DNA from: Crossiella equi
Lineage (GTDB): Bacteria > Actinomycetota > Actinomycetes > Mycobacteriales > Pseudonocardiaceae
Direction: 5' to 3'
Assembly: GCF_017876755.1 (NCBI RefSeq)
Contig: NZ_JAGIOO010000001.1
Location: forward strand, 8,541,786-8,605,785
Length of the DNA stretch: 64,000 bases
The notes under the pieces were generated by a model that had not been told where the DNA came from, ran no database searches, and saw only the letters and a program-made list of their open reading frames with translations. Positions 1 to 64,000 of this stretch are shown in pieces; position 1 is the first letter of the stretch; every line of letters begins with the position of its first letter. The translations under genes and the position numbers were made by a program.

Positions 1-380
1 ACCAGGGGCTCCTCGCCCAGCGGGTCGGACACGCGCAGCCGGTCGGCGGCCACCCACGCGGCGGCGGCCTCGTCGTCGGCCACGTCGACCACGCGCAGCT
101 CGCCCCGGATCTCCGGGTCCACCCACTGCCCGACGCGGTCCCCGTCCACCGTGAAGCGCACCCGGAAGGTCTCGGTCTCGGCCACCGCGTCGGCCACCGC
201 CGCCCGCAGCGTCGGCACGTCCACCGGGGTGTCGAAGGTCAGCTGCGTGGCGCAGCTGAACATCGGGCTCTCCGGTGCGAGCCGCTGCGCGACCCACACG
301 CCCTCCTGTGCCGCGGTGAGCGGCAGCACAATGCGAGACGAATTCGAAACCAGTTCTTTACCAACCGGCCAAACGCTCAT
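1..380 (-). CDS. NRPS, N-terminal condensation-domain fragment (runs off left edge)
   Basis: Reading leftward from the ATG at 378-380 gives 126 residues before the window ends. After a short N-terminal leader comes LPLTAAQEGVWVAQRL, the C1 motif of an NRPS condensation domain, followed by the usual substrate-side segment (FSCATQLTFDTPVDVPTLRAAV) and the TFRVRF strand. The catalytic HHxxxDG motif would lie outside the window, so activity cannot be judged. The protein begins directly with a condensation domain, so it is either a starter condensation domain or takes a peptide from another protein. It is divergent from the exporter/thioesterase/SDR/A-T operon that starts at 663, which suggests both strands belong to one biosynthetic cluster extending to the left. 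Confidence is high for the family and low for the product. Confidence 0.85.
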   Translation of the reverse strand, partial: MSVWPVGKELVSNSSRIVLPLTAAQEGVWVAQRLAPESPMFSCATQLTFDTPVDVPTLRAAVADAVAETETFRVRFTVDGDRVGQWVDPEIRGELRVVDVADDEAAAAWVAADRLRVSDPLGEEPL

Positions 381-662
381 CGGTGGCACCTCCGGCCGAA
401 ACTGGTACGCCCTTGGAAAGCGCTTTCGCCAGCACATGTGAGCTGAGTCATAGTCCGCGCCTGATCATTGTTAGGGAGCTGTCAGAAACCTGTTTACCTC
501 TGTTGCAGTCCGCAACACTGCGGTTGCTGGGGGCGCTGTCACCCGAGGTCATAGTTTCCTTCACTTGGAAGGTAACCCGGATCCAGGGATGGCGCGCATC
601 GGGTGAGGAGTGCTACCTGTGGGGCGGTCGGGCAATTCCGGACTAGGGCAAAGTGGACAAAC
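381..662. promoter_or_regulatory. Divergent intergenic region between NRPS fragment and exporter operon
   Basis: This stretch separates the leftward NRPS from the rightward ABC exporter and must hold promoters for both. It is less GC-rich than the flanking genes. Small dyads are visible, for example TTCCTTCACTTGGAA near 553-567 and GCAACACTGC near 511-520, but none matches an operator I recognise. I see no convincing iron box and no small gene. Confidence 0.5.
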
Positions 663-1637
663 GTGAGCACTTATCTAAAACCGGTAGTGGCTTTGCGAGA
701 CGTCTGTAAACGTTTCAAGAATACGCACGCGCTCGACGGCGTCACGCTCCGGATTGGTGCGGGAGAGGTTTTCGGATTGCTCGGTCCGAATGGTGCCGGG
801 AAGACCACGCTTGTCCGGATCCTGACAACGCTGACGCGGGCCGACGCGGGCGAGGTGACGGTGTTCGGCCACGACGTGCGCCGCGAACCGGACCGCGTGC
901 GGGCCCTGCTCGGCCTGGCCGGGCAGTACTCCACAGTGGACGACCGGCTCACCGGCCGGGAGAACCTGGAGCTGCTGTCCCGGCTGCGCGGTCTGCGCGG
1001 CCGCCTGGCCAAGACCACGGCCAGCGAGCTGCTGGACCGCTTCCGCCTCACCGACGCCGCCCGCCGCGTGGTAAGCGGTTACTCCGGTGGCATGCGCAGG
1101 CGCCTGGACCTGGCCGCCGCGCTCATCGGCGAACCGCGCCTGGTCGTGCTGGACGAGCCCACCACCGGCCTGGACCCGGAGGCCCGCCTGGACACCTGGG
1201 ACGCCATCACCAACCTGGTCGAGGGCGGCACCACGGTCCTGCTGACCACCCAGTACCTGGACGAGGCCGACCGGCTGGCCGACCGCATCGCCGTCATCGA
1301 CCACGGCCGGGTCATCGCCGAGGGCACCGCGGACGAGCTCAAGGGCGCCACCGGCGCGGGCCGCCTGGTCATCGGCGTGGCGCACGAGCACGACCTGGAC
1401 CTGGCCGCGCGCATCGCCGCCGAGGCGGGCGGCGGCCCGGTCACCGTGGACCGCCGGGCCCGCCGCGTGGAGGCCGGGGTCACCGACGGCCCCGCCACCC
1501 TGGCCGGTGCGCTGGAGATGTTGCGCGGCAACGAGGTCGAGCTGCTGGACCTGGCGCTGAGCCGCCCCACCCTGGACGAGGTGTTCCTGCGCCTGACCGC
1601 GCGCTCGCCCGAACGCGTCCCGGCGGGGGAGCGGTGA
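663..1637 (+). CDS. ABC transporter ATP-binding protein, DrrA type
   Basis: ATPase of a two-component drug or peptide exporter. Walker A GPNGAGKTT, signature YSGGMRRRLDLA, Walker B LVVLDEPTTGLD and the C-terminal extension (about residues 215-324) ending in LSRPTLDEVFLRLT are all as in the DrrA/daunorubicin-resistance family. The GTG at 663 is chosen because it places the ATPase fold at the usual distance from the start; an upstream ATG at 603 would add 20 residues of non-family sequence. The stop overlaps the GTG of the permease gene by 4 bp, so the two are translationally coupled. Its position at the head of an operon with a type II thioesterase and an NRPS A-T protein suggests it exports the peptide made by the cluster or gives self-resistance. 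Confidence 0.9.
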   Translation: MSTYLKPVVALRDVCKRFKNTHALDGVTLRIGAGEVFGLLGPNGAGKTTLVRILTTLTRADAGEVTVFGHDVRREPDRVRALLGLAGQYSTVDDRLTGRENLELLSRLRGLRGRLAKTTASELLDRFRLTDAARRVVSGYSGGMRRRLDLAAALIGEPRLVVLDEPTTGLDPEARLDTWDAITNLVEGGTTVLLTTQYLDEADRLADRIAVIDHGRVIAEGTADELKGATGAGRLVIGVAHEHDLDLAARIAAEAGGGPVTVDRRARRVEAGVTDGPATLAGALEMLRGNEVELLDLALSRPTLDEVFLRLTARSPERVPAGER

Positions 1638-2434
1638 ACGCCGTGCTGCGGACCGCGCTGGAGAGCGGCGACCTGGCCCGCCGCAACCTGCTGCACCTGC
1701 GCCGCAACCCCACCCTGATCCTGGCCGGGCTGGTCGAGCCGGTGCTGTTCGCACTGCTCATCGGCTACGTCTTCGGCGGCAGCATGGGCGGGGACGCCTA
1801 CCGCGAGTACATCGTGCCCGGCCTGCTCGCCCAGACCGTCACCTTCAGCGCCTCCCTCACCACCGTCGGCCTGGCCTGGGACCTCCAGACCGGCTCGGTC
1901 GACCGCTTCCGCGCGCTGCCGATCTCCCGGATCAGCCTGCTGTTCGGGCGCACCAGTGCGGACATGGTCATGGTGGTGGCCAGCATCGCGGTCACCGCGG
2001 CCACCGGCCTGGCCATCGGCTGGCGCCCGCACACCGGGTTCTGGCCGGTGCTGGCCGGGTTCCTGCTCGTGGTGCTCTACGCCTTCGCGCTGTCCTGGGT
2101 CGGCGCGTTCATCGCCCTGGTCGCGCCCAACGCGCAGGTCGCGGGCAGCTTCGGGCTGCTGTGGCTGTTCCCGGCCACCTTCGTCTCCTCCGGTTTCGTG
2201 GCCAGCGCCTCCCTGCCCGCCCCGTTGCAGGCGGTGGCCGCGTGGAGCCCGGTCAGCTCGCTGTCCAACGCCCTGCGCGCGCTGTTCGGCAACAGCGCCC
2301 CGCCCGACTTCCCCGCCCAGCACGGCTGGGCCGCGGAGAACCCGATCACCTACGGCCTGCTGTGCACCGTGCTGCTGGTGGTCCTGTTCGCCACCCTCGC
2401 CACCTGGCGCTACCGCAACCGCACCCGAAGCTGA
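1634..2434 (+). CDS. ABC-2 transporter permease, DrrB type
   Basis: Membrane partner of the preceding ATPase. About 266 residues with an N-terminal cytoplasmic segment (ARRNLLHLRRNPTLI) and roughly six hydrophobic helices, including LAGLVEPVLFALLIGYVFGG and FALSWVGAFIALVAPNAQ, the normal size and layout of DrrB-like ABC-2 permeases. Residues WDLQTGSVDRFRALPISR match the cytoplasmic loop that in this family contacts the ATPase. It starts in a 4-bp overlap with the ATPase gene, and a 14-bp gap separates it from the thioesterase gene. The substrate is unknown; the natural inference is the product of the adjoining peptide cluster. Confidence 0.88.
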   Translation: MNAVLRTALESGDLARRNLLHLRRNPTLILAGLVEPVLFALLIGYVFGGSMGGDAYREYIVPGLLAQTVTFSASLTTVGLAWDLQTGSVDRFRALPISRISLLFGRTSADMVMVVASIAVTAATGLAIGWRPHTGFWPVLAGFLLVVLYAFALSWVGAFIALVAPNAQVAGSFGLLWLFPATFVSSGFVASASLPAPLQAVAAWSPVSSLSNALRALFGNSAPPDFPAQHGWAAENPITYGLLCTVLLVVLFATLATWRYRNRTRS

Positions 2435-2448
2435 CCCCGAGGAGACCC

Positions 2449-3147
2449 ATGTCCGCCACCGCCTTGCTGTGCCTGCCCTTCGCCGGAGCGGGTGCCTCCT
2501 TCTACCGTCCGTGGACCCGGCTCGCGGGGGAGGGGCTGACCGTGCTGCCGGTGCAGCTGCCCGGCCGCGAACGGCTCATCGACGAACCGCCGTACCAGGA
2601 CGTGGCCTCGGCCACCGAGGGCCTGCTGGTCCAGGCCCGGAGGCTGCTCGGCGACACCACCCGGGTCGCGTTGTTCGGGCACAGCCTCGGCGCGGTGCTG
2701 GCCTACGAGCTGGCCCACCGCCTGGCCGCCGAACCCGGGCTGGCGGTCGTGCGGCTGTTCGCCAGCGGCTCCCCGGCACCGGCCAACCAGCGCCAGCACC
2801 GTGCCACCGGCCTGTCCGATGAGGACTTCCTCCAGCGCGTGGAGGAGTTCGCCGGGTACCGGCACGAAGCCCTGGAAGACGAGGAGATGCGGGAGATGAT
2901 CCTGCCCACCCTGCGCGCGGACGTGGCCATGCACGAGAACTACGTGCCGACCACAGACACCCCGCTGCCCGCCCCGATCACCGCGGTCCGCGGCCTGGCC
3001 GACACCCTGGTCAGCACCGAGGAGGCCGCGGGCTGGGGCAAGGTCACCACCGTCGACTTCGACCTGCACGAGGTGCCCGGCGGCCACATGTACCTCACCG
3101 GTTCCGCGCCCGCGCTGCTCGACCACATCCGCACCGCGGTCCGGTGA
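2449..3147 (+). CDS. Type II thioesterase (editing hydrolase of NRPS/PKS)
   Basis: An alpha/beta hydrolase of 232 residues. The start LLCLPFAGAGASFYRPW, the segment VQLPGRE, the nucleophile elbow GHSLGA and the C-terminal GGHMYL with the catalytic histidine are the standard landmarks of RedJ/GrsT-like type II thioesterases. These proteins act in trans and remove wrong or stalled acyl groups from carrier proteins. The ATG at 2449 follows a GGAGA ribosome site by about 5 bases. The stop overlaps the GTG of the SDR gene (4 bp). Because the A-T protein of this operon has no thioesterase domain, this enzyme is probably a housekeeping editor and not the chain-release enzyme. Confidence 0.93.
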   Translation: MSATALLCLPFAGAGASFYRPWTRLAGEGLTVLPVQLPGRERLIDEPPYQDVASATEGLLVQARRLLGDTTRVALFGHSLGAVLAYELAHRLAAEPGLAVVRLFASGSPAPANQRQHRATGLSDEDFLQRVEEFAGYRHEALEDEEMREMILPTLRADVAMHENYVPTTDTPLPAPITAVRGLADTLVSTEEAAGWGKVTTVDFDLHEVPGGHMYLTGSAPALLDHIRTAVR

Positions 3148-3977
3148 GCGCCGTGCGACTGCTCGGCAAGACCGTGTTGGTCACCGGCGCCGCCCGCGGC
3201 CTGGGCCGGGCCACCGCCCTGGCCTGCGCGGCCGAGGGCGCGAGCCTGGTGCTCACCGACGTGTGCGAGGACCTGCCCGGCGTGCCCTACCCGCTGGCCA
3301 CCGCGAGCCAGCTCGACCACACGGCTGCCCTGTGCCGTGCGGCCGGGGCCGCCGTGCTCACCACCGCCGTGGACGTGCGCGAGACCGGGCAGGTGCGGCA
3401 GGCCGTGGCCGCCGCCCAGGACCGGTTCGGCACGCTGGACGTGGTGGTGAACAACGCGGGCATCGCCGCCCCGTCCGGGCGCCCGGTGCACGAGATCACC
3501 GAGCCCGAGTGGCAGCTGATGCTGGACGTGGACCTCTCCGGCGCGTGGCGGGTGATCCAGGCCGTCGGCGCCGCCATGGTCGCCCAGCGCTCGGGCAGCA
3601 TCGTCAACATCGCCTCCACCGCGGGCCTGGTCGGCTACCGGCACTTCGCGGGCTACGTCGCGGCCAAGCACGGCCTCATCGGCCTGACCAAGGCCGCCGC
3701 CCTGGACTTCGCCCCGGCCAAGGTCCGGGTGAACGCGGTCTGCCCCGGCTCGGTGCGCGACGACATCGCGATGGAGGGCCGCATGCTCGCCGAGATCGCC
3801 CGCGCCCTGGACGTGCCGGTCACCGAGCACGAGACCGCCTTCCTCACCGCCCAGCCGATGAACGCCCTGGTGGAGCCCGCCGACGTGGCGGGTGCGGTGG
3901 TGTACCTGGCCTCCGAGGACGCCCGCCAGGTCACCGGATCCGTGCTCACCGTCGACGGCGGCTTCAGCGCCCGCTGA
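3144..3977 (+). CDS. SDR oxidoreductase resembling mycofactocin-coupled dehydrogenases
   Basis: A 277-residue classical SDR: nucleotide-binding TGAARGLG, NNAGI, and catalytic YVAAK with an upstream serine in NIASTAG. An insertion after the second strand, CEDLPGVPYPLATASQLDHT, and the C-terminal pattern QPMNALVEPADVAGAVVYLA are landmarks of the mycofactocin-associated SDR subfamily, whose members hold a non-exchangeable NAD and pass electrons to a peptide cofactor. Whether this one uses mycofactocin cannot be decided here; no mycofactocin genes are in the window. It is coupled to the thioesterase gene, and a 13-bp gap precedes the A-T gene. An attractive inference is that it oxidises an alcohol on the carrier-bound residue, for example the beta-hydroxyl of threonine. 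That is a hypothesis only. Confidence 0.87.
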   Translation: MSAVRLLGKTVLVTGAARGLGRATALACAAEGASLVLTDVCEDLPGVPYPLATASQLDHTAALCRAAGAAVLTTAVDVRETGQVRQAVAAAQDRFGTLDVVVNNAGIAAPSGRPVHEITEPEWQLMLDVDLSGAWRVIQAVGAAMVAQRSGSIVNIASTAGLVGYRHFAGYVAAKHGLIGLTKAAALDFAPAKVRVNAVCPGSVRDDIAMEGRMLAEIARALDVPVTEHETAFLTAQPMNALVEPADVAGAVVYLASEDARQVTGSVLTVDGGFSAR

Positions 3978-3990
3978 CCAGGAGAACCCC

Positions 3991-6357
3991 ATGCACACCT
4001 GCCGCGCCTCGCGCACCCGCCTGACCGCCCCGGTCCCGCTGCCCCGGTGGACCGAGCACGTGCCCGCCCCGTCGGACTCCGAGCTGGCCCGGCGCCGCCG
4101 TGCCGGGGAACTGACCCGCCCGGCGCACGCCCCCCGCCAGGTGCAGCTGGTCTACACCGACGGCCTCGCCGACCTGGTCGAGGTCCACCCCCACCCCGGG
4201 CTGCCCGCCGCCGCGCCACCCCCGCCCTGGGGCCTGGGCGAGGACCGGCCGGGCGTGCTCGTGCACCGGGCCGCCCTGGGCGGCCTCGGCACCCGGGAGA
4301 GCTGGCTGACCGCGGTGCGCTCGGTGCTGCGCCGCTACGACCCGGACGGCGACCCGCAGGTGGCCATCCCCGAGCACGGCGCGGCCGGGCCCGCGGTGGC
4401 CGGGCTGTTCTTCCACGACGCGCCCCAGTGCGAGGAGCTCCTGCCCTGTCAGCAGGTGCCGTACCCGCTGACCGTGTCGGTGTTCCGGGACGCGACCGGG
4501 ATCCACCTGCACGTGGCGCACCGGCGCGAGCAGATCTCCGAGGCGATGGCCGCGCAGTTCCTGCGGCACCTGCGCCGCGCGCGCACCGAGCCCGAGGCCG
4601 ACCTGCTGGACCCCGGGGAGCTGGCCCGGGTGGTGGCCCTGGGACGGCCCCCGGGTGAGCTGCCCGAGGTGACCGGCACCGTCCACGGCGCGCTCGCCCG
4701 GCTCGCGGCCGAGCAGCCAGAGGCGGTCGCGATCACCGACGGCGCCAACCAGGTCGGCTACGGCGAGCTGCTCGACCGGGCCACCCGCCTCGCGGGCGGG
4801 CTGCGCGACCGCGGTGTCCAACCGGGCGACCGGGTCGGGGTGTGCCTGGAACGCGACGCGGAACTGGTCGTGACGCTGCTGGGCGTGCTGGCGGCGGGCG
4901 CGACCTACGTGCCGATGGACCCCGCCTACCCGGCGCAACGCCTGGCGCACACCGTGCGGGACGCCGCACTGGCGGTGGTGCTGACCCGCCGCCCGGACTT
5001 CCCCGGCCCGGCGGTGGCCCCGGACGAGGTCTCCGGTGAGCCGTTCCTGTCCACTTCGGACGGTGCCGCCTACGTCATCTACACCTCGGGCTCGACCGGC
5101 CGACCCAAGGGCGTGGTGGTCCCGCACCGGAACGTGCTCGCCCTGGTCGCGGCCACCCGGCCCGAGTACGCGCTGTCCACCGCGGACGTCTGGACCTGGT
5201 TCCACAGCAGCGCGTTCGACTTCTCGGTGTGGGAGATCTGGGGCTGCCTGCTCACCGGCGGCCGCCTGGTCGTGGTGCCCTACTTCGTCTCCCGCGAGCC
5301 GGACCGCTTCGCCGAGCTGCTGGCCGCCGAGGGGGTGACCGTGCTGAGCCAGACCCCGTCGGCGTTCACCCAGCTGCTGACCGTGGACCACCACGCGCTG
5401 TCCCCGCGCCTGGTGGTCTTCGGCGGCGAGCCCCTGGACGCCCGCGTGCTGCTGCCCTGGTTCGACCAGCACCCGGGTTCCCGTGTGGTCAACATGTTCG
5501 GCATCACCGAGACCACGGTGCACGTCACCCACCAGACCCTGGACCGCTCCCTGGCCCTGGCCGCCACCCGCTCGGTGGGCCCGGCCCTGCCCGGCTGGCA
5601 CCTGCTGGTCCTCGACCCGGAGGGCCGGGTGCAGCCGCCCGGTGTGCCAGGCGAGATCTGCGTGGGCGGCGCGGGCGTGGCCACCGGCTACCTGGGCCAG
5701 GAGACCCTGACCGCACAACGCTTCCGCTGGAACGAGCACACCGGCAGCCGCCTGTACCACAGCGGCGACCTGGGCCGCCTGCGCCCGGACGGCCGCCTGG
5801 AACACCTGGGCCGCATCGACAGCCAGGTGAAACTGCGCGGCTTCCGCATCGAGCTGGAGGAGATCCGCACCGTCCTGCTGGAGGACCCGTCGGTGCGCGC
5901 GGCCGCGGTCGTGGTGCACCAGGACGACCCGGCGGACCCGGCCACCGCCCGCCTGGCCGCCTACGTCGTGCCCGCCACGGCGGACCCGGCTGCCCTGCGC
6001 ACCCGGGCGGCTGGCCTGCTGCCGGAGTACATGCTGCCCACCACGATCACCCCGCTGGACACGTTGCCGTTGACCACCAACGGAAAGCTCGACGTGGCCG
6101 CCCTCCCGTCCCCCGACACCGCACCCGCCCCGGCCGCCGAACCGCGGACCCTGAGCGAGCACCTGGCCCACATCTGGCAGGAGGTGCTGGGCCACCCGGT
6201 GGGCCCGGACGACGACTTCTTCGAGCTGGGCGGCAACTCGCTGCTGGCGGTGCGCCTGGGGGCGGCCATGCGCGCGCAAGGCTTGCCACAACTACGGTTG
6301 CGCGACTTGTACCGCCATCCCACGATCCGGGAGGTGAACGACCTGCTCTCGGCCTGA
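3991..6357 (+). CDS. NRPS adenylation-thiolation protein with a condensation remnant
   Basis: 788 residues. Residues about 1-220 hold no HHxxxDG; only the last part of a condensation domain is recognisable (PYPLTVSVFRDATGIHLHV). Residues about 225-690 form a complete adenylation domain: [65 protein letters not shown] carrier domain follows with the phosphopantetheine serine in DDFFELGGNSLLAVRL (about residue 748). Reading the pocket positions by hand against GrsA gives D-F-W-S-V-G-M-V-H-K, close to the known threonine code DFWNIGMVHK, so threonine is predicted. There is no thioesterase domain. The ATG at 3991 follows GGAGAA. Being last in an operon with an editing thioesterase and an SDR, it probably loads an amino acid that is modified or handed over in trans. 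Confidence 0.92.
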   Translation: MHTCRASRTRLTAPVPLPRWTEHVPAPSDSELARRRRAGELTRPAHAPRQVQLVYTDGLADLVEVHPHPGLPAAAPPPPWGLGEDRPGVLVHRAALGGLGTRESWLTAVRSVLRRYDPDGDPQVAIPEHGAAGPAVAGLFFHDAPQCEELLPCQQVPYPLTVSVFRDATGIHLHVAHRREQISEAMAAQFLRHLRRARTEPEADLLDPGELARVVALGRPPGELPEVTGTVHGALARLAAEQPEAVAITDGANQVGYGELLDRATRLAGGLRDRGVQPGDRVGVCLERDAELVVTLLGVLAAGATYVPMDPAYPAQRLAHTVRDAALAVVLTRRPDFPGPAVAPDEVSGEPFLSTSDGAAYVIYTSGSTGRPKGVVVPHRNVLALVAATRPEYALSTADVWTWFHSSAFDFSVWEIWGCLLTGGRLVVVPYFVSREPDRFAELLAAEGVTVLSQTPSAFTQLLTVDHHALSPRLVVFGGEPLDARVLLPWFDQHPGSRVVNMFGITETTVHVTHQTLDRSLALAATRSVGPALPGWHLLVLDPEGRVQPPGVPGEICVGGAGVATGYLGQETLTAQRFRWNEHTGSRLYHSGDLGRLRPDGRLEHLGRIDSQVKLRGFRIELEEIRTVLLEDPSVRAAAVVVHQDDPADPATARLAAYVVPATADPAALRTRAAGLLPEYMLPTTITPLDTLPLTTNGKLDVAALPSPDTAPAPAAEPRTLSEHLAHIWQEVLGHPVGPDDDFFELGGNSLLAVRLGAAMRAQGLPQLRLRDLYRHPTIREVNDLLSA

Positions 6358-6377
6358 GCTGGTGCGTGCCCGCCCGG

Positions 6378-7928
6378 CTACCGCACCATGAGCGCCACGG
6401 TGAACCCCGGCACCCACCGCACCTCGGCCTGCCGGAACGCCCCGGTCACCGCCGCGACCTTGCCCGCCTCGCCGGGCCGCACGACGAGCGCCGGGCTGCC
6501 CGCGAACGGGTCCTGGCGCTCGCCGACCCCGACCACCCACACCCGCCGCACGTCCGCCAGGCGTGCGGCGTGGTCGGTGCCCTCGACCGCACCCAAGGCG
6601 TTGGCCTGCGCGGGCGTGCGGTCCAGGAACACGTCCCGGGGCCCGGCGCCGCGCAGGTGGTAGTCCACGCCGGTGTCGGTGAACCAGAAGTTGCCGCGGT
6701 CGCTGTACACCACGGCATCGCCGTCCTGGGCCTGCCGCAGCAGTGCGGCCAGACCCCGGTAGTCGGCGTACTGGCCGGGGTGCTCGCTGAACATCTCGTA
6801 CGGGTAGAACGCGGCCTCGTGCGAGGCGACCGCGCGGGTGGCGAGCTGGTCCGGCACGCTCGCCCCGGCCACGACGACCAGCACCGCCGCGATCACGGCG
6901 GGCAGCCGCAGCGCGGCCACGGTCACCCCGGCGGCCACGGCCAGCAGCGGCAGCAGGAACACCAGGTACCGCGCGAAGAAGAACGACGGCCCGGCCTGGG
7001 AGGCCGCCCAGATCGCCACCACGGGCCCGGCGAACGCGGCCAGCGCCCCCGCCACCCGCCGCCGCGGCCCGACCGCGAGCGCGGCCAGGGCGAGCGCGAG
7101 CAGCACCCAGGCCATCGTGGTGGACCGCAGCAGCTGCGGCCACAGCGCGCTGCCCGGCGGTACGACGGCGCTGACGCCGAGCAGGTCGAGGAACCCGGGC
7201 CGGGGGATGAAGCCCACCACGCCCTGGGACCCGCCGAGCGAGATCACGGCCAGCGGCACGGACGGCAGCACCGAGGCGGCCGCGGCGGGCAGGAAGGGCC
7301 ACCGCCCGGGACCGCGCGCGAGCAGCACCAGCACGGCGTGCCCGGCGACCAGGGCCAGCCCGGTGAGCTGGGTGAGGCCGACCGCGGCCAGCGCCAGCGC
7401 GTACAGCCCCCAGCGGCCCCAGGCGGGCCGGTCGAGCGCGTGCACCAGGGCGAGCGTGGCCAGGGCGGTGAACAGCAGCACGAACCCGTACGGCCGGGCC
7501 TCCTGGGCCATCCGCGACACCATCGGCACCAGCGCGAACAGCACCCCGGCGCACCAGGCCGCCCGCACCCCGAACCACCGCCCGGCCAGCACGGCGGCCG
7601 CGGCCGCGGCCCCGGCACAGGCCAGCAGCGACGGCAGCCGCAAGGACACCGCCGAGTCCCCGAACACCGAGGTCCAGCCGTGCAGCAGCAGGTAGTAGGG
7701 CAGGTAGAAGGCATCGGCGTTCCCGGCCAGCCCGGCCAGCCCGGCCACGCTCCGCCGCGCCGCGCTCCAGGTGGCGAGCTCGTCGCGCCACAGCTGCGCG
7801 GTGTCCAGGCCGATCAGTCCGAGCACCAGCACGGTGACCGCCGAGGCCAGGGCCGGTAACCGGAAGGTGGGGGAGGGGGAGCCGGTGTGGGGGACGGTCG
7901 CCGGGCGGGCCGAGGACGGTGAGATCAC
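6378..7928 (-). CDS. GT39-like integral membrane glycosyltransferase
   Basis: About 516 residues with 10 or more hydrophobic helices and an extracytoplasmic C-terminal part. The first periplasmic loop carries WRDELATW; an acidic DE pair at this place is typical of GT-C fold mannosyl- or arabinosyltransferases of the GT39/ArnT group, which use a lipid-linked sugar. A second motif, RMAQEARPYGF, is also common in bacterial members. The start is ambiguous: GTG at 7928 (chosen) or TTG at 7931. It converges on the A-T gene with only 20 bp between stops and diverges from the DGPF/sigma pair. Acceptor and sugar are unknown. Confidence 0.78.
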   Translation of the reverse strand: MISPSSARPATVPHTGSPSPTFRLPALASAVTVLVLGLIGLDTAQLWRDELATWSAARRSVAGLAGLAGNADAFYLPYYLLLHGWTSVFGDSAVSLRLPSLLACAGAAAAAAVLAGRWFGVRAAWCAGVLFALVPMVSRMAQEARPYGFVLLFTALATLALVHALDRPAWGRWGLYALALAAVGLTQLTGLALVAGHAVLVLLARGPGRWPFLPAAAASVLPSVPLAVISLGGSQGVVGFIPRPGFLDLLGVSAVVPPGSALWPQLLRSTTMAWVLLALALAALAVGPRRRVAGALAAFAGPVVAIWAASQAGPSFFFARYLVFLLPLLAVAAGVTVAALRLPAVIAAVLVVVAGASVPDQLATRAVASHEAAFYPYEMFSEHPGQYADYRGLAALLRQAQDGDAVVYSDRGNFWFTDTGVDYHLRGAGPRDVFLDRTPAQANALGAVEGTDHAARLADVRRVWVVGVGERQDPFAGSPALVVRPGEAGKVAAVTGAFRQAEVRWVPGFTVALMVR

Positions 7929-7947
7929 CAAGTCAACCTAGATCACA

Positions 7948-7975
7948 TGTCGATTCCACCCGCTGCCCGTTCGAC
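7948..7975 (+). promoter_or_regulatory. Candidate ECF42-type promoter upstream of the DGPF gene
   Basis: TGTCGA at 7948-7953 is followed after 18 bases by CGAC at 7972-7975, about 50 bases before the ATG of the DGPF protein gene. From memory, ECF42 sigma factors recognise a TGTCGA -35 element and a short CGA-type -10 element, so this looks like an autoregulated promoter. The transcription start has not been mapped. Confidence 0.5.
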
Positions 7976-8024
7976 TGGTTGATGAGAGGGTCCGAGGGGC
8001 CCGAACCGGACAGGGAGAACAGCG

Positions 8025-8444
8025 ATGAAGTACATGCTCATCTGGCGCGCGACCGACGAGGCCATCGCGGGCATGGCCGACCTCGACCTCAACCACATGC
8101 TGGAGGTGCACGGCCGGTTCAACGAGGAGATGATCCGCGCCGGGGTGCTGCTGGCCTGCGAGGGCCTGGCCGACGCCGCCGAGGGCGTGGTGGTGGACTA
8201 CGCCACCGAGCCGCCGATCGTCACCGACGGGCCGTACGGGGAGACCAAGGAGCTGTTCGGCGGGTTCTACCTGCTCAACGTGACCTCCATCGAGGAGGCG
8301 GTCGAATGGGCCCGGCGCATCCCGTTCACCGGCCCGGGGTTCAAGACCGAGATCCGGCGGGTGCCCACCGTCGACGAGTTCCCGCAGGACAACGAGTGGA
8401 TCCAGAAGGAGACGAAGTGGCGCGAGGCCACCGGCCAGCTCTGA
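8025..8444 (+). CDS. YciI/DGPF-domain protein
   Basis: 139 residues, complete. MKYMLIWRATDE at the start and TDGPYGETKELFGGFYLL in the middle are the signature of the DGPF branch of the YciI-like family (dimeric alpha/beta-barrel fold). A ribosome site GGGAGAA lies 7 bases before the ATG. The gene precedes an ECF42 sigma gene by 22 bp, the standard arrangement for this sigma group, in which DGPF proteins are the usual target genes. The biochemical activity of DGPF proteins is not established. Confidence 0.9.
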   Translation: MKYMLIWRATDEAIAGMADLDLNHMLEVHGRFNEEMIRAGVLLACEGLADAAEGVVVDYATEPPIVTDGPYGETKELFGGFYLLNVTSIEEAVEWARRIPFTGPGFKTEIRRVPTVDEFPQDNEWIQKETKWREATGQL

Positions 8445-8466
8445 CCCGCACCGGAACGGCGCGGCG

Positions 8467-9714
8467 GTGACCGATCCCACCGGCCGCAGGGCGGTCGCCG
8501 CGGTCTGGCGCATCGACTCGGCCCGCATCGTCGGTGCGCTGGCGCGCTACACCGGCGACTTCACCCTGGCCGAGGACCTGGCCCAGGAGGCCCTGGCGGA
8601 GGCGCTGGTGACCTGGCCCCGCGAGGGCGTCCCGGCCAGCCCGACGGGCTGGCTGCTGACCGTGGGCCGCCGCCGGGCGGTCGACACCTTCCGCCGCCGC
8701 GCCACGCAGGACGCGAAGTACGCCGTCCTCGCCCAGGAGAGCCAGGGCGAGGACGGCGAGGCGGACCTGCTGTGGGACCCGGACCGCCTGGACGACGACG
8801 TGCTGGCGCTGATGTTCATCTCCTGCCACCCGATCCTGTCGCGGGAGTCCCGGATCGCGCTGACCCTGCGCGTGGTGGGCGGCCTGACCAGCGACGAGAT
8901 CGCCAAGGCCTTCCTGGTCCCGACGGCCACGGTCCAGGCCCGCATCACCCGGGCCAAGAAGTCCCTGGGCGCGGCGGGCATCCCGTTCGGGCTGCCGCCC
9001 CCGGCCGAACGCGCCGCGCGCCTGGGCTCGGTCCTGAACGTGGTCTACCTGGTCTTCACCGAGGGTTCGACGGCCACCTCGGGCGACAGCCTGCTGCGCC
9101 GGGACCTGGCCCAGGAAGCCCTCCGCCTGGCGCGGATCCTGGCGCGCCTGCAACCGTCGGTGGGCGAGACCCACGGCCTGCTGGCCCTGCTGGAGCTGAC
9201 GGCGGCCCGTTTCCCGGCGCGCACGGCCCCGGACGGCACTCCCGTTTTGCTGGAACACCAGGACCGGGGCCGCTGGGACCAGGCGGCGATCCGCCGAGGC
9301 CGGGCAGCACTGTCCCAAGCGGGCAAACCAGACGGTCTGGGCGCCTACGGCCTCCAGGCGGCGATCGCCGAGTGCCACGCGGTGGCCCCGTCGGTCGAGG
9401 CCACGAACTGGCCACGCATCGTGACCCTCTACGAGGCCCTGTCCACCCTGGCCCCGTCCCCGGTGGTGGACCTGAACCGCGCGGTGGCCCTCTCGATGTC
9501 CGAAGGCCCGGCCACCGCCCTGGAACTCGTCGACACCCTGGTGGCCAGGAACGCCCTCCCGACCTCCCACCTGCTCCCCGCGGTGCGCGCCGAGCTCCTG
9601 ACCCGCCTGAACCGCCCTGCCGAGGCCCGCGAGGCGTTCGAACAGGCGATCATCCTGTGCCCGAACCCCCGCGAACAGGACCTGCTGAGAACAAAGCTGT
9701 CGAACCTGAACTGA
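8467..9714 (+). CDS. RNA polymerase sigma factor, ECF42 group
   Basis: 415 residues, much longer than a plain ECF sigma factor. Region 2 is seen in FTLAEDLAQEALAEAL with VGRRRAVDTFRRR, region 4 in LTLRVVGGLTSDEIAKAFLV and TVQARITRAKKSL. The remaining C-terminal half (about residues 190-415) is helical and TPR-like (SDSLLRRDLAQEALRLARIL), which is known in ECF42 proteins as an extension needed for activity in place of an anti-sigma factor. No anti-sigma gene is present nearby. It is co-transcribed with the DGPF gene. GTG start; the region-2 helix begins about 20 residues later, as expected. Confidence 0.92.
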   Translation: MTDPTGRRAVAAVWRIDSARIVGALARYTGDFTLAEDLAQEALAEALVTWPREGVPASPTGWLLTVGRRRAVDTFRRRATQDAKYAVLAQESQGEDGEADLLWDPDRLDDDVLALMFISCHPILSRESRIALTLRVVGGLTSDEIAKAFLVPTATVQARITRAKKSLGAAGIPFGLPPPAERAARLGSVLNVVYLVFTEGSTATSGDSLLRRDLAQEALRLARILARLQPSVGETHGLLALLELTAARFPARTAPDGTPVLLEHQDRGRWDQAAIRRGRAALSQAGKPDGLGAYGLQAAIAECHAVAPSVEATNWPRIVTLYEALSTLAPSPVVDLNRAVALSMSEGPATALELVDTLVARNALPTSHLLPAVRAELLTRLNRPAEAREAFEQAIILCPNPREQDLLRTKLSNLN

Positions 9715-9756
9715 CGCCCCCTCACACACCCCGAACCGCGCCGTTCCTAGACTGCC

Positions 9757-10245
9757 GTGGTGTCCTCCACCGCACCGGCCCACCCGACGAGCCCCACCCG
9801 CACCGCCGACCAGCGGAGCGAGTTCCTCAAGTTCGCGGTGGTAGGCGCCCTGACCTGGATCATCGACACCGCGGTCGTCTACACCCTCAAACTGACGATC
9901 CTGGGCGACAAGCCCCTGACCGCCCGGGCGATCGGCGTCATCGTCGCCACCGCTGCCTCCTACCTCCTCAACCGCTCCTGGTCCTTCAACAACCGAGGCG
10001 GCAAGGCCCCCTTCCACGAGGCCGTCCTCTTCGCCGCGATCAGCGCGGTGGGCGCGGCCCTCACCCTGGTCCCGCAGGCCGTGTCGCTGTACGCGCTGCA
10101 CATCCGGGTGCCCTACGTCAGCCCGGTCACGCAGGCGGTGGCCAACTTCGTCACCGGCCAGATCCTGGGTGTGCTGCTGGCCATGGTGTTCCGGTTCTGG
10201 GCGTTCCGGAAGTTCGTCTTCCCGGAGGTCAAGCCCACCCCGTGA
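9757..10245 (+). CDS. GtrA-family membrane protein
   Basis: 162 residues with four hydrophobic helices: FLKFAVVGALTWIIDTAVVY, ARAIGVIVATAASYLLNRSW, AVLFAAISAVGAALTLVP and FVTGQILGVLLAMVFRFW. The patterns FxxVGxxxxxxD and SYLLNRSWSF and the last-helix pattern NFxxxxxxxFRFWAFRKFVF are the landmarks of GtrA proteins, which are thought to help move polyprenyl-linked sugars across the membrane. Two adjacent GTG codons (9757 and 9760) can serve as start. It is separated from the sigma gene by 42 bp and may be its own unit. Confidence 0.88.
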   Translation: MVSSTAPAHPTSPTRTADQRSEFLKFAVVGALTWIIDTAVVYTLKLTILGDKPLTARAIGVIVATAASYLLNRSWSFNNRGGKAPFHEAVLFAAISAVGAALTLVPQAVSLYALHIRVPYVSPVTQAVANFVTGQILGVLLAMVFRFWAFRKFVFPEVKPTP

Positions 10246-10263
10246 GGCGGTCCCCGACCGGCT

Positions 10264-10593
10264 CTACCGGGAGGACTCCTCCGGCGGGAAGCCGTGCTGG
10301 GCCAGCCGGTTCTGCCGGAACTCCGACGCCGTGCCCAGCGTGAGCACCAGGACGTACGCCAGCCCGAGCCCGAGCGCCGCCAGGATCGACCACACCGGTG
10401 CGGGCAGCAGGCTCAGCACCAGGTAGCCGCCCACCAGGAACGGGGTGGCCTTCACCAGCACGTGGCTGGTGTACCGCAGGCGCCACGTGCGTGTGGTGCA
10501 GTCGAAGCGCACCCACTCCCGGTACCGCGCGGGCAGCCGCCCGCCCAGGGCGTACCACAGCCAGCGCAGCGGATCCGGTCTCCGCATCGTCAT
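10264..10593 (-). CDS. Small membrane protein, DUF5313-like
   Basis: About 109 residues from the ATG at 10593 (another in-frame ATG lies 6 bases downstream, and upstream starts are possible). The N-terminus RRPDPLRWLWYALGGRLPARYREWV followed by two hydrophobic helices (PFLVGGYLVLSLLPAPVW and LAALGLGLAYVLVLTLG) resembles the small actinobacterial proteins grouped as DUF5313. Function unknown. It is convergent with gtrA, 18 bp between stops, and divergent from the hydrolase gene at 10748. Confidence 0.65.
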   Translation of the reverse strand: MTMRRPDPLRWLWYALGGRLPARYREWVRFDCTTRTWRLRYTSHVLVKATPFLVGGYLVLSLLPAPVWSILAALGLGLAYVLVLTLGTASEFRQNRLAQHGFPPEESSR

Positions 10594-10747
10594 GGCCCAG
10601 GTGTACCCCACTGGCCACCTGGCGACCGGGAATCGGCCATTCGGCTGAGAACCGTGTCCTGACATGCGATTTCCGCCCCCGCGAGGCGGGTTCGGTCCGG
10701 CTTTTCGGCCGATCTCCGGCTGTACACTCGGTGAATAGCTTCATGAC

Positions 10748-11635
10748 GTGCTCACCAAGAACCTGTCGAAGCCGAAACCGCTGGCCCTCACCGCCGGTGT
10801 GGTGATCGCCGTGGTCGTCGCGCTCGTGGTGGTCTTCAGCTGGCCCAGCGCGGACAACTGGCGCACCGGCTGCGCCGCCCTCACCCCGGCCAAGGGCACC
10901 TCGCCCGCGGTGGAGGCGGCCCGGCAGGCGCTGCTGCGCGCCGGGCACGACCCCGTGCTCGGGGTGGAGGTGGTCAACCTGGACACCTGCGCGACCACCG
11001 CGTCCTGGAAGGGCGACCTCGCCCAGCCCACCGCGTCGGTGGTGAAGCTGCTGATCGCGCTGGATGTGTTGCAGCGCACCGGCGACACCTCCGACAGCGA
11101 CGAGACCGCCATCGAGCAGATGCTGGCCCGCAGCGACGACGGGGTGGCCAGCCGCCTGTGGCAGCGCGGCGGCGGGCCCGCCATCGTCACGCGGCAGGCC
11201 AAGGCGCTCAAGCTGCGCAACACCAAACCCCCGGCGGACGCGGGCCAGTGGGGCGACACGGTGATGTCGGCCTCGGACGTCTCCGCGGTCTACCGCCACA
11301 TCACCGGCTCCCTGGCCGCCGAGGACCGGGTGCTGCTGACCGAGGCCATGGCCGACGCCCCGCGCACCGCCGCGGACGGCTTCGACCAGCACTTCGGCAT
11401 CCCCACCGGGCTGTCCGGCACGACCTGGGCGATCAAGCAGGGCTGGGGCAGCTCCGACGGCCGCCGCGTGCTCAACAGCACCGGTCTGGTCAAGTCCGGC
11501 GGCACCTACGCGGTGACGCTGCTGAGCACCTGGCGCAAGGACGTGGACTGGGTGGCGGCGGGCTCGGCGCTGACCAAGGCCGCCGAGGCTCTGCGTGGCG
11601 CGCTGGGCTCGGGCTCCTCTGACCAGGTGCGATAG
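10748..11635 (+). CDS. Membrane-anchored or secreted serine hydrolase of the penicillin-binding fold
   Basis: 295 residues. An uncleaved or signal-anchor helix (LALTAGVVIAVVVALVVVF) is followed by a domain with TASVVKLL, which carries the SxxK nucleophile/base pair, SDD in place of the usual SxN, and WAIKQGWG near the KTG position. This is the layout of class A beta-lactamase-like and D,D-peptidase-like serine enzymes. The KTG triad is not standard (IKQG), so beta-lactam hydrolysis should not be assumed. A TACACT -10 hexamer lies at about 10723-10728. The start is the GTG at 10748; no strong ribosome site is visible. Confidence 0.75.
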   Translation: MLTKNLSKPKPLALTAGVVIAVVVALVVVFSWPSADNWRTGCAALTPAKGTSPAVEAARQALLRAGHDPVLGVEVVNLDTCATTASWKGDLAQPTASVVKLLIALDVLQRTGDTSDSDETAIEQMLARSDDGVASRLWQRGGGPAIVTRQAKALKLRNTKPPADAGQWGDTVMSASDVSAVYRHITGSLAAEDRVLLTEAMADAPRTAADGFDQHFGIPTGLSGTTWAIKQGWGSSDGRRVLNSTGLVKSGGTYAVTLLSTWRKDVDWVAAGSALTKAAEALRGALGSGSSDQVR

Positions 11636-11650
11636 GGACATGAGGGACTA

Positions 11651-11687
11651 TTCAAAGGGTGTATAAACCGTGTGTATAGTTGAGGGC
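11651..11687 (+). promoter_or_regulatory. Promoter of the PadR-ABC operon, probably leaderless
   Basis: TATAGT at 11675-11680 is a good -10 box and TTCAAA at 11651-11656 a plausible -35 box, spaced 18. The start codon ATG (11688) lies 7 bases after the -10 box, exactly where transcription should begin, so the mRNA is probably leaderless. The promoter contains a direct repeat GTGTATA (11660-11666 and 11672-11678), a likely operator for the PadR protein itself. Confidence 0.55.
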
Positions 11688-12212
11688 ATGTCTATTGGAC
11701 ACACCCTGCTGGGGCTGTTGGAGGAGGGACCGCGGCACGGCTACGACCTGAAGCGTGCCTACGACGAGCGGTTCGGGCAGGACCGGCCGTTGCACTACGG
11801 GCAGGTCTACTCGACGTTGTCGCGGTTGCTGCGCAACGGGCTGGTGCAGGTCGAGGGTGTGGAGCAGGGTGAGGGGCCGGAGCGCAAGCGGTATGCCATC
11901 ACCGGTGCGGGGATCACCGATGTGGACGCGTGGCTGGGCAGTCCGGAGAAGCCGGAGCCCTATCTGCAGAACACCCTCTACACCAAGGTCGTGCTGGCGT
12001 TGCTGTCCGGCCGGTCGGCCGCCGAGGTGCTGGACATCCAGCGGGGTGCGCATCTGCGGTTGATGCGGGAGCTGACCCAGCGCAAGAACACCGGGGACCT
12101 GGCCGCGCAGCTGATCTGTGATCACGCGTTGTTCCATCTGGAGGCTGATCTGCGCTGGTTGGAGCTGACCGCGGCGCGGTTGGAGGAGCTGGCGAAGGAA
12201 GTGCGGGCATGA
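11688..12212 (+). CDS. PadR-family transcriptional regulator
   Basis: 174 residues. N-terminal winged helix: GHTLLGLLEEGPRHGYDLKR, YGQVYSTLSRLLRNGLV and ERKRYAITGAG, followed by a long C-terminal dimerisation part (residues about 100-174), as in subfamily 1 PadR proteins. The ATG overlaps no ribosome site and sits just after a -10 box, which suggests leaderless translation. The gene overlaps the following ABC ATPase gene by 4 bp (ATGA), so it most likely represses this exporter operon. Codon use is unusual here: many TTG leucine and GTG/GGT codons compared with the near-universal CTG/GGC of neighbours. Confidence 0.92.
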   Translation: MSIGHTLLGLLEEGPRHGYDLKRAYDERFGQDRPLHYGQVYSTLSRLLRNGLVQVEGVEQGEGPERKRYAITGAGITDVDAWLGSPEKPEPYLQNTLYTKVVLALLSGRSAAEVLDIQRGAHLRLMRELTQRKNTGDLAAQLICDHALFHLEADLRWLELTAARLEELAKEVRA

Positions 12213-12898
12213 CCGAGGTGAACGGGCCGTTGCTGGCCGGGGTGGAGTTGCACAAGGCGTTCGGGCCGACGCCGGCGTTGGCCGGGGCGGGGATGCGGGT
12301 CAACCCCGGTGAGGTCGTGGCGGTGATGGGGCCCTCTGGTTCGGGCAAGTCGACGTTGTTGCACTGCCTGGCCGGGATCCTGGTGCCGGATTCGGGGCGG
12401 GTGAGTTATCGGGGTCGGGAGATGTCGGCGATGGCGGAGTCGGAGCGCAGTGCGTTGCGGCGTACCGATTTCGGGTTTGTCTTCCAGTTCGGGCAGTTGG
12501 TGCCGGAGCTGACCGCGGTGGAGAACGTGGCGTTGCCGTTGCGGTTGGGTGGGATGCGGCGCAAGCAGGCTGAGGCCAGGGCTTTGGACTGGTTGGAACG
12601 CCTGGAGGTCGCTGATGTGGGCAGGAAGCGTCCGGGTGAGACCTCGGGTGGGCAGGGGCAGCGGGTGGCGGTGGCGCGGGCGTTGGTGACCGGGCCGCGG
12701 GTGGTCTTCGCTGATGAGCCGACCGGTGCGCTGGACTCGCTGAATGGTGAGCGGGTGATGCGGTTGTTGGTGGCCGCGGCGAAGGACACCGGTGCCGCGG
12801 TGGTGCTGGTCACGCATGAGGCGCGGGTGGCGGCGTATTCCGATCGTGAGGTCGTGGTGCGGGACGGGCGCACCCGGGACGTGGAGCTGGTCGGCTGA
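12209..12898 (+). CDS. ABC transporter ATP-binding protein (MacB/LolD type)
   Basis: 229 residues with Walker A GPSGSGKS, Q-loop FQFGQLVPELTAVENV, signature TSGGQGQRVAVA and Walker B VVFADEPTGALD, which are typical of ATPases that drive FtsX-like permeases. The signature begins with T instead of L. It follows padR with a 4-bp overlap, and its stop overlaps the permease start (TGATG). Like padR it is rich in TTG and T/G-ending codons, and this bias stops abruptly at the permease gene. The substrate is unknown; PadR-controlled pumps of this type often export antimicrobial or membrane-active compounds. Confidence 0.93.
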   Translation: MTEVNGPLLAGVELHKAFGPTPALAGAGMRVNPGEVVAVMGPSGSGKSTLLHCLAGILVPDSGRVSYRGREMSAMAESERSALRRTDFGFVFQFGQLVPELTAVENVALPLRLGGMRRKQAEARALDWLERLEVADVGRKRPGETSGGQGQRVAVARALVTGPRVVFADEPTGALDSLNGERVMRLLVAAAKDTGAAVVLVTHEARVAAYSDREVVVRDGRTRDVELVG

Positions 12899-15249
12899 TG
12901 GGCAACAAGAACAGCTCCGACCCGCGCGGTGTGGTGCGCCGGTGGGTGGACGACCTCGTCCTGGGGGTCCGGCTGGCCGTCGGGGGCGGCCGGAACTCCT
13001 GGGCCAGGCTCGCCCTCACCGCCATCGGCATCGGCCTCGGGGTGGCCGTGCTGCTCGGCGCGGCCGCCATCCCCAGCGTCATGGACCTGCACAGCGCCCG
13101 CCGCACCGACCGCGACGTGCCCTCGGCCTCCCAGGAAGCCAGGCCGGGCAAGGACGCGGTGCTGGCCACGCGGGTCCGGACCGAGTACCGGGGCGTGGGC
13201 GTGTCCGGGGTGCTGCTCGAACCACAGGGACCCGGCGCCACCCCGCCGCCCGGGCTCACCGAGTTCCCGAAACCCGGCGCCTTCGCCGTCTCGCCCGCCC
13301 TGGACGCGCTGCTCAGCTCCCCGGACGGTGAGCTGCTGCGGCCCCGGTTCAACGGCCCGCGCACGCTGATCGCCGACGCGGGGCTGACCGGGCCGAAGGA
13401 GGTCTTCTTCTACGTCGGCGGCTCCGGTCTCGACAAGTCCGGCAACGCCGTCCGCGTCTACGAGTTCGGCACCGTGCCGGACCGCTCGGTGCTGGCGCCC
13501 GAACTGCTGCTGCTCATCCTGGTCGCGCTGACCACGCTGCTCATCCCGGTCGTGGTCTTCATCGCCACCAGCACCCGGCTGGCCGCCGCCGCACGTGACC
13601 GAAGGCTCGCCGCGATCCGCCTGGTCGGCGCGGACTCCGTGCAGACCAGGCGCATCGCGGCCGGGGAGTCGCTGATCGGCTCGGTGTTCGGGCTGCTGTT
13701 CGGCGGCGCGCTGTTCCTGGCGGGCAGGCAGCTCGTGGAGCTGTTCGAGCTGTCCGGGGTGAGCGTGTTCGCCGTGGACGTCATCCCGGCCTGGTGGCTG
13801 GCGCTGCCGCTGGTCGTCGCGGTGCCCGCGCTCGCGGTGGTGGTCTCCATCGGCGCGCTGCGCAACACCCTCGTCGACCCGCTCGGCTCGGTGCGGCAGG
13901 GCAGGCCGGTGCGCCGCAAGGTGCTCTGGCGGCTGGTACCGCTGGCCTTCGGGCTCGGTGCGCTGACCACCCAGGTGCGCAACTTCGCCAACGAGGACGC
14001 CCACCCGTCCACCCTGGACATGGCCGCGGTGGTGCTCGGCGTGACCCTGGTGCTGGCCAGCATCCCGGTGCTGCTGCCGTGGCTGGTGGAGAAACTGGTC
14101 GGCCGCCTGAACGGGGGCCAGGTCTCCTGGCAGCTCGCGGTGCGCAGGCTTCAGCTGGACAGCGGCAACGCGGCCCGCGTGATCGGCGGCCTGGCCGTGG
14201 TGCTGGCCGGTGGCATCGCGCTGCAGACCGTGCTGCTCGCCGCGGCGCAGGAGTTCCCGGCCTCGCGGAACACGGTGGACCGCAGCGCGCTGCGCGTCAG
14301 CGCCCAGGCCGGACCGAACGGACCGGACGAGGTGCTCAACGCGCTGCGCGCGGTGCCTGGGCTGCGCTCGATGGACGGCTACGCCTCCGGGCACGTGCGG
14401 GGCGTGAAGGAGGACAGCTACCTCAGCGTCTACACCGGCAGCTGCGAGGAGCTCGCCAAGCTCGCCCGGATCACCGGCTGCGCGCCGGGCCGGTCCTGGC
14501 TGCTGCCGCCCTCGCGCGGTGACGAGAACCAGCCGAAGCCGGGCGAGAAGGTCCGGTTCGTCGCGGGTGGGGACCGGGACTGGAGCCTGGACTGGACCCT
14601 GCCGAAGAACATCCGGCCAGCCACCCTGAACAGCGACCAGGGCACGGGCGTCTACTCCGGGCTGCTGGTGGCACCGGGGGTGCTGCCCGAGGCGATGGCC
14701 CGCCGGATGGCCGCGAGCGCCGTGGTGTACCTGGAACCCGGACGGCCGGACACCGCGGAGCACGTGCGCAACGCCCTCGGCCCGCTGGCCTGGCACGCCA
14801 CCGTGACCCTGGCCAACTACCAGACCGCCATCGACCGCAACCCGCAGGCGGCGAACTTCGCCGCCATCAAGCGCGGGGTGCTCGGCGGGGTGCTGGTCGC
14901 CCTGCTGCTGGCCGCGGCCAGCCTGCTCGTGATCGGCTTCGAGCAGGTCCGCGAGCGCAGGCGGCCCCTGGCCGTGCTGGCCGCCAACGGCGTGCCCCGG
15001 CGCACGCTGGCGCTGTCGCTGGTGTGGCAGAACGCCATGCCGGTCACGCTGGCGGTGGTGATCGCGACCGGTACCGGCATCGGGCTGTCCGCGCTGCTGC
15101 TGCGCACCCTCGACCAGTCGGTGGCCTTCGACTGGGCCGGGATCGGGCTGTCCTCCGGTGCGGCGCTGGTGGCGGCACTGCTGGTGTCCGCGCTGACGCT
15201 GCCGTCGGTGCTGCGGGCGATGCGCCCGGAGGGCCTGCGCGCGGAGTGA
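12898..15249 (+). CDS. FtsX-like ABC permease
   Basis: 783 residues. The N-terminal helix (NSWARLALTAIGIGLGVAVLLGAA), a first extracellular part, a central three-helix FtsX core (about residues 200-330: LLLLILVALTTLLIPVVVFI and later helices), a second large extracellular part (about 430-640) and a C-terminal FtsX core (660-775: GVLVALLLAAASLLVIGF) make the tandem arrangement found in actinobacterial exporters with one permease polypeptide. The cytoplasmic segment AARDRRLAAIRLVGA is the typical coupling helix. The gene starts in the TGATG overlap with the ATPase gene. Codon use returns to the GC-rich norm of the genome. Confidence 0.92.
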   Translation: MGNKNSSDPRGVVRRWVDDLVLGVRLAVGGGRNSWARLALTAIGIGLGVAVLLGAAAIPSVMDLHSARRTDRDVPSASQEARPGKDAVLATRVRTEYRGVGVSGVLLEPQGPGATPPPGLTEFPKPGAFAVSPALDALLSSPDGELLRPRFNGPRTLIADAGLTGPKEVFFYVGGSGLDKSGNAVRVYEFGTVPDRSVLAPELLLLILVALTTLLIPVVVFIATSTRLAAAARDRRLAAIRLVGADSVQTRRIAAGESLIGSVFGLLFGGALFLAGRQLVELFELSGVSVFAVDVIPAWWLALPLVVAVPALAVVVSIGALRNTLVDPLGSVRQGRPVRRKVLWRLVPLAFGLGALTTQVRNFANEDAHPSTLDMAAVVLGVTLVLASIPVLLPWLVEKLVGRLNGGQVSWQLAVRRLQLDSGNAARVIGGLAVVLAGGIALQTVLLAAAQEFPASRNTVDRSALRVSAQAGPNGPDEVLNALRAVPGLRSMDGYASGHVRGVKEDSYLSVYTGSCEELAKLARITGCAPGRSWLLPPSRGDENQPKPGEKVRFVAGGDRDWSLDWTLPKNIRPATLNSDQGTGVYSGLLVAPGVLPEAMARRMAASAVVYLEPGRPDTAEHVRNALGPLAWHATVTLANYQTAIDRNPQAANFAAIKRGVLGGVLVALLLAAASLLVIGFEQVRERRRPLAVLAANGVPRRTLALSLVWQNAMPVTLAVVIATGTGIGLSALLLRTLDQSVAFDWAGIGLSSGAALVAALLVSALTLPSVLRAMRPEGLRAE

Positions 15250-15359
15250 GCGGGCCGCTCGGCCAACCGGGTGCCGCCGGGTGAGGCGCCGGTCACAACG
15301 ATGGTCCCGGAACCGCCCGCGGAGGTGAGGATCGAGCGCTCGAACCGAGGGAGGATCTT

Positions 15360-16931
15360 GTGCGGCTGAGGCAGTGGACCGCGGCGGTGGCCGGGGTGGC
15401 GCTCGTGGTGACCGGGACACCGGCGGTGGCGGCCGAGGCCGCCGCCGTCCCGGCCGGGCTGAAGCCCTTCTACGAGCAGCGGCTCACCTGGGCGCCCTGC
15501 CCCGGCAACTCCACCTTGGAGTGCTCGGCGGTGCTGGTGCCGATGAACTACGCCAAGCCCGGCCAGGAGCGCATCCAGGTCGCGGTCAGCCGCCTCAAGG
15601 CCAAGGACCCGGCCCGGCGCCGCGGGGTGCTGCTGGTCAACCCCGGCGGCCCGGGCGGTTCCGGGCTCGGCCTGCCCGCCACGCGCTTCGCGGGCCAGCC
15701 GCTGGCCCAGGTCTACGACGTGATCGGGTTCGACCCGCGCGGGGTGGGGCAGTCCACGCAGCTGCGGTGCGAGACCAGCCAGCTGGACCTGCCCCGCCCG
15801 ACCCGGCCCACCGACGCGCAGCTGCCGAACTTCACCGCGCTGGCCCGGGCCGCCGAGGACGGCTGCGCCCGCGCGGGCGGGGAGTACCGCAGGCACGTCA
15901 ACACCCGCAACACCGCACGCGATATGGACGTCATCCGAGGCGCGCTCAGTGAGAAGAAGATCAACTTCTTCGGCTACTCCTACGGCACCTGGCTGGGCGC
16001 GGTCTACGGCTCGCTGTTCGCCAGGAACCTGGACCGCAGCGTCCTGGACTCGGCCATGGACCCCAACAAGACCTGGCACGAGCAGGACCTGGACACGGTC
16101 GACTCGATCAAGTTCAACTACGACTCCTGGGCCGCGTGGGCCGCGCAGCGCAACGCCACCTACCGCATCGGCGCCACCCCGGCCGAGATCCGCACCGGCC
16201 TGGACCGCGTCGCCGAGGCGCTGAAGACCAAGCCGGTCGGCGGCCTGTCCCGGGTGGACGACCTGGACCTGTTCACCGGCTTCTACACCCGCTACCGCGC
16301 GATGTGGGGCGGCTTCGCCCAGCAGCTGCGTGTGCTCCTGGACGAGCTCGCGGGCACCCCGGCCCCGGTCGAGGAGACCAAGGCGCTGCTGGCGATCGCC
16401 CAGCGCTCCCTGATCAAGCCGACCAGCGCGGGCACCTTCCAGGCCGTGCTGTGCGAGTGGGACTGGCCCACCGACGTGCAGACCAACTACCGCCTGATGC
16501 GCGACTGGCGCGACCGCCACCCCTACGGCGACACGGTCTCCTTCCTGGCTCCGAACAACTGCGCCTTCCGCGGCTTCGCGCGCCCGGAGCCCCTGCCGAA
16601 GATCAGCCGCACCGGCTACCCGACCGGCCTGGTCGTGCACGCCGAGGGCGACACCCAGACCGCCTACCCCAACGGCGTGGCGATGGCCGAGACCCTGAAC
16701 CACCACCTGGTCAGCGTCCCCAACGACGGTGAGCACGGCCAGTTCGGCGGCGGCAGCGCCTGCGTGGACAACACGGTCAACCGCTACCTGGTCGACGGCG
16801 TGCTGCCCGCGACCCGCTCGGAGTGCGAGGGCGTGGACAAGCTGCTGCCCGCGGCGGTGCCGGATGCCGCCCCGCTCACCGAGGTGGCCGAGGCGATCCT
16901 CCGACGCGCCGAGACCGGCGGCGTGTACTGA
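15360..16931 (+). CDS. Secreted alpha/beta hydrolase, tripeptidyl aminopeptidase type
   Basis: 523 residues. Sec signal peptide: basic start MRLRQW, hydrophobic core AAVAGVALVVTGTPAVA, cleavage after AVA-AEA. The oxyanion segment LLVNPGGPGGSG, nucleophile elbow FGYSYG, the acid in VHAEGDTQT and the histidine in GEHGQFGG, together with the paired cysteines, match the Streptomyces tripeptidyl aminopeptidase family (S33), which trims peptides outside the cell. Start is GTG at 15360 after GAGGGAGG. It stands alone: the upstream permease ends 110 bp earlier, and an inverted-repeat element follows directly after its stop. Confidence 0.92.
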   Translation: MRLRQWTAAVAGVALVVTGTPAVAAEAAAVPAGLKPFYEQRLTWAPCPGNSTLECSAVLVPMNYAKPGQERIQVAVSRLKAKDPARRRGVLLVNPGGPGGSGLGLPATRFAGQPLAQVYDVIGFDPRGVGQSTQLRCETSQLDLPRPTRPTDAQLPNFTALARAAEDGCARAGGEYRRHVNTRNTARDMDVIRGALSEKKINFFGYSYGTWLGAVYGSLFARNLDRSVLDSAMDPNKTWHEQDLDTVDSIKFNYDSWAAWAAQRNATYRIGATPAEIRTGLDRVAEALKTKPVGGLSRVDDLDLFTGFYTRYRAMWGGFAQQLRVLLDELAGTPAPVEETKALLAIAQRSLIKPTSAGTFQAVLCEWDWPTDVQTNYRLMRDWRDRHPYGDTVSFLAPNNCAFRGFARPEPLPKISRTGYPTGLVVHAEGDTQTAYPNGVAMAETLNHHLVSVPNDGEHGQFGGGSACVDNTVNRYLVDGVLPATRSECEGVDKLLPAAVPDAAPLTEVAEAILRRAETGGVY

Positions 16932-17050
16932 CCCGCTAGAGAGTTTTCGTTGCGGGTGTTCCCTGTCGAGCGGCCACTCCCGGACAGTTGGCTTTCGAGT
17001 GGCCTTTCCTGGTGCACTTGGGGGTTCGTGTGGCCTGACCGGTAAACCCG

Positions 17051-17163
17051 ACTGCTCGTGCGGCCTGACTAGGCAACCCCACTGCTCGTGCGGCCTGACT
17101 AGGCAACCCCACTGCTCGTGCGGCCTGACTAGGCAACCCCACTGCTCGTGCGGCCTGACTAGG
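17051..17163. repeat. Tandem 30-bp repeat, nearly four copies
   Basis: Three exact copies of a 30-bp unit starting ACTGCTCGTGCGGCCTGACT and ending AGGCAACCCC (17051-17140) and a fourth that keeps its first 23 bases (17141-17163). A diverged copy precedes it at 17021-17050. The copies are head to tail with no spacers, so this is not a CRISPR array. Confidence 0.9.
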
Positions 17164-17285
17164 CGTGTTGGCCGGGCCGGTACCTCGTGTTGGCACGGAG
17201 GGGATGGCCTTTCCCCGAGGCCGTAGGCCGCAGGGGTGGCCCTGCCTGGAGGGCCAACACGAGGTACCGGACCGGCCAACACGCC
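17162..17285. repeat. Palindrome with 33-bp arms (left)
   Basis: Arm 17162-17194 begins GGCGTGTTGGCCGG and ends CTCGTGTTGGC; arm 17253-17285 is its reverse complement with one mismatch. The loop (17195-17252) has smaller dyads. It could form a very stable hairpin in RNA from either strand and lies between convergent genes, so it may act as a two-way terminator. Confidence 0.85.
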
Positions 17286-17430
17286 CGGCTGGTGGGCGAG
17301 ACGGCGTAGCCGTGAGCTCGGGGTAACACCCACCGGGGGTGTACGACTGACCGGGGTGTACGACTGACCCGGGGTGTGCGGGTGATGGGTTGCTCCGGGC
17401 TTACGGCTTCGCCGTTTCGCCCCCGGGCCG

Positions 17431-17556
17431 GGCGTGTTGGCCGTGTGGGTACCTCGTGTTGGCCCTGCGTGGAGGCCGCCCCTTCGGCCCTTCGGGCCTG
17501 GGGGAACCGGCCGTCCTCTCCGTGCCAACACGAGGTACCCACACGGCCAACACGCC
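17431..17556. repeat. Palindrome with 33-bp arms (right)
   Basis: Arms 17431-17463 (GGCGTGTTGGCCGTGTGGGT and onward) and 17524-17556 are perfect reverse complements. The outer 14 bases and the last 15 bases agree with the left palindrome, whereas the centre of each arm differs in a compensated way (GGGCCGG against TGTGGG), which indicates that pairing was conserved while sequence drifted or was exchanged. Confidence 0.87.
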
Positions 17557-17735
17557 TAGTGAGGCCGCACGAGTCGTGGGGTTTCTGGTTTGGCCGCGCG
17601 AGTCGTGTGGTTTCTGGTCTGGTCGTACGAGTCGTGGGGGTTTCTGGTCTGGCCGCACGGACCGTCAGGCCAGGAAGGCCGTTCGTGCCCGAGGCGACGC
17701 CGTCCGGACGGCTCAACGCCCACGGCGAAAACTCT

Positions 17736-18893
17736 CTAAAGGGCCTGGCGGAACCGCTCCGCCAGGCCCCGCAACCGGTCCACGGGCTCGTTGCTGAACA
17801 CCAGCCGCAGGTAGTGCCCGGCGCTGGGGCCCCAGCCGGACATCGGCGTGGCCGCGACCCTGCCCCGCTCGAACAGCCGCTCCGACAGCTCGGCGGGGGA
17901 CAGGCCCAGCGGCCGCGTGTCCAGCAGCAGCGACCAGCCGCCGTGCGGGCGCACCACCGGGTAGTCCGCCAGCTCGGCCAGCACGGTCTCGCACCGCCGC
18001 TGCCACTGCGCGGTGGCCGCGGCGACGTCGGCGTCGGCGTCCGGGGCGGACAGGGCCGCCGCCACCGCCTCCTGGCCGAGGCCCACCTGGCACACCACGT
18101 TCGTCAGGCCCACCAGGCGGATGTCGGCCATGACCGGGGCGGGGCCGACCACCCAGCCCACCCGCCAGCCGATCATGCGCAGCTCCTTGGACGCCGAGCC
18201 GATGGTGATCGTGCGCTCGGCCAGGCCCGGCTGGCGGGCCGGGTGGCTGGGGGCCTTGCCGTCGAAGCGGATGCGCTCGAACGCGGTGTCGTAGACGAGC
18301 CAGGCGTCGTGCCGTTCGCACACCGGGGCCAGGGCCGCCCAGTGGCGGTCGTCCAGGACGAGGCCGGTGGGCATCACCGGGCTGATCATGAGCACCACCG
18401 CGGTCCTCGGGCCGACCGCGGCCGCGAGCTCCTCCGGGGCGACCTCCCAGCCCGCCGGGGTGGGCCGCGAGGGCACGAACCTCGGGACGCCGCCCACCAG
18501 CCGGATCCGGTTGACGAACCCGGCGTAGTTGGGCTCCACCAGCACCACCTCCTCGCCCGGTTCGACCGTGGCGAGCAGGGTGTTGAGCAGTCCGTTCAGG
18601 CCGCCGACCGCGCCCACGCACTCGGTGGCCGGGTCGTAGGCCCGCCCGGCGAAGCGGCCCACGTGCGCGCTGGCCGCCTCGCGCAGCGACCGGTGGCCGT
18701 GGAAGGGCAGGTAGCTGTTCGCGGCGTCGTCGGCCACCGCCGCCCGGGTCCGCTCCAGGGCGATCGCGGGAGGGCGCAGGTCGGTGTCGAGGTTCTCCAG
18801 GCGCAGCAGCTCCGGGTCGGCGGCCGCGTCCGCCGCGTCCCCCAGGACGTCGACCCCGATGCCGGGGATGTCACGCAGTCGGCTCACTGTCAT
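17736..18893 (-). CDS. PLP-dependent aminotransferase, class I/II
   Basis: 385 residues. Fold-type I landmarks: LVEPNYAGFVNRIRLVGG, a loop MISPVMPTGLVLDD where most members have NPxNPTG, the cofactor aspartate in WLVYDTAFERIRFD, the PLP lysine in TIGSASKELRMIGWRVGW and the C-terminal arginine in HYLRLVFSNEP. The NPxNPTG change to SPVMPTG is conspicuous. It starts from ATG (MTVSRLRD) and is divergent from the stand-alone condensation-like gene 105 bp away, which hints at shared regulation. Its TAG stop lies inside the terminal inverted repeat of the adjacent element. The substrate is unknown; aspartate/aromatic-type aminotransferases are the closest in feel. Confidence 0.85.
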   Translation of the reverse strand: MTVSRLRDIPGIGVDVLGDAADAAADPELLRLENLDTDLRPPAIALERTRAAVADDAANSYLPFHGHRSLREAASAHVGRFAGRAYDPATECVGAVGGLNGLLNTLLATVEPGEEVVLVEPNYAGFVNRIRLVGGVPRFVPSRPTPAGWEVAPEELAAAVGPRTAVVLMISPVMPTGLVLDDRHWAALAPVCERHDAWLVYDTAFERIRFDGKAPSHPARQPGLAERTITIGSASKELRMIGWRVGWVVGPAPVMADIRLVGLTNVVCQVGLGQEAVAAALSAPDADADVAAATAQWQRRCETVLAELADYPVVRPHGGWSLLLDTRPLGLSPAELSERLFERGRVAATPMSGWGPSAGHYLRLVFSNEPVDRLRGLAERFRQAL

Positions 18894-18998
18894 GCTCTCG
18901 TGCCTACCATGCCTGCCCCGGTCCCCTGACCTGTGGTGGAAAGATCCGCTCAAGCGTGCCGACAGCGGCCCGACAGGCCCGTCCGGCTTACTGGCGGC

Positions 18999-20270
18999 AT
19001 GCACGCGCGCCTGTTCCCCCTGACCACCGCCCAGCGCGGGCTGCGGCCCGACGCCGTGGACCACCGGCTGTACGTCCTGACCGGGCCGGTGCGGCTGCCC
19101 GCGCTGCGCGCGGCCCTGGCCGAGCTGGTCCGGCGGCACGAGCCGTTGCGCACCACCTGTGCGGCGGGCGGGCAGCGGGTGCACGAGGAGATGCCCGTGC
19201 CGGTGCGCGTGTACCCCGCCGCCGATCCGCTGGCCCTGGCGCGCGAGCTGGTGCGACAGCCGTTCCCGGCCGGGGAGGGGCCGCTGCTGCGGGTGTACCT
19301 GCTGCGGTCGGCGGGGGCCGAGCACCTGCTGGTGGTCTGGCACCGCCTGGTGATGGACAGCTGGGGTGTCGGGGTGTGGTGCCGCGAGCTGAGCGCCCTG
19401 TACTACGAGCTGACCGTCGGCGAGCACACCCACCTGCCCCCGGCCCCGGGCCGGTACGCGGACTGGGCGGCCTGGCGGGACGGACTGGCCACCAGCGCCC
19501 GCACCGCCGAGCTGCTCGCCTGGTGGGCGCACCGCCTCGCCGCCACCGAACCCCTCGCGCTGCCCGCGCACGGTCAACCCTCCGGCCAGGCGCGGCGCAG
19601 CGTCCGCCTGCTGTCCACCCAGGACCTCGAACGGGTCGAGGACACCGCGCACCGTGCGGGCACCACGGTCTACGCGGTGCTGGCCGCCGCCTGCGCGGAC
19701 ACGCTGCGCCGCCACACCGGGCAGGAGCGGTTCGTGCTCGGCACGCCGGTCAGCCACCGGGACCGGGGCGAGACCAGCGCGATGCTCGGCTGCTTCCAGG
19801 ACACGCTGCCGATCCCGCTCGACCTGGGCGGGGCGCACACGCTGGAGGAGCTGAGCCCGCGCCTGCTGACCGCGGCCACCGAGGCGTTCAGTCGCCGCCA
19901 CCTCTCCTACGACCAGCTGCGCCGCGTGCTGCCCGGTGGCGGGCTCCGGGCGCACTTCAGCCACCGGCCCCTGGACTGGTGGACCGCGCCGAGCCTGCCC
20001 GCCTGTGAGCCGGTGGACCTGGACCTGCCCGACACCGACTGGCCGTTCGCGCTGCGCGTGGACGAGCTGCCCGGCGGCGCCCGGGTGGTGCTCGACGTCG
20101 ACCCGGCCGTGCACACCGCCGAGCTCGCCGAGCGGTTCCTCGCCGACTACGTGCGCGCGCTGCTGGACGGCGGGGTGCCGGAGCAGGCCCGGCGGCCGGT
20201 GAACGAGTGGGCGGCGCTGCGCCTGGCCACCGACTACGAGAACTGGCTGGAGGAACAGCTCGCGCGCTGA
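18999..20270 (+). CDS. Stand-alone condensation-domain-like protein with degenerate active site
   Basis: 423 residues, the size of one NRPS condensation domain and nothing else. The start LFPLTTAQRGL, LRRHEPLRTT-like segment (VRRHEPLRTTCAAGG), YADWAAWRDG, VLGTPVSHRDRGETSAMLGCF and the terminal WPFALRVDELPGG segment follow the family from end to end. At the catalytic motif HHxxxDG it reads HRLVMDS: the second, catalytic histidine is arginine and the glycine is serine. Peptide-bond formation by the normal mechanism is therefore unlikely; a recruiting or scaffold role, or a different acyl-transfer chemistry, is possible. No carrier or A domain is adjacent. It is divergent from an aminotransferase gene. 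Confidence 0.85.
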   Translation: MHARLFPLTTAQRGLRPDAVDHRLYVLTGPVRLPALRAALAELVRRHEPLRTTCAAGGQRVHEEMPVPVRVYPAADPLALARELVRQPFPAGEGPLLRVYLLRSAGAEHLLVVWHRLVMDSWGVGVWCRELSALYYELTVGEHTHLPPAPGRYADWAAWRDGLATSARTAELLAWWAHRLAATEPLALPAHGQPSGQARRSVRLLSTQDLERVEDTAHRAGTTVYAVLAAACADTLRRHTGQERFVLGTPVSHRDRGETSAMLGCFQDTLPIPLDLGGAHTLEELSPRLLTAATEAFSRRHLSYDQLRRVLPGGGLRAHFSHRPLDWWTAPSLPACEPVDLDLPDTDWPFALRVDELPGGARVVLDVDPAVHTAELAERFLADYVRALLDGGVPEQARRPVNEWAALRLATDYENWLEEQLAR

Positions 20271-20292
20271 GACCCGGCCAGCGGCAACGTGC

Positions 20293-21276
20293 TCAGCCGC
20301 CGATCGCGCTCATCGGCCGGTCCGGCTGTGTGAACCCGGCCTCGTTGATGCCGTGTCCGGCGGGCTTGCCCCACATCGCCGCCCGCCACAGCTCGGCCAG
20401 CTCCTCGTCACCGGCCCCCGCGCGCAGCGCGCCGCGCAGGTCGGTCTCGGTCTGCCCGAACAAGCACGAGCGCACCTGCCCGTCCGCGGTGAGCCGGGTG
20501 CGGTCGCAGGCCCGGCAGAACGGCGCGGACACCGAGGCGATCACGCCGACCGTGGCGGGCCCGCCGTCCACCAGCCAGCGCTGCGCGGGCGCGGTGCCGC
20601 GCTCGGCCGGGTCCGGCGCCAAGGTGAAGCGCTGGCCCAGGAGGGCGAGGATCTCCGCCCTGCTGACCATCTCGTGGCGGTCCCAGCCGTGCTGCGGGTC
20701 CAGGGGCATCTGCTCGATGAACCGCAGCTCGTACCCCTGTTCAAGGCAGAAGTCCAGCAGCGGTACGGCTTCGCCCTCGTTGACCCCGCGCATCAGCACC
20801 GCGTTCACCTTGACCGGCCTCAGCCCCGCCGCCCGCGCCGCGCGCAGCCCGGCCAGCACGTCCGCCAGCCGGTCCCGGCGCGTCAGGGCCAGGAAGCGGT
20901 CCGGCCGCAACGTGTCCAGCGAGACGTTCACCCGGTCCACGCCCGCCTCGGCCAGCGACTCGGCCCGGCGCGCGAGCGCGATCCCGTTGGTGGTCAGGGA
21001 AAGCCGCGGCCGGGGCGACAACGCGGCGGCCGCCGCCAGCACGGTTTCCAGGTCCCGCCGCAACAGCGGTTCCCCGCCGGTGAACCGGAGCTCGGTCACG
21101 CCCAGGGTGGTGACCGCCACCGCCACCAGCCGGATGAGCTCGGCGGTGGTCAGCAGTTCCGGTTTCGAGAGCCAGGAAAGGCCCTCCTCGGGCATGCAGT
21201 AAGTACAACGGAGATTGCATTTGTCGGTCACCGAGATGCGCAAATCGGTGGCAACCCGGCCAAAACGGTCAATCAA
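20293..21276 (-). CDS. moaA: GTP 3',8-cyclase MoaA (molybdenum cofactor synthesis)
   Basis: 327 residues. Radical SAM cluster CNLRCTYC near residue 20, [19 protein letters not shown], the second cluster [21 protein letters not shown] and the C-terminal double glycine (SAIGG) required for catalysis are all present. MoaA turns GTP into the first intermediate of molybdopterin. The start is a TTG (21276) that overlaps the TGA of the upstream gene, so the two are coupled. It is divergent from narG, whose product needs the molybdenum cofactor, which makes the functional link clear. Confidence 0.97.
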
Positions 21277-21716
21277 GCAGCAGCCGCCTCATCATGGAAG
21301 GCCACGGCCCCGCCGACCAGATCGCCTCTGTTGATGGCGTCTTCCAGGCGTGCGCCGCCAGCCAAACCCAATCCCGCGCCAATGCACAGGACCACCAGGC
21401 CGGTCCGCTTCGCCGCCCATCGCCAGGCATCGGGAAGATTCAGCGGAACGTGTTCGAACAGAATTCTCCCCAGTGGGAATCTGGCGCTCAGAAGCCCGTT
21501 TCCGGTCATGCTGACTGACCAGTTCATCAGCGTTGGCAGCGCCAACCTTTCAACGTGGGAAATGTGGCGCATGCCAGCACTCAGGGCAGCCCTGAGCAGC
21601 AGGTTGTCCCCGTCTGCGCGCGGCGCGCTCCGGCCCTCGGCCAAAAGGACCGCGATCCTGTTGTCCGATTTTCCCCAAATGCTCGCTTTGAGCTGTAAAC
21701 GAGCTTCAACACTCAT
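21273..21716 (-). CDS. Unrecognised 147-residue protein coupled to moaA
   Basis: I do not recognise the family. The protein has a basic N-terminal part, a segment [21 protein letters not shown], and one possible membrane helix ([17 protein letters not shown], about residues 106-122). It starts at ATG 21716 after a GGGGG-type ribosome site, and its TGA overlaps the moaA start by 4 bp, the strongest sign that it is real. Base composition is noticeably less GC-rich than in the neighbours. Being first in an operon with moaA and divergent from narG, it may serve nitrate respiration or cofactor delivery. No function is claimed. Confidence 0.6.
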
Positions 21717-21939
21717 GGCGACCCCCGCCTCGACCCCTGACGACCTGAGAATACTCGGGGTATCACTCGCCTGCCGTCACCATTTGGCATGAATCCTTTC
21801 CGCTGGAGGTCGTGAAGCGGACATAAGCGCCAAATTCTGTTTATTTTCATCTTTGAACCCCCGTGTGGACAGCTCTCCGCACAAGCGCGTACGGTGCGAA
21901 TCACTCGAACAAATTCTGGGGACGTTAGGGGAACCGCAT
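21717..21939. promoter_or_regulatory. Divergent moaA-narG control region
   Basis: This AT-richer stretch must contain the promoters of both the nar operon and the moaA operon. An imperfect dyad GAATACTCGGGGTATC lies at 21750-21765, and a run of T/A (TTCTGTTTATTTTCATC) at about 21834-21850. No classical FNR box (TTGAT-N4-ATCAA) is visible. The narG ribosome site AGGGGA is at about 21926-21931. Confidence 0.45.
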
Positions 21940-24900
21940 ATGCCTGCGGTGAATAAACGTGCTCGAACTGCTCCCACCACGGACAACCGAGCAGGGGACC
22001 TCCTCCTCGCGGCCGGCAGACTGCTGACCCGCGAGGAGACGACCGAGGATCTGCGCGCGACGTTCCGCCGGGGCGGCCGCGAGGCGGACGCGTTCTACCG
22101 GGACCGCTGGGCCCACGACAAGGTGGTGCCGTCCACGCACGGGGTCAACTGCACGGGCTCCTGCCGCTGGAACGTCTACGTCAAGGACGGCATCATCACC
22201 TGGGAGTCCCAGGACGTGGACTACCCGTCGGTGGGCCCGGACCGTCCGGAGTACGAGCCGAGGGGCTGCCCGCGCGGCGCTTCCTTCTCCTGGTACTCCT
22301 ACTCCCCGCTGCGCGTGCGCTACCCGTACGCCCGGGGTGTGCTGGTGGAGATGTTCCGCGAGGGCCTGCGCGTGCACGACGGCGACCCGGTGCGCGCCTG
22401 GGAGTCCATTGTGGACGACCCGCAGAAGCGGCACGTGTACCACCGGGCCCGCGGCAAGGGCGGCCTGGTGCGGGTGAGTTGGGACGAGGCGGTCAACATG
22501 ATCGCCGCCGCACACGTGCACACGCTCAAGCGGCACGGCCCGGACCGCATCGCGGGCTTCTCGCCCATCCCCGCGATGTCCATGGTCTCGCACGCCGTCG
22601 GCTCCCGGTTCATGGCGCTGCTCGGCGCGCCCATGCTGTCCTTCTACGACTGGTACGCCGACCTGCCCCCGGCCTCGCCGCAGGTCTTCGGCGACCAGAC
22701 CGACGTGCCGGAGTCCGCGGACTGGTGGGACGCGGCCTACCTGATGCTGTGGGGCAGCAACGTCCCGGTCACCCGCACCCCGGACGCGCACTTCATGACC
22801 GAGGCGCGCTACCGGGGCCAGAAGGTCGTGGTGTGCTCCCCGGACTACTCCGACGCCACCAAGTTCGCCGACGAGTGGCTGGCCCCGCACCCGGGCACCG
22901 ACGCCGCCGTCGCGCTGGCGATGAACCACGTGGTGCTGCGCGAGTTCTTCGTGGACAGGCGGGAACCGTTCTTCCACGACTACGTCCGCCAGTACACCGA
23001 CCTGCCGTTCCTGGTCACGCTGACCGAGCGCGAGGCGGGCCTGGTGCCCGGCAAGTTCCTCACCGCGGCCGACCTGGGCCACGAGGGCGGCGGCGCCGAG
23101 TGGAAGACCGTGCTCCTCGACGGCGCGAGCGGGGAACCGGTGGTGCCCAACGGTTCCCTCGGCTTCCGCTGGCTGGACGAGCCCGGTCGCTGGAACCTGG
23201 ACCTGGCGGGCGTCGAACCGGAGCTGAGCATGTTCGGCACCGGCGAGTCCGCCGAGGTCACCCTGCCGCGCTTCGACGACCCGAGCGGCACCGGCGCCAC
23301 CATGCGCCGGGGGGTGCCGGTGCGGCGGGTGCGCGGCCAGCTGGTCACCACGGTCTACGACCTGCTGCTGGCCCAGTACGGCGTGGCCCGCCCGGACCTG
23401 CCGGGGGAGTGGCCAACCGGCTACGACGACCCGGACCAGCCCGGCACGCCCGCCTGGCAGGAGACCCTCACCGGTGTCCCGGCCGCCCGCGCCACCCGCA
23501 TCGCCCGCGAGTTCGCCGACACCGCGATCCGCTCACGCGGCCGGTGCATGATCGTGATGGGCGCGGGCACCAACCACTGGTTCCACTCCGACCTGGTCTA
23601 CCGCTCGTTCCTGTCCCTGCTGGTGCTCACCGGCTGCCAGGGCCGCAACGGCGGCGGCTGGGCGCACTACGTCGGCCAGGAGAAGGTCCGCCCGCTCACC
23701 GGCTGGGCCACCCTGGCGGGCGCGCTGGACTGGGTGCGGCCGCCGAGGCAGATGATCGGCACCGGCTACTGGTACACCCACACCGACCAGTGGCGCTACG
23801 ACCGGGTCAGCACCGACGCGCTGACCTGGCCGGGCGCGGCCGGTGACCTGGTGGGCACCACGGCCGCCGACCTGCTCGCCACCTCGGCGCGGATGGGCTG
23901 GATGCCCTCCTACCCGACCTTCGACCGCAACCCGCTCGACCTCACCGCCGAGGCCGAACAGGCGGGCGAGGACCCGGTCGCGCACGTGCTGGCCAAGCTC
24001 CAGGCGGGCGAGCTCGGCTTCGCCGCCGAGGACCCGGACGACCCGGCGAACTGGCCGCGCGTGCTCACCGTGTGGCGGGCCAACCTGCTGGGCTCCTCGG
24101 CCAAGGGCAACGAGTACTTCCTGCGCCACCTGCTGGGCACGGACGCGAACCTGCGCGCCACCGAGACGCCCGAGGGCGAGCGGCCGAAGTCGGTGCGCTG
24201 GCGGGAGAAGGCCCCCGAGGGCAAGCTGGACCTGTTGCTGGCGCTGGACTTCCGCATGACCAGCACCACGCTGTTCGCCGATGTCACGCTCCCGGCGGCC
24301 ACCTGGTACGAGAAGCACGACCTGTCCAGCACGGACATGCACCCGTTCGTGCACTCGTTTAACGCGGCCGTCGACCCGCCCTGGCAGGCGCGCACGGACT
24401 TCGACGCCTTCCACGCCATCGCGCGGCGGCTGAGCGAGCTGGCCGTGGACCACCTCGGTACGCGCAAGGACCTCGTGGTCACCGCGCTGCAACACGACTC
24501 GCCCGGCGAGGTGGCCCAGCCTGGCGGCAGGCTGCGGGACTGGCGCGAGGGCCACGGCCAGCCGCTGCCCGGTGTCAACTTCCCGAACCTGACCGTGGTG
24601 GAACGCGACTACACCGCCGTGGCCGCCAAACTCGCCGCACTGGGCCCGCTGCTGGACAAGCTGGGCACCACCACCAAGGGCTACACGGTGGAGGTGGAAC
24701 CGGAGCTGCGCTGGCTCGGCGAGTCCAACGGCCTGGTCTCCGGCGGTCCCGCCGCCGGACGGCCACGCCTGGACACCGACCGGCGCGCGGCGGACGCGGT
24801 GCTCGCGCTCTCCGGCACGACCAACGGCCGCATCGCCGACGAGGGCTTCCGGGCCCTGGCCGAACGCACCGGGCGGCCGCTGCGCACCCTGTCCGAGCAC

Positions 24901-25635
24901 AACACCCACCACCGGGTCACCTTCGCCGACACCCGGTCCCGGCCCGCGCCGGTCACCACCAGCCCGGAGTGGTCGGGCGACGAGGGCGGCGGCAGGCGGT
25001 ACTCGCCGTTCACCATCAACGTCGAGCAGCTCAAGCCCTGGCACACCCTCACCGGGCGCCAGCACTTCTTCCTCGACCACGACTGGGTGGCCGAGCTGGG
25101 CGAGCAGCTGCCGGTCTACCGGCCGCCGCTGGACATGCACCGGCTCTACCAGGAACCGCGCCTGGGCCCCCACGGCGCCGAGGTCACCGTCCGGTACCTG
25201 ACGCCGCACTCGAAGTGGTCCATCCACTCCGAGTACCAGGACAACCCGATCATGCAGACGCTCTCCCGCGGCGGCCCGGCCTTCTGGATCAGCAAGGCCG
25301 ACGCGGACGCGATCGGGGTGGCCGACAACGACTGGGTCGAGGCGGTCAACCGCAACGGCGTGGTGGTGGCGCGCGCGATCGTCTCGCACCGCATGCCCAC
25401 CGGCACCGTGTTCATGTACCACGCGCAGGAGCGCACGGTGAACGTGCCCAAGAGCGAGACCACCGGCAGGCGCGGCGGCATCCACAACTCGCTGACCCGC
25501 GTGCAGATCAAGCCGACCCACCTCATCGGCGGCTACGGGCAGCTCAGCTTCGCCATCAACTACTACGGCCCGACCGGGAACCAGCGCGATGAGGTCACCG
25601 TGCTGCGCCGACGGAGCCAGGAGGTGACCTACTGA
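21940..25635 (+). CDS. narG: Respiratory nitrate reductase, alpha subunit
   Basis: 1231 residues, the normal size. The N-terminal iron-sulphur site HGVNCTGSC and the distant cysteine in RGCPRGASF bind the FS0 cluster; the Mo-ligand region reads SFYDWYADLPPASPQ with the ligand aspartate, where E. coli has a cysteine before DLPP. Mo-bis-MGD contacts and the C-terminal SKWSIHSEYQDNP block are standard. The ATG at 21940 is preferred over one 29 codons upstream because it follows AGGGGA at the right distance. First gene of narGHJI plus HPP. The enzyme reduces nitrate to nitrite on the cytoplasmic face and takes electrons from NarH. Confidence 0.98.
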   Translation: MPAVNKRARTAPTTDNRAGDLLLAAGRLLTREETTEDLRATFRRGGREADAFYRDRWAHDKVVPSTHGVNCTGSCRWNVYVKDGIITWESQDVDYPSVGPDRPEYEPRGCPRGASFSWYSYSPLRVRYPYARGVLVEMFREGLRVHDGDPVRAWESIVDDPQKRHVYHRARGKGGLVRVSWDEAVNMIAAAHVHTLKRHGPDRIAGFSPIPAMSMVSHAVGSRFMALLGAPMLSFYDWYADLPPASPQVFGDQTDVPESADWWDAAYLMLWGSNVPVTRTPDAHFMTEARYRGQKVVVCSPDYSDATKFADEWLAPHPGTDAAVALAMNHVVLREFFVDRREPFFHDYVRQYTDLPFLVTLTEREAGLVPGKFLTAADLGHEGGGAEWKTVLLDGASGEPVVPNGSLGFRWLDEPGRWNLDLAGVEPELSMFGTGESAEVTLPRFDDPSGTGATMRRGVPVRRVRGQLVTTVYDLLLAQYGVARPDLPGEWPTGYDDPDQPGTPAWQETLTGVPAARATRIAREFADTAIRSRGRCMIVMGAGTNHWFHSDLVYRSFLSLLVLTGCQGRNGGGWAHYVGQEKVRPLTGWATLAGALDWVRPPRQMIGTGYWYTHTDQWRYDRVSTDALTWPGAAGDLVGTTAADLLATSARMGWMPSYPTFDRNPLDLTAEAEQAGEDPVAHVLAKLQAGELGFAAEDPDDPANWPRVLTVWRANLLGSSAKGNEYFLRHLLGTDANLRATETPEGERPKSVRWREKAPEGKLDLLLALDFRMTSTTLFADVTLPAATWYEKHDLSSTDMHPFVHSFNAAVDPPWQARTDFDAFHAIARRLSELAVDHLGTRKDLVVTALQHDSPGEVAQPGGRLRDWREGHGQPLPGVNFPNLTVVERDYTAVAAKLAALGPLLDKLGTTTKGYTVEVEPELRWLGESNGLVSGGPAAGRPRLDTDRRAADAVLALSGTTNGRIADEGFRALAERTGRPLRTLSEHNTHHRVTFADTRSRPAPVTTSPEWSGDEGGGRRYSPFTINVEQLKPWHTLTGRQHFFLDHDWVAELGEQLPVYRPPLDMHRLYQEPRLGPHGAEVTVRYLTPHSKWSIHSEYQDNPIMQTLSRGGPAFWISKADADAIGVADNDWVEAVNRNGVVVARAIVSHRMPTGTVFMYHAQERTVNVPKSETTGRRGGIHNSLTRVQIKPTHLIGGYGQLSFAINYYGPTGNQRDEVTVLRRRSQEVTY

Positions 25636-27197
25636 TGCGTGTCATGGCACAGCTGGCCATGGTGATGAACCTGGACAAGTGCATCGGCTGCCACACCTGC
25701 TCGGTCACCTGCAAGCAGACCTGGACCAACCGCGAGGGCGTGGAGTACGTCTGGTTCAACAACGTCGAGACCAAGCCAGGCCAGGGCTACCCGAGGCGGT
25801 ACGAGGACCAGGAGAAGTGGCGCGGCGGCTGGAAGCTCGGCCGCAACGGGCGCCTGAAGCTCAACGCGGGCAGCAGGCTCTCCCGGCTGGGCAACATCTT
25901 CGCCAACCCGCGCCTGCCCCAGCTCGACGACTACTACGAGCCGTGGACCTACGACTACCGCAACCTGACCGAGGCCCCGCTCGGTGAGGACACGCCCACC
26001 GCGGCGCCGGTGTCCACGATCACCGGCAGGCCCACACAGCCGAAGTGGGGGCCGAACTGGGAGGACAGCCTCGCGGGCGCGCCCGAGCACGCCCAGTCCG
26101 ACCCGCTGGTGGAGAAGCTCGGTCGCAAGATCAGTTTCGAGTTCGAGCAGTCGTTCATGTTCTACCTGCCGCGCATCTGCGAGCACTGCCTCAACCCCTC
26201 GTGCGTGGCCTCCTGCCCGTCCGGTGCCATGTACAAGCGGGCCGAGGACGGCATCGTGCTGGTGGACCAGGACGGCTGCCGCGGCTGGCGGATGTGCGTG
26301 ACGGGCTGCCCGTACAAGAAGGTGTACTTCAACCACAAGACCGGCAAGGCCGAGAAGTGCACGTTCTGCTACCCGCGCCTGGAGGTCGGCCAGCCCACGA
26401 TCTGCTCGGAGACCTGCGTCGGACGGCTGCGCTACATCGGCGTGCTGCTCTACGACGCGGACAAGGTCGGCGAGGCCGCGTCCGTGCGGGACGAGCACGA
26501 GCTGTACCCCGCGCAGCTGTCGGTGTTCCTGGACCCGAACGACCCCGAGGTGGCCGCGGCCGCCGGGGCGGCGGGCATCCCGCACGACTGGGTGCGGGCC
26601 GCGCGCAACTCCCCGGTGTACGAGCTGATCGTCAAGCACGAGGTCGCGCTGCCGCTGCACCCGGAGTACCGCACCATGCCGATGGTCTGGTACATCCCGC
26701 CGCTCTCACCGGTGGTCGACGCCTTGGCCGAGACCGGGTTCGACGGGGAGGACGCGGACAACCTGTTCGGCGCGATCGACGCGCTGCGCATCCCGCTGGA
26801 CTACCTGGCCGAGCTGTTCACCGCCGGGGACGTGGCGCCGGTGCGGGCCTCGCTGCGCAAGCTCGCGGTGATGCGGGCGTACATGCGCTCGGTCAACCTC
26901 GGCGAGGCCCCGGACCCGCGCGCGCTCCAGGAGGCCGGGTTCACCGCGGACTCGGTGGACTCGCTGTACCGGCTGCTCGCCATCGCCAAGTACGACGACC
27001 GGTACGTGGTGCCGACCGCGGGCATCGGGCGCGCGCACGAGCTGGAGGGCATCGCCACCGCGTGCAGCCTGGACACCGACGGCGGACCCGGCATGGGCGG
27101 CCCCGGCGGTGCGAACGGCACCGACCTGTTCGTGTGGCAGGACGGCGAGCGCCCGGCCGGGCTGTTCCCGACCCTGGGCAAGAAGGGCGGCCGATGA
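25635..27197 (+). CDS. narH: Respiratory nitrate reductase, beta subunit
   Basis: 520 residues. It carries four iron-sulphur cysteine groups: CIGCHTCSVTCKQTW, CEHCLNPSCVASCPSG, CRGWRMCVTGCPYKK (tryptophan in place of one cysteine marks the 3Fe-4S cluster) and CTFCYPRLEVGQPTICSETC. It passes electrons from the haem subunit NarI to NarG. The ATG overlaps the narG stop by one base (TGATG). The C-terminal tail (GGPGMGGPGGANGTD) is glycine-rich and of variable type. Confidence 0.98.
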   Translation: MRVMAQLAMVMNLDKCIGCHTCSVTCKQTWTNREGVEYVWFNNVETKPGQGYPRRYEDQEKWRGGWKLGRNGRLKLNAGSRLSRLGNIFANPRLPQLDDYYEPWTYDYRNLTEAPLGEDTPTAAPVSTITGRPTQPKWGPNWEDSLAGAPEHAQSDPLVEKLGRKISFEFEQSFMFYLPRICEHCLNPSCVASCPSGAMYKRAEDGIVLVDQDGCRGWRMCVTGCPYKKVYFNHKTGKAEKCTFCYPRLEVGQPTICSETCVGRLRYIGVLLYDADKVGEAASVRDEHELYPAQLSVFLDPNDPEVAAAAGAAGIPHDWVRAARNSPVYELIVKHEVALPLHPEYRTMPMVWYIPPLSPVVDALAETGFDGEDADNLFGAIDALRIPLDYLAELFTAGDVAPVRASLRKLAVMRAYMRSVNLGEAPDPRALQEAGFTADSVDSLYRLLAIAKYDDRYVVPTAGIGRAHELEGIATACSLDTDGGPGMGGPGGANGTDLFVWQDGERPAGLFPTLGKKGGR

Positions 27198-27808
27198 GGT
27201 CCCGGCAGGTCCGGCTGCTGCACCGGCTGGCCGGGGAGTGCTTCCAGTGGCCGGACGAGCCGCTGTTCGAGCGGCTGCCGCTGCTGGGCGAGGCGGCGGG
27301 GGAACTGCCCCCGGCCCCTCGGGCCGCGGTGCTGGACCTCCTGGCCGCGCTGGCGGACCGGGGCCCGGTGGCGGCGGGGCAGCACTACGTCGAGCTCTTC
27401 GACACCAAGCCCGGCCGCTGCCTGCACCTGACCTGGTACACCGACGGCGACACCCGGCGGCGCGGCGGCTCGCTGGCCGGGCTCAAGCAGACCTTCCGGC
27501 AGCACGGCTTCGCGCTGGCGGAGTCGGAGCTGCCGGACTTCCTGCCGGTGCTGCTGGAGTTCGCCGCGCTCGCCGAGAAGCCGGGTCAGGGCCTGCTCGG
27601 TGAGTTCCGGCCCGCGCTGGTGCGCCTGCACGAAGCTCTGTCCACTGAGGACGCCGCGTACGGCGGGCTGCTGAACGCGGTGCTGCTCACGATTCCCGTG
27701 CCCCGCAAGGGCGTGCGCGCCGCCCAGCCCACCCCGCTGGTGGAGCAGGTGGGCGTGGCACCGGTCCTGCTGGGCTATCCCACCACCCGTCCGGGGGTCC
27801 TGCGATGA
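27194..27808 (+). CDS. narJ: Nitrate reductase assembly chaperone
   Basis: 204 residues of the TorD/NarJ helical family. Landmarks are HYVELFDTKPGRCLHLTWYTDGDTR, LPDFLPVLLEFAAL and the helical N-terminus VRLLHRLAGECFQWPDE. NarJ binds the NarG N-terminus and guides insertion of the molybdenum cofactor; it is not part of the final enzyme. It overlaps narH and narI by 4 bp each (ATGA), so synthesis of all subunits is coupled. Confidence 0.95.
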   Translation: MRSRQVRLLHRLAGECFQWPDEPLFERLPLLGEAAGELPPAPRAAVLDLLAALADRGPVAAGQHYVELFDTKPGRCLHLTWYTDGDTRRRGGSLAGLKQTFRQHGFALAESELPDFLPVLLEFAALAEKPGQGLLGEFRPALVRLHEALSTEDAAYGGLLNAVLLTIPVPRKGVRAAQPTPLVEQVGVAPVLLGYPTTRPGVLR

Positions 27809-28551
27809 ACGCGATCGACCTGCTGCTGTGGGGAGTGCTGCCGTACCTGGCGATCCTCTCCCTCGTCGGCGGCACCATCTGGCGGTACCGGCACGACAGG
27901 TTCGGCTGGACCACCCGCAGCTCGCAGCTGCACGAGTCGAGGCTGTTGCGCGTCGGCAGCCCGATGTTCCACTTCGGCCTGCTGTTCGTGGCGGGCGGGC
28001 ACGTCATGGGCCTGCTGGTGCCCAAGTCGGTCACCGAGTTCCTGGGCGTGGCCGAACAGGAGTACCACCTGGTCTCGCTGACCGCGGGCACGCTGACCGG
28101 CGCGCTGACCCTGGGCGGCCTGGCGATCCTGCTCTACCGCAGGCTGACCACGCCGGGCGTGCGCCGGGCCACCACCGGCAACGACGGCCTGGTGTACCTG
28201 CTGCTGGGCGGTGCGATCGTGCTGGGCATGTGCGCCACGGTGCTCACCAACGGCCTGGGCGGCGGCTACGACTACCGGGAGACGATCTCCCCGTGGCTGC
28301 GCGGGATCCTGACGCTGCGACCGGATCCGGCGCTGATGGTGGACGTGCCGATCAGCTTCCAGCTGCACGTGGTGACCGCGCTGCTGCTGTTCACGCTGTG
28401 GCCGTTCAGCCGCCTGGTGCACGCCTTCAGCGCCCCGGTGGCCTACCTGGCGCGCCCGTACGTGGTCTACCGCAGCCGCTCCGGCGAACGGGTTGGTGCC
28501 CGCGGCCCGCAGCGCGGCTGGGGCGGTCGCGGCGGCTGGGAGGAGCCCTGA
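27805..28551 (+). CDS. narI: Respiratory nitrate reductase, gamma (haem b) subunit
   Basis: 248 residues with five membrane helices. Haem-ligand histidines are visible in RVGSPMFHFGLLFVAGGHVMG (helix 2) and in the pair QLHVVTALLLF and RLVHAFSAPVAYL (helix 5). NarI oxidises menaquinol at the outer face and supplies electrons to NarH. The polar C-terminus (RSGERVGARGPQRGWGG) is somewhat longer than usual and overlaps the HPP gene start. ATG overlaps narJ by 4 bp. Confidence 0.97.
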   Translation: MNAIDLLLWGVLPYLAILSLVGGTIWRYRHDRFGWTTRSSQLHESRLLRVGSPMFHFGLLFVAGGHVMGLLVPKSVTEFLGVAEQEYHLVSLTAGTLTGALTLGGLAILLYRRLTTPGVRRATTGNDGLVYLLLGGAIVLGMCATVLTNGLGGGYDYRETISPWLRGILTLRPDPALMVDVPISFQLHVVTALLLFTLWPFSRLVHAFSAPVAYLARPYVVYRSRSGERVGARGPQRGWGGRGGWEEP

Positions 28552-29087
28552 ACCGCGGCGCGGCGTTCACCGGGCTGACGGCCTTCGCGGTGACGGCCGT
28601 GATCGGCCTCGCCGCGATGGCCACCCAGGAACCGCTGCTGTTCCCCTCCCTGGGCCCGACGGCCTTCCTGCTCTTCGCCACCCCGCTGGCCCCGGCGGCC
28701 AGCCCCCGCAACACCCTGCTGGGCCACCTGGTCGGCGTCGTCTCCGGCGCCATCGGCCTGGCCGCCTTCGGCCTGCTCAGCGCCGACCCGGACCTGGTGC
28801 ACGGCACCTGGCAGCGCGCGGGTGCCGCCGCCCTGGCCCTGGCGCTGACCTGCGGCGGCATGGTGCTCTTCGACCTGCCGCACCCACCGGCGGGCGCCAC
28901 CACGCTGATCGTGGCGCTGGGCCTGCTGCACACCCCCCTGCAACTGCTGCTCATCATGCTGAGCGTGCTGGCCCTGACCGCGCTGGGCTGGGCGATCAAC
29001 CGCCTGGCCGGGCGGCCCTGCCCGCTGTGGCGGGCGGTACCGGCTCAGCCCGCCAGCAGTGCCAGGAAGGTCCGGCTGAACAGGTAG
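28548..29087 (+). CDS. HPP-family membrane protein, probable nitrate/nitrite carrier
   Basis: About 179 residues with four or five hydrophobic helices and the motif that names the family, FDLPHPPAGATTLIVALG, plus LFPSLGPTAFLLFATP. No ATG, GTG or TTG lies where the first helix should start; CTG at 28548 overlaps the narI stop (CTGA) and has GGAGG at 28539-28543, so I take it as a rare CTG start. The next choices (GTG 28590, ATG 28617) would cut the first helix. HPP proteins of plants and cyanobacteria have been reported to carry nitrite, so in this operon a role in nitrite export or nitrate uptake is a sound inference. The 3' end overlaps the opposing DJ-1 gene by 43 bp. Confidence 0.8.
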   Translation: MNRGAAFTGLTAFAVTAVIGLAAMATQEPLLFPSLGPTAFLLFATPLAPAASPRNTLLGHLVGVVSGAIGLAAFGLLSADPDLVHGTWQRAGAAALALALTCGGMVLFDLPHPPAGATTLIVALGLLHTPLQLLLIMLSVLALTALGWAINRLAGRPCPLWRAVPAQPASSARKVRLNR

Positions 29088-29758
29088 GCGTCCCCGGGCC
29101 AGCGGGCGGAGACGTAGTTGCCGTCCCGGACCACGAACGCGGGGCCGTCGTCGGTCGCCGTGCCCCGGCGGCTCAGCTCGACCGGCCCGCGTTCGAACCG
29201 GGCGCCCGCGGCCACCACCTCGTCCTGCACGTACGCCGGGTAGGTCCGGTAGTAGCGGCCGCGCCGCCACGCGGTCAGCAGGTACGCGCCGCGCTCCATG
29301 TACTTCGGCAGGCAGGTGGTGCGCCGTCCGGCCAGCACCCCGGCGCGGGCCAGCACCAGCACGCCGTGGCAGATCGCCCCGACCGGCCGCTCCAGCGCCC
29401 AGAACGCGGCCACCACGCGTCGCAGCTCCGCCGAACCGAGGTACTGGCGCATGCCCGGGGCGTGGCCGCCGGGCAGCAGCAGCGCGTCGTAGTCCTCGGG
29501 CACCAGCGCGGCCCAGCCCACCGGCGCCCGGTAGGCCGGGTCGGCGGTGAGCTGCCGGTAGAACTCCTTCGGCTCCGGCTCGGCGCCCAACTGTCCGAAG
29601 AGGACACCGGTCAGCAGCAGCGGGTCCGCCTCCGGGGCCTGACCGCCGTGTTCGGTGGCGAAGACGACCTCGTGCCCGGCGTCGGTGAGCAGGCGCCAGG
29701 GCACCGCGACCTCGGTGACGTCGAAGTCGTGGTCAGGCAGGGGGACCAGTACGCGCAT
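29045..29758 (-). CDS. DJ-1/PfpI-family protein (type 1 glutamine amidotransferase-like)
   Basis: 237 residues. MRVLVPLPDHDFDVTE, LLLPGGHAPGMRQYL and the nucleophile elbow AICHGVLVLARAG, with the reactive cysteine, are characteristic. A glutamate around residue 18 fits the residue that lowers the cysteine pKa in this family. Members include glyoxalases, chaperones and proteases, so the activity is open. It overlaps the end of the upstream EamA gene by 26 bp on the same strand, which suggests co-expression, and overlaps the HPP gene tail on the opposite strand. Confidence 0.88.
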   Translation of the reverse strand: MRVLVPLPDHDFDVTEVAVPWRLLTDAGHEVVFATEHGGQAPEADPLLLTGVLFGQLGAEPEPKEFYRQLTADPAYRAPVGWAALVPEDYDALLLPGGHAPGMRQYLGSAELRRVVAAFWALERPVGAICHGVLVLARAGVLAGRRTTCLPKYMERGAYLLTAWRRGRYYRTYPAYVQDEVVAAGARFERGPVELSRRGTATDDGPAFVVRDGNYVSARWPGDAYLFSRTFLALLAG

Positions 29759-30710
29759 GGGCGGGAGTTTCCCACGCCTGGGGGCTCGTCCCGGCCACCG
29801 GCCGCTCCGCCGGTTCGGCGCGCACGGCCGCGATCCCGCCCAGGATGAGCAGGCCGCCGAGCAGCTGCAGCGGGCTCAGCGCCTCGCCGAGCAGCAGCCA
29901 GGCGATCACCGAGGCCGAGACGACCTCCAGCAGCCCGAGGAAGGAGGCCAGCCGCGCGCCGAGCAGGTTGGACGCGGCGACCCCGGTGGAGTAGGCCACC
30001 GCGGTGCCCACGACCGCCACCACGAGCAGCGGCACCCACCACGGGGTGGCCGTGCCGAGCAGCTCGACCTCGCCCAGGTGGGCGGTGAACGGCATCAGCC
30101 CGAGCAGGCCCAGCACGAACAGCAGCACCCCGGCCAGCAGCAGCCCGGACCCGGCCAGCGCCACGGGGGACAGGCCCTGCGCGGGGCGGGCGGCGACCAC
30201 GAAGTACACCGCGCAGCCGACCGCCGCGGCGAAGGCGTAGGCCAGGCCGAGCGGGTCCACCGCCTGCACCGCCCCGGGCCCGACGACCAGCACCAGCCCG
30301 CCGACCGCGAGCGCGGAGCCGAGCAGCACGGTGACCCCGGGCCGCCGCCGGGTGAGCGCCCAGGTGGCGCCGACCAGCAGCAGCGGCGCCAGGTACTCCA
30401 CCAGCAGCGCGGTGGCCACCGGGATGCGGGTCAGCGCGGCGAAGTAGGTGAGCTGGGTGAAGGCCACCGCCACCACGCCCATGCCGAGCACCCGCCACCG
30501 CCCGCGCCACAGCACGTCCCACTGCCCGTGCAGCGACCACAGCGTGAACGGCAGCAGCACCAGCCCGGCCAGCAGCGCGCGGGCGGCGACCGCGGCGCCG
30601 GGGGACCAGCCCGCGTGCAGCAGGGGTTTCACGAACGCCCCGGAGGTGCCGAAGGAAACTACGGACACCAGGGCCGCGGTCAGTCCCGCGGACGTCGGCG
30701 TGGCTCGCAC
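29733..30710 (-). CDS. EamA/DMT-superfamily transporter (RhtA-like exporter)
   Basis: 325 residues with ten helices in two EamA halves: first half from ALVSVVSFGTSGAFVKPLL to LGSALAVGGLVLVVG, second half from YAFAAAVGCAVYFVV to LLGGLLILGGIAAV. Proteins of this type export amino acids or other small metabolites. The acidic/proline pattern LLLGEALSPLQLLGGLLIL near the end is family-typical. It is divergent from a CGNR-type regulator gene, a pairing seen elsewhere in actinobacteria, so the regulator may control it. The polar tail after residue 295 is not conserved in the family. Confidence 0.9.
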   Translation of the reverse strand: MRATPTSAGLTAALVSVVSFGTSGAFVKPLLHAGWSPGAAVAARALLAGLVLLPFTLWSLHGQWDVLWRGRWRVLGMGVVAVAFTQLTYFAALTRIPVATALLVEYLAPLLLVGATWALTRRRPGVTVLLGSALAVGGLVLVVGPGAVQAVDPLGLAYAFAAAVGCAVYFVVAARPAQGLSPVALAGSGLLLAGVLLFVLGLLGLMPFTAHLGEVELLGTATPWWVPLLVVAVVGTAVAYSTGVAASNLLGARLASFLGLLEVVSASVIAWLLLGEALSPLQLLGGLLILGGIAAVRAEPAERPVAGTSPQAWETPAHARTGPPA

Positions 30711-30783
30711 CGTGCCTCCAGCCTGTCATGGGCTAACGTGCCATCACCCCTGACGCTAGGGGCCGGTTTCGTGAGGAGTCAAA

Positions 30784-31338
30784 TTGCATTTTGCCCCTGA
30801 CACGAAGGACAGCCTGGAGTTCGTCGTCGCCCTGGGCAACACCCGGCCGGAGGCCTCCCGCTCGGGTGCCGACGAGCTGTCCACCCCGGAGGAGCTGGCC
30901 ACCCTGCTGACCGTCCACGGCTACTCGGGCCGCATCGACGGCACGCCGACCGAGCTCACCGAGGTCCGCGAGACCCGGGACCTGCTCCGCGAGGTGTGGA
31001 CCCTCTCCCGCGACGACGCGGTGCCCCCGGTGAACCGCATGCTGCGCGAGGCGAACGCCCTGCCGTACCTGGTCCGGCACGACGGCCTGGACTGGCACCT
31101 CCACGCCACCGACTCGAACGCCCCGCTGGCCGAACGCATCCGCGTGGAGGCGGCCCTGGCCCTCACCGACGTCATCCGCATGGACGCCATGTCCCGCCTC
31201 CGGGTGTGCGCGGCCCCGGACTGCACGGGCCTGCTGCTTGACCTGTCCCGCAACGGCCTCAAGCGCTTCTGCGGGGTGCGCTGCGGCAACCGGATGAACA
31301 TGATCGCCTTCCGGGAGCGCAAGGCGGAGCAGGGGTAG
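30784..31338 (+). CDS. CGNR zinc-finger transcription regulator
   Basis: 184 residues. The C-terminal zinc finger reads CAAPDCTGLLLDLSRNGLKRFC then GVRCGNR, giving the CxxxxC...C...CGNR pattern of the family; the N-terminal part (FVVALGNTRP, about residues 13-22) is the ABATE domain thought to sense stress ligands. The start is TTG at 30784 with GAGGAG six bases upstream; no ATG lies near. Divergent from the EamA exporter with only 73 bp between starts, so it probably controls that exporter. Confidence 0.9.
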   Translation: MHFAPDTKDSLEFVVALGNTRPEASRSGADELSTPEELATLLTVHGYSGRIDGTPTELTEVRETRDLLREVWTLSRDDAVPPVNRMLREANALPYLVRHDGLDWHLHATDSNAPLAERIRVEAALALTDVIRMDAMSRLRVCAAPDCTGLLLDLSRNGLKRFCGVRCGNRMNMIAFRERKAEQG

Positions 31339-31380
31339 CCTCGGCCCTGATCGTTGCCCGTGACGACTGGGGGGACCACG

Positions 31381-31854
31381 ATGTCGCTCGAGGGTGAGTA
31401 CGAGCCGAGCCCGGTGGGCTGGATCCGCGAGCAGGTCGAGCTGTACGAGAGCTCGGACGGCCGGCGCGGCGGCACGCTCTGGGACACGGGCCTGCCGGTG
31501 GTCATCCTCACCACCCGGGGCGCGCGGAGCGGCAAGATCCGCAAGGTCCCGCTGATGCGCGTGGAGCACGAGGGGCGGTACGCGGCCGTGGCCTCCAACG
31601 GCGGTTTCCCGCGCCACCCGGTCTGGTACGCCAACCTCACCGCCGACCCGCGCGTGGTGCTCCAGGACGGGGCCACCCGCCGGGACATGACGGCCCGGGA
31701 GATCACCGGCGAGGAGAAGGCCGAGTGGTGGGCGCGTGCGGTCGCCGCGTACCCGCCCTACGTCGAATACCAGGAGAAAACCGAGCGGGTGATCCCCGTC
31801 TTCGTCCTCGAGCCGGTGGAAGTGGGAGTCGCCGGTGCCCCGAGCTCGGGGTGA
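31381..31854 (+). CDS. Deazaflavin (F420)-dependent nitroreductase-family protein
   Basis: 157 residues. The segments LPVVILTTRGARSGKIRKVPLM, YAAVASNGGFPRHPVWYANL and WWARAVAAYPPYVEYQEKT are hallmarks of the Ddn-like F420H2-dependent family of actinobacteria (split beta-barrel). These enzymes reduce quinones or other small molecules; the substrate here is unknown. ATG at 31381 follows GGGGGACCACG. The stop codon is embedded in a nested hairpin. Confidence 0.92.
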   Translation: MSLEGEYEPSPVGWIREQVELYESSDGRRGGTLWDTGLPVVILTTRGARSGKIRKVPLMRVEHEGRYAAVASNGGFPRHPVWYANLTADPRVVLQDGATRRDMTAREITGEEKAEWWARAVAAYPPYVEYQEKTERVIPVFVLEPVEVGVAGAPSSG

Positions 31855-31869
31855 CGGAGCACCGGCGAC
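31828..31869 (+). terminator. Nested hairpin around the stop of the F420-type gene
   Basis: Perfect 11-bp arms GTCGCCGGTGC (31828-31838) and GCACCGGCGAC (31859-31869) enclose a 14-bp perfect palindrome CCCCGAGCTCGGGG (31838-31851). The TGA stop (31852-31854) lies inside. There is no T-run, as usual in actinomycetes. Confidence 0.65.
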
Positions 31870-32075
31870 GGTCTGGGAACGGCCGCGGGGCCGTGTGAAT
31901 TCATGATGCCCAGTCCGCCCGGCCCCGTGCGGACCTGATTTCGATTCCTCTACTTCACCGTTTTTGCGCTGCCCTCAAGTGCACATTTCACTCTGATTTT
32001 CATGGGATTTCCCCCTTTGGGTGAGCGAATCGGGCCCGAACTGGCGGGGAATGCGTCGAACCGCGCTTCCGGGTA

Positions 32076-32873
32076 CTACCGTTCAGCCGAACGGCGGAAA
32101 CGCCCCGGGCTGACGCCCACCACGCGCTTGAAATGCCGTCCCAGGTGCGCCTGGTCGTAGAAGCCCGACTCGGTGGCTGCCTCGGCCGGGCGCGCGCCGG
32201 AGAGCAGCAGGCGGCGGGCGGTGTCCACCCGGCGGCTGACCAGGTACTGGTGCGGCGGCAGGCCGAACTCGGCGGTGAAGGCGCGCACCAGGTGGGCCGG
32301 GTGGGCGCTGAGCAGTCCGGCCGCGTCGGTCAGGGACAGTCCGGAGTGGACTCTCGTGTCCAGCAGGTCGCGCAGGCGGGCGGCGAGCGTCGGGTCGCGG
32401 TGCGGTGGGACCACCGGGTCCCGGCGGCGGAGGTGGCGGGCCAGGCGGTCGGCGACCAGGGCCAGGCGGCTCTGCGCCTCCAGGTCCTCGGCCGGGTGAG
32501 CCAGGCTGGTGTGCAGCTGGTGGATGCGCTGGCGCAGCAGGGGATCGGTGAAGCCTGGCTGGTCCACCGCGTGCCCGATCAGCGTCGGCGGCAGCACCGT
32601 GTCGTCCAGGTAGAGCACGCGCTTGCGGAAGCCGTGCGGGGTGGCCGAGCGGCCGTCGTGCGGCACCTGCGGCGGCAGCAGCGTGACCAGGGAGGTCAGC
32701 GCGCCGTGCTCGTGGCGGTCCAGCGCGAACCGGACCGCGCCCTCGTCGATGATCAGCAGCGTCCAGGCCTCGTGCGTGTGCATCGGGTAGACGTGCTCGA
32801 CGAAGTGCGCGTGGAAGACCTCGGCCAGGCCCGCCACGGGCGGCCGCCACGCGGTGACCTCCTGGCTGCGCAC
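32076..32873 (-). CDS. AraC-family transcriptional regulator with cupin-like sensor domain
   Basis: 265 residues from GTG at 32873. The N-terminal sensor half (FHAHFVEHVYPMHTHEAWTL, LLPPQVPHDGRSATP) is of the AraC-binding cupin type. The C-terminal half has two helix-turn-helix units, LSLTDAAGLLSAHPAHLVRAF and PAEAATESGFYDQAHLGRHFKR, ending in GVSPGRFRRS. Divergent from a DUF2000 gene with 49 bp between starts; this pair is common, so the regulator may act on that gene. Upstream (31870-32075) is 200 bp without a visible gene. Confidence 0.9.
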   Translation of the reverse strand: MRSQEVTAWRPPVAGLAEVFHAHFVEHVYPMHTHEAWTLLIIDEGAVRFALDRHEHGALTSLVTLLPPQVPHDGRSATPHGFRKRVLYLDDTVLPPTLIGHAVDQPGFTDPLLRQRIHQLHTSLAHPAEDLEAQSRLALVADRLARHLRRRDPVVPPHRDPTLAARLRDLLDTRVHSGLSLTDAAGLLSAHPAHLVRAFTAEFGLPPHQYLVSRRVDTARRLLLSGARPAEAATESGFYDQAHLGRHFKRVVGVSPGRFRRSAER

Positions 32874-32922
32874 GCTAAGAACGTACAAGACCCGGCGCGG
32901 CCCGCACGGCGAGGCTGGGCGG

Positions 32923-33342
32923 GTGGAACCGATCCGCTTCGACACCAAGATCGCCGTGCTGCTGCGCGAGGACCTGCTGACCTGGCAGCGCCTCAACGTC
33001 TGCGCCTTCCTCACCAGCGCCCTGGCCGCGGCCAACCCCGAGCTGGTCGGCGAGCCCTACGAGGACGCCGACGGCACCCGCTACCTGCCCATGTTCGGCC
33101 AGCCCGTGCTCGTCTTCGAGGGCACCAAGGAGGTGCTCACCGCCGCCCACAGCCGTGCCCTGGGCCGGGGCATGGCGCTGCCGGTGTTCACCTCGGACCT
33201 GTTCGCCACCGGCAACGACCGGGACAACCGCGCCGCCGTGCGCGCCGTGCCCCGCGACCGGCTCGACCTGGTCGGCCTGGCCGTGCACGGGGCCCGCAAC
33301 GCCGTGGACAAGGTCCTGAAGGGCGCCCGCATGCACCGCTGA
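32923..33342 (+). CDS. DUF2000-family protein
   Basis: 139 residues starting at GTG 32923 (VEPIRFDTKIAVLLRED). The segments DLLTWQRLNVCAFLTS, YLPMFGQPVLVFEG and FATGNDRDNRAAVRAV, with the C-terminal LVGLAVHGARNAVDKVLKG, match the DUF2000 family, distantly related to peptidyl-tRNA hydrolase II. Function unknown. Its close divergence from the AraC gene suggests joint control. Confidence 0.85.
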   Translation: MEPIRFDTKIAVLLREDLLTWQRLNVCAFLTSALAAANPELVGEPYEDADGTRYLPMFGQPVLVFEGTKEVLTAAHSRALGRGMALPVFTSDLFATGNDRDNRAAVRAVPRDRLDLVGLAVHGARNAVDKVLKGARMHR

Positions 33343-33518
33343 CCGGGCGGGCGCGCGGGGACTCCGCCACCGCGGGCCCGGTCCCGGCACCGCTGCCACC
33401 GCCGCGGGTTGCGACGTCCGGCCCAGCGCTTCAGGCCTGACCGAAACCTGCTGGCAAGGCTCCATTCCCGGGGTAGCGTCCGCGCGGCAGTCAACCGAAC
33501 GAGCTCTGGGGGCTCCGC

Positions 33519-34490
33519 ATGGACCGTCGCACCTTGCTCAGCACACTCGGCGCCACCGCCGCCCTGGCGATGACCGGAACTCCGGCCTCCGCCGCACCCG
33601 AGGCCACCAGTGGCGCCCGGGTCCCCTCGGATGCGGTGCTGGCCCGCTCGCTGGGCCTGCGCAGCGCGCACGCCGAGGTCAACGGCACCCGCCTGCACTA
33701 CGTCACCGGCGGCACCGGCAGCCCGCTGGTGCTGCTGCCCGGCTGGCCGCAGACCTGGTGGGAGTTCAACAAGGTCCTGCCCGCACTGGCCAAGCGGCAC
33801 ACCGTGATCGCGGTGGACCTGCGCGGCATGGGCGGCTCGGCCAAGCCCGAGGGCGGCTACGACAAGAAGACCATGGCCCGTGACATCCACGAGCTCATCC
33901 GCAGGCTCGGCCACCGCCAGGCCGACGTGGCGGGCCACGACATCGGCGCGCACGTGGCCTACAGCCTGGCCGCCAACCACCCGGGCACCGTGCGCAGGCT
34001 GGCACTGCTGGACGGCGTGCACCCGGAGGAGAGCCTCTACCAGTTCACCCTCATCCCGCAGCCGGGCCAGCCGTTCTTCCCCTGGTGGTTCGCCTTCAAC
34101 CAGGTGCGCGGCCTGCCGGAGCAGCTCATCGTGGGCCGCTTCCGCGTGCTGGTGGACTACTTCTGCCAGCTGCTGCTGGTCGACCAGGGCAACATCAACG
34201 AGCTCGCCCGCTCGGTCTACGCCCACGCCTACGACAACGCGGACGCCATCCGCGCGGGCAACTCCTGGTACCAGGGCTGGGTGCAGGACATCCAGGACGA
34301 CAAGGCCTACGGGCCGCTGGAGATGCCGGTGCTGGGCCTGGGCGCCAGCTCCACCTACCACGCGCTGCTGGACTACCTGCCGCGCAAGGCCCGTGACCAG
34401 CGCGTGCGGGAGATCACCGGCTCCGGGCACTTCATCGCCGAGGAGCAGCCCGGACAGGTCGTCGCGGCGCTGACGGAGTTCCTGCGCTGA
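33519..34490 (+). CDS. Exported alpha/beta hydrolase, epoxide hydrolase/dehalogenase type
   Basis: 323 residues. Starts with MDRRTLLSTLGATAALAMTG, a twin-arginine-like signal with cleavage near ASA-APE. The nucleophile is aspartate in AGHDIGAHVAY, not serine, which places it with epoxide hydrolases and haloalkane dehalogenases; LLPGWPQTWWEFNKVLP holds the HGxP-like oxyanion segment (here PGWP), and the catalytic histidine is in GSGHFIAEEQP. Export of such an enzyme suggests action on external epoxides or halides. It converges on the DLH gene with a strong hairpin between them. Confidence 0.88.
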   Translation: MDRRTLLSTLGATAALAMTGTPASAAPEATSGARVPSDAVLARSLGLRSAHAEVNGTRLHYVTGGTGSPLVLLPGWPQTWWEFNKVLPALAKRHTVIAVDLRGMGGSAKPEGGYDKKTMARDIHELIRRLGHRQADVAGHDIGAHVAYSLAANHPGTVRRLALLDGVHPEESLYQFTLIPQPGQPFFPWWFAFNQVRGLPEQLIVGRFRVLVDYFCQLLLVDQGNINELARSVYAHAYDNADAIRAGNSWYQGWVQDIQDDKAYGPLEMPVLGLGASSTYHALLDYLPRKARDQRVREITGSGHFIAEEQPGQVVAALTEFLR

Positions 34491-34497
34491 GCCAGGC

Positions 34498-34526
34498 GGG
34501 GCCGCCCGGTCGTGCCGGGCGGCCCC
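34498..34526. terminator. Bidirectional hairpin terminator
   Basis: GGGGCCGCCCGG (34498-34509) pairs with CCGGGCGGCCCC (34515-34526) across a short loop. It lies 8 bp after the hydrolase stop and 6 bp before the opposing stop of the DLH gene, so it can end transcription from both sides. Confidence 0.75.
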
Positions 34527-34531
34527 CGGTC

Positions 34532-35278
34532 TCAGCCCACGCGGTCCAGCAGCGCGTACAGGCTCTCCCAGTGCCGCCGCTCGCCCTCGGCGTGGTGCGC
34601 TGCGGTGTCGGTCATGGTGAACCCGTGCGGCGCGCCCTCGTACAGCTCGGAGGTGTACCGCACCCCGGCCTCGTCCAGGGCCGCCTCGAACACCTTGATC
34701 TGCTGGGCGCTCATCGCGTGGTCCTGGTCGGCGTGCGCGAAGTAGGCCTCGCCGGTGACCTTGCCGAGTGCCAGGTGCGGGCTGTCCGGCGCGTCGGTGA
34801 CCAGGTTGCCCGCGTGGTAGGTCGCGACCCCGGCGATCCGGTCGGGGTGCGCCTGGATCGCGCGCAGCGCGTTGGTACCGCCCATGCAGTACCCGGTGAC
34901 CACCACGGGACCGCCCACGCGGTCCAGCCCGGCCAGGAAATCCAAGTACCGCGCGGTGTCGGCGGCCAGCAGCTCCGGGGTGAGCCCGTGGATCATCGGC
35001 ATGATCCGCCCGAACACCTCGCCGCGTTTGTCCGGATCGGCCAGCTCGGTCATGTCGACCAGCGGGCAGCGCCCGCCGCGGTACAGGATGTTCGGCGCCA
35101 GCACCGCCCAGCGCTTCTCCGCCGCGATCCGCTCGGCCATCTCGAAGAGCCGGGGCCGCAGGCCGAAAGCGTCCTCGAACAGCAGCACCGCGGGGAACGG
35201 CCCGTCACCGTCCGGGAGCACGAGGTAGGAGTCGGCGACCCCGTCGGCCAGGGGGATGTCGACCATCGACTTGTCCAT
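34532..35278 (-). CDS. Dienelactone hydrolase family protein
   Basis: 248 residues. Nucleophile elbow GYCMGGTNALRA carries the reactive cysteine; the acid is in AHADQDHAMS and the histidine in YEGAPHGFTM. The N-terminal part PAVLLFEDAFGLRPRLFEMA is standard. The family hydrolyses dienelactones and related small esters; the natural substrate is unclear here because no aromatic-degradation genes are nearby. ATG at 35278. Divergent from the class V aminotransferase gene (60 bp). Confidence 0.92.
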   Translation of the reverse strand: MDKSMVDIPLADGVADSYLVLPDGDGPFPAVLLFEDAFGLRPRLFEMAERIAAEKRWAVLAPNILYRGGRCPLVDMTELADPDKRGEVFGRIMPMIHGLTPELLAADTARYLDFLAGLDRVGGPVVVTGYCMGGTNALRAIQAHPDRIAGVATYHAGNLVTDAPDSPHLALGKVTGEAYFAHADQDHAMSAQQIKVFEAALDEAGVRYTSELYEGAPHGFTMTDTAAHHAEGERRHWESLYALLDRVG

Positions 35279-35338
35279 GCCGGAAAACGTAGTCCTGCCG
35301 GGTACTCCGCGCCGGTCCGGCCTGCGACGCTGGGCCGC

Positions 35339-36529
35339 ATGGCCATCGACCTGCGCACGCTCCGGGCCCACTTCCCGTCCCTTGACTCGGGACTGGCCTT
35401 CTTCGACGGTCCGGGCGGCACCCAGACCCTGCGGCCGGTGGCGGAGGCCATCGCGGCCACGCTGCTCGGCCCGCTGTCCAACCGGGGCGTGGTCAGCGCC
35501 TCCGAGCTGAACGCCGAACGCGCGGTCAGCGAGTTCCGCGCGGCCTACGCCGACCTGCTCCACGTGCCCGCGACCGGCGTCGTGCACGGCCGCAGCGCCA
35601 CCCAGCTCACCTACGACTTCGCCCGCCACCTGGCCAGGGACTGGCGTCCCGGCGACGAGATCGTGCTCAGCCACCTGGAACACGACGCCAATGTCCGGCC
35701 CTGGTCGCAGGCCGCGGCGCGTGCGGGCGTGACCGTGCGGTGGATCGACGTGGACCCGGAGACCACCGAGCTGGACCTCGGCTCGTTCGAACGCGCCCTG
35801 TCCGCGCGCACCAGGCTGGTCGCGGTCACCGCCGCCTCGAACGTGCTGGGCACCAAGCCACCGCTGCGCGAGCTGGCCGATCGCGCCCACGAGGCCGGGG
35901 CGCTGGTGTACGTGGACGGCGTGCACTACGCGGCACACCACCTGGTCGACGTGCCCGCACTGGGCGCGGACTTCTTCGTCTGCTCCCCGTACAAGTTCCT
36001 GGGCCCGCACTGCGGTGTCCTCGCCGCCGCACCGGAGCTGCTCGCCTCCGTGCACCCGGACAAGCTGCTGCCCGCCACGAACGCGGTGCCGGAGCGCTTC
36101 GAGTACGGCACCCTGCCCTACGAGGCGCTGGCGGGCGCGAGGGCCGCGGTGGACTTCCTGGCCGACCTCGATCCGGGCGAAGGCTCCCGCCGGGACCGGC
36201 TCACCCGCTCCTTCACCGCCCTGCACGAGCATGAGCGAACCCTGCGCACCCGCCTGGAAACCGGCCTGGCCGCACTCCCGGTGACCGTGCTGTCGAAGGC
36301 CGCCGACCGCACCCCGACGATCCTGCTGGACCTGCGCGGCCGCGACGCCCGGGAGGCGCAGAAGTTCCTGGCCGCCCGGGACGTCCTGGCCCCGGCCGGG
36401 TCCTTCTACGCGCACGAGCCGTTCACCACCCTGGGCCTGACCGATCCCGCGCTGCGCGTGGGCCTGGCGCCGTACAACACCGAGGAGGAGGTGGACCGCT
36501 TCCTGGACGGCCTGGCGGCGTTCCTCTAG
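35339..36529 (+). CDS. Class V aminotransferase / cysteine-desulfurase-like protein
   Basis: 396 residues. FFDGPGGTQTLRPVAEAI, LSHLEHDANVRPW, ALVYVDGVHYAAHHLVDV (PLP aspartate) and FFVCSPYKFLGPHCGVL (Schiff-base lysine) identify the class V fold, in the subgroup annotated as cysteine-desulfurase-like. A catalytic cysteine loop of true SufS/IscS enzymes is not evident, and no scaffold gene is close, so sulfur transfer is uncertain. The stop shares a CTAG with the stop of the opposing Lrp gene. Confidence 0.88.
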   Translation: MAIDLRTLRAHFPSLDSGLAFFDGPGGTQTLRPVAEAIAATLLGPLSNRGVVSASELNAERAVSEFRAAYADLLHVPATGVVHGRSATQLTYDFARHLARDWRPGDEIVLSHLEHDANVRPWSQAAARAGVTVRWIDVDPETTELDLGSFERALSARTRLVAVTAASNVLGTKPPLRELADRAHEAGALVYVDGVHYAAHHLVDVPALGADFFVCSPYKFLGPHCGVLAAAPELLASVHPDKLLPATNAVPERFEYGTLPYEALAGARAAVDFLADLDPGEGSRRDRLTRSFTALHEHERTLRTRLETGLAALPVTVLSKAADRTPTILLDLRGRDAREAQKFLAARDVLAPAGSFYAHEPFTTLGLTDPALRVGLAPYNTEEEVDRFLDGLAAFL

Positions 36530-37476
36530 ACGGCCCCGGTGCGCTTGACCGTGCGCAGGACCGGCGCGCTCTCCAGGCGGTCCACGTCGGGCAGCGAGGC
36601 GATGCGTTCGGTGAGGTAGCGGTACAGCTCGCGGGAGTCGCGGCACACCACCGAGGCCATCAGGTTGGTCGGCCCGGTGGTGACCGCGGCGAACTGGACC
36701 TCCGGGTGCCCGGCCAGGGCGGTGGCCACGGCGACGAGCGCGGCCGGGCGCACGGACAGCCAGAGCCGGGCCTCGGCGTGGAAGCCGAGCACCGTGTGCG
36801 GCACCTCCAGCTGGAACCGGAGCACGCCCTGGGCGCGGAGGTGTTCCAGGCGGCGCTTCACCGTGGACTCCGACCAGCCGGTGCGCCCGGCCAGCTCGGC
36901 GTAGGACGTGCGGCCGTCCTGGGCCAGGGCGGCCAGCAGATCCCGGTCGGCGTCGGCGGGTGCGACCGGGGCGGGCGCGGGCGGCGGAGCCGGGCGCAGC
37001 GCCTCGACCTGGTCCGGGCGCAGCCAGGCCAGCCCGCGCCACTCGCCCGGGCCGGTGAAGCCCTCCAGCATCAGGTGCGCGGTCACCTCCAGCACCCGGT
37101 TGGTGCGCGGCAGCTTCGCCAGCAGCAGCGAGTCCCGGGCGTCCTCGTCGCGAGCCTGCACGAAGCAGGAGATCTCCGTGCCCCCGGACAGGACGTGCAC
37201 CCAGAACGTGTCCGGCCGCCGGGCCAGCGCCGCGGCCAGGGCAGTGGCCGCGTCCGGGGTGCAGCGCAGCCGCACCGTCCAGGACGGCTGGTCCGTGCTC
37301 GTCCCGCCGACCACCCGCAGCGCCCCGGCCGCCCGCAGCCGCCGGTAGCGGCGGGCCACCGTGGACTCCGAGGTACCCAGCACCTGTGCGACCGCGGCGA
37401 ACGAGGCCCGGCCGTCGAGCTGGAGCGCGTGCAGCAGACCCCGGTCCACGTCGTCGAGTGCGGGGATTTCCACCAT
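36526..37476 (-). CDS. Double Lrp/AsnC-type regulator
   Basis: 316 residues made of two Lrp units in one chain: first helix-turn-helix about residues 5-60 (LDGRASFAAVAQVLGTSESTV) with a ligand-binding half, then a second unit from residue about 170 (LAQDGRTSYAELAGRTGWSESTV) with its own ligand-binding half. A proline/alanine linker (RPAPPPAPAPVAPAD) joins them. This fused form is found in many actinobacteria. ATG at 37476. Divergent from the MFS exporter (100 bp), its likely target. Confidence 0.92.
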   Translation of the reverse strand: MVEIPALDDVDRGLLHALQLDGRASFAAVAQVLGTSESTVARRYRRLRAAGALRVVGGTSTDQPSWTVRLRCTPDAATALAAALARRPDTFWVHVLSGGTEISCFVQARDEDARDSLLLAKLPRTNRVLEVTAHLMLEGFTGPGEWRGLAWLRPDQVEALRPAPPPAPAPVAPADADRDLLAALAQDGRTSYAELAGRTGWSESTVKRRLEHLRAQGVLRFQLEVPHTVLGFHAEARLWLSVRPAALVAVATALAGHPEVQFAAVTTGPTNLMASVVCRDSRELYRYLTERIASLPDVDRLESAPVLRTVKRTGAV

Positions 37477-37576
37477 GACCAAGCCTCCTGGTGCGGGAAT
37501 CCGCCGCCGGAGGGCCGCTGGCTGGAGCCGGTCCGGCGGTGGCCGTGAGCCTAGGCCCATCCTGGAAGGAGTGCTC

Positions 37577-38896
37577 ATGCGCAAGTGGATGCCCCTGGTC
37601 GCGGTCTGCCTGGCCGCGTTCCTGCTCATCGTCGACACCACCGTGGTCACGGTCGCGCTGCCCGAGCTCGCCCGGGGACTCGGGTCCTCGCTCGCCGACC
37701 TCCAGTGGGTCACCAACGGCTACCCGTTGGCCCTGGCCGTGTTCTCGCTCAGCGCGGGCTCGGTGGCCGACCTGTTCGGACCGCGCCGCGTGTTCCTGTG
37801 CGCCACCGGGGTGTTCGGCGCCGCCTCGCTGCTGTGCGGGCTCGCGCCCGGCACCGGCACGCTCGTCCTCGGCCGGGCGCTGCAAGGTGTGGGCGCCTCG
37901 GCGGTGTTCGTGACCGGCATGGCCCTGCTCGGCACCTACCGGGACCGCGAGCGCGCGACGGCGATCGGCGTGTGGAGCGCGGTGGTCGGGGCAGCGGCCG
38001 CGGCCGGACCCCTGGTCGGCGGGCTGCTGACGCAGTTCCTGGGCTGGCGGGCCATCTTCTTCGTCAACGTGCCGGTCGCCGCGCTCACGATCGGCCTGGC
38101 CCTGCGGTACACCACCGCCGCGCCGCGGTTGCCCGCCGGGAGGCCCGATCTGCCCGGCATGTTCTGGTTCGCCGTCTGCGCGGGCACCCTGACCTGCGGC
38201 CTGATCCGCGCGGGCGAGTCCGGCTGGTCGGTGGCCACCGCGGTGCTGCTGGGCCTGTCCGCGCTCGCCCTGTCCGTCCTGGTCCGGGTGGAACGCCGGA
38301 GTCCCCGCCCGGTGCTCGACCTCGTCCTGTTCCGCGACACCGCCTTCCTCGGCATCCTGCTGTGCGTGGTGGCCTCGGCCACCGCCTTCGCCGCGCTCGT
38401 CTACCTCTCGCTCTGGCTCCAGGACAGCCGCGGCCTCGGCCCGGCGGGCACCGGGCTCACGCTGCTGCCGATGGCGGTGACCTCGTTCCTGGTCTCGACC
38501 GCGGCGGGCAAGGTGCTGCACCGCGTCCCGCCCCGGCTCACTCTCGCGGCCGGTTCCCTGTTGCTGGGCAAGGGTTTCCTGCTGGCCTGGCTGTCCCTGC
38601 CGCTCGGTCTGGTGGTGGTCGGCGCGGGGGTGGGGCTGTCCGTCCCGGCCACCAGCTCGGCCGTGCTCGCCGCCGTGCCGCCGGAGCGCGCGGGCCTGGC
38701 CTCCGGGGCCCTGGCCACCGTCCGGCAGCTCGGCCAGGTGCTCGGGGTGGCCGTGCTCGGCCTGGTGTTCCGGGACGCCGGGATTGTCGGGGTCCTCCTG
38801 GTCTCGGCCGGGCTGGCGCTGCTCACCTCGGGGCTCGGGTACGCGTCCCTGCGGAAGGTTGCGTCCCGGAGCCGGTTGGTGTCCTCGCGGGACTGA
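37577..38896 (+). CDS. MFS drug exporter, DHA2 (EmrB/QacA) family
   Basis: 439 residues with 12-14 membrane helices. Motif C-like patterns VVGAAAAAGPLVGGLLTQFLGWRAIFFVN, the first-helix pattern AFLLIVDTTVVTVALPEL and LQWVTNGYPLALAV are characteristic. The usual C-terminal length for 14-helix members is slightly longer, so the exact helix number is uncertain. ATG at 37577 after GGAAGGAG. Divergent from the double Lrp gene, which suggests inducible export of an amino-acid-like or toxic compound. Confidence 0.93.
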   Translation: MRKWMPLVAVCLAAFLLIVDTTVVTVALPELARGLGSSLADLQWVTNGYPLALAVFSLSAGSVADLFGPRRVFLCATGVFGAASLLCGLAPGTGTLVLGRALQGVGASAVFVTGMALLGTYRDRERATAIGVWSAVVGAAAAAGPLVGGLLTQFLGWRAIFFVNVPVAALTIGLALRYTTAAPRLPAGRPDLPGMFWFAVCAGTLTCGLIRAGESGWSVATAVLLGLSALALSVLVRVERRSPRPVLDLVLFRDTAFLGILLCVVASATAFAALVYLSLWLQDSRGLGPAGTGLTLLPMAVTSFLVSTAAGKVLHRVPPRLTLAAGSLLLGKGFLLAWLSLPLGLVVVGAGVGLSVPATSSAVLAAVPPERAGLASGALATVRQLGQVLGVAVLGLVFRDAGIVGVLLVSAGLALLTSGLGYASLRKVASRSRLVSSRD

Positions 38897-38977
38897 GTTG
38901 TGTCCCGGACACACCTAAGATCGACATCTCCGGTGATCCCCTGTCAGGATGACGCCCGATTGGGTGAGGAGATCACA

Positions 38978-40837
38978 GTGAGAACCACACACGCGGCCTT
39001 GGCCGCCGGGATCCTGCTTGTACCCGCGCTCCTGGGCGCACCGGTCGCGCACGCGGGCACGGCCTCGGCGGTCGCCGCGCTCCAGGACGTCAAGAAGACC
39101 CTGACCCCGCTGGAGCGCAAGCAGTCCGTGCAGCTCGTGCTGGCCCAGCGGCTGCGCGCCGACGGACGGCTGCGCGGCGTGTTACCGCACTTCCGGCCCA
39201 GCCTGACCGACGCGGGAGCGGGCCGGGTCAGCGTGGACGTGCTCGGCGCGGTGACCCCGGACCTGCTCGCCGCCCTGGGCGCGCACGGTCCGGTCCGCTT
39301 CGCCGACAGCCGTGCGGGCGTCGTGCACACCGACCTGCCCCTGGCGGCGGTCCCGGTGATCGCGGCCCGCGCGGACGTGCGCAAAGTCAGCTCCGCCCCG
39401 GCGATGACCACCGAACGGGCGATCACCCACTCGGTGAAAGCCAGGGTGGCTGGCCAGGTCCGCTCCGAGGGCGACACCACGCACCAGGCCGACACCGCCC
39501 GCACCCGCTACGGCGTGGACGGCACCGGTGTGAAGGTCTGCGTGATCTCCGACGGCATCGGCTCGCTGGCGGCCTCGCAGGCCGCCGGTGAGCTGCCCGC
39601 GACCGTCGAGGTGCTGCCCGGCCAGGAGGGCGAGGGCGACGAGGGCACCGCGATGCTGGAGATCGTGCACGACCTGGCCCCGGGCGCCTCGCTCGGTTTC
39701 GCCACCGCGGTCTTCGGAGTGCACGGCCTGGCCGCCAACATCCGCGCCCTGCGCGAGCAGCTGCGCTGCGACGTGCTCGTCGACGACGTCCGCTACTACA
39801 ACGAGTCCCCGTTCCAGGACGGCCCGATCGCGCAGGCGGTCAACGACGTCACCGCGGCGGGCGCGCTCTACTTCTCCTCGGCGGGCAACAACGGCAACAA
39901 GACCGCGGGCACCAGCGGCCACTGGGAAGGCGACTTCACCGACTCCGGCCGCACCCTGGGCGGCACGTTCGGCACCGCGCACGACTTCAACCCCGGCCCG
40001 GGCGTCCAGCCGCACAACCCGGTGTCCAAGGGCTCGCTCGGCGCCCCGGTGACCCTGTTCTGGTCCGACCCGCTCGGCCACGCCACCAACGACTTCGACC
40101 TCTACGTGCTCGACCCCTCGGGCAACGTGGTCGCGGCGGGCATCGAGCAGCAGACCGGTACCGAGGACCCGTACGAGGTCACGCGGATCCCCACCAGCGA
40201 CCCCTCCGGCTTCGCGCACCCGGCGCCCTACTTCATCGCGGTCACCCGCTACGGCGGCACCGACCCGCGCTACCTGTCGCTGAGCCTCAACGGCGGCCGG
40301 TTCACCAGCTCCGACAACCTCACCGGCTACAGCACCCCGGGCGACACCCAGGGCCACTCCGCGGCCTCGGACGCGGTCAGCGTGGCCGCCGCCCCGGCCG
40401 GTCCGGCGCTGAAGAACCCGCTGGAACCGGGTGATCCGGACAACCCCACCGGGCCCCACCCGAACGCGTTCACCACCGGCAGCGCCACCGAGCGGTTCAC
40501 CTCCGACGGCCCGCGCCGCGTGTTCTACCTCGCCGACGGGCGCCCGGGCCCGGCGGTGCGGAACAAGCCCGACCTGACCGCCGCGGACGGCGTGGCCACC
40601 TCGGTGCCCGGGTTCGAGCGGTTCTTCGGCACCTCGGCCGCCGCCCCGCACGCCGCCGCCATCGCCGCCCTGCTGCGGCAAGCCGTCCCGGCCGCGACCC
40701 CGGCGCGGATCCGGGCCGCGCTGACCGGCAGCGCGCTCGACACCGGCGCGCCGGGCCACGACAACGTCTCCGGCCACGGGATCGTGATGCCCGGTCCGGC
40801 CCTGGCCGCACTCGGCGCGAAGCCGGTGACCCCGTGA
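38978..40837 (+). CDS. Secreted subtilase (S8) with Glu in place of the catalytic His
   Basis: 619 residues from GTG 38978 (GAGGAG eight bases upstream). Sec signal VRTTHAALAAGILLVPALLGAPVAHA. An N-terminal region of about 150 residues precedes the protease fold. Catalytic aspartate in VKVCVISDGIG; oxyanion asparagine in FSSAGNNGN; nucleophile in FGTSAAAPHAAA. Where ordinary subtilases have HGTxVA, this protein has DEGTAMLEIVHDLAPGA: glutamate takes the histidine place, giving an E-D-S arrangement that recalls sedolisins. A segment with DFDLYVLDPSGNVV (about residues 375-395) looks like an inserted beta domain. The downstream propeller-like gene follows after 11 bp and probably shares its transcript. 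Confidence 0.88.
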   Translation: MRTTHAALAAGILLVPALLGAPVAHAGTASAVAALQDVKKTLTPLERKQSVQLVLAQRLRADGRLRGVLPHFRPSLTDAGAGRVSVDVLGAVTPDLLAALGAHGPVRFADSRAGVVHTDLPLAAVPVIAARADVRKVSSAPAMTTERAITHSVKARVAGQVRSEGDTTHQADTARTRYGVDGTGVKVCVISDGIGSLAASQAAGELPATVEVLPGQEGEGDEGTAMLEIVHDLAPGASLGFATAVFGVHGLAANIRALREQLRCDVLVDDVRYYNESPFQDGPIAQAVNDVTAAGALYFSSAGNNGNKTAGTSGHWEGDFTDSGRTLGGTFGTAHDFNPGPGVQPHNPVSKGSLGAPVTLFWSDPLGHATNDFDLYVLDPSGNVVAAGIEQQTGTEDPYEVTRIPTSDPSGFAHPAPYFIAVTRYGGTDPRYLSLSLNGGRFTSSDNLTGYSTPGDTQGHSAASDAVSVAAAPAGPALKNPLEPGDPDNPTGPHPNAFTTGSATERFTSDGPRRVFYLADGRPGPAVRNKPDLTAADGVATSVPGFERFFGTSAAAPHAAAIAALLRQAVPAATPARIRAALTGSALDTGAPGHDNVSGHGIVMPGPALAALGAKPVTP

Positions 40838-40848
40838 TGGGAGCGAAC

Positions 40849-41925
40849 ATGCGCACGACCGCGGTCCTGCTGAGCGCCACCCTCGGCGCCACGCTGGTGT
40901 TCGGCGGGGGAGTGGCCTCCGCCGCCGCGCCCGCCGGGTTCACCCCGCTGAGCACCACCTGGACCTCGGTGTCGGAGGGCTACCTGGTCGGGGACACCCC
41001 GTGCGGGCAGAGCCAGCCGTGCACCACGCTGCTGCACACCACCGACGCCGCCGGTACCTGGCAGCCGGTGCCCGTGCCCAACCTCAACCGCGCGGACAAC
41101 CAGTACCGCAGCGACCCGCTGCTCGCCGTCGAGTCGGCGAAGCGGTTCCTGGTGCACGACCTCAACCGCGTCCTGGAGACCCGCGACGGCGGCAGGTCCT
41201 GGGCACAGCTGGAGTTCGACACCCGCGCCCCGCACACCGAGGTCCAGTCGGTGGCCTACTGGCGCGGCCAGGTCTACGCGGTGCTCGGCACACCCGAACG
41301 CGTCGACCTGTTCACCGGCCGCCCCGGCACCCGGCTGACCCCGGTGCCCGGGGTGGGGCTGGCGCGGCCCGCGAACCAGGTCGCGAGCAACCTGGCCGCG
41401 GGCGACACCCTCCAGGTCAGCCTCACCAACCACGCCGACGGCTGGCCGCCCAGCACCTGGCGAGCCGAGGCGGGCACGGGCTTCGTGCAACAGCCCTACC
41501 CGTGCCTGGGCCGCGAGCTGCCCTTCTACGCCCCGCACCGGCCGGGGCAGCCGACCGTGCTGCTGTGCCACTCCACCAGCCCCAGCGGGCAGCCGGGGCA
41601 CTGGAGCAAGGTGCTGGCCACCGCCCCGGCCCAGGGCGGCAAGGTCACCCGGGCCAACCCCGCCGACGACCTCGGCGTGGCCGGGACGTTCAGCGTGGTC
41701 ACCGACAAGCTCGCGCTCGTCGTGGCCTCCGGCGGCGGCGTGACGATCATGCACCGGACCGAGGACCTCGGCCGCACGTGGACGCGGTCCTTCGTGCTGG
41801 ACGAGGGCTTTCCGGTCCGGGACATGACCTTCGTCAACCACACCACCGGCTACCTCACCAACGGACCCAACCTCTACCGCTCGACCGACGCCGGGGTGTC
41901 CTGGCAGCGGGTGCCGATCGGCTGA
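40849..41925 (+). CDS. Secreted beta-propeller-like (BNR-repeat) protein
   Basis: 358 residues. Signal peptide MRTTAVLLSATLGATLVFGG with cleavage near ASA-AAP. Repeats of the type DGGRSWAQLEF, EDLGRTWTRSF, TDAGVSWQRVP are Asp-box (BNR) motifs of sialidase-like propellers, and TTWTSVSEGYLVGDTPC starts the first blade. Catalytic residues of sialidases are not apparent, so a binding role is more likely. The start is chosen at ATG 40849 because GGGAG lies 5 bases upstream; ATG 40837 and GTG 40834 are alternatives. The 3' end overlaps the opposing helicase gene by 52 bp. Confidence 0.78.
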   Translation: MRTTAVLLSATLGATLVFGGGVASAAAPAGFTPLSTTWTSVSEGYLVGDTPCGQSQPCTTLLHTTDAAGTWQPVPVPNLNRADNQYRSDPLLAVESAKRFLVHDLNRVLETRDGGRSWAQLEFDTRAPHTEVQSVAYWRGQVYAVLGTPERVDLFTGRPGTRLTPVPGVGLARPANQVASNLAAGDTLQVSLTNHADGWPPSTWRAEAGTGFVQQPYPCLGRELPFYAPHRPGQPTVLLCHSTSPSGQPGHWSKVLATAPAQGGKVTRANPADDLGVAGTFSVVTDKLALVVASGGGVTIMHRTEDLGRTWTRSFVLDEGFPVRDMTFVNHTTGYLTNGPNLYRSTDAGVSWQRVPIG

Positions 41926-44096
41926 GCCTGGGCCAGTCCGGCCAGGGCCCGCGGCAGGGGGCCCTGGTGCAGGACGCCCAGGCGCTGGGTGGCGCGGGTG
42001 AGCGCGACGTAGAGCTCAGCCGCGCCGCGCGGGCCGTCGGCCAGGATCCGCTCCGGCTCGACCACCAGCACCGCGTCGTACTCCAGGCCCTTGGTCGCCA
42101 CCGCGGGCACCGTGCCCGGCACCCCGGGCGGGCCGATCACCACGCTGGTGCCCTCCCGGCCCGCCTCGGCCCGCTCGAACTCCTCGATCGCGGCGGCCAG
42201 CCCCGGCTCGGCGACCTGCCGCGCCCATGGCCGGACCCCGTTGGCGCGCACCGACTCCGGCGTGGTCACCTCGGGGGCGAACTCGGCCAGCAGCGCGGCG
42301 GCCACGGCCATGATCTCGGCCGGGGTGCGGTAGTTCACCGTCAGCGAGCGGTACACCCAGCGGCCCGGCGTGTACCGGTCCAGCATCGCGCCCCACGAGC
42401 GGGCCCCCGCCTCGGACCGGCGCTGGGCGAGGTCGCCGACCACGGTGAACGAGCGGCCCGGGCATCGGCGCATGAGCGCCCGCCAGTCCATTTCGGACAG
42501 TTCCTGGGCCTCGTCCACCACCACGTGCCGGTAGGTCCAGTCCCGGTCCGCGGCCGCGCGCTCGACCAGCTCGCGGGTGTCCTGTTCGAGGAAGCGCTCG
42601 GCCAGGTCCTCCGCGTAGAGCATGTCCTGGGGCAGCAGGTGGTCCTCGTCGTCCATCAGCTCCTCCCAGCGCTTGTCCACGTGCATGGAGTCCAGCACGC
42701 CCTGGGCGAACGCGATCTCCCGCTTGCGCTCCTTCTCCGCCTCTTCCCGCTCGGCCCGGTCCTTGCCGAGCAGGTCGACGAGCTCGTCCAGCAGCGGCAC
42801 GTCCGAGACCGTCCACGCCGGACCGTGGGCACGCCACAGCACCTCCTCGGCTCCGGCCGCGCGCAGCCGGTCGCGGTCGCCGAGCAGCTCGCCCAGCACT
42901 CGCCTCGGCGTGAGCACCGGCCACAGGGCATCCAGCGCCCCGGTGAACTTCGGCTCGGCCAGCAGCTCCTTGGTCAGCTCGGTGCGCAGCCGCTCCCAGG
43001 TCACGCGGTCCTCGCGGGTCAGCCAGCCCTTGCCGAGGCGGCCGATCGCGCGTTCGGTGATGGCCCAGGTGACGATCTCGGTGAACTTCTCCCGTGCCTC
43101 GTTGTGCGGCAGCCCGCTCGCCCGCGCCTCCTCCCGCGCCCACTCCGCGACCCCGGTGTCCAGCTTCACGGTCAGCCCGCCCAGCGGCAGCTCGACCGCC
43201 TCCCCGGGCAGCCGCTGGTACCCGGCGACGGCCGCCTTCAGCACGTCCAGGATGGCCAGCGAGCCCTTGAGCCGGGCGGCCTCCGGGCCGTCCTCGGCGG
43301 TGGCCTTGAGGCCGGGCAGCAGGTCGCCGGTGGTCATGAAGACCACGTCGGACTCGCCCAGCGAGGGCAGCACCCGGCTGATGTGGTTGAGGAAGGACGG
43401 GTTGGGCCCGACCACCAGCACACCGTGCCGCTCCATGCGCTCGCGCTGGGTGTAGAGCAGGTAGGCCACGCGGTGCAGCGCCACCACGGTCTTGCCGGTG
43501 CCCGGCCCGCCCTCGATGACCAGCACCCCCGGGTGGTCCAGGCGGATGATCTCGTCCTGTTCGGACTGGATGGTGGCGACGATATCCCGCATGCCCTCGC
43601 CTCTTGGGGCATTCACCGCGGCGAGCAGGGCGGCGTCGCCCTGGGACCGCTCGTCCGGGCGGCCGAAGACCTCGTCGGTGAAGCCCTCCAGGTGACGCCG
43701 CCGGGTGTGGAACTGGCGGCGCCTGCGCATGTTCTCCGGGGTCGCGCCGGTGGCGGTGTAGAACGGCCGGGCGGCCGGGGCCCGCCAGTCCAGCAGCAGC
43801 GGGCGGTAGTCCTGCTCCTCGTCGAAGATGCCGATGCGGCCGATGTAGGCGTGCTCACCGTCGAGGGTGTCCAGGCGGCCGAAGCACAGCCCGTTGTCGG
43901 CCACGCCCAGCCGCTTGGCCTCCTTCGCCAGCGCGCGCACCTCGACATCGCGTTCCATGGCCGAGCCGCCGGTGCCGCCCAGCGCGGCGGTGTAACCCGC
44001 CTTGACGCGCTCGCGCTCGGCGTCCAGCCGCTCGTACAGCCCGGCGGTGTAAGCCCGCTCGGACCGCAGTTCCGCTTCGTAGCCCTGGTGTGCCAC
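41874..44096 (-). CDS. helR: HelD-type helicase-like RNA polymerase protection protein, probable HelR
   Basis: 740 residues from GTG 44096 (GGGGGC just upstream); ATG 44147 would add 17 residues. UvrD-like ATPase parts: Walker A VIEGGPGTGKTVVALHRVAYLLY, Walker B HVVVDEAQELSEMDW, motif VI LYVALTRATQRLGVLH. The N-terminal coiled coil (ELRSERAYTAGLYERLDAERERVKAG) that enters the polymerase secondary channel and the middle insertion between helicase halves are typical of HelD and not of DNA helicases. HelD proteins free stalled RNA polymerase; HelR members also displace rifamycins. A palindrome just before the gene strongly resembles the rifamycin-associated element, hence the HelR call. The 3' end overlaps the propeller gene. 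Confidence 0.88.
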   Translation of the reverse strand: MAHQGYEAELRSERAYTAGLYERLDAERERVKAGYTAALGGTGGSAMERDVEVRALAKEAKRLGVADNGLCFGRLDTLDGEHAYIGRIGIFDEEQDYRPLLLDWRAPAARPFYTATGATPENMRRRRQFHTRRRHLEGFTDEVFGRPDERSQGDAALLAAVNAPRGEGMRDIVATIQSEQDEIIRLDHPGVLVIEGGPGTGKTVVALHRVAYLLYTQRERMERHGVLVVGPNPSFLNHISRVLPSLGESDVVFMTTGDLLPGLKATAEDGPEAARLKGSLAILDVLKAAVAGYQRLPGEAVELPLGGLTVKLDTGVAEWAREEARASGLPHNEAREKFTEIVTWAITERAIGRLGKGWLTREDRVTWERLRTELTKELLAEPKFTGALDALWPVLTPRRVLGELLGDRDRLRAAGAEEVLWRAHGPAWTVSDVPLLDELVDLLGKDRAEREEAEKERKREIAFAQGVLDSMHVDKRWEELMDDEDHLLPQDMLYAEDLAERFLEQDTRELVERAAADRDWTYRHVVVDEAQELSEMDWRALMRRCPGRSFTVVGDLAQRRSEAGARSWGAMLDRYTPGRWVYRSLTVNYRTPAEIMAVAAALLAEFAPEVTTPESVRANGVRPWARQVAEPGLAAAIEEFERAEAGREGTSVVIGPPGVPGTVPAVATKGLEYDAVLVVEPERILADGPRGAAELYVALTRATQRLGVLHQGPLPRALAGLAQAQPIGTRCQDTPASVER

Positions 44097-44151
44097 GTGC
44101 CCCCGTTTCCGCAGGTAGTACAGGTTCGGTGGGCGATTGTGCGGCATCACC

Positions 44152-44172
44152 GGGGCCTTGCCGCAAGGCCCC
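44152..44172 (-). promoter_or_regulatory. Palindrome resembling the rifamycin-associated element (RAE)
   Basis: On the minus strand the core reads GGGCCTTGCGGCAAGGCCC; arms GGGGCCTTGC (44152-44161) and GCAAGGCCCC (44163-44172) are perfect inverted repeats. From memory the RAE is a 19-bp inverted repeat with the core CTTGCGGCAAGG found before rifamycin-inactivating genes and helR in actinobacteria. It lies 56 bases before the chosen helR start, with a possible -10 (TATAGC on the minus strand, 44180-44185) on its upstream side. Confidence 0.75.
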
Positions 44173-44223
44173 CGCCCTGCTATACGTTGGAAGTGGGGAC
44201 AGGTCCGGCCCATCCCGGCAGGC

Positions 44224-44856
44224 TCAGCCCGGCGGCAGGTCCAGTGCCACAATTTCCCCCACCTCAGCCCGCACGGAGCCCCCGGTCTGCTCGGCCAGCC
44301 AGCGCTGGAAGGCGTCCACTTCGGACTCCGGTACGTGCACCCCGATCGTCACGCCGCTGCCGTAGCCGACCTCGGCCACCCGGTGCCCGGCCGCCCGCAG
44401 CGTGTGCTCCAGCCGCCCGGCCTCGGCGTGCGCGACCTCGACCGTGACCGTGGCGAAGCGCCCGCGCCGCAGCGTGCCCAGGACGTCCACGGCCTCCGAC
44501 ACCGCCCGCCCGTACGCGCGCACCAGGCCACCGGCGCCGAGCTTGGTCCCGCCGAAGTAGCGGGTGACCACGGCCACCACGTCGGTGAGGTCGCGGCGCA
44601 GCAGGACCTCCAGCATGGGCACCCCCGCCGTGCCCGCGGGCTCGCCGTCGTCGCTGGAGCGCTGCGTGCCCTCGGCCAGGCGGAAAGCGGTGCAGTTGTG
44701 GTTGGCCGACCAGTGCTCCTTGCGCACCCCGGCGATGAACTCCGCCGCGGCCTCCTCGGTCTCCACCCGGGCCAGGCTGCACAGGAAGCGCGAGCGCTGG
44801 ATCTCGATCTCGTGCACGCCGTCGCGGGCGAGGACTACCGGGGCGCTGGGGTGCAT
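44224..44856 (-). CDS. YigZ/IMPACT-family protein
   Basis: 210 residues. The N-terminal UPF0029 Impact domain is seen in EIEIQRSRFLCSLARVETEEAA, SANHNCTAFRL, SSDDGEPAGTAGVPMLEVL and VTRYFGGTKLGAGGLVRAYG; the C-terminal ferredoxin-like half follows (about residues 140-205). Biological role in bacteria is unclear. The DGEP and RYFGG blocks are intact. The gene lies between helR and the first LysR gene, all on the minus strand, but the gap to helR carries its own promoter elements. Confidence 0.94.
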   Translation of the reverse strand: MHPSAPVVLARDGVHEIEIQRSRFLCSLARVETEEAAAEFIAGVRKEHWSANHNCTAFRLAEGTQRSSDDGEPAGTAGVPMLEVLLRRDLTDVVAVVTRYFGGTKLGAGGLVRAYGRAVSEAVDVLGTLRRGRFATVTVEVAHAEAGRLEHTLRAAGHRVAEVGYGSGVTIGVHVPESEVDAFQRWLAEQTGGSVRAEVGEIVALDLPPG

Positions 44857-44865
44857 GCCCGAACC

Positions 44866-45801
44866 CTACGCCGGGACGGGGCTGGCCCCGGTCAGCTTCC
44901 CGGCGACCCCGGCCAGGTGTGCGCGCAACCACGCGTTCGCCGGGTCCTGGGTGTTGCGGGGGTGCCAGAACGCGCCCACGGACAGCGACATCGGGGTGGC
45001 CAGCGGCACCTCGCGCAGTCCCAGCCCGGGGCCGAGGGCCTGGAAGAGCCTGCGCTGGGTGAGCGTGACCAGGTCGGTGCCCGCCACCATCTGCAGCGCC
45101 TGGCCGAAGGTGTCGACCAGGACCGCCACCGGCTGGCGCACCCCGCGCTCGACCAGCCTGCCCTGCGGCACGTTCACCCGGTCGCCCAGCGCGGCCACCT
45201 GCACCGCGGGCAGCTGGGCCAGGTCCTGGGCGGTGAGCGGGCCGCGGAGCGGGTTGGTCGCGTCGACCGCCGCCACGAACTCATCCTGCAGCAGGGCCAC
45301 GTGCGGGAACTGGAGCATGTCCTGCTCGGGCATCGTCAGCGGCCACAGCAGCAGGTCGCAGCGGCGGGAGCGGACCGCCTCGGTGACGTCCACACGCAGC
45401 GGCTCGACGTGCAGCCGGATGCCCGGCGCCTCGGTCAGCAGGCAGCGCAGCGCCGGGCGCAGCAGCACCGTGGCGCAGTAGTCGCTGGCCATGACGGTGA
45501 AGGTGCGCGACTCGGCCGCCGGGTCGAAGCTGCGCCCCACGTACAGCACGTCCTTGGCGGCCTCCAGCGCAGCCTGCACCGGTAGCAGCAGCGACTCGGC
45601 CAGCGGGGTCAGCGCGAGCGAACGGCCCTCGCGCACCAGCAGCGGGTCGTCGAAGAGGCGGCGCAGCTTGCCCAGCGCCGTGCTCATCGACGGCTGCGCC
45701 ATCGAGAGGCGTTCGGCCGCCCGGGTCACATTGCGTTCGGTCAGCAGTGCGTGCAGCGGGATCATCAGGTTGAGGTCAACTCGACTGAGTTCGTCCGACA
45801 C
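44866..45801 (-). CDS. LysR-family regulator, copy 1
   Basis: 311 residues. Helix-turn-helix NVTRAAERLSMAQPSMSTAL near residue 24-43, then REGRSLALTPLAESLL and a NodD-like effector domain (TFTVMASDYCATVLL, LVTLTQRRLFQALGPGLGLREVPL). It is clearly a paralogue of the second LysR protein in this window, with most positions shared. GTG start. It is divergent from the truncated NRPS copy, 178 bp between starts, and probably binds the conserved block in that gap. Confidence 0.93.
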   Translation of the reverse strand: MSDELSRVDLNLMIPLHALLTERNVTRAAERLSMAQPSMSTALGKLRRLFDDPLLVREGRSLALTPLAESLLLPVQAALEAAKDVLYVGRSFDPAAESRTFTVMASDYCATVLLRPALRCLLTEAPGIRLHVEPLRVDVTEAVRSRRCDLLLWPLTMPEQDMLQFPHVALLQDEFVAAVDATNPLRGPLTAQDLAQLPAVQVAALGDRVNVPQGRLVERGVRQPVAVLVDTFGQALQMVAGTDLVTLTQRRLFQALGPGLGLREVPLATPMSLSVGAFWHPRNTQDPANAWLRAHLAGVAGKLTGASPVPA

Positions 45802-45806
45802 TGACG

Positions 45807-45838
45807 CAGCCTATATCCTCGCAGCTCAGGGCAAGTAT
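45807..45838. promoter_or_regulatory. Conserved block in LysR-NRPS gap, copy 1 (putative LysR site)
   Basis: CAGCCTATATCC followed by CGCAGCTCAGGGCAA and TAT is nearly identical to the block at 49440-49471, while much of the remaining gap has drifted. Short CCT...AGG dyad and flanking TAT triplets fit a LysR-type site next to the regulator start. Confidence 0.55.
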
Positions 45839-45979
45839 CGCGGAAGCCGATGGGCCGTATAGCGAATTCATGGGTTCTGTCCTCACGGGACCGCCCATAA
45901 CCTCGGGGAACGCAGGGAAAAATGTCGATTTCCCGTTCGCGCGCCTGTCGCGATTACGCCATGCCGAGGGAGTATTGCC

Positions 45980-48505
45980 GTGCCCGGGTATCCGCTCGCA
46001 CTCACCAGTGCCCAGGTCGGCGTGTGGCACGCCCACCAGCTCGACCCCTGCGGACTCGCGCACAACCTCGCGGAGTACCTGGAGATCACCGGCCCGTTCG
46101 ACCTCGTCCGGTTCGAGGCGGCACTGCGTGTGCTGGTGGCCGAGGCGGAGTGCCTGCGTGCCCGGTTCACCCGGGACGGGCACGGCGTGCGCCAGCTCGT
46201 CGAACCCGAGATGCCGGTGGTGCTGGACGTGGTGGACCTGTGCGAACGGCCGGAGGCGGCCGGGGAACGCGTGCGCGCGGTGCTGGAGCGCCGCTTCGAC
46301 CTGGCCCGCGGCCCGCTGTTCACCTTCACCGTGCTGCGCCTGGCCGAGGAGCGGCACCTCTGGGTGCACTGCTACCACCAGCTCGTCGCGGACGGCTGCA
46401 CGACCGCCCTGCTGGCCCGCCGCGCGGGCGAGGTCTACACCCGCCTCGCCGAGGGGCGGGGCCCGGGGGAGAGCCCGTTCCCGCCGCTGGCCACGCTCGT
46501 CGAGGCCGACGCCGCCTACCGGGCCTCCGCGCGGTACGCGGCCGACCGCGAGTTCTGGGCCGGGTACGTGGCGGACCTGCCGGAGCCGGTCAGCCTGTCC
46601 GCGCGCCCGGCCGCCCCCGCCCGGATCCCGCGGTGCCGCACCAGCAGGCTGCCCCCGGAGACCACGGAGGCCCTCACCCTGGCCGCGCACCGGGCGGGCA
46701 CCTCGCCCGCCACCGCGCTGACCGCCGCCGTGGCCGCGTTCCTGCAACGCATGACCGGCCGCGGCGAGCAGGTCCTCGGGCTGCCCACCGCCTCGCGCTG
46801 CTCGCGAGCCACCCGCACCACGCCGGGCCTGATCGCCACCGCGGTGCCGCTGCACCTGTCGCTGCACCCCGGCATGACCGTGCCCGAGCTGCTCGCGCAC
46901 ACCGCGGCCCGCGTGGACGAGGTGCTGGCGCACCCGTACCTGCCCGCCGCCGGGGACCGGCTGCCCGGCACCCGCGTCACCGTCGTCCACGTCCCCCGCG
47001 AGGTGCGCTTCGGCCAGGCCACCGCGACCGCCCACCACGTGTCCGGCGCGGCCACCGACGACCTGTCCGTGACCGCCTACGACCGGGGGGACGGCCACGA
47101 CCTGGAGATCACCCTGGACGCCAACCCCGCCCGGTACACCAGCGCCGAGGTCGAGGTGCTCGAACAGCGGCTGCGGCGCTTCCTGGGCGGGTTCGGCCGA
47201 CTCGGCGACCGCGCGGTGGGCGAGGCCGAGGTGCTCAGCCCGGCCGAGCGTGACCGGTTGCTCGCGGCCTGGGCCGGTGGCGCGCCGCCCGCCGCGCCCG
47301 CGACGCTCGTCGAGCTGGTCGCCGCCCGGGTCGAGGAGTTCCCGGAGCGGACCGCGGTGGCCTGCGAGGGCGGGTCGCTGACCTACCGGGAGCTGTCCGC
47401 CCGCGCGAACCGCCTGGCGCGCCTGCTGATCGCGGACGGTGTCGGGCCCGGTGACCTGGTCGGGGTGGCGTTCCCGAACTCGCTGGACCTCGTGGTGGCC
47501 GTGCTCGCGGTGGTCACCGCGGGGGCGGCCTGCCTGCCGATCGACCCCGGCGCCCCGGGCGAGGCCCACCTGGTCGAGGACGCCAAGCCGGTGCTGGTGC
47601 TGGCCGCCGACGGGTCGCTGCCCGGCGCGCTGCCGCTGCACGCCGACGACGTGCGCCTGGCCCTGTCCGCGCTGCCCGGCGCACCGGTCACCGACGCCGA
47701 GCGCGTGCGCCCCCTGGCACCGGACCACCCGGCCTGCGTGCTGCGCGCCGAGGACGGCACCGGCGTGTTCCTCCCGCACCGCAACGTCGTGCGGCTGTTC
47801 ACCGCCACCGACCGCCTGCACCGCTTCCACGCGTGGGACGTGTGGACCCTGTGCCACCCCGCCACCTCCGGCTTCGCGGTGTGGGAGCTGTGGGGCGCAC
47901 TGCTGCACGGCGCGCGCCTGGTCGTCGTACCGCCGGCCGTGACGCGGTCGGCACCGGAGCTGCTGCGGCTGCTGGTGGCCGAGCGGGTCTCCGTGCTGAC
48001 CATGCCGCCCTCGGCCTTCCACCGGCTGGCCGACGCCGACCGGGACGAGCCCGGCCTGGGGCAGCACCTGTCCCTGCGCGCGGTCGTCCTCGGCGGTGAG
48101 GCCCTGGACCTGACCCGCCTGGCCGACTGGTACGACCGGCACCCGGAGCACTCCCCGGTCCTGGTCAACACCCACGGCAGCGCCGAGACCACCGTGCTGG
48201 CCACCCAGCTCGCCCTCAGCCGCGAGGACTGCGTCCCCGGCGCGGGCAGCCTGATCGGGCGCGCCGTGGACGACCTGCGCGTCTACCTGCTGGACGCACA
48301 GGGCAACCTGGCCCCGCCCGGCAGCGCGGGCGAGATCCACGTGACCGGCCCCGGCCTGGCCACCGGCTACCTGAACCGGCCCGGCCGGACCGCGCGCTCC
48401 TTCGTGCCCTGCCCGTTCGGCGAGCCCGGCGGGCTGATGTACCGCACGGGCGAGCTGGCCCGCTGGACCGAGGACGGCTGCCTCCAGTACCTGGGCCGTG
48501 TCTAG
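45980..48505 (+). pseudogene. Truncated NRPS copy (C-A part) with lost catalytic residues
   Basis: 841 residues, open from end to end, but a dead copy of the NRPS at 49615. The condensation motif reads YHQLVADG: the catalytic second histidine is glutamine. In the adenylation part the ATP loop [11 protein letters not shown] is replaced by RAEDGTGVF with a short deletion, the substrate-binding aspartate of FDFSVWE is gone (SGFAVWE), and NMYGITETT is NTHGSAETT. Some 10-12 residues near [10 protein letters not shown] are missing. The protein ends at YLGRV, before the A8 hinge, the last A subdomain and the carrier domain. Its TAG shares a CTAG with the stop of the second LysR gene. It is either a decaying relic or a non-catalytic protein kept under selection; the open frame argues for caution. 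Confidence 0.82.
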
Positions 48506-49434
48506 GCCGGGTCGGCCCGGGCCAGCTCCCCGGCCGCGCGGGCGAGGTGCCCGCGCAGCCACTTGTGCGCCGGGTCCTGGGCGTGCCGCGGGTGCCAGAA
48601 CGCACCCGTGGTCAGCGGCACCGGGTCCATGGCCAGCGGCACCTCGCGCAGCCCGAACGCGGGGCCGAGGGCCTGGAAGAGCCTGCGCTGGGTGAGCGTG
48701 ACCAGCTCGGTGCCCGCCACCATCTGCAACGCCTGGGTGAAGGAGCCCACCGTGATCGCCACCGGCTGGCTCAGGCCGCGTTCGGCGAGCTTGCCCCGGG
48801 GCACGTCCAGCCGCTCGCCCACCGGGGCCACCCGCACCGCGGGCAGCCGTGCCAGGTCCTGGGCGGTGAGCGGGCCGGGCAGCGGGTTGGCCGCGTCCAC
48901 CACGGCCACGAACTCGTCCTCGAACAGCGTGGTGTGCGGGAACCGCAGCAGCTCCTGCTCGGGCAGCTGCAACGGCCACAGCAGCAGGTCGCAGCGGCGG
49001 GCGCGCAGTGTCTCGACGAGGTCCGCGCGCAGCGGCTCGACCTGCAGCCGGACGCCCGGTGCCTCGGCGAGCAGGCGGGGAAACACCGGGCGCAGCAGCA
49101 CCGTGGCGGCGTAGTCGCTGGCCAGGATGCTGAACGTGCGCGACTCGCCCGCCGGGTCGAAGCTCTGCCCCACGGTCAGCACGTCCCGCGCGGCCACCAG
49201 CACCGACTGCACCGGCTGCACCAGCGACTCGGCCAGCGGCGTCAGGGCGAGCGTGCGGCCCTCGCGCACCAGCAGCGGGTCGTCGAAGTGCTGGCGCAGT
49301 TTCGCCAACAGCATGCTCATCGACGGCTGCGACATCGAGAGCCGTTCAGCGGCCTTCGTCACATTCCGTTCGAGCAACAGCGCATTTAGCGGGAGCAATA
49401 CGTTCAGGTCAATCCTGCTGAGATCCTCCGGCAC
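48502..49434 (-). CDS. LysR-family regulator, copy 2
   Basis: 310 residues, paralogue of the LysR protein at 44866. Helix-turn-helix NVTKAAERLSMSQPSMSMLL, then REGRTLALTPLAESLV, ASDYAATVLLRPVFPRLLAEA and LVTLTQRRLFQALGPAFGLREVPL. GTG start. It is divergent from the intact NRPS gene with 180 bp between starts. Its stop codon overlaps that of the truncated NRPS in a CTAG. As the copy next to the functional NRPS it is the probable working pathway regulator. Confidence 0.93.
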   Translation of the reverse strand: MPEDLSRIDLNVLLPLNALLLERNVTKAAERLSMSQPSMSMLLAKLRQHFDDPLLVREGRTLALTPLAESLVQPVQSVLVAARDVLTVGQSFDPAGESRTFSILASDYAATVLLRPVFPRLLAEAPGVRLQVEPLRADLVETLRARRCDLLLWPLQLPEQELLRFPHTTLFEDEFVAVVDAANPLPGPLTAQDLARLPAVRVAPVGERLDVPRGKLAERGLSQPVAITVGSFTQALQMVAGTELVTLTQRRLFQALGPAFGLREVPLAMDPVPLTTGAFWHPRHAQDPAHKWLRGHLARAAGELARADPA

Positions 49435-49439
49435 CGCGC

Positions 49440-49471
49440 CAGCCTACATCCACGCAGCTCAGGGCAACTAT
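49440..49471. promoter_or_regulatory. Conserved block in LysR-NRPS gap, copy 2 (putative LysR site)
   Basis: CAGCCTACATCC, then CGCAGCTCAGGGCAA and TAT, directly upstream of the second LysR start. Further conserved islands are GGAATTCGT (about 49497-49505), CCTAACCTCGG (about 49531-49541) and the ribosome-site region GCCGAGGGAGT before the NRPS start. Confidence 0.55.
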
Positions 49472-49614
49472 AAACCAGGCCGATCCGCGCTATTGGGAAT
49501 TCGTAGCTTCTGCCCCGGCGAGACCGCTCCTAACCTCGGTGACCACAGGGGAACACGTCCGGACTTCTCCTCCCCGACCGCGTCGCCAATTCACCTTGCC
49601 GAGGGAGTTCCACC

Positions 49615-55158
<5,544 letters not shown>

Positions 55159-55167
55159 GCACCGCGA

Positions 55168-55200
55168 AGCGCCCGTCCGCCACCCCGGCGGGCGGGCGCT
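55168..55200. terminator. Hairpin terminator after the NRPS
   Basis: AGCGCCCGTCCGCC (55168-55181) pairs with GGCGGGCGGGCGCT (55187-55200), with one mismatched pair and a 5-base loop. It lies 9 bp beyond the NRPS stop and touches the stop of the opposing YnfA gene, so it serves both directions. Confidence 0.75.
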
Positions 55201-55532
55201 CAGCCGCGCGGCGCGTACATGATCACGGCCACCCCGGCCAGGCAGACCAGGGCGCCGAGCACGTCGAAGCGGTCCGGGCGGTAGCCGTCGGCGACCATGC
55301 CCCAGGCCAGCGACCCGGCCACGAACACCCCGCCGTAGGCGGCCAGGATGCGGCCGAAGTTCGCGTCGGCCTGGAGGGTGGCGGCGAAGCCGTACAGGCC
55401 CAGGGCGAGCACCCCGCCGCCGATCCACAGCCAGCCCCGGTGCTCGCGCACGCCCTGCCAGACCAGCCAGGCACCACCGATCTCCAGCAGGGCGGCGAGC
55501 AGAAAGAAGATGATCGAGCGCAGCACCGGCAT
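55200..55532 (-). CDS. YnfA/UPF0060-family small membrane protein
   Basis: 110 residues with four helices: [58 protein letters not shown] and [37 protein letters not shown] and [11 protein letters not shown] are family landmarks. The fold is related to small multidrug resistance proteins; transport activity is plausible but not shown for this one. ATG at 55532, divergent from the AlkC-like gene. Confidence 0.93.
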
Positions 55533-55589
55533 GCGCTGATTCTGTCGTGGTCCTCCGGATACTGGGTGGGCACCACCGAGAGGAGCACG

Positions 55590-56684
55590 ATGCCCACCGC
55601 CGACGAACTGCTCGGGCCCGCCGTCGCGGCCCGGCTGGTCACCGTCCTCGCCCGGGTCGCGCCCGGCCCGCTGCCCCGGCTCCGCCGTGCCGCCAGGGGC
55701 CTGGCCGGGCTGGCGCTGCGCGAGCGGAGCGACCTGCTGGCCGCCGCGGTCCTGGCCGACCTGCCCGGCGACTACGCGAGCCTGGACGCCCTGGTCCGCG
55801 CCGCGCTGCCGGACCCCGGGCTGGACGGCTGGCTGGTGTGGCCGGTCACCGAGGCGGTCGCCGCCCGCGCCCTCACCGAGGCTCCGCCCGCGGTGGTGCC
55901 CGCGCTGCACCTGCTCGCCGAGCTCACCCCCCGGCTGACCGCCGAGTTCGCCATCCGGCCCCTGCTCTCGGCCGACCTGGACGCGGCCCTGCCCGTGGTG
56001 CTGGCCTGGACCCGGCACCCCGACGAGCACGTGCGCAGGCTGGCCAGCGAGGGCACCCGCGCGCACCTGCCGTGGGCGCGCAAGGTCAAGTCCATCCTGG
56101 ACGGTCCACGGCGGACGGTGCCCATCCTGGACGCGCTGTACCGCGACGAGAGCGAGTACGTGCGGCGCTCGGTGGCCAACCACCTCAACGACCTCAGCCG
56201 CGCCAACCCGGAGCTCGTGGTCGAGACCGCCGCGCGCTGGCTGGCCGAGCCCGACGAGCACACCGCGCGCCTGGTCCGGCACGGCCTGCGCACCCTGGTC
56301 AAGAAGGGCGATCCGGGCGCGCTCGCGCTGCTCGGGTTCGGGCCCGCACCGCGGATCGAGGTTACCGGGCCGGTGCTCGGGCGCACCGCCGTGGTGCTCG
56401 GCGAGGACCTGCCCTTCGAGGTCACCCTGGCCAACACCGGGGACACCGAGGAGAGCCTGGCCATCGACTACGTGGTGCACCACCTCAAGGCCAATGGCAG
56501 GCGCACGCCCAAGGTGTTCAAGCTGACCACCCGCGTGCTCGCGCCCGGTGAGACGGTCACGCTCAGCCGCAGGCACCCGTTCCGCCGCATCACCACCCGC
56601 GCCTACCATGCCGGCGAGCACGAGATCGAGGTGCAGGTCAACGGCACCGCCTCCGGGCGCGTGGCCTTCGAGCTGCACGTCTGA
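55590..56684 (+). CDS. DNA alkylation repair protein, AlkC-like HEAT-repeat protein
   Basis: 364 residues. Helical HEAT-like repeats ([59 protein letters not shown]) are followed by a C-terminal beta-sandwich part (about residues 255-364: [21 protein letters not shown]). This matches AlkC-type DNA glycosylases, which remove 3-methyladenine and related bases; the C-terminal immunoglobulin-like domain is a feature of one AlkC branch. ATG at 55590 with GAGAGGAG upstream. Confidence 0.9.
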
Positions 56685-56695
56685 GAGGGCCGCGA

Positions 56696-56785
56696 GTGGC
56701 CGTCGACCTGCGCAAGCCGCGGTACTTCGTCGCGGTCGCCGAGCACCCGCACCACGGCCGGGCCGCCCGGGGCTGGCGGCCCGTG
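56696..56785 (+). pseudogene. Remnant of a LysR regulator N-terminus
   Basis: Reading from GTG 56696 gives [18 protein letters not shown] then [10 protein letters not shown], which matches the start of many LysR proteins ([21 protein letters not shown]). The similarity ends after about 30 residues, and the frame closes at the TGA overlapping the TetR start. No other part of a LysR gene follows, so this is a fragment. Confidence 0.6.
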
Positions 56786-56829
56786 CACACCGGCCCGGTG
56801 GCCGGGCCGGGCGGCGTTACACTCGCTAC

Positions 56830-57504
56830 ATGACCGCCCCGGCCAAGGACCGCCTGCTGCTCGCGGCCGCGCAGCTGCTGCACGACTCGCCGGACGGCAC
56901 GGTCACCACCAGGGCCATCCTGGAGCGCGCCGGTGTGCAGGCACCCACGCTGTACCACCACTTCGGCAGCAAGCAGGGCCTGCTGGACGCGGTGGTCAAC
57001 TTCGGCTTCAGCCAGTACCTGGACGAGGCGGCCCCGAGCGGCGAGGACCCGGTGGCCGCGCTCCGGGCTGGCTGGGACAACCACGTCCGCTTCGGCCTGG
57101 CCCATCCGGGCTTCTACGTGCTGCTGTACGGCCAGATCGAGCCGGGGGTGCCGTGCACGATCACCGGCACCGCCGAGCGCATGCTGCTGGACCTGCTCAC
57201 CGTGCTGGCCCGCGAGGGCCGCCTGCGGGTCCCGGCCGAGGAGGCCGCCCGCCAGCTGGTGGCGGCCAACGCGGGCGTGACGCTGAGCCTGATCGCCCAG
57301 CCCGAGGACAGCCGGGACCTGGGCCTGTCCGACCGCCTGCGCGACAACCTGCTGGACGGCCTGCTGACCGAGGCCGGGACGCCGTCCAGCCTGGCCTCGG
57401 CCGCGACAGCCTTGCTGTCCACTGTGGACACCGAAGGGCAGGCGCTCACCGACGGCGAGCGCATGCTGCTCAAGGAATGGCTGCGCCGCCTCAGCTCTCG
57501 CTGA
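56830..57504 (+). CDS. TetR-family transcriptional regulator
   Basis: 224 residues. N-terminal helix-turn-helix TTRAILERAGVQAPTLYHHFGSKQGLLDAVV is standard; the C-terminal ligand part (FGLAHPGFYVLLYGQIEPG, ITGTAERMLLDLLTVLA) resembles TetR proteins with C-terminal domain type 13-like helices. Target and ligand unknown. Its ATG overlaps the closing TGA of the LysR remnant. Convergent with, and overlapping by 14 bp, the DUF427 gene. The region TGTCCACTGTGGACA occurs inside the gene (57417-57429). Confidence 0.92.
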   Translation: MTAPAKDRLLLAAAQLLHDSPDGTVTTRAILERAGVQAPTLYHHFGSKQGLLDAVVNFGFSQYLDEAAPSGEDPVAALRAGWDNHVRFGLAHPGFYVLLYGQIEPGVPCTITGTAERMLLDLLTVLAREGRLRVPAEEAARQLVAANAGVTLSLIAQPEDSRDLGLSDRLRDNLLDGLLTEAGTPSSLASAATALLSTVDTEGQALTDGERMLLKEWLRRLSSR

Positions 57505-57859
57505 CCGTCACGCGGTCGGCGTAGAACGCCAGGTGCTCCTTGATCTCCGCGACGGCCGGGTACGGCTCCTCGTAGGTCCACACCGCGTTCTCCCCGCGCG
57601 CACCCAGCGCCGGGATGCTGTAGTAGGAGGCCTCACCCTTGTACGGGCAGTACGTGCCGTGCTCGGTGCGGCTGAGCTCCTCGAGCCTGGCGTCCTGGCG
57701 GGGGATGTAGAGCACGGCCGGGTAGGTGGACTCCCGCAGCGAGAGCGCGCCGGTCGTGTCCGCCACCACGGTGTCCCCGACCCGCACGACCACCCGTCCC
57801 GGGTGCGCGGTCACGGTGATCGGGTGGTTCGGTCCGGGCTCCAGGCGCCGCTTGGCCAT
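57491..57859 (-). CDS. DUF427-family protein
   Basis: 122 residues from ATG 57859 (GGAGG five bases upstream). HPGRVVVRVGDTVVADTTGAL, YPAVLYIPRQDARLEEL, GTYCPYKGEASYYSI and WTYEEPYPAVAEIKEHLAFY are the landmarks of the DUF427 fold, a small beta-tent-like protein widespread in actinobacteria. Function not established. Convergent with the TetR gene. Confidence 0.92.
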   Translation of the reverse strand: MAKRRLEPGPNHPITVTAHPGRVVVRVGDTVVADTTGALSLRESTYPAVLYIPRQDARLEELSRTEHGTYCPYKGEASYYSIPALGARGENAVWTYEEPYPAVAEIKEHLAFYADRVTVSES

Positions 57860-57921
57860 CACTACCTCCAGTTGGTCGTTCCACTGTGGCCAACCGGGGG
57901 CCGGGACGGGCTATTCCCGCC

Positions 57922-58863
57922 TCAGGCGGCGTTCCCGGCCCGCAGCCAGGCCAGGTAGTCGGCCACTGCGCGCTCGGTGCCGTACTCGGGCCGGTAGCCG
58001 GTGTCCCCGGTCAGGCGCGTGATGTCCAGGGGCTCGGTGATGCCCGCGCCGCCCGAACCGCCGGTGGGCAGGTCGACGCGGGCGTCCGGCACCGCGGTCT
58101 TGAGCGCGGCCACGATCTCGCCGTTGGTGGTGATCCGGCCCGAGGAGACGTTGTAGGTGCGGTGGCGCAGCGTCTCGGTGAGCTGGAGCAGCGCGATGGC
58201 CCGGGCGCAGTCCTTGACGTAGCAGAGGTCCAGGCCGTCCTCGGCGAAGGCCGGGTTGGGCAGCTCGGGCTCGGTGCCCCGGGCGGCGGCGTGCACGAGG
58301 CGGGAGACCGGCATGAACGGGTCGGCGACGTGGCCGCGCGGCCCCCAGATGCCGCCGATGCGGAGGTTCACCAGCTCCAGGCCGGTCTCGGCGGCCAAGT
58401 GGGCGGTGAGCAGCTCGCCGATCTTCTTGAAGGTCGGGATCACGTGGAAGGACGACATCGGCAGCGGCGCCTCCTCGTGCAGGGGCCCCGGTGCACCGGC
58501 GTACACCCCGATGGTGCTGGCCACGCCCACCCGCCGCACACCCCAGGCCTGCGCGGCCTCGACCAGGTTGAACAGCCCGCCCAGTGCCCGCCGTGCGGCC
58601 GCGGCCGGAGCCTCGCCAGTCGGTGGCCAGGGCATCGAGCCCGCCAGGTGCACGATGCCGCTGATCTTGTGCTGCTCCCCGACCGCGAGCAGCGACTCCC
58701 GGTCGGTGATGTCGGCCTGGGCCACCGCCACCGGCTCGTCCGCCAACTCCGTCGGCACACCCGCGTCCCGCCGCTGGACCAGCACGCACTCCGCACCGAG
58801 GTCCAGCAGCGCCCGCACGGTGTGCGAACCGATGAAACCGAGGCCACCCGTCACCAGGATCAT
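57922..58863 (-). CDS. NAD-dependent epimerase/dehydratase-family protein
   Basis: 313 residues, extended SDR. N-terminal VTGGLGFIGSH, acidic DITDRESLL, IVHLAGSMP and LRIGGIWGPRG are present. At the catalytic site, where YxxxK is expected, the sequence reads IPTFKKIGE: the lysine is there but isoleucine stands at the tyrosine position, so normal epimerase chemistry is doubtful. ATG at 58863. Divergent from a MarR gene with a clear inverted repeat between, so it is probably controlled by that regulator. Confidence 0.88.
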   Translation of the reverse strand: MILVTGGLGFIGSHTVRALLDLGAECVLVQRRDAGVPTELADEPVAVAQADITDRESLLAVGEQHKISGIVHLAGSMPWPPTGEAPAAAARRALGGLFNLVEAAQAWGVRRVGVASTIGVYAGAPGPLHEEAPLPMSSFHVIPTFKKIGELLTAHLAAETGLELVNLRIGGIWGPRGHVADPFMPVSRLVHAAARGTEPELPNPAFAEDGLDLCYVKDCARAIALLQLTETLRHRTYNVSSGRITTNGEIVAALKTAVPDARVDLPTGGSGGAGITEPLDITRLTGDTGYRPEYGTERAVADYLAWLRAGNAA

Positions 58864-58877
58864 GGCCACCCTTTCTG

Positions 58878-58908
58878 TTGTCCAGCTGATCGTCAGTACA
58901 GCTGACAA
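58878..58908. promoter_or_regulatory. Inverted repeat between epimerase and MarR genes (operator)
   Basis: TTGTCCAGCTG at 58878-58888 mirrors CAGCTGACAA at 58899-58908, with one extra base in the left arm. The spacing and place between divergent starts are typical of a MarR-family operator controlling both genes. Confidence 0.72.
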
Positions 58909-58932
58909 TCAGGCTAGCGATAGACTGCCGGG

Positions 58933-59376
58933 GTGTCCAGGACTGCCGGACCGGGCCCCGCGGTGAGCGGACGCCTGGCCTATCTGCTCAAGCACGCCAC
59001 GATGCGCCTGCACGCGCTGACCGACGCGGCACTGGCCCCCCTCGGCCTGGACGGCCGGGAGATGGGCGTGCTGCTGGTGCTGGCGAACGGCGAACCGACC
59101 TCACAGCAGGAAGCGGCCCAGCGTCTGGGCATCGACCGCACCACGATGGTCGCCCTGCTGGACGCCTTGGCGCACAAGGGCTTCATCTCCCGTCGTCCCA
59201 GCCCGGAGGACCGCCGCCGCAACGTGGTCGCCCTGACCGAAGAGGGCCACACCGCGGTGGCCAGGGCGGTCAAGGCCGCCGACGAGGCCGAACACGAGTT
59301 CCTGGGCAACCTCCCCCCGGATGCCGCCCACCACCTGCGTGCGGCCCTCCGAACAGTGGTCCTCCGCGAACCCTGA
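58933..59376 (+). CDS. MarR-family transcriptional regulator
   Basis: 147 residues. Winged helix LVLANGEPTSQQEAAQRLGIDRTTMVALLDAL and wing GFISRRPSPEDRRRNVVALTEEG are standard, with N- and C-terminal dimerisation helices. GTG start at 58933. The operator-like repeat lies 25 bp upstream, so autoregulation and control of the divergent epimerase-like gene are likely. Convergent with azlD across a palindromic repeat. Confidence 0.93.
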   Translation: MSRTAGPGPAVSGRLAYLLKHATMRLHALTDAALAPLGLDGREMGVLLVLANGEPTSQQEAAQRLGIDRTTMVALLDALAHKGFISRRPSPEDRRRNVVALTEEGHTAVARAVKAADEAEHEFLGNLPPDAAHHLRAALRTVVLREP

Positions 59377-59384
59377 CCCCGCCC

Positions 59385-59545
59385 GTGTTGGCCGCCCCCG
59401 CACTTCGTGTTGGCCCATCCCGTACCCCGTGTTGGCTGGTCCCGTACTTCGTGTTGGCCATCACCGCAGACCGCACTGGGCGTTTCAGCGGCGCCGCAGC
59501 GACGGGATGGGCCAACACGGGGTACGGGATGGGCAAACACGGGCG
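59385..59545. repeat. GTGTTGGC-type palindromic repeat between marR and azlD
   Basis: Left arm 59403-59436 (ending CCCGTACCCCGTGTTGGC) and right arm 59511-59544 (starting GCCAACACGGGGTACGGG) are reverse complements with few mismatches. Four direct copies of CGTGTTGGC occur in the left half. The arm ends match the two palindromes near 17162-17556, and here too the element lies between convergent genes, a few bases from both stops. Confidence 0.85.
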
Positions 59546-59552
59546 GTGCGGG

Positions 59553-59876
59553 TTAGAGGAGGGTGCTGGCCAGGGTTGCGTGGACTGTCGTGCCGGTCAG
59601 GATGCTCAGCAGGGCGTTGTGGCGCCACAGGTGCAGGCCCACCGTGACCGCCAGGGCTGTCAGTGGGGGGAGGGCGTGCAGGGTGGTCAGCGGGAGGTCG
59701 CGCAGGCAGTAGACCACCAGGATGATCATCACTCCGGCGGGCATGCGGGCGCCCAGGTACCGCACCGTGGTGCTGGCGCGCAGCGGGGCCAGGGCGGCGA
59801 AGGGCAGGGCGCGCAGGGCCCAGGTGACCGCCGCGGTGACCGCGATCGCGGCGATGGCGTAGGCGGTGTCAGGCAT
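59553..59876 (-). CDS. azlD: AzlD-family branched-chain amino acid export subunit
   Basis: 107 residues with three or four helices (YAIAAIAVTAAVTWALRALPF, GVMIILVVYCLRDLP, LTALAVTVGLHLWRHNALLSI). The last pattern is typical of AzlD. It overlaps azlC by 8 bp and forms with it an exporter for branched-chain or related amino acids. ATG start. Confidence 0.93.
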   Translation of the reverse strand: MPDTAYAIAAIAVTAAVTWALRALPFAALAPLRASTTVRYLGARMPAGVMIILVVYCLRDLPLTTLHALPPLTALAVTVGLHLWRHNALLSILTGTTVHATLASTLL

Positions 59877-60564
59877 CGGTTCTCCCGGTGAGGACGTGGC
59901 GTGCCAGCAGGCCCGCGGTGAACAGGGTGAAGGCGGCCAGCAGCAGGTGGGCCGGGAAGGCCAGCCGCGCGACCAGTGCGCTCAGCAGCGCCAGTACCGG
60001 GGTGGGGAGGTCCGCGCGCAGGTCGCGCACCGCGTCCAGGGCCAGCACCACGAACACGGCGGTCAGTGCGAACTCCAGACCGGTCACCGTTGGCGGCAGC
60101 AGCGAGCCCAGCAGGGCGCCGGTCAACGCGCTGGCCACCCAGTACACGTGCAGGAGGAACTGGAGGGAGAGGATCCGCCGTCCCGGCCAGGCGCGGGCCG
60201 CGGGGGAGGTGGCCAGGGCGTAGGCCTCGTCGGTGAGGGCGAAGGTGCTGTAGGCCTTGGCGAAGCGGCCCCGCACGCGGTGCAGCGGGAAGGACAGCGG
60301 GTAGAAGGCGTGCCGCACGTTCACCAGGAAGGCCGACAGCGCGACGGTGGTCAGCGGCGCCATCGCCGTCACCAGGCCGATCAGCAGGAACTCGAAGGAC
60401 CCGCCGAAGGCCACCGCCGCGGACAGGCCCGCCCACCACCAGTCCAGGCCGGACCGTGCGGCCAGGGCGCCGAAGGCGATGCCCAGGGGGAAGAACGCCA
60501 GCCCCACGGTGGCGGAGTCGCGGAGCGCGGTGCGCGCGCCGGCGACGGCAGGACGTGTTCGCAT
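59869..60564 (-). CDS. azlC: AzlC-family branched-chain amino acid export subunit
   Basis: 231 residues. FFPLGIAFGALAARSGLDWW, FGGSFEFLLIGLVTAMAPL, VNVRHAFYPLSFP and FALTDEAYALATSP are family landmarks; the usual AGSAQF motif is GGSFEF here. ATG at 60564. Divergent from an Lrp-type regulator gene (63 bp between starts), the common arrangement in which the regulator senses the amino acid and activates export. Confidence 0.95.
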   Translation of the reverse strand: MRTRPAVAGARTALRDSATVGLAFFPLGIAFGALAARSGLDWWWAGLSAAVAFGGSFEFLLIGLVTAMAPLTTVALSAFLVNVRHAFYPLSFPLHRVRGRFAKAYSTFALTDEAYALATSPAARAWPGRRILSLQFLLHVYWVASALTGALLGSLLPPTVTGLEFALTAVFVVLALDAVRDLRADLPTPVLALLSALVARLAFPAHLLLAAFTLFTAGLLARHVLTGRTDA

Positions 60565-60627
60565 GGCGGCAATTTTAGGAAAGTTCTCTGCTTATATGGT
60601 TGCGTATCGTGTCGCTATGATCTTGTA

Positions 60628-61086
60628 ATGGGCAATGAAACCAGCCTGGACGCCACTGATCGGGAAATCTTGTTCCACCTGCGTGCGGACGGTCGGCTGA
60701 CGAACGTCGAGCTGGCCAGCCGGGTCGGGCTGACGCCGCCGCCGTGCCTGCGCCGGGTGAAGCGGCTGGAGGAGGCCGGAGTGATCACCGGGTACCGCGC
60801 GGTGGTCGACCCCGAGGCGCTGGGGCGGGGCCTGGAGGTCCAGGTCGACGTCGAGATCTACGCCAACGACCGCAAGACCATCGACGAGATCGAGTCCACC
60901 GTGGCCGCCTACGAGGAGGTCGTCGAGTTCCGCCGCATGTACGGCAGGCCGGACTACTTCATCCGGGTCGCGGTCGCCGACCACGCCGCCTACGAGGCCT
61001 TCCTGACCGGCAAGCTCAACAACCTGCCAGGGGTGCTGCGCACGACCTCGCACCTGACCATGAAGAAGATCAAGATGGATGGGTGA
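60628..61086 (+). CDS. Lrp/AsnC-family regulator (AzlB-like)
   Basis: 152 residues: helix-turn-helix LRADGRLTNVELASRVGL and TPPPCLRRVKRLEEAGVITGY, then a ligand-binding domain with EVVEFRRMYGRPDYFIRV. Divergent from azlCD and therefore its likely regulator. The 63-bp gap is AT-rich (AATTTTAGGAAAG, CTTATATGG) and must hold both promoters. A hairpin terminator follows the stop. ATG at 60628; an upstream extension is possible but has no family similarity. Confidence 0.93.
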   Translation: MGNETSLDATDREILFHLRADGRLTNVELASRVGLTPPPCLRRVKRLEEAGVITGYRAVVDPEALGRGLEVQVDVEIYANDRKTIDEIESTVAAYEEVVEFRRMYGRPDYFIRVAVADHAAYEAFLTGKLNNLPGVLRTTSHLTMKKIKMDG

Positions 61087-61089
61087 ACG

Positions 61090-61125
61090 CCCGGGTGGCG
61101 CCGAGTCCGACCGACGCCACCCGGG
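61090..61125. terminator. Hairpin terminator between lrp and rpf
   Basis: CCCGGGTGGCG (61090-61100) and CGCCACCCGGG (61115-61125) are perfect inverted repeats with a 14-base loop. It follows the lrp stop by 3 bp and precedes the opposing rpf stop by 6 bp. Confidence 0.75.
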
Positions 61126-61131
61126 CCGCTG

Positions 61132-61960
<829 letters not shown>

Positions 61961-61963
61961 TGA

Positions 61964-62130
61964 TCATCCCAGGGCGGCGGTGTGAGGGCTGTCGATGCGG
62001 GCGAGCACCTTGTCCGAAATCCGCCGCGACGTGCGCAGTTCCTCCGGCGTGAGGGCGTCGGCGAACAGGGCCGACACCTGCGCCACGTGTGCCGGTGCGG
62101 CCGCCGCGAGGGCGGCGTCAGCTTCGGCGC
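61964..62130 (-). pseudogene. MarR-family regulator, C-terminal remnant
   Basis: On the minus strand the translation AALAAAAPAHVAQVSALF then ADALTPEELRTSRRISDKVLARID matches the C-terminal end of many MarR proteins (HV..V..LFFDALTP..L). No helix-turn-helix is found upstream; the frame runs into unrelated sequence. It is a broken gene. Confidence 0.6.
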
Positions 62131-62246
62131 GATCGGCGACGTGCGGGCGGTCATCGGCGTGGTCCGTTTCGGCGAGCGGACCGGCTGCTGCCCGGCTTCG
62201 ACCCGGGCGACCGGCAGGACCACGCGAGGTCCCGGCCTGGCCGCCG

Positions 62247-62378
62247 AGCCGGGTCACCCTGCTCGGCGACGCCAGCCACGCGATGCTGCCCACCAAGGCC
62301 TCCGGGGCCAACACCGCGTTGCAGGACGCGTAGCGCACCCTCAGCCACGACTTCGTGCCGCGGCCCGAGCCGGGGTGA
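62247..62378 (+). pseudogene. FAD-dependent monooxygenase remnant
   Basis: SRVTLLGDASHAMLPTKASG followed by ANTALQDA is the conserved FAD-contact GD motif of aromatic-hydroxylase-type FAD monooxygenases. A TAG stop (62331-62333) follows at once, then a short tail to a TGA at 62376-62378. The FAD GxGxxG N-terminus and the rest of the roughly 400-residue enzyme are absent. A MarR remnant adjoins it, consistent with loss of a divergent MarR/monooxygenase pair. Confidence 0.68.
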
Positions 62379-62381
62379 GCC

Positions 62382-62795
62382 TCAGTTGGCCGCCGCGTGC
62401 AGCTGCGCCCGCAGCTCCGGCGTCAGCTGCGTGCCGACCCGCTCCACCAGCCGGGCCATGGCGTAGCCGACCATGCCGATGTCACAGGTCGGCGCGGCCA
62501 GCGCGGCCAGGCAGGAGCCGTCGCTGATGGCCATCAGGAACAGGTAGCCGCGTTCCATGGCCACGATGGTCTGCTTCACCTGACCGGACTCGAAGCAGCG
62601 GGCCGCGCCGTCGGTGAGGCTGACCAGGCCGGAGACCACGGCGGAGAGCTGCTGGGCGCGTTCGGCGGGCAGACGTTGGGAGCCCGCCAGGAGCAGGCCG
62701 TCGGCGGACAGGACCACCGCGTGGGACACCCCGGCCGCCCGGTTGACGAAGTCGTCCACCAGCCAGCGGAAGTCGTCCAGTTGTTCGGTGCTCAC
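62382..62795 (-). CDS. Roadblock/LC7-domain protein (conservon component B)
   Basis: 137 residues. FRWLVDDFVNRAAGVSHAVVLSADGLLLA, ERAQQLSAVVSGLVSLTDGA and YLFLMAISDGSCLAALA are the landmarks of roadblock proteins found as CvnB in actinobacterial conservons, where they regulate a small GTPase. GTG start directly next to the stop of the sensor kinase gene. The usual next genes, a DUF742 protein and the GTPase, are missing; gene debris follows instead. Confidence 0.93.
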   Translation of the reverse strand: MSTEQLDDFRWLVDDFVNRAAGVSHAVVLSADGLLLAGSQRLPAERAQQLSAVVSGLVSLTDGAARCFESGQVKQTIVAMERGYLFLMAISDGSCLAALAAPTCDIGMVGYAMARLVERVGTQLTPELRAQLHAAAN

Positions 62796-64000
62796 TCAGC
62801 GCTCCTTGTCCACGAGGATGATCGGCTCGCCGTTGGTGCGGATGTTCGCGGCGGGCACGGTGTTGCGGGTGTAGCCGCCGTTGGCGCTCGGTGGACGCTG
62901 CGGTGGCACGTCCTCGTCGGTGGCCTCGCGGCCGGTCTGCACACCGCGCTGGAACGCGGAGAACCGGTCGCGCAGCCACTCCGCCGACGGGCCCGCCGGT
63001 TTGGGCGGCGGGTCGGCCAGGGCGTGGCGGCGCTGCGGGGAGGAGCCCGGCACCAGCTGGGACTTGGGCACCCGCTTGGGCAGGCCCGCCTCGGTCGGGT
63101 CGTGGTCGACCGGGCTGGCCAGCGCCGCCGCGGCCTGCCAGCCGTCATCGGACGGCGAGGACCAGGTCGAGGTCACCGAGGCCGGGACCGGCGGCGGGGT
63201 CTCCGGGCGAGGGGCCCGGGCGGGCGGGGCCGGGAGCGCCGGGGGCCGCTCGTCCGCGCAGCTGGCGCTGAACCACTCCGACAGCGACATCTCCCGCTGC
63301 GGGCCCGCCGCGCGGACCGTGGTGTCCCCGCGGCCGATGCGCACCTTCGGCCGCGGCAGCACCGGCTGCCCGGCGCCCGTGCCCAGCACCAGGCCGGTGC
63401 CGGTGCTGGTCAGCGGTGTGCCGTGCGGTGGGGTGTCGCCCCGCTGGTGCAGCAGCGCGGGCGGCACGATCACCAGGGCCGTGGTGCCGCCCTCGAACTC
63501 GTCGTCCTTGAGCTGCACCGAGATCGAGTGCCGCTTGGCCAGCTCGCCGACCACGAACAAGCCCATCGCGCGGGTCACCGACACGTCCACCTCGGGCGGG
63601 TCGGCCAGGCGCTGGTTGAACCGGACCAGGTCCTCCTGGCTCATGCCGATGCCCCGGTCCCGGATCTTGATCACCAGCTTGCCCGACTTCGACCGCACCG
63701 CGCGCACCGAGACCTTGGTGGTGGGCGGGGAGAACTCGGTCGCGTTGTCCAGCAGCTCGGCCACCAGGTGCGTGAGGTCGGTGACCACGCGGCCCTGCAC
63801 CAGCACGTCCGGCGCGGGCAGTACCTCCACCCGGGCGTAGGCCTCCACTTCGGACAGCGCCGCGCCCAGCAGCTCCGACACCGGCACCGGGCGGGTCACC
63901 CAGCGCTCCGGCGTGGTGCCCGAGAGCACGAGGAGGTTCTCGCTGTTGCGGCGCATCCGGGTGGCCAGGTGGTCCAGCTCGAACAGGCGTGCCAGGTGGT
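62796..64000 (-). CDS. Sensor histidine kinase-like protein (conservon component A), C-terminal part
   Basis: About 401 residues are visible; the start is beyond the right edge. The frame enters as HLARLFELDHLATRMRRNSENLLVLSG, the dimerisation segment of CvnA-like proteins, then HLVAELLDNATEFSPP (N box) and IKIRDRGIGMSQEDL (G1 box) of the HATPase domain, ending near residue AL-LHQRG. The last 200 residues are a proline-rich low-complexity tail. These proteins sit at the membrane and signal through the roadblock and GTPase partners. Genes are adjacent (stop and next GTG side by side). Confidence 0.93.
   Translation of the reverse strand, partial: HLARLFELDHLATRMRRNSENLLVLSGTTPERWVTRPVPVSELLGAALSEVEAYARVEVLPAPDVLVQGRVVTDLTHLVAELLDNATEFSPPTTKVSVRAVRSKSGKLVIKIRDRGIGMSQEDLVRFNQRLADPPEVDVSVTRAMGLFVVGELAKRHSISVQLKDDEFEGGTTALVIVPPALLHQRGDTPPHGTPLTSTGTGLVLGTGAGQPVLPRPKVRIGRGDTTVRAAGPQREMSLSEWFSASCADERPPALPAPPARAPRPETPPPVPASVTSTWSSPSDDGWQAAAALASPVDHDPTEAGLPKRVPKSQLVPGSSPQRRHALADPPPKPAGPSAEWLRDRFSAFQRGVQTGREATDEDVPPQRPPSANGGYTRNTVPAANIRTNGEPIILVDKER

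Follow-up and report, generated by a model that had tools for sequence, protein, structure and literature searches.

Background

Among the closest described systems to the locus reported here are the X domains of glycopeptide nonribosomal peptide synthetases (NRPSs), dead condensation domains that are described as having a binding role, namely the recruitment of P450s (PMC8949500, PMC6565677). The albicidin-type systems are described as NRPSs that contain a non-functional adenylation domain (PMC8949500). Truncated tandem duplicates and decaying NRPS copies offer a third point of comparison, since there too a partial copy lies beside an intact parent, with lost motifs and relaxed selection. Our search of titles and abstract starts found no description of this Crossiella locus, and it did not find "nonribosomal peptide synthetase" paired with "pseudoenzyme".

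The DNA analysed is a 64,000-nucleotide stretch of the Crossiella equi genome at contig positions 8541786-8605785, hereafter the window, in which a truncated NRPS gene, NRPS-A, is followed by an intact paralogue, NRPS-B. The original prediction had described NRPS-A as a duplicate whose frame stays open after the loss of its catalytic residues, and had offered neutral decay or a pseudo-enzyme kept for binding or regulation as explanations. We found that neutrality over the whole gene is rejected and that selection is strongly relaxed; a binding pseudoenzyme is possible. The reading that we favour, at somewhat better than even confidence, is that NRPS-A is a dead, truncated duplicate that is probably expressed and whose two halves are both subject to weakened purifying selection.

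Results

Self-comparison of the window showed that 44874-48498 is repeated in tandem as 48505-52184, with 82.5% identity over 3693 columns. This 3.6 kb repeat contains a minus-strand LysR-family gene, a spacer, and the 5' part of an NRPS gene. Its first unit comprises LysR-A (44866..45801, minus strand), a duplicated LysR-family regulator of 311 aa; spacer A (45802..45979), which separates LysR-A from NRPS-A; and NRPS-A itself (45980..48505, plus strand), a condensation-adenylation copy that is catalytically dead by motif. The second unit comprises LysR-B (48502..49434, minus strand, 310 aa), spacer B (49435..49614), and the beginning of NRPS-B (49615..55158, plus strand, 1847 aa), which starts 1.1 kb downstream of NRPS-A and of which residues 1-857 are the duplicated part. 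NRPS-A has a GTG start and is 74% identical to those N-terminal 857 residues (631/857 aligned columns). The predicted duplication and open frame were both borne out, with no internal stop or frameshift over 841 codons, yet the event is larger than had been described, as the tandem duplication doubled the LysR gene too. An antisense frame at 45776-48979 (minus strand, 1067 codons) was set aside as usual for high-GC DNA.

The homology is limited on the left by the LysR stop codon and on the right by codon 840 of NRPS-A, where the next unit starts. At this tandem-duplication junction (48498..48505), the letters CTAG at 48502-48505 provide the stops of both NRPS-A on the plus strand and LysR-B on the minus strand. 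Because homology ends at the junction, a single tandem duplication accounts for the truncation, and NRPS-A was probably truncated at birth, in one step. The whole pair could instead have been duplicated and then shortened by a deletion that stopped exactly at the junction, though this is less simple, and the truncation fits the junction better than it fits later decay.

Each of the four motif losses that had been predicted was confirmed by alignment to NRPS-B. The condensation motif HHLVADG of NRPS-B has become HQLVADG, the ATP-binding loop reads RAEDGT----G, with a four-residue deletion (12 nt at 47761..47762, plus strand; B residues 608-611), the stretch holding the substrate-binding aspartate reads PATSGFAVWELW, with the aspartate of B gone, and the GITETT motif of B is not retained, the sequence there being NTHGSAETTV. 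The last three are what we take to be the adenylation motifs A3, A4, and A5. Two further in-frame deletions, which had gone unmentioned, remove 11 residues (33 nt at 46940..46941, plus strand; B residues 326-336) and 2 residues (6 nt at 47558..47559, plus strand; B residues 540-541). That the catalytic residues are all replaced was too strong a claim, since the first His and the DG of HHxxxDG, together with most of A6 and A7 (with D842E), are retained.

The condensation family PF00668 matches residues 7-322 of NRPS-A at 173 bits (profile 6-330 of 456; gathering cut-off 30.6), and the AMP-binding family PF00501 matches residues 449-798 at 201.1 bits (gathering cut-off 29.9). There was no Pfam match to AMP-binding_C or PP-binding in NRPS-A at E<=0.001, in keeping with the prediction that it stops before the carrier domain. 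NRPS-B has all four families (condensation, AMP-binding, AMP-binding_C, and carrier), with three condensation stretches. With TIGR01733, NRPS-A scored 260.9, below the curated cut-off of 317.4, and NRPS-B scored 444.1. Judged by its domain content, without an adenylation C-subdomain and without a carrier domain, NRPS-A cannot act as a synthetase module. AlphaFold2 models, built with the same nine sequences each, had a mean pLDDT of 86.5 for NRPS-A and 87.8 for the first 857 residues of NRPS-B; this confidence is compatible with NRPS-A folding, though it is driven by the alignment of intact relatives.

To place the duplication in time, we compared relatives. Five Crossiella genomes were searched, that of the window included. 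The two sister species, G001 and G002, have one close copy each, while G003 and G004 have homologues of about 39% identity only. At the family level, 200 genomes were sampled from a larger group, one genome per species; 13 of them had a match at E<=1e-180, of which 12 had a single match each and the genome of the window had two. In G001, G002, and G097 there is a single unit, in which a full-length NRPS copy adjoins a LysR gene. Compared with two alternative topologies, codon likelihood joined A and B as sisters by margins of 68-70 lnL units for the NRPS and 28-30 for LysR, and this grouping was favoured in all four NRPS segments. The duplication is therefore shown to be younger than the split from G001 and G002, in the lineage of this Crossiella genome. 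An old duplication common to the sister species is ruled out by the topology, with a margin of just about 2 lnL units at residues 319-430. The truncated copy, which the original prediction had proposed to look for in related genomes, is absent from the sisters, yet this is not evidence of loss because the tree dates the duplication after the split.

The LysR-NRPS pair is found together in G001, G002, and G097 despite surroundings unlike those of the window, and it resembles a two-gene cassette. Selected genes around the pair in these three genomes (16-20 kb each) had weak or no matches in the window, the pair excepted. G001 and G002 have several genes in common on the NRPS side of the pair, and the match between the G097 neighbourhood and that of G001 is confined to the pair. 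For the genes on either side of the pair in the window (44224-44856 and 55440-56684), the homologues are separated by 1.3-1.4 Mb in G001 and G004, and in G002 and G003 they occupy different contigs. The pair therefore sits at a rearrangement or insertion junction.

Elsewhere in the window, dense repeats occupy 17023-17663, about 1.3 kb before a condensation-family gene (18933-20270). Near-identical direct copies offset by ~30 bases lie around 17026-17164 and 17563-17659, and 17057-17659 shows a 77% match to its own reverse complement. Between ~59361-59445 and 59502-59562, we observed inverted repeats that are 31-63 bases long and have 81-97% identity. A Pfam scan of 20 selected window proteins placed a molybdopterin oxidoreductase gene and a nitrate-reductase-beta-like gene (21853-27197) between the NRPS-related genes of the window, and one simple pattern search of the window found no MbtH motif.

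The alternative that survives best, though we consider it somewhat unlikely, is an ordinary pseudogene, which was constrained early (possibly as a longer, working duplicate that a deletion afterwards shortened), is now neutral, and has stayed open by chance. The end of homology at the duplication junction already speaks against it, while the single match in each of the other 12 family genomes speaks in its favour. We measured selection with an MG94-type codon model, in a script written for this analysis rather than PAML or HyPhy, on five NRPS sequences and 837 codons. The omega of NRPS-A was 0.38, compared to 0.115 elsewhere, and equality was rejected (2dlnL 45.7), as was omega=1 on NRPS-A with free ages (2dlnL 25.3). 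With a separate omega for NRPS-B, A came out at 0.34, B at 0.19, and the remaining branches at 0.11, and a model of one omega per branch gave 0.05-0.22 off A. When A and B were forced to the same age, omega was 0.50 for A and 0.11 for B, and omega=1 was again rejected for A (2dlnL 28.3). The estimates thus span about 0.34-0.38 for NRPS-A across free-age fits, or 0.50 with equal ages, and 0.11-0.19 for NRPS-B. For gene and branch as a whole, neutral evolution is rejected, and selection is strongly relaxed; an omega below 1 could reflect an early constrained phase. The relaxed omega itself fits a pseudogene, and so do the flat codon-position counts, with parsimony placing 80/77/68 changed bases at positions 1/2/3 on A (225 polarised changes) and 16/16/38 on B. 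The changed codons were 145 nonsynonymous and 40 synonymous on A, and 34 and 31 on B.

By segment, the equal-age omega of NRPS-A was 0.42 (residues 1-318), 0.64 (319-430), 0.63 (431-640), and 0.39 (641-841). Omega=1 was not rejected in the two middle segments; residues 319-640 are the most relaxed stretch, a point in favour of a pseudogene. Both halves of the gene, condensation (C) and adenylation (A), had an equal-age omega of 0.50 and rejected omega=1 (P 2e-4 and 1.5e-4, respectively), although for the A half forcing equal ages worsened the fit (2dlnL 14.2), so that branch lengths there are unreliable. Free-age segment fits gave an omega of 0.26 in the A half, compared to 0.40 and 0.60 in the C half, where omega=1 was not rejected (P 0.067 and 0.31); these fits have a near-zero B branch in the A domain, and hence the whole-gene and equal-age fits are preferred. 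For the sliding-window dN/dS that had been proposed as a check, eight of ten 140-codon windows (free ages) were indistinguishable from omega=1 at 5%; the two that rejected it (residues 425-564 and 635-774) both fall wholly or partly within the A domain. Neutral decay with dN/dS close to 1 along the whole gene does not hold, as omega=1 is rejected for the whole gene and, with equal ages, for each half.

All three coding indels of NRPS-A (33, 6, and 12 nt) are multiples of three, a 1 in 27 chance if lengths were random modulo 3, and the sole indel in spacer A is 2 nt long, a difference that argues against a pseudogene. The open frame is modest evidence for selection. In neutral simulations with 300 runs per spectrum and 255 substitutions assumed, slightly more than the 225 polarised changes, 0.3-19% of runs remained stop-free, depending on the spectrum, and at 100 substitutions the fraction reached up to 0.46, figures that favour a pseudogene open by chance. 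We therefore discarded the absence of stops as proof of selection. GC3 is 0.970 in NRPS-A and 0.977 in NRPS-B; the NRPS-A value lies above the 1-99% range simulated with the branch's own pooled spectrum (0.945-0.968), contrary to a pseudogene, though it is within the 0.970-0.984 simulated for a 0.97-GC equilibrium.

The DNA of the region is 73% GC. On the NRPS-A branch, A/T-to-G/C changes were observed at 48/171 first and 47/389 second positions (95/560 together), while at the same positions G/C-to-A/T changes numbered 40/918 and C-G exchanges 21/918. The GC-neutral C-G exchanges are rarer there than at position 3 (69/544, P=4e-15), as expected with selection on the protein. G/C-to-A/T changes are rarer at position 3 (9/544) than at positions 1+2 (P=0.006, or P=0.025 once gap neighbourhoods are left out), the pattern to be expected from continued selection on codon usage. 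In spacer A, the A/T-to-G/C changes were 0/44, unlike coding positions 1+2 (P=0.0008), and the G/C-to-A/T changes were 7/79, differing from coding position 3 (P=0.002). The G/C-ward coding trend is therefore not simply regional, as far as a short and partly constrained spacer can tell, and this too weighs against a pseudogene. As stated in PMC2936535, mutation is AT-biased in the bacteria studied there, and pseudogenes share their genome's selection on base content.

A retained pseudoenzyme, in which the dead C-A fragment is selected for binding, is in our judgement unlikely. Its C domain might, for example, dock a carrier domain or partner enzyme, or the fragment might act on the LysR-controlled expression of NRPS-B. 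The open frame, the in-frame indels, and the retained promoter region and ribosome site would fit such a protein, as would an omega of 0.50, below 1 in both halves, and the similar AlphaFold2 confidence of A and B, alignment-driven as it is. X domains would supply a precedent, as they are described (PMC8949500, PMC6565677). Against it, NRPS-A was found in one genome only.

How the changes fall on conserved sites bears on both alternatives. The panel consisted of 19 full-length distant homologues (24 found among 26 loci tried, with 5 dropped as >90% identical to a kept one); codons near gaps were excluded, and the C half was taken as B residues 1-450. In the C half of NRPS-A, 16 changes fell at conserved sites compared to 29.3 expected (P=0.0003), an avoidance that counts against a pseudogene. 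In the A half, there were 44 compared to 46.1 expected (P=0.36), so that its changes ignore conservation, which favours a pseudogene and disfavours a pseudoenzyme. The NRPS-B control had 1 compared to 8.1 expected in the C half and 3 compared to 13.4 in the A half. Exchanges in NRPS-A were milder than random (BLOSUM -0.17 vs -0.50, P=0.0013) in both the C half (P=0.0135) and the A half (P=0.018), in favour of a pseudoenzyme. The conserved-site result depends on the homologue panel, and the C/A split was examined post hoc over seven ranges. A reading with a drifting A half and a constrained C half was dropped, as the A half does not have the higher omega. Since the halves have the same omega, or the A half the lower one when ages are free, we read the contrast, which a single test supports, as one of kind: the C half follows the old conservation pattern and the A half does not.

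A first panel, with 12 of 19 loci tried, had left opposite-orientation loci unhandled, and 3/12 of its members matched part of the query only. It gave depletion at moderately conserved sites and excess at invariant ones, a pseudoenzyme signature that was gone overall with the 19 homologues. At invariant sites, the first panel had 30 changes compared to 22 expected (P=0.047), and the full-length homologues had 9 compared to 9.6. Exchanges at the first-panel invariant sites were no milder than random (-0.70 vs -0.75, P=0.45), which also tells against a pseudoenzyme.

The losses had been described as concentrated at active sites. Core motifs held 17.6% of the NRPS-A changes compared to 13.6% expected when each nonsynonymous change was redistributed over the sites at which that base change was possible, which is not significant (P=0.075). 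NRPS motifs are rich in A/T-coded residues, so an A/T-to-G/C spectrum erodes them; the base-change spectrum of the branch roughly accounts for the motif losses, which do not on their own mark selected loss. That the losses were themselves favoured, and concentrated at catalytic sites, is very improbable: the small core-motif surplus, the first-panel excess at invariant sites, and the departure of A/T-to-G/C change at positions 1+2 from the spacer point that way, but the invariant-site excess vanished with full-length homologues, and the motif residues are A/T-coded on a branch where A/T-to-G/C change dominates positions 1+2.

The AGGGAG before the GTG start of NRPS-A is kept, as are the elements that spacer A has in common with B, G001, and G002. 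Across the aligned stretch, which includes short gene ends, 11/123 polarised sites changed in spacer A and 24/136 in spacer B. Both LysR copies are full length, each with HTH and effector-binding domains by Pfam. As the promoter region, ribosome-binding sequence, and regulator are all retained, NRPS-A is probably still transcribed and translated. In grouped fits, omega was 0.32-0.44 for LysR-A, 0.24-0.30 for LysR-B, and 0.13-0.14 for other branches, and omega=1 was rejected for LysR-A (2dlnL 4.0 with free ages, 19.4 with equal ages). Given the raised omega of both, a division of regulatory roles is possible. The two regulators have diverged to 71% identity, and each adjoins its own copy of the divergent promoter (44866-49434).

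Discussion

The account that we prefer, of a dead duplicate under weakened purifying selection, runs as follows. After the split from G001 and G002, the first 3.6 kb (5' part) of the LysR-NRPS pair was duplicated in tandem. This produced a second NRPS gene, probably truncated at birth, with a condensation domain and most of an adenylation domain, and this gene kept the duplicated promoter region, ribosome-binding sequence, and LysR regulator. NRPS-A lost its catalytic constraint, with purifying selection weakened in both halves. The C half has lost its catalytic histidine, but its changes still avoid conserved sites. In the A half, changes ignore conserved sites, and those at positions 1+2, mostly A/T-to-G/C, remove A/T-coded motif residues. 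NRPS-A most likely persists as a dead remnant, presumably folded or partly folded, beside a maintained LysR-A and operator.

A more specific possibility, which we regard as quite improbable, is that a free-standing pseudo-condensation protein has arisen here recently and independently. It would consist of a dead C domain and a re-purposed or drifting A remnant, would be driven by its own regulator copy, and would be kept to bind or regulate the intact paralogue. If true, the locus would show, at an early stage, the sort of event from which X domains may have come. More generally, if selection keeps the frame, the locus would be a natural example, dated by a tree, of how an NRPS fragment turns from an enzyme into a non-enzyme, with intact relatives to compare it to, and it would show that dead C domains can arise by partial tandem duplication. 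If NRPS-A is only decaying, it would be a caution that motif loss with an open frame in 73% GC DNA is not in itself evidence for a pseudoenzyme.

NRPS-A differs from truncated tandem duplicates and decaying NRPS copies in that it keeps its frame, GC3, promoter region, and a duplicated regulator, and in that its whole-gene omega is below 1. Albicidin-type inactive A domains belong to a main assembly line and are complemented in trans by a separate A-T protein; NRPS-A is without a carrier domain. X domains share with NRPS-A the condensation fold and a mutated HHxxxDG, the kistamicin X domain being described as HRxxxDE (PMC6565677) and NRPS-A having HQxxxDG; they sit inside a working assembly line, unlike NRPS-A, which is a free C-A fragment and keeps the DG. 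Since dead C domains with a binding role are already known, NRPS-A as a binding protein would add one more example to an established kind.
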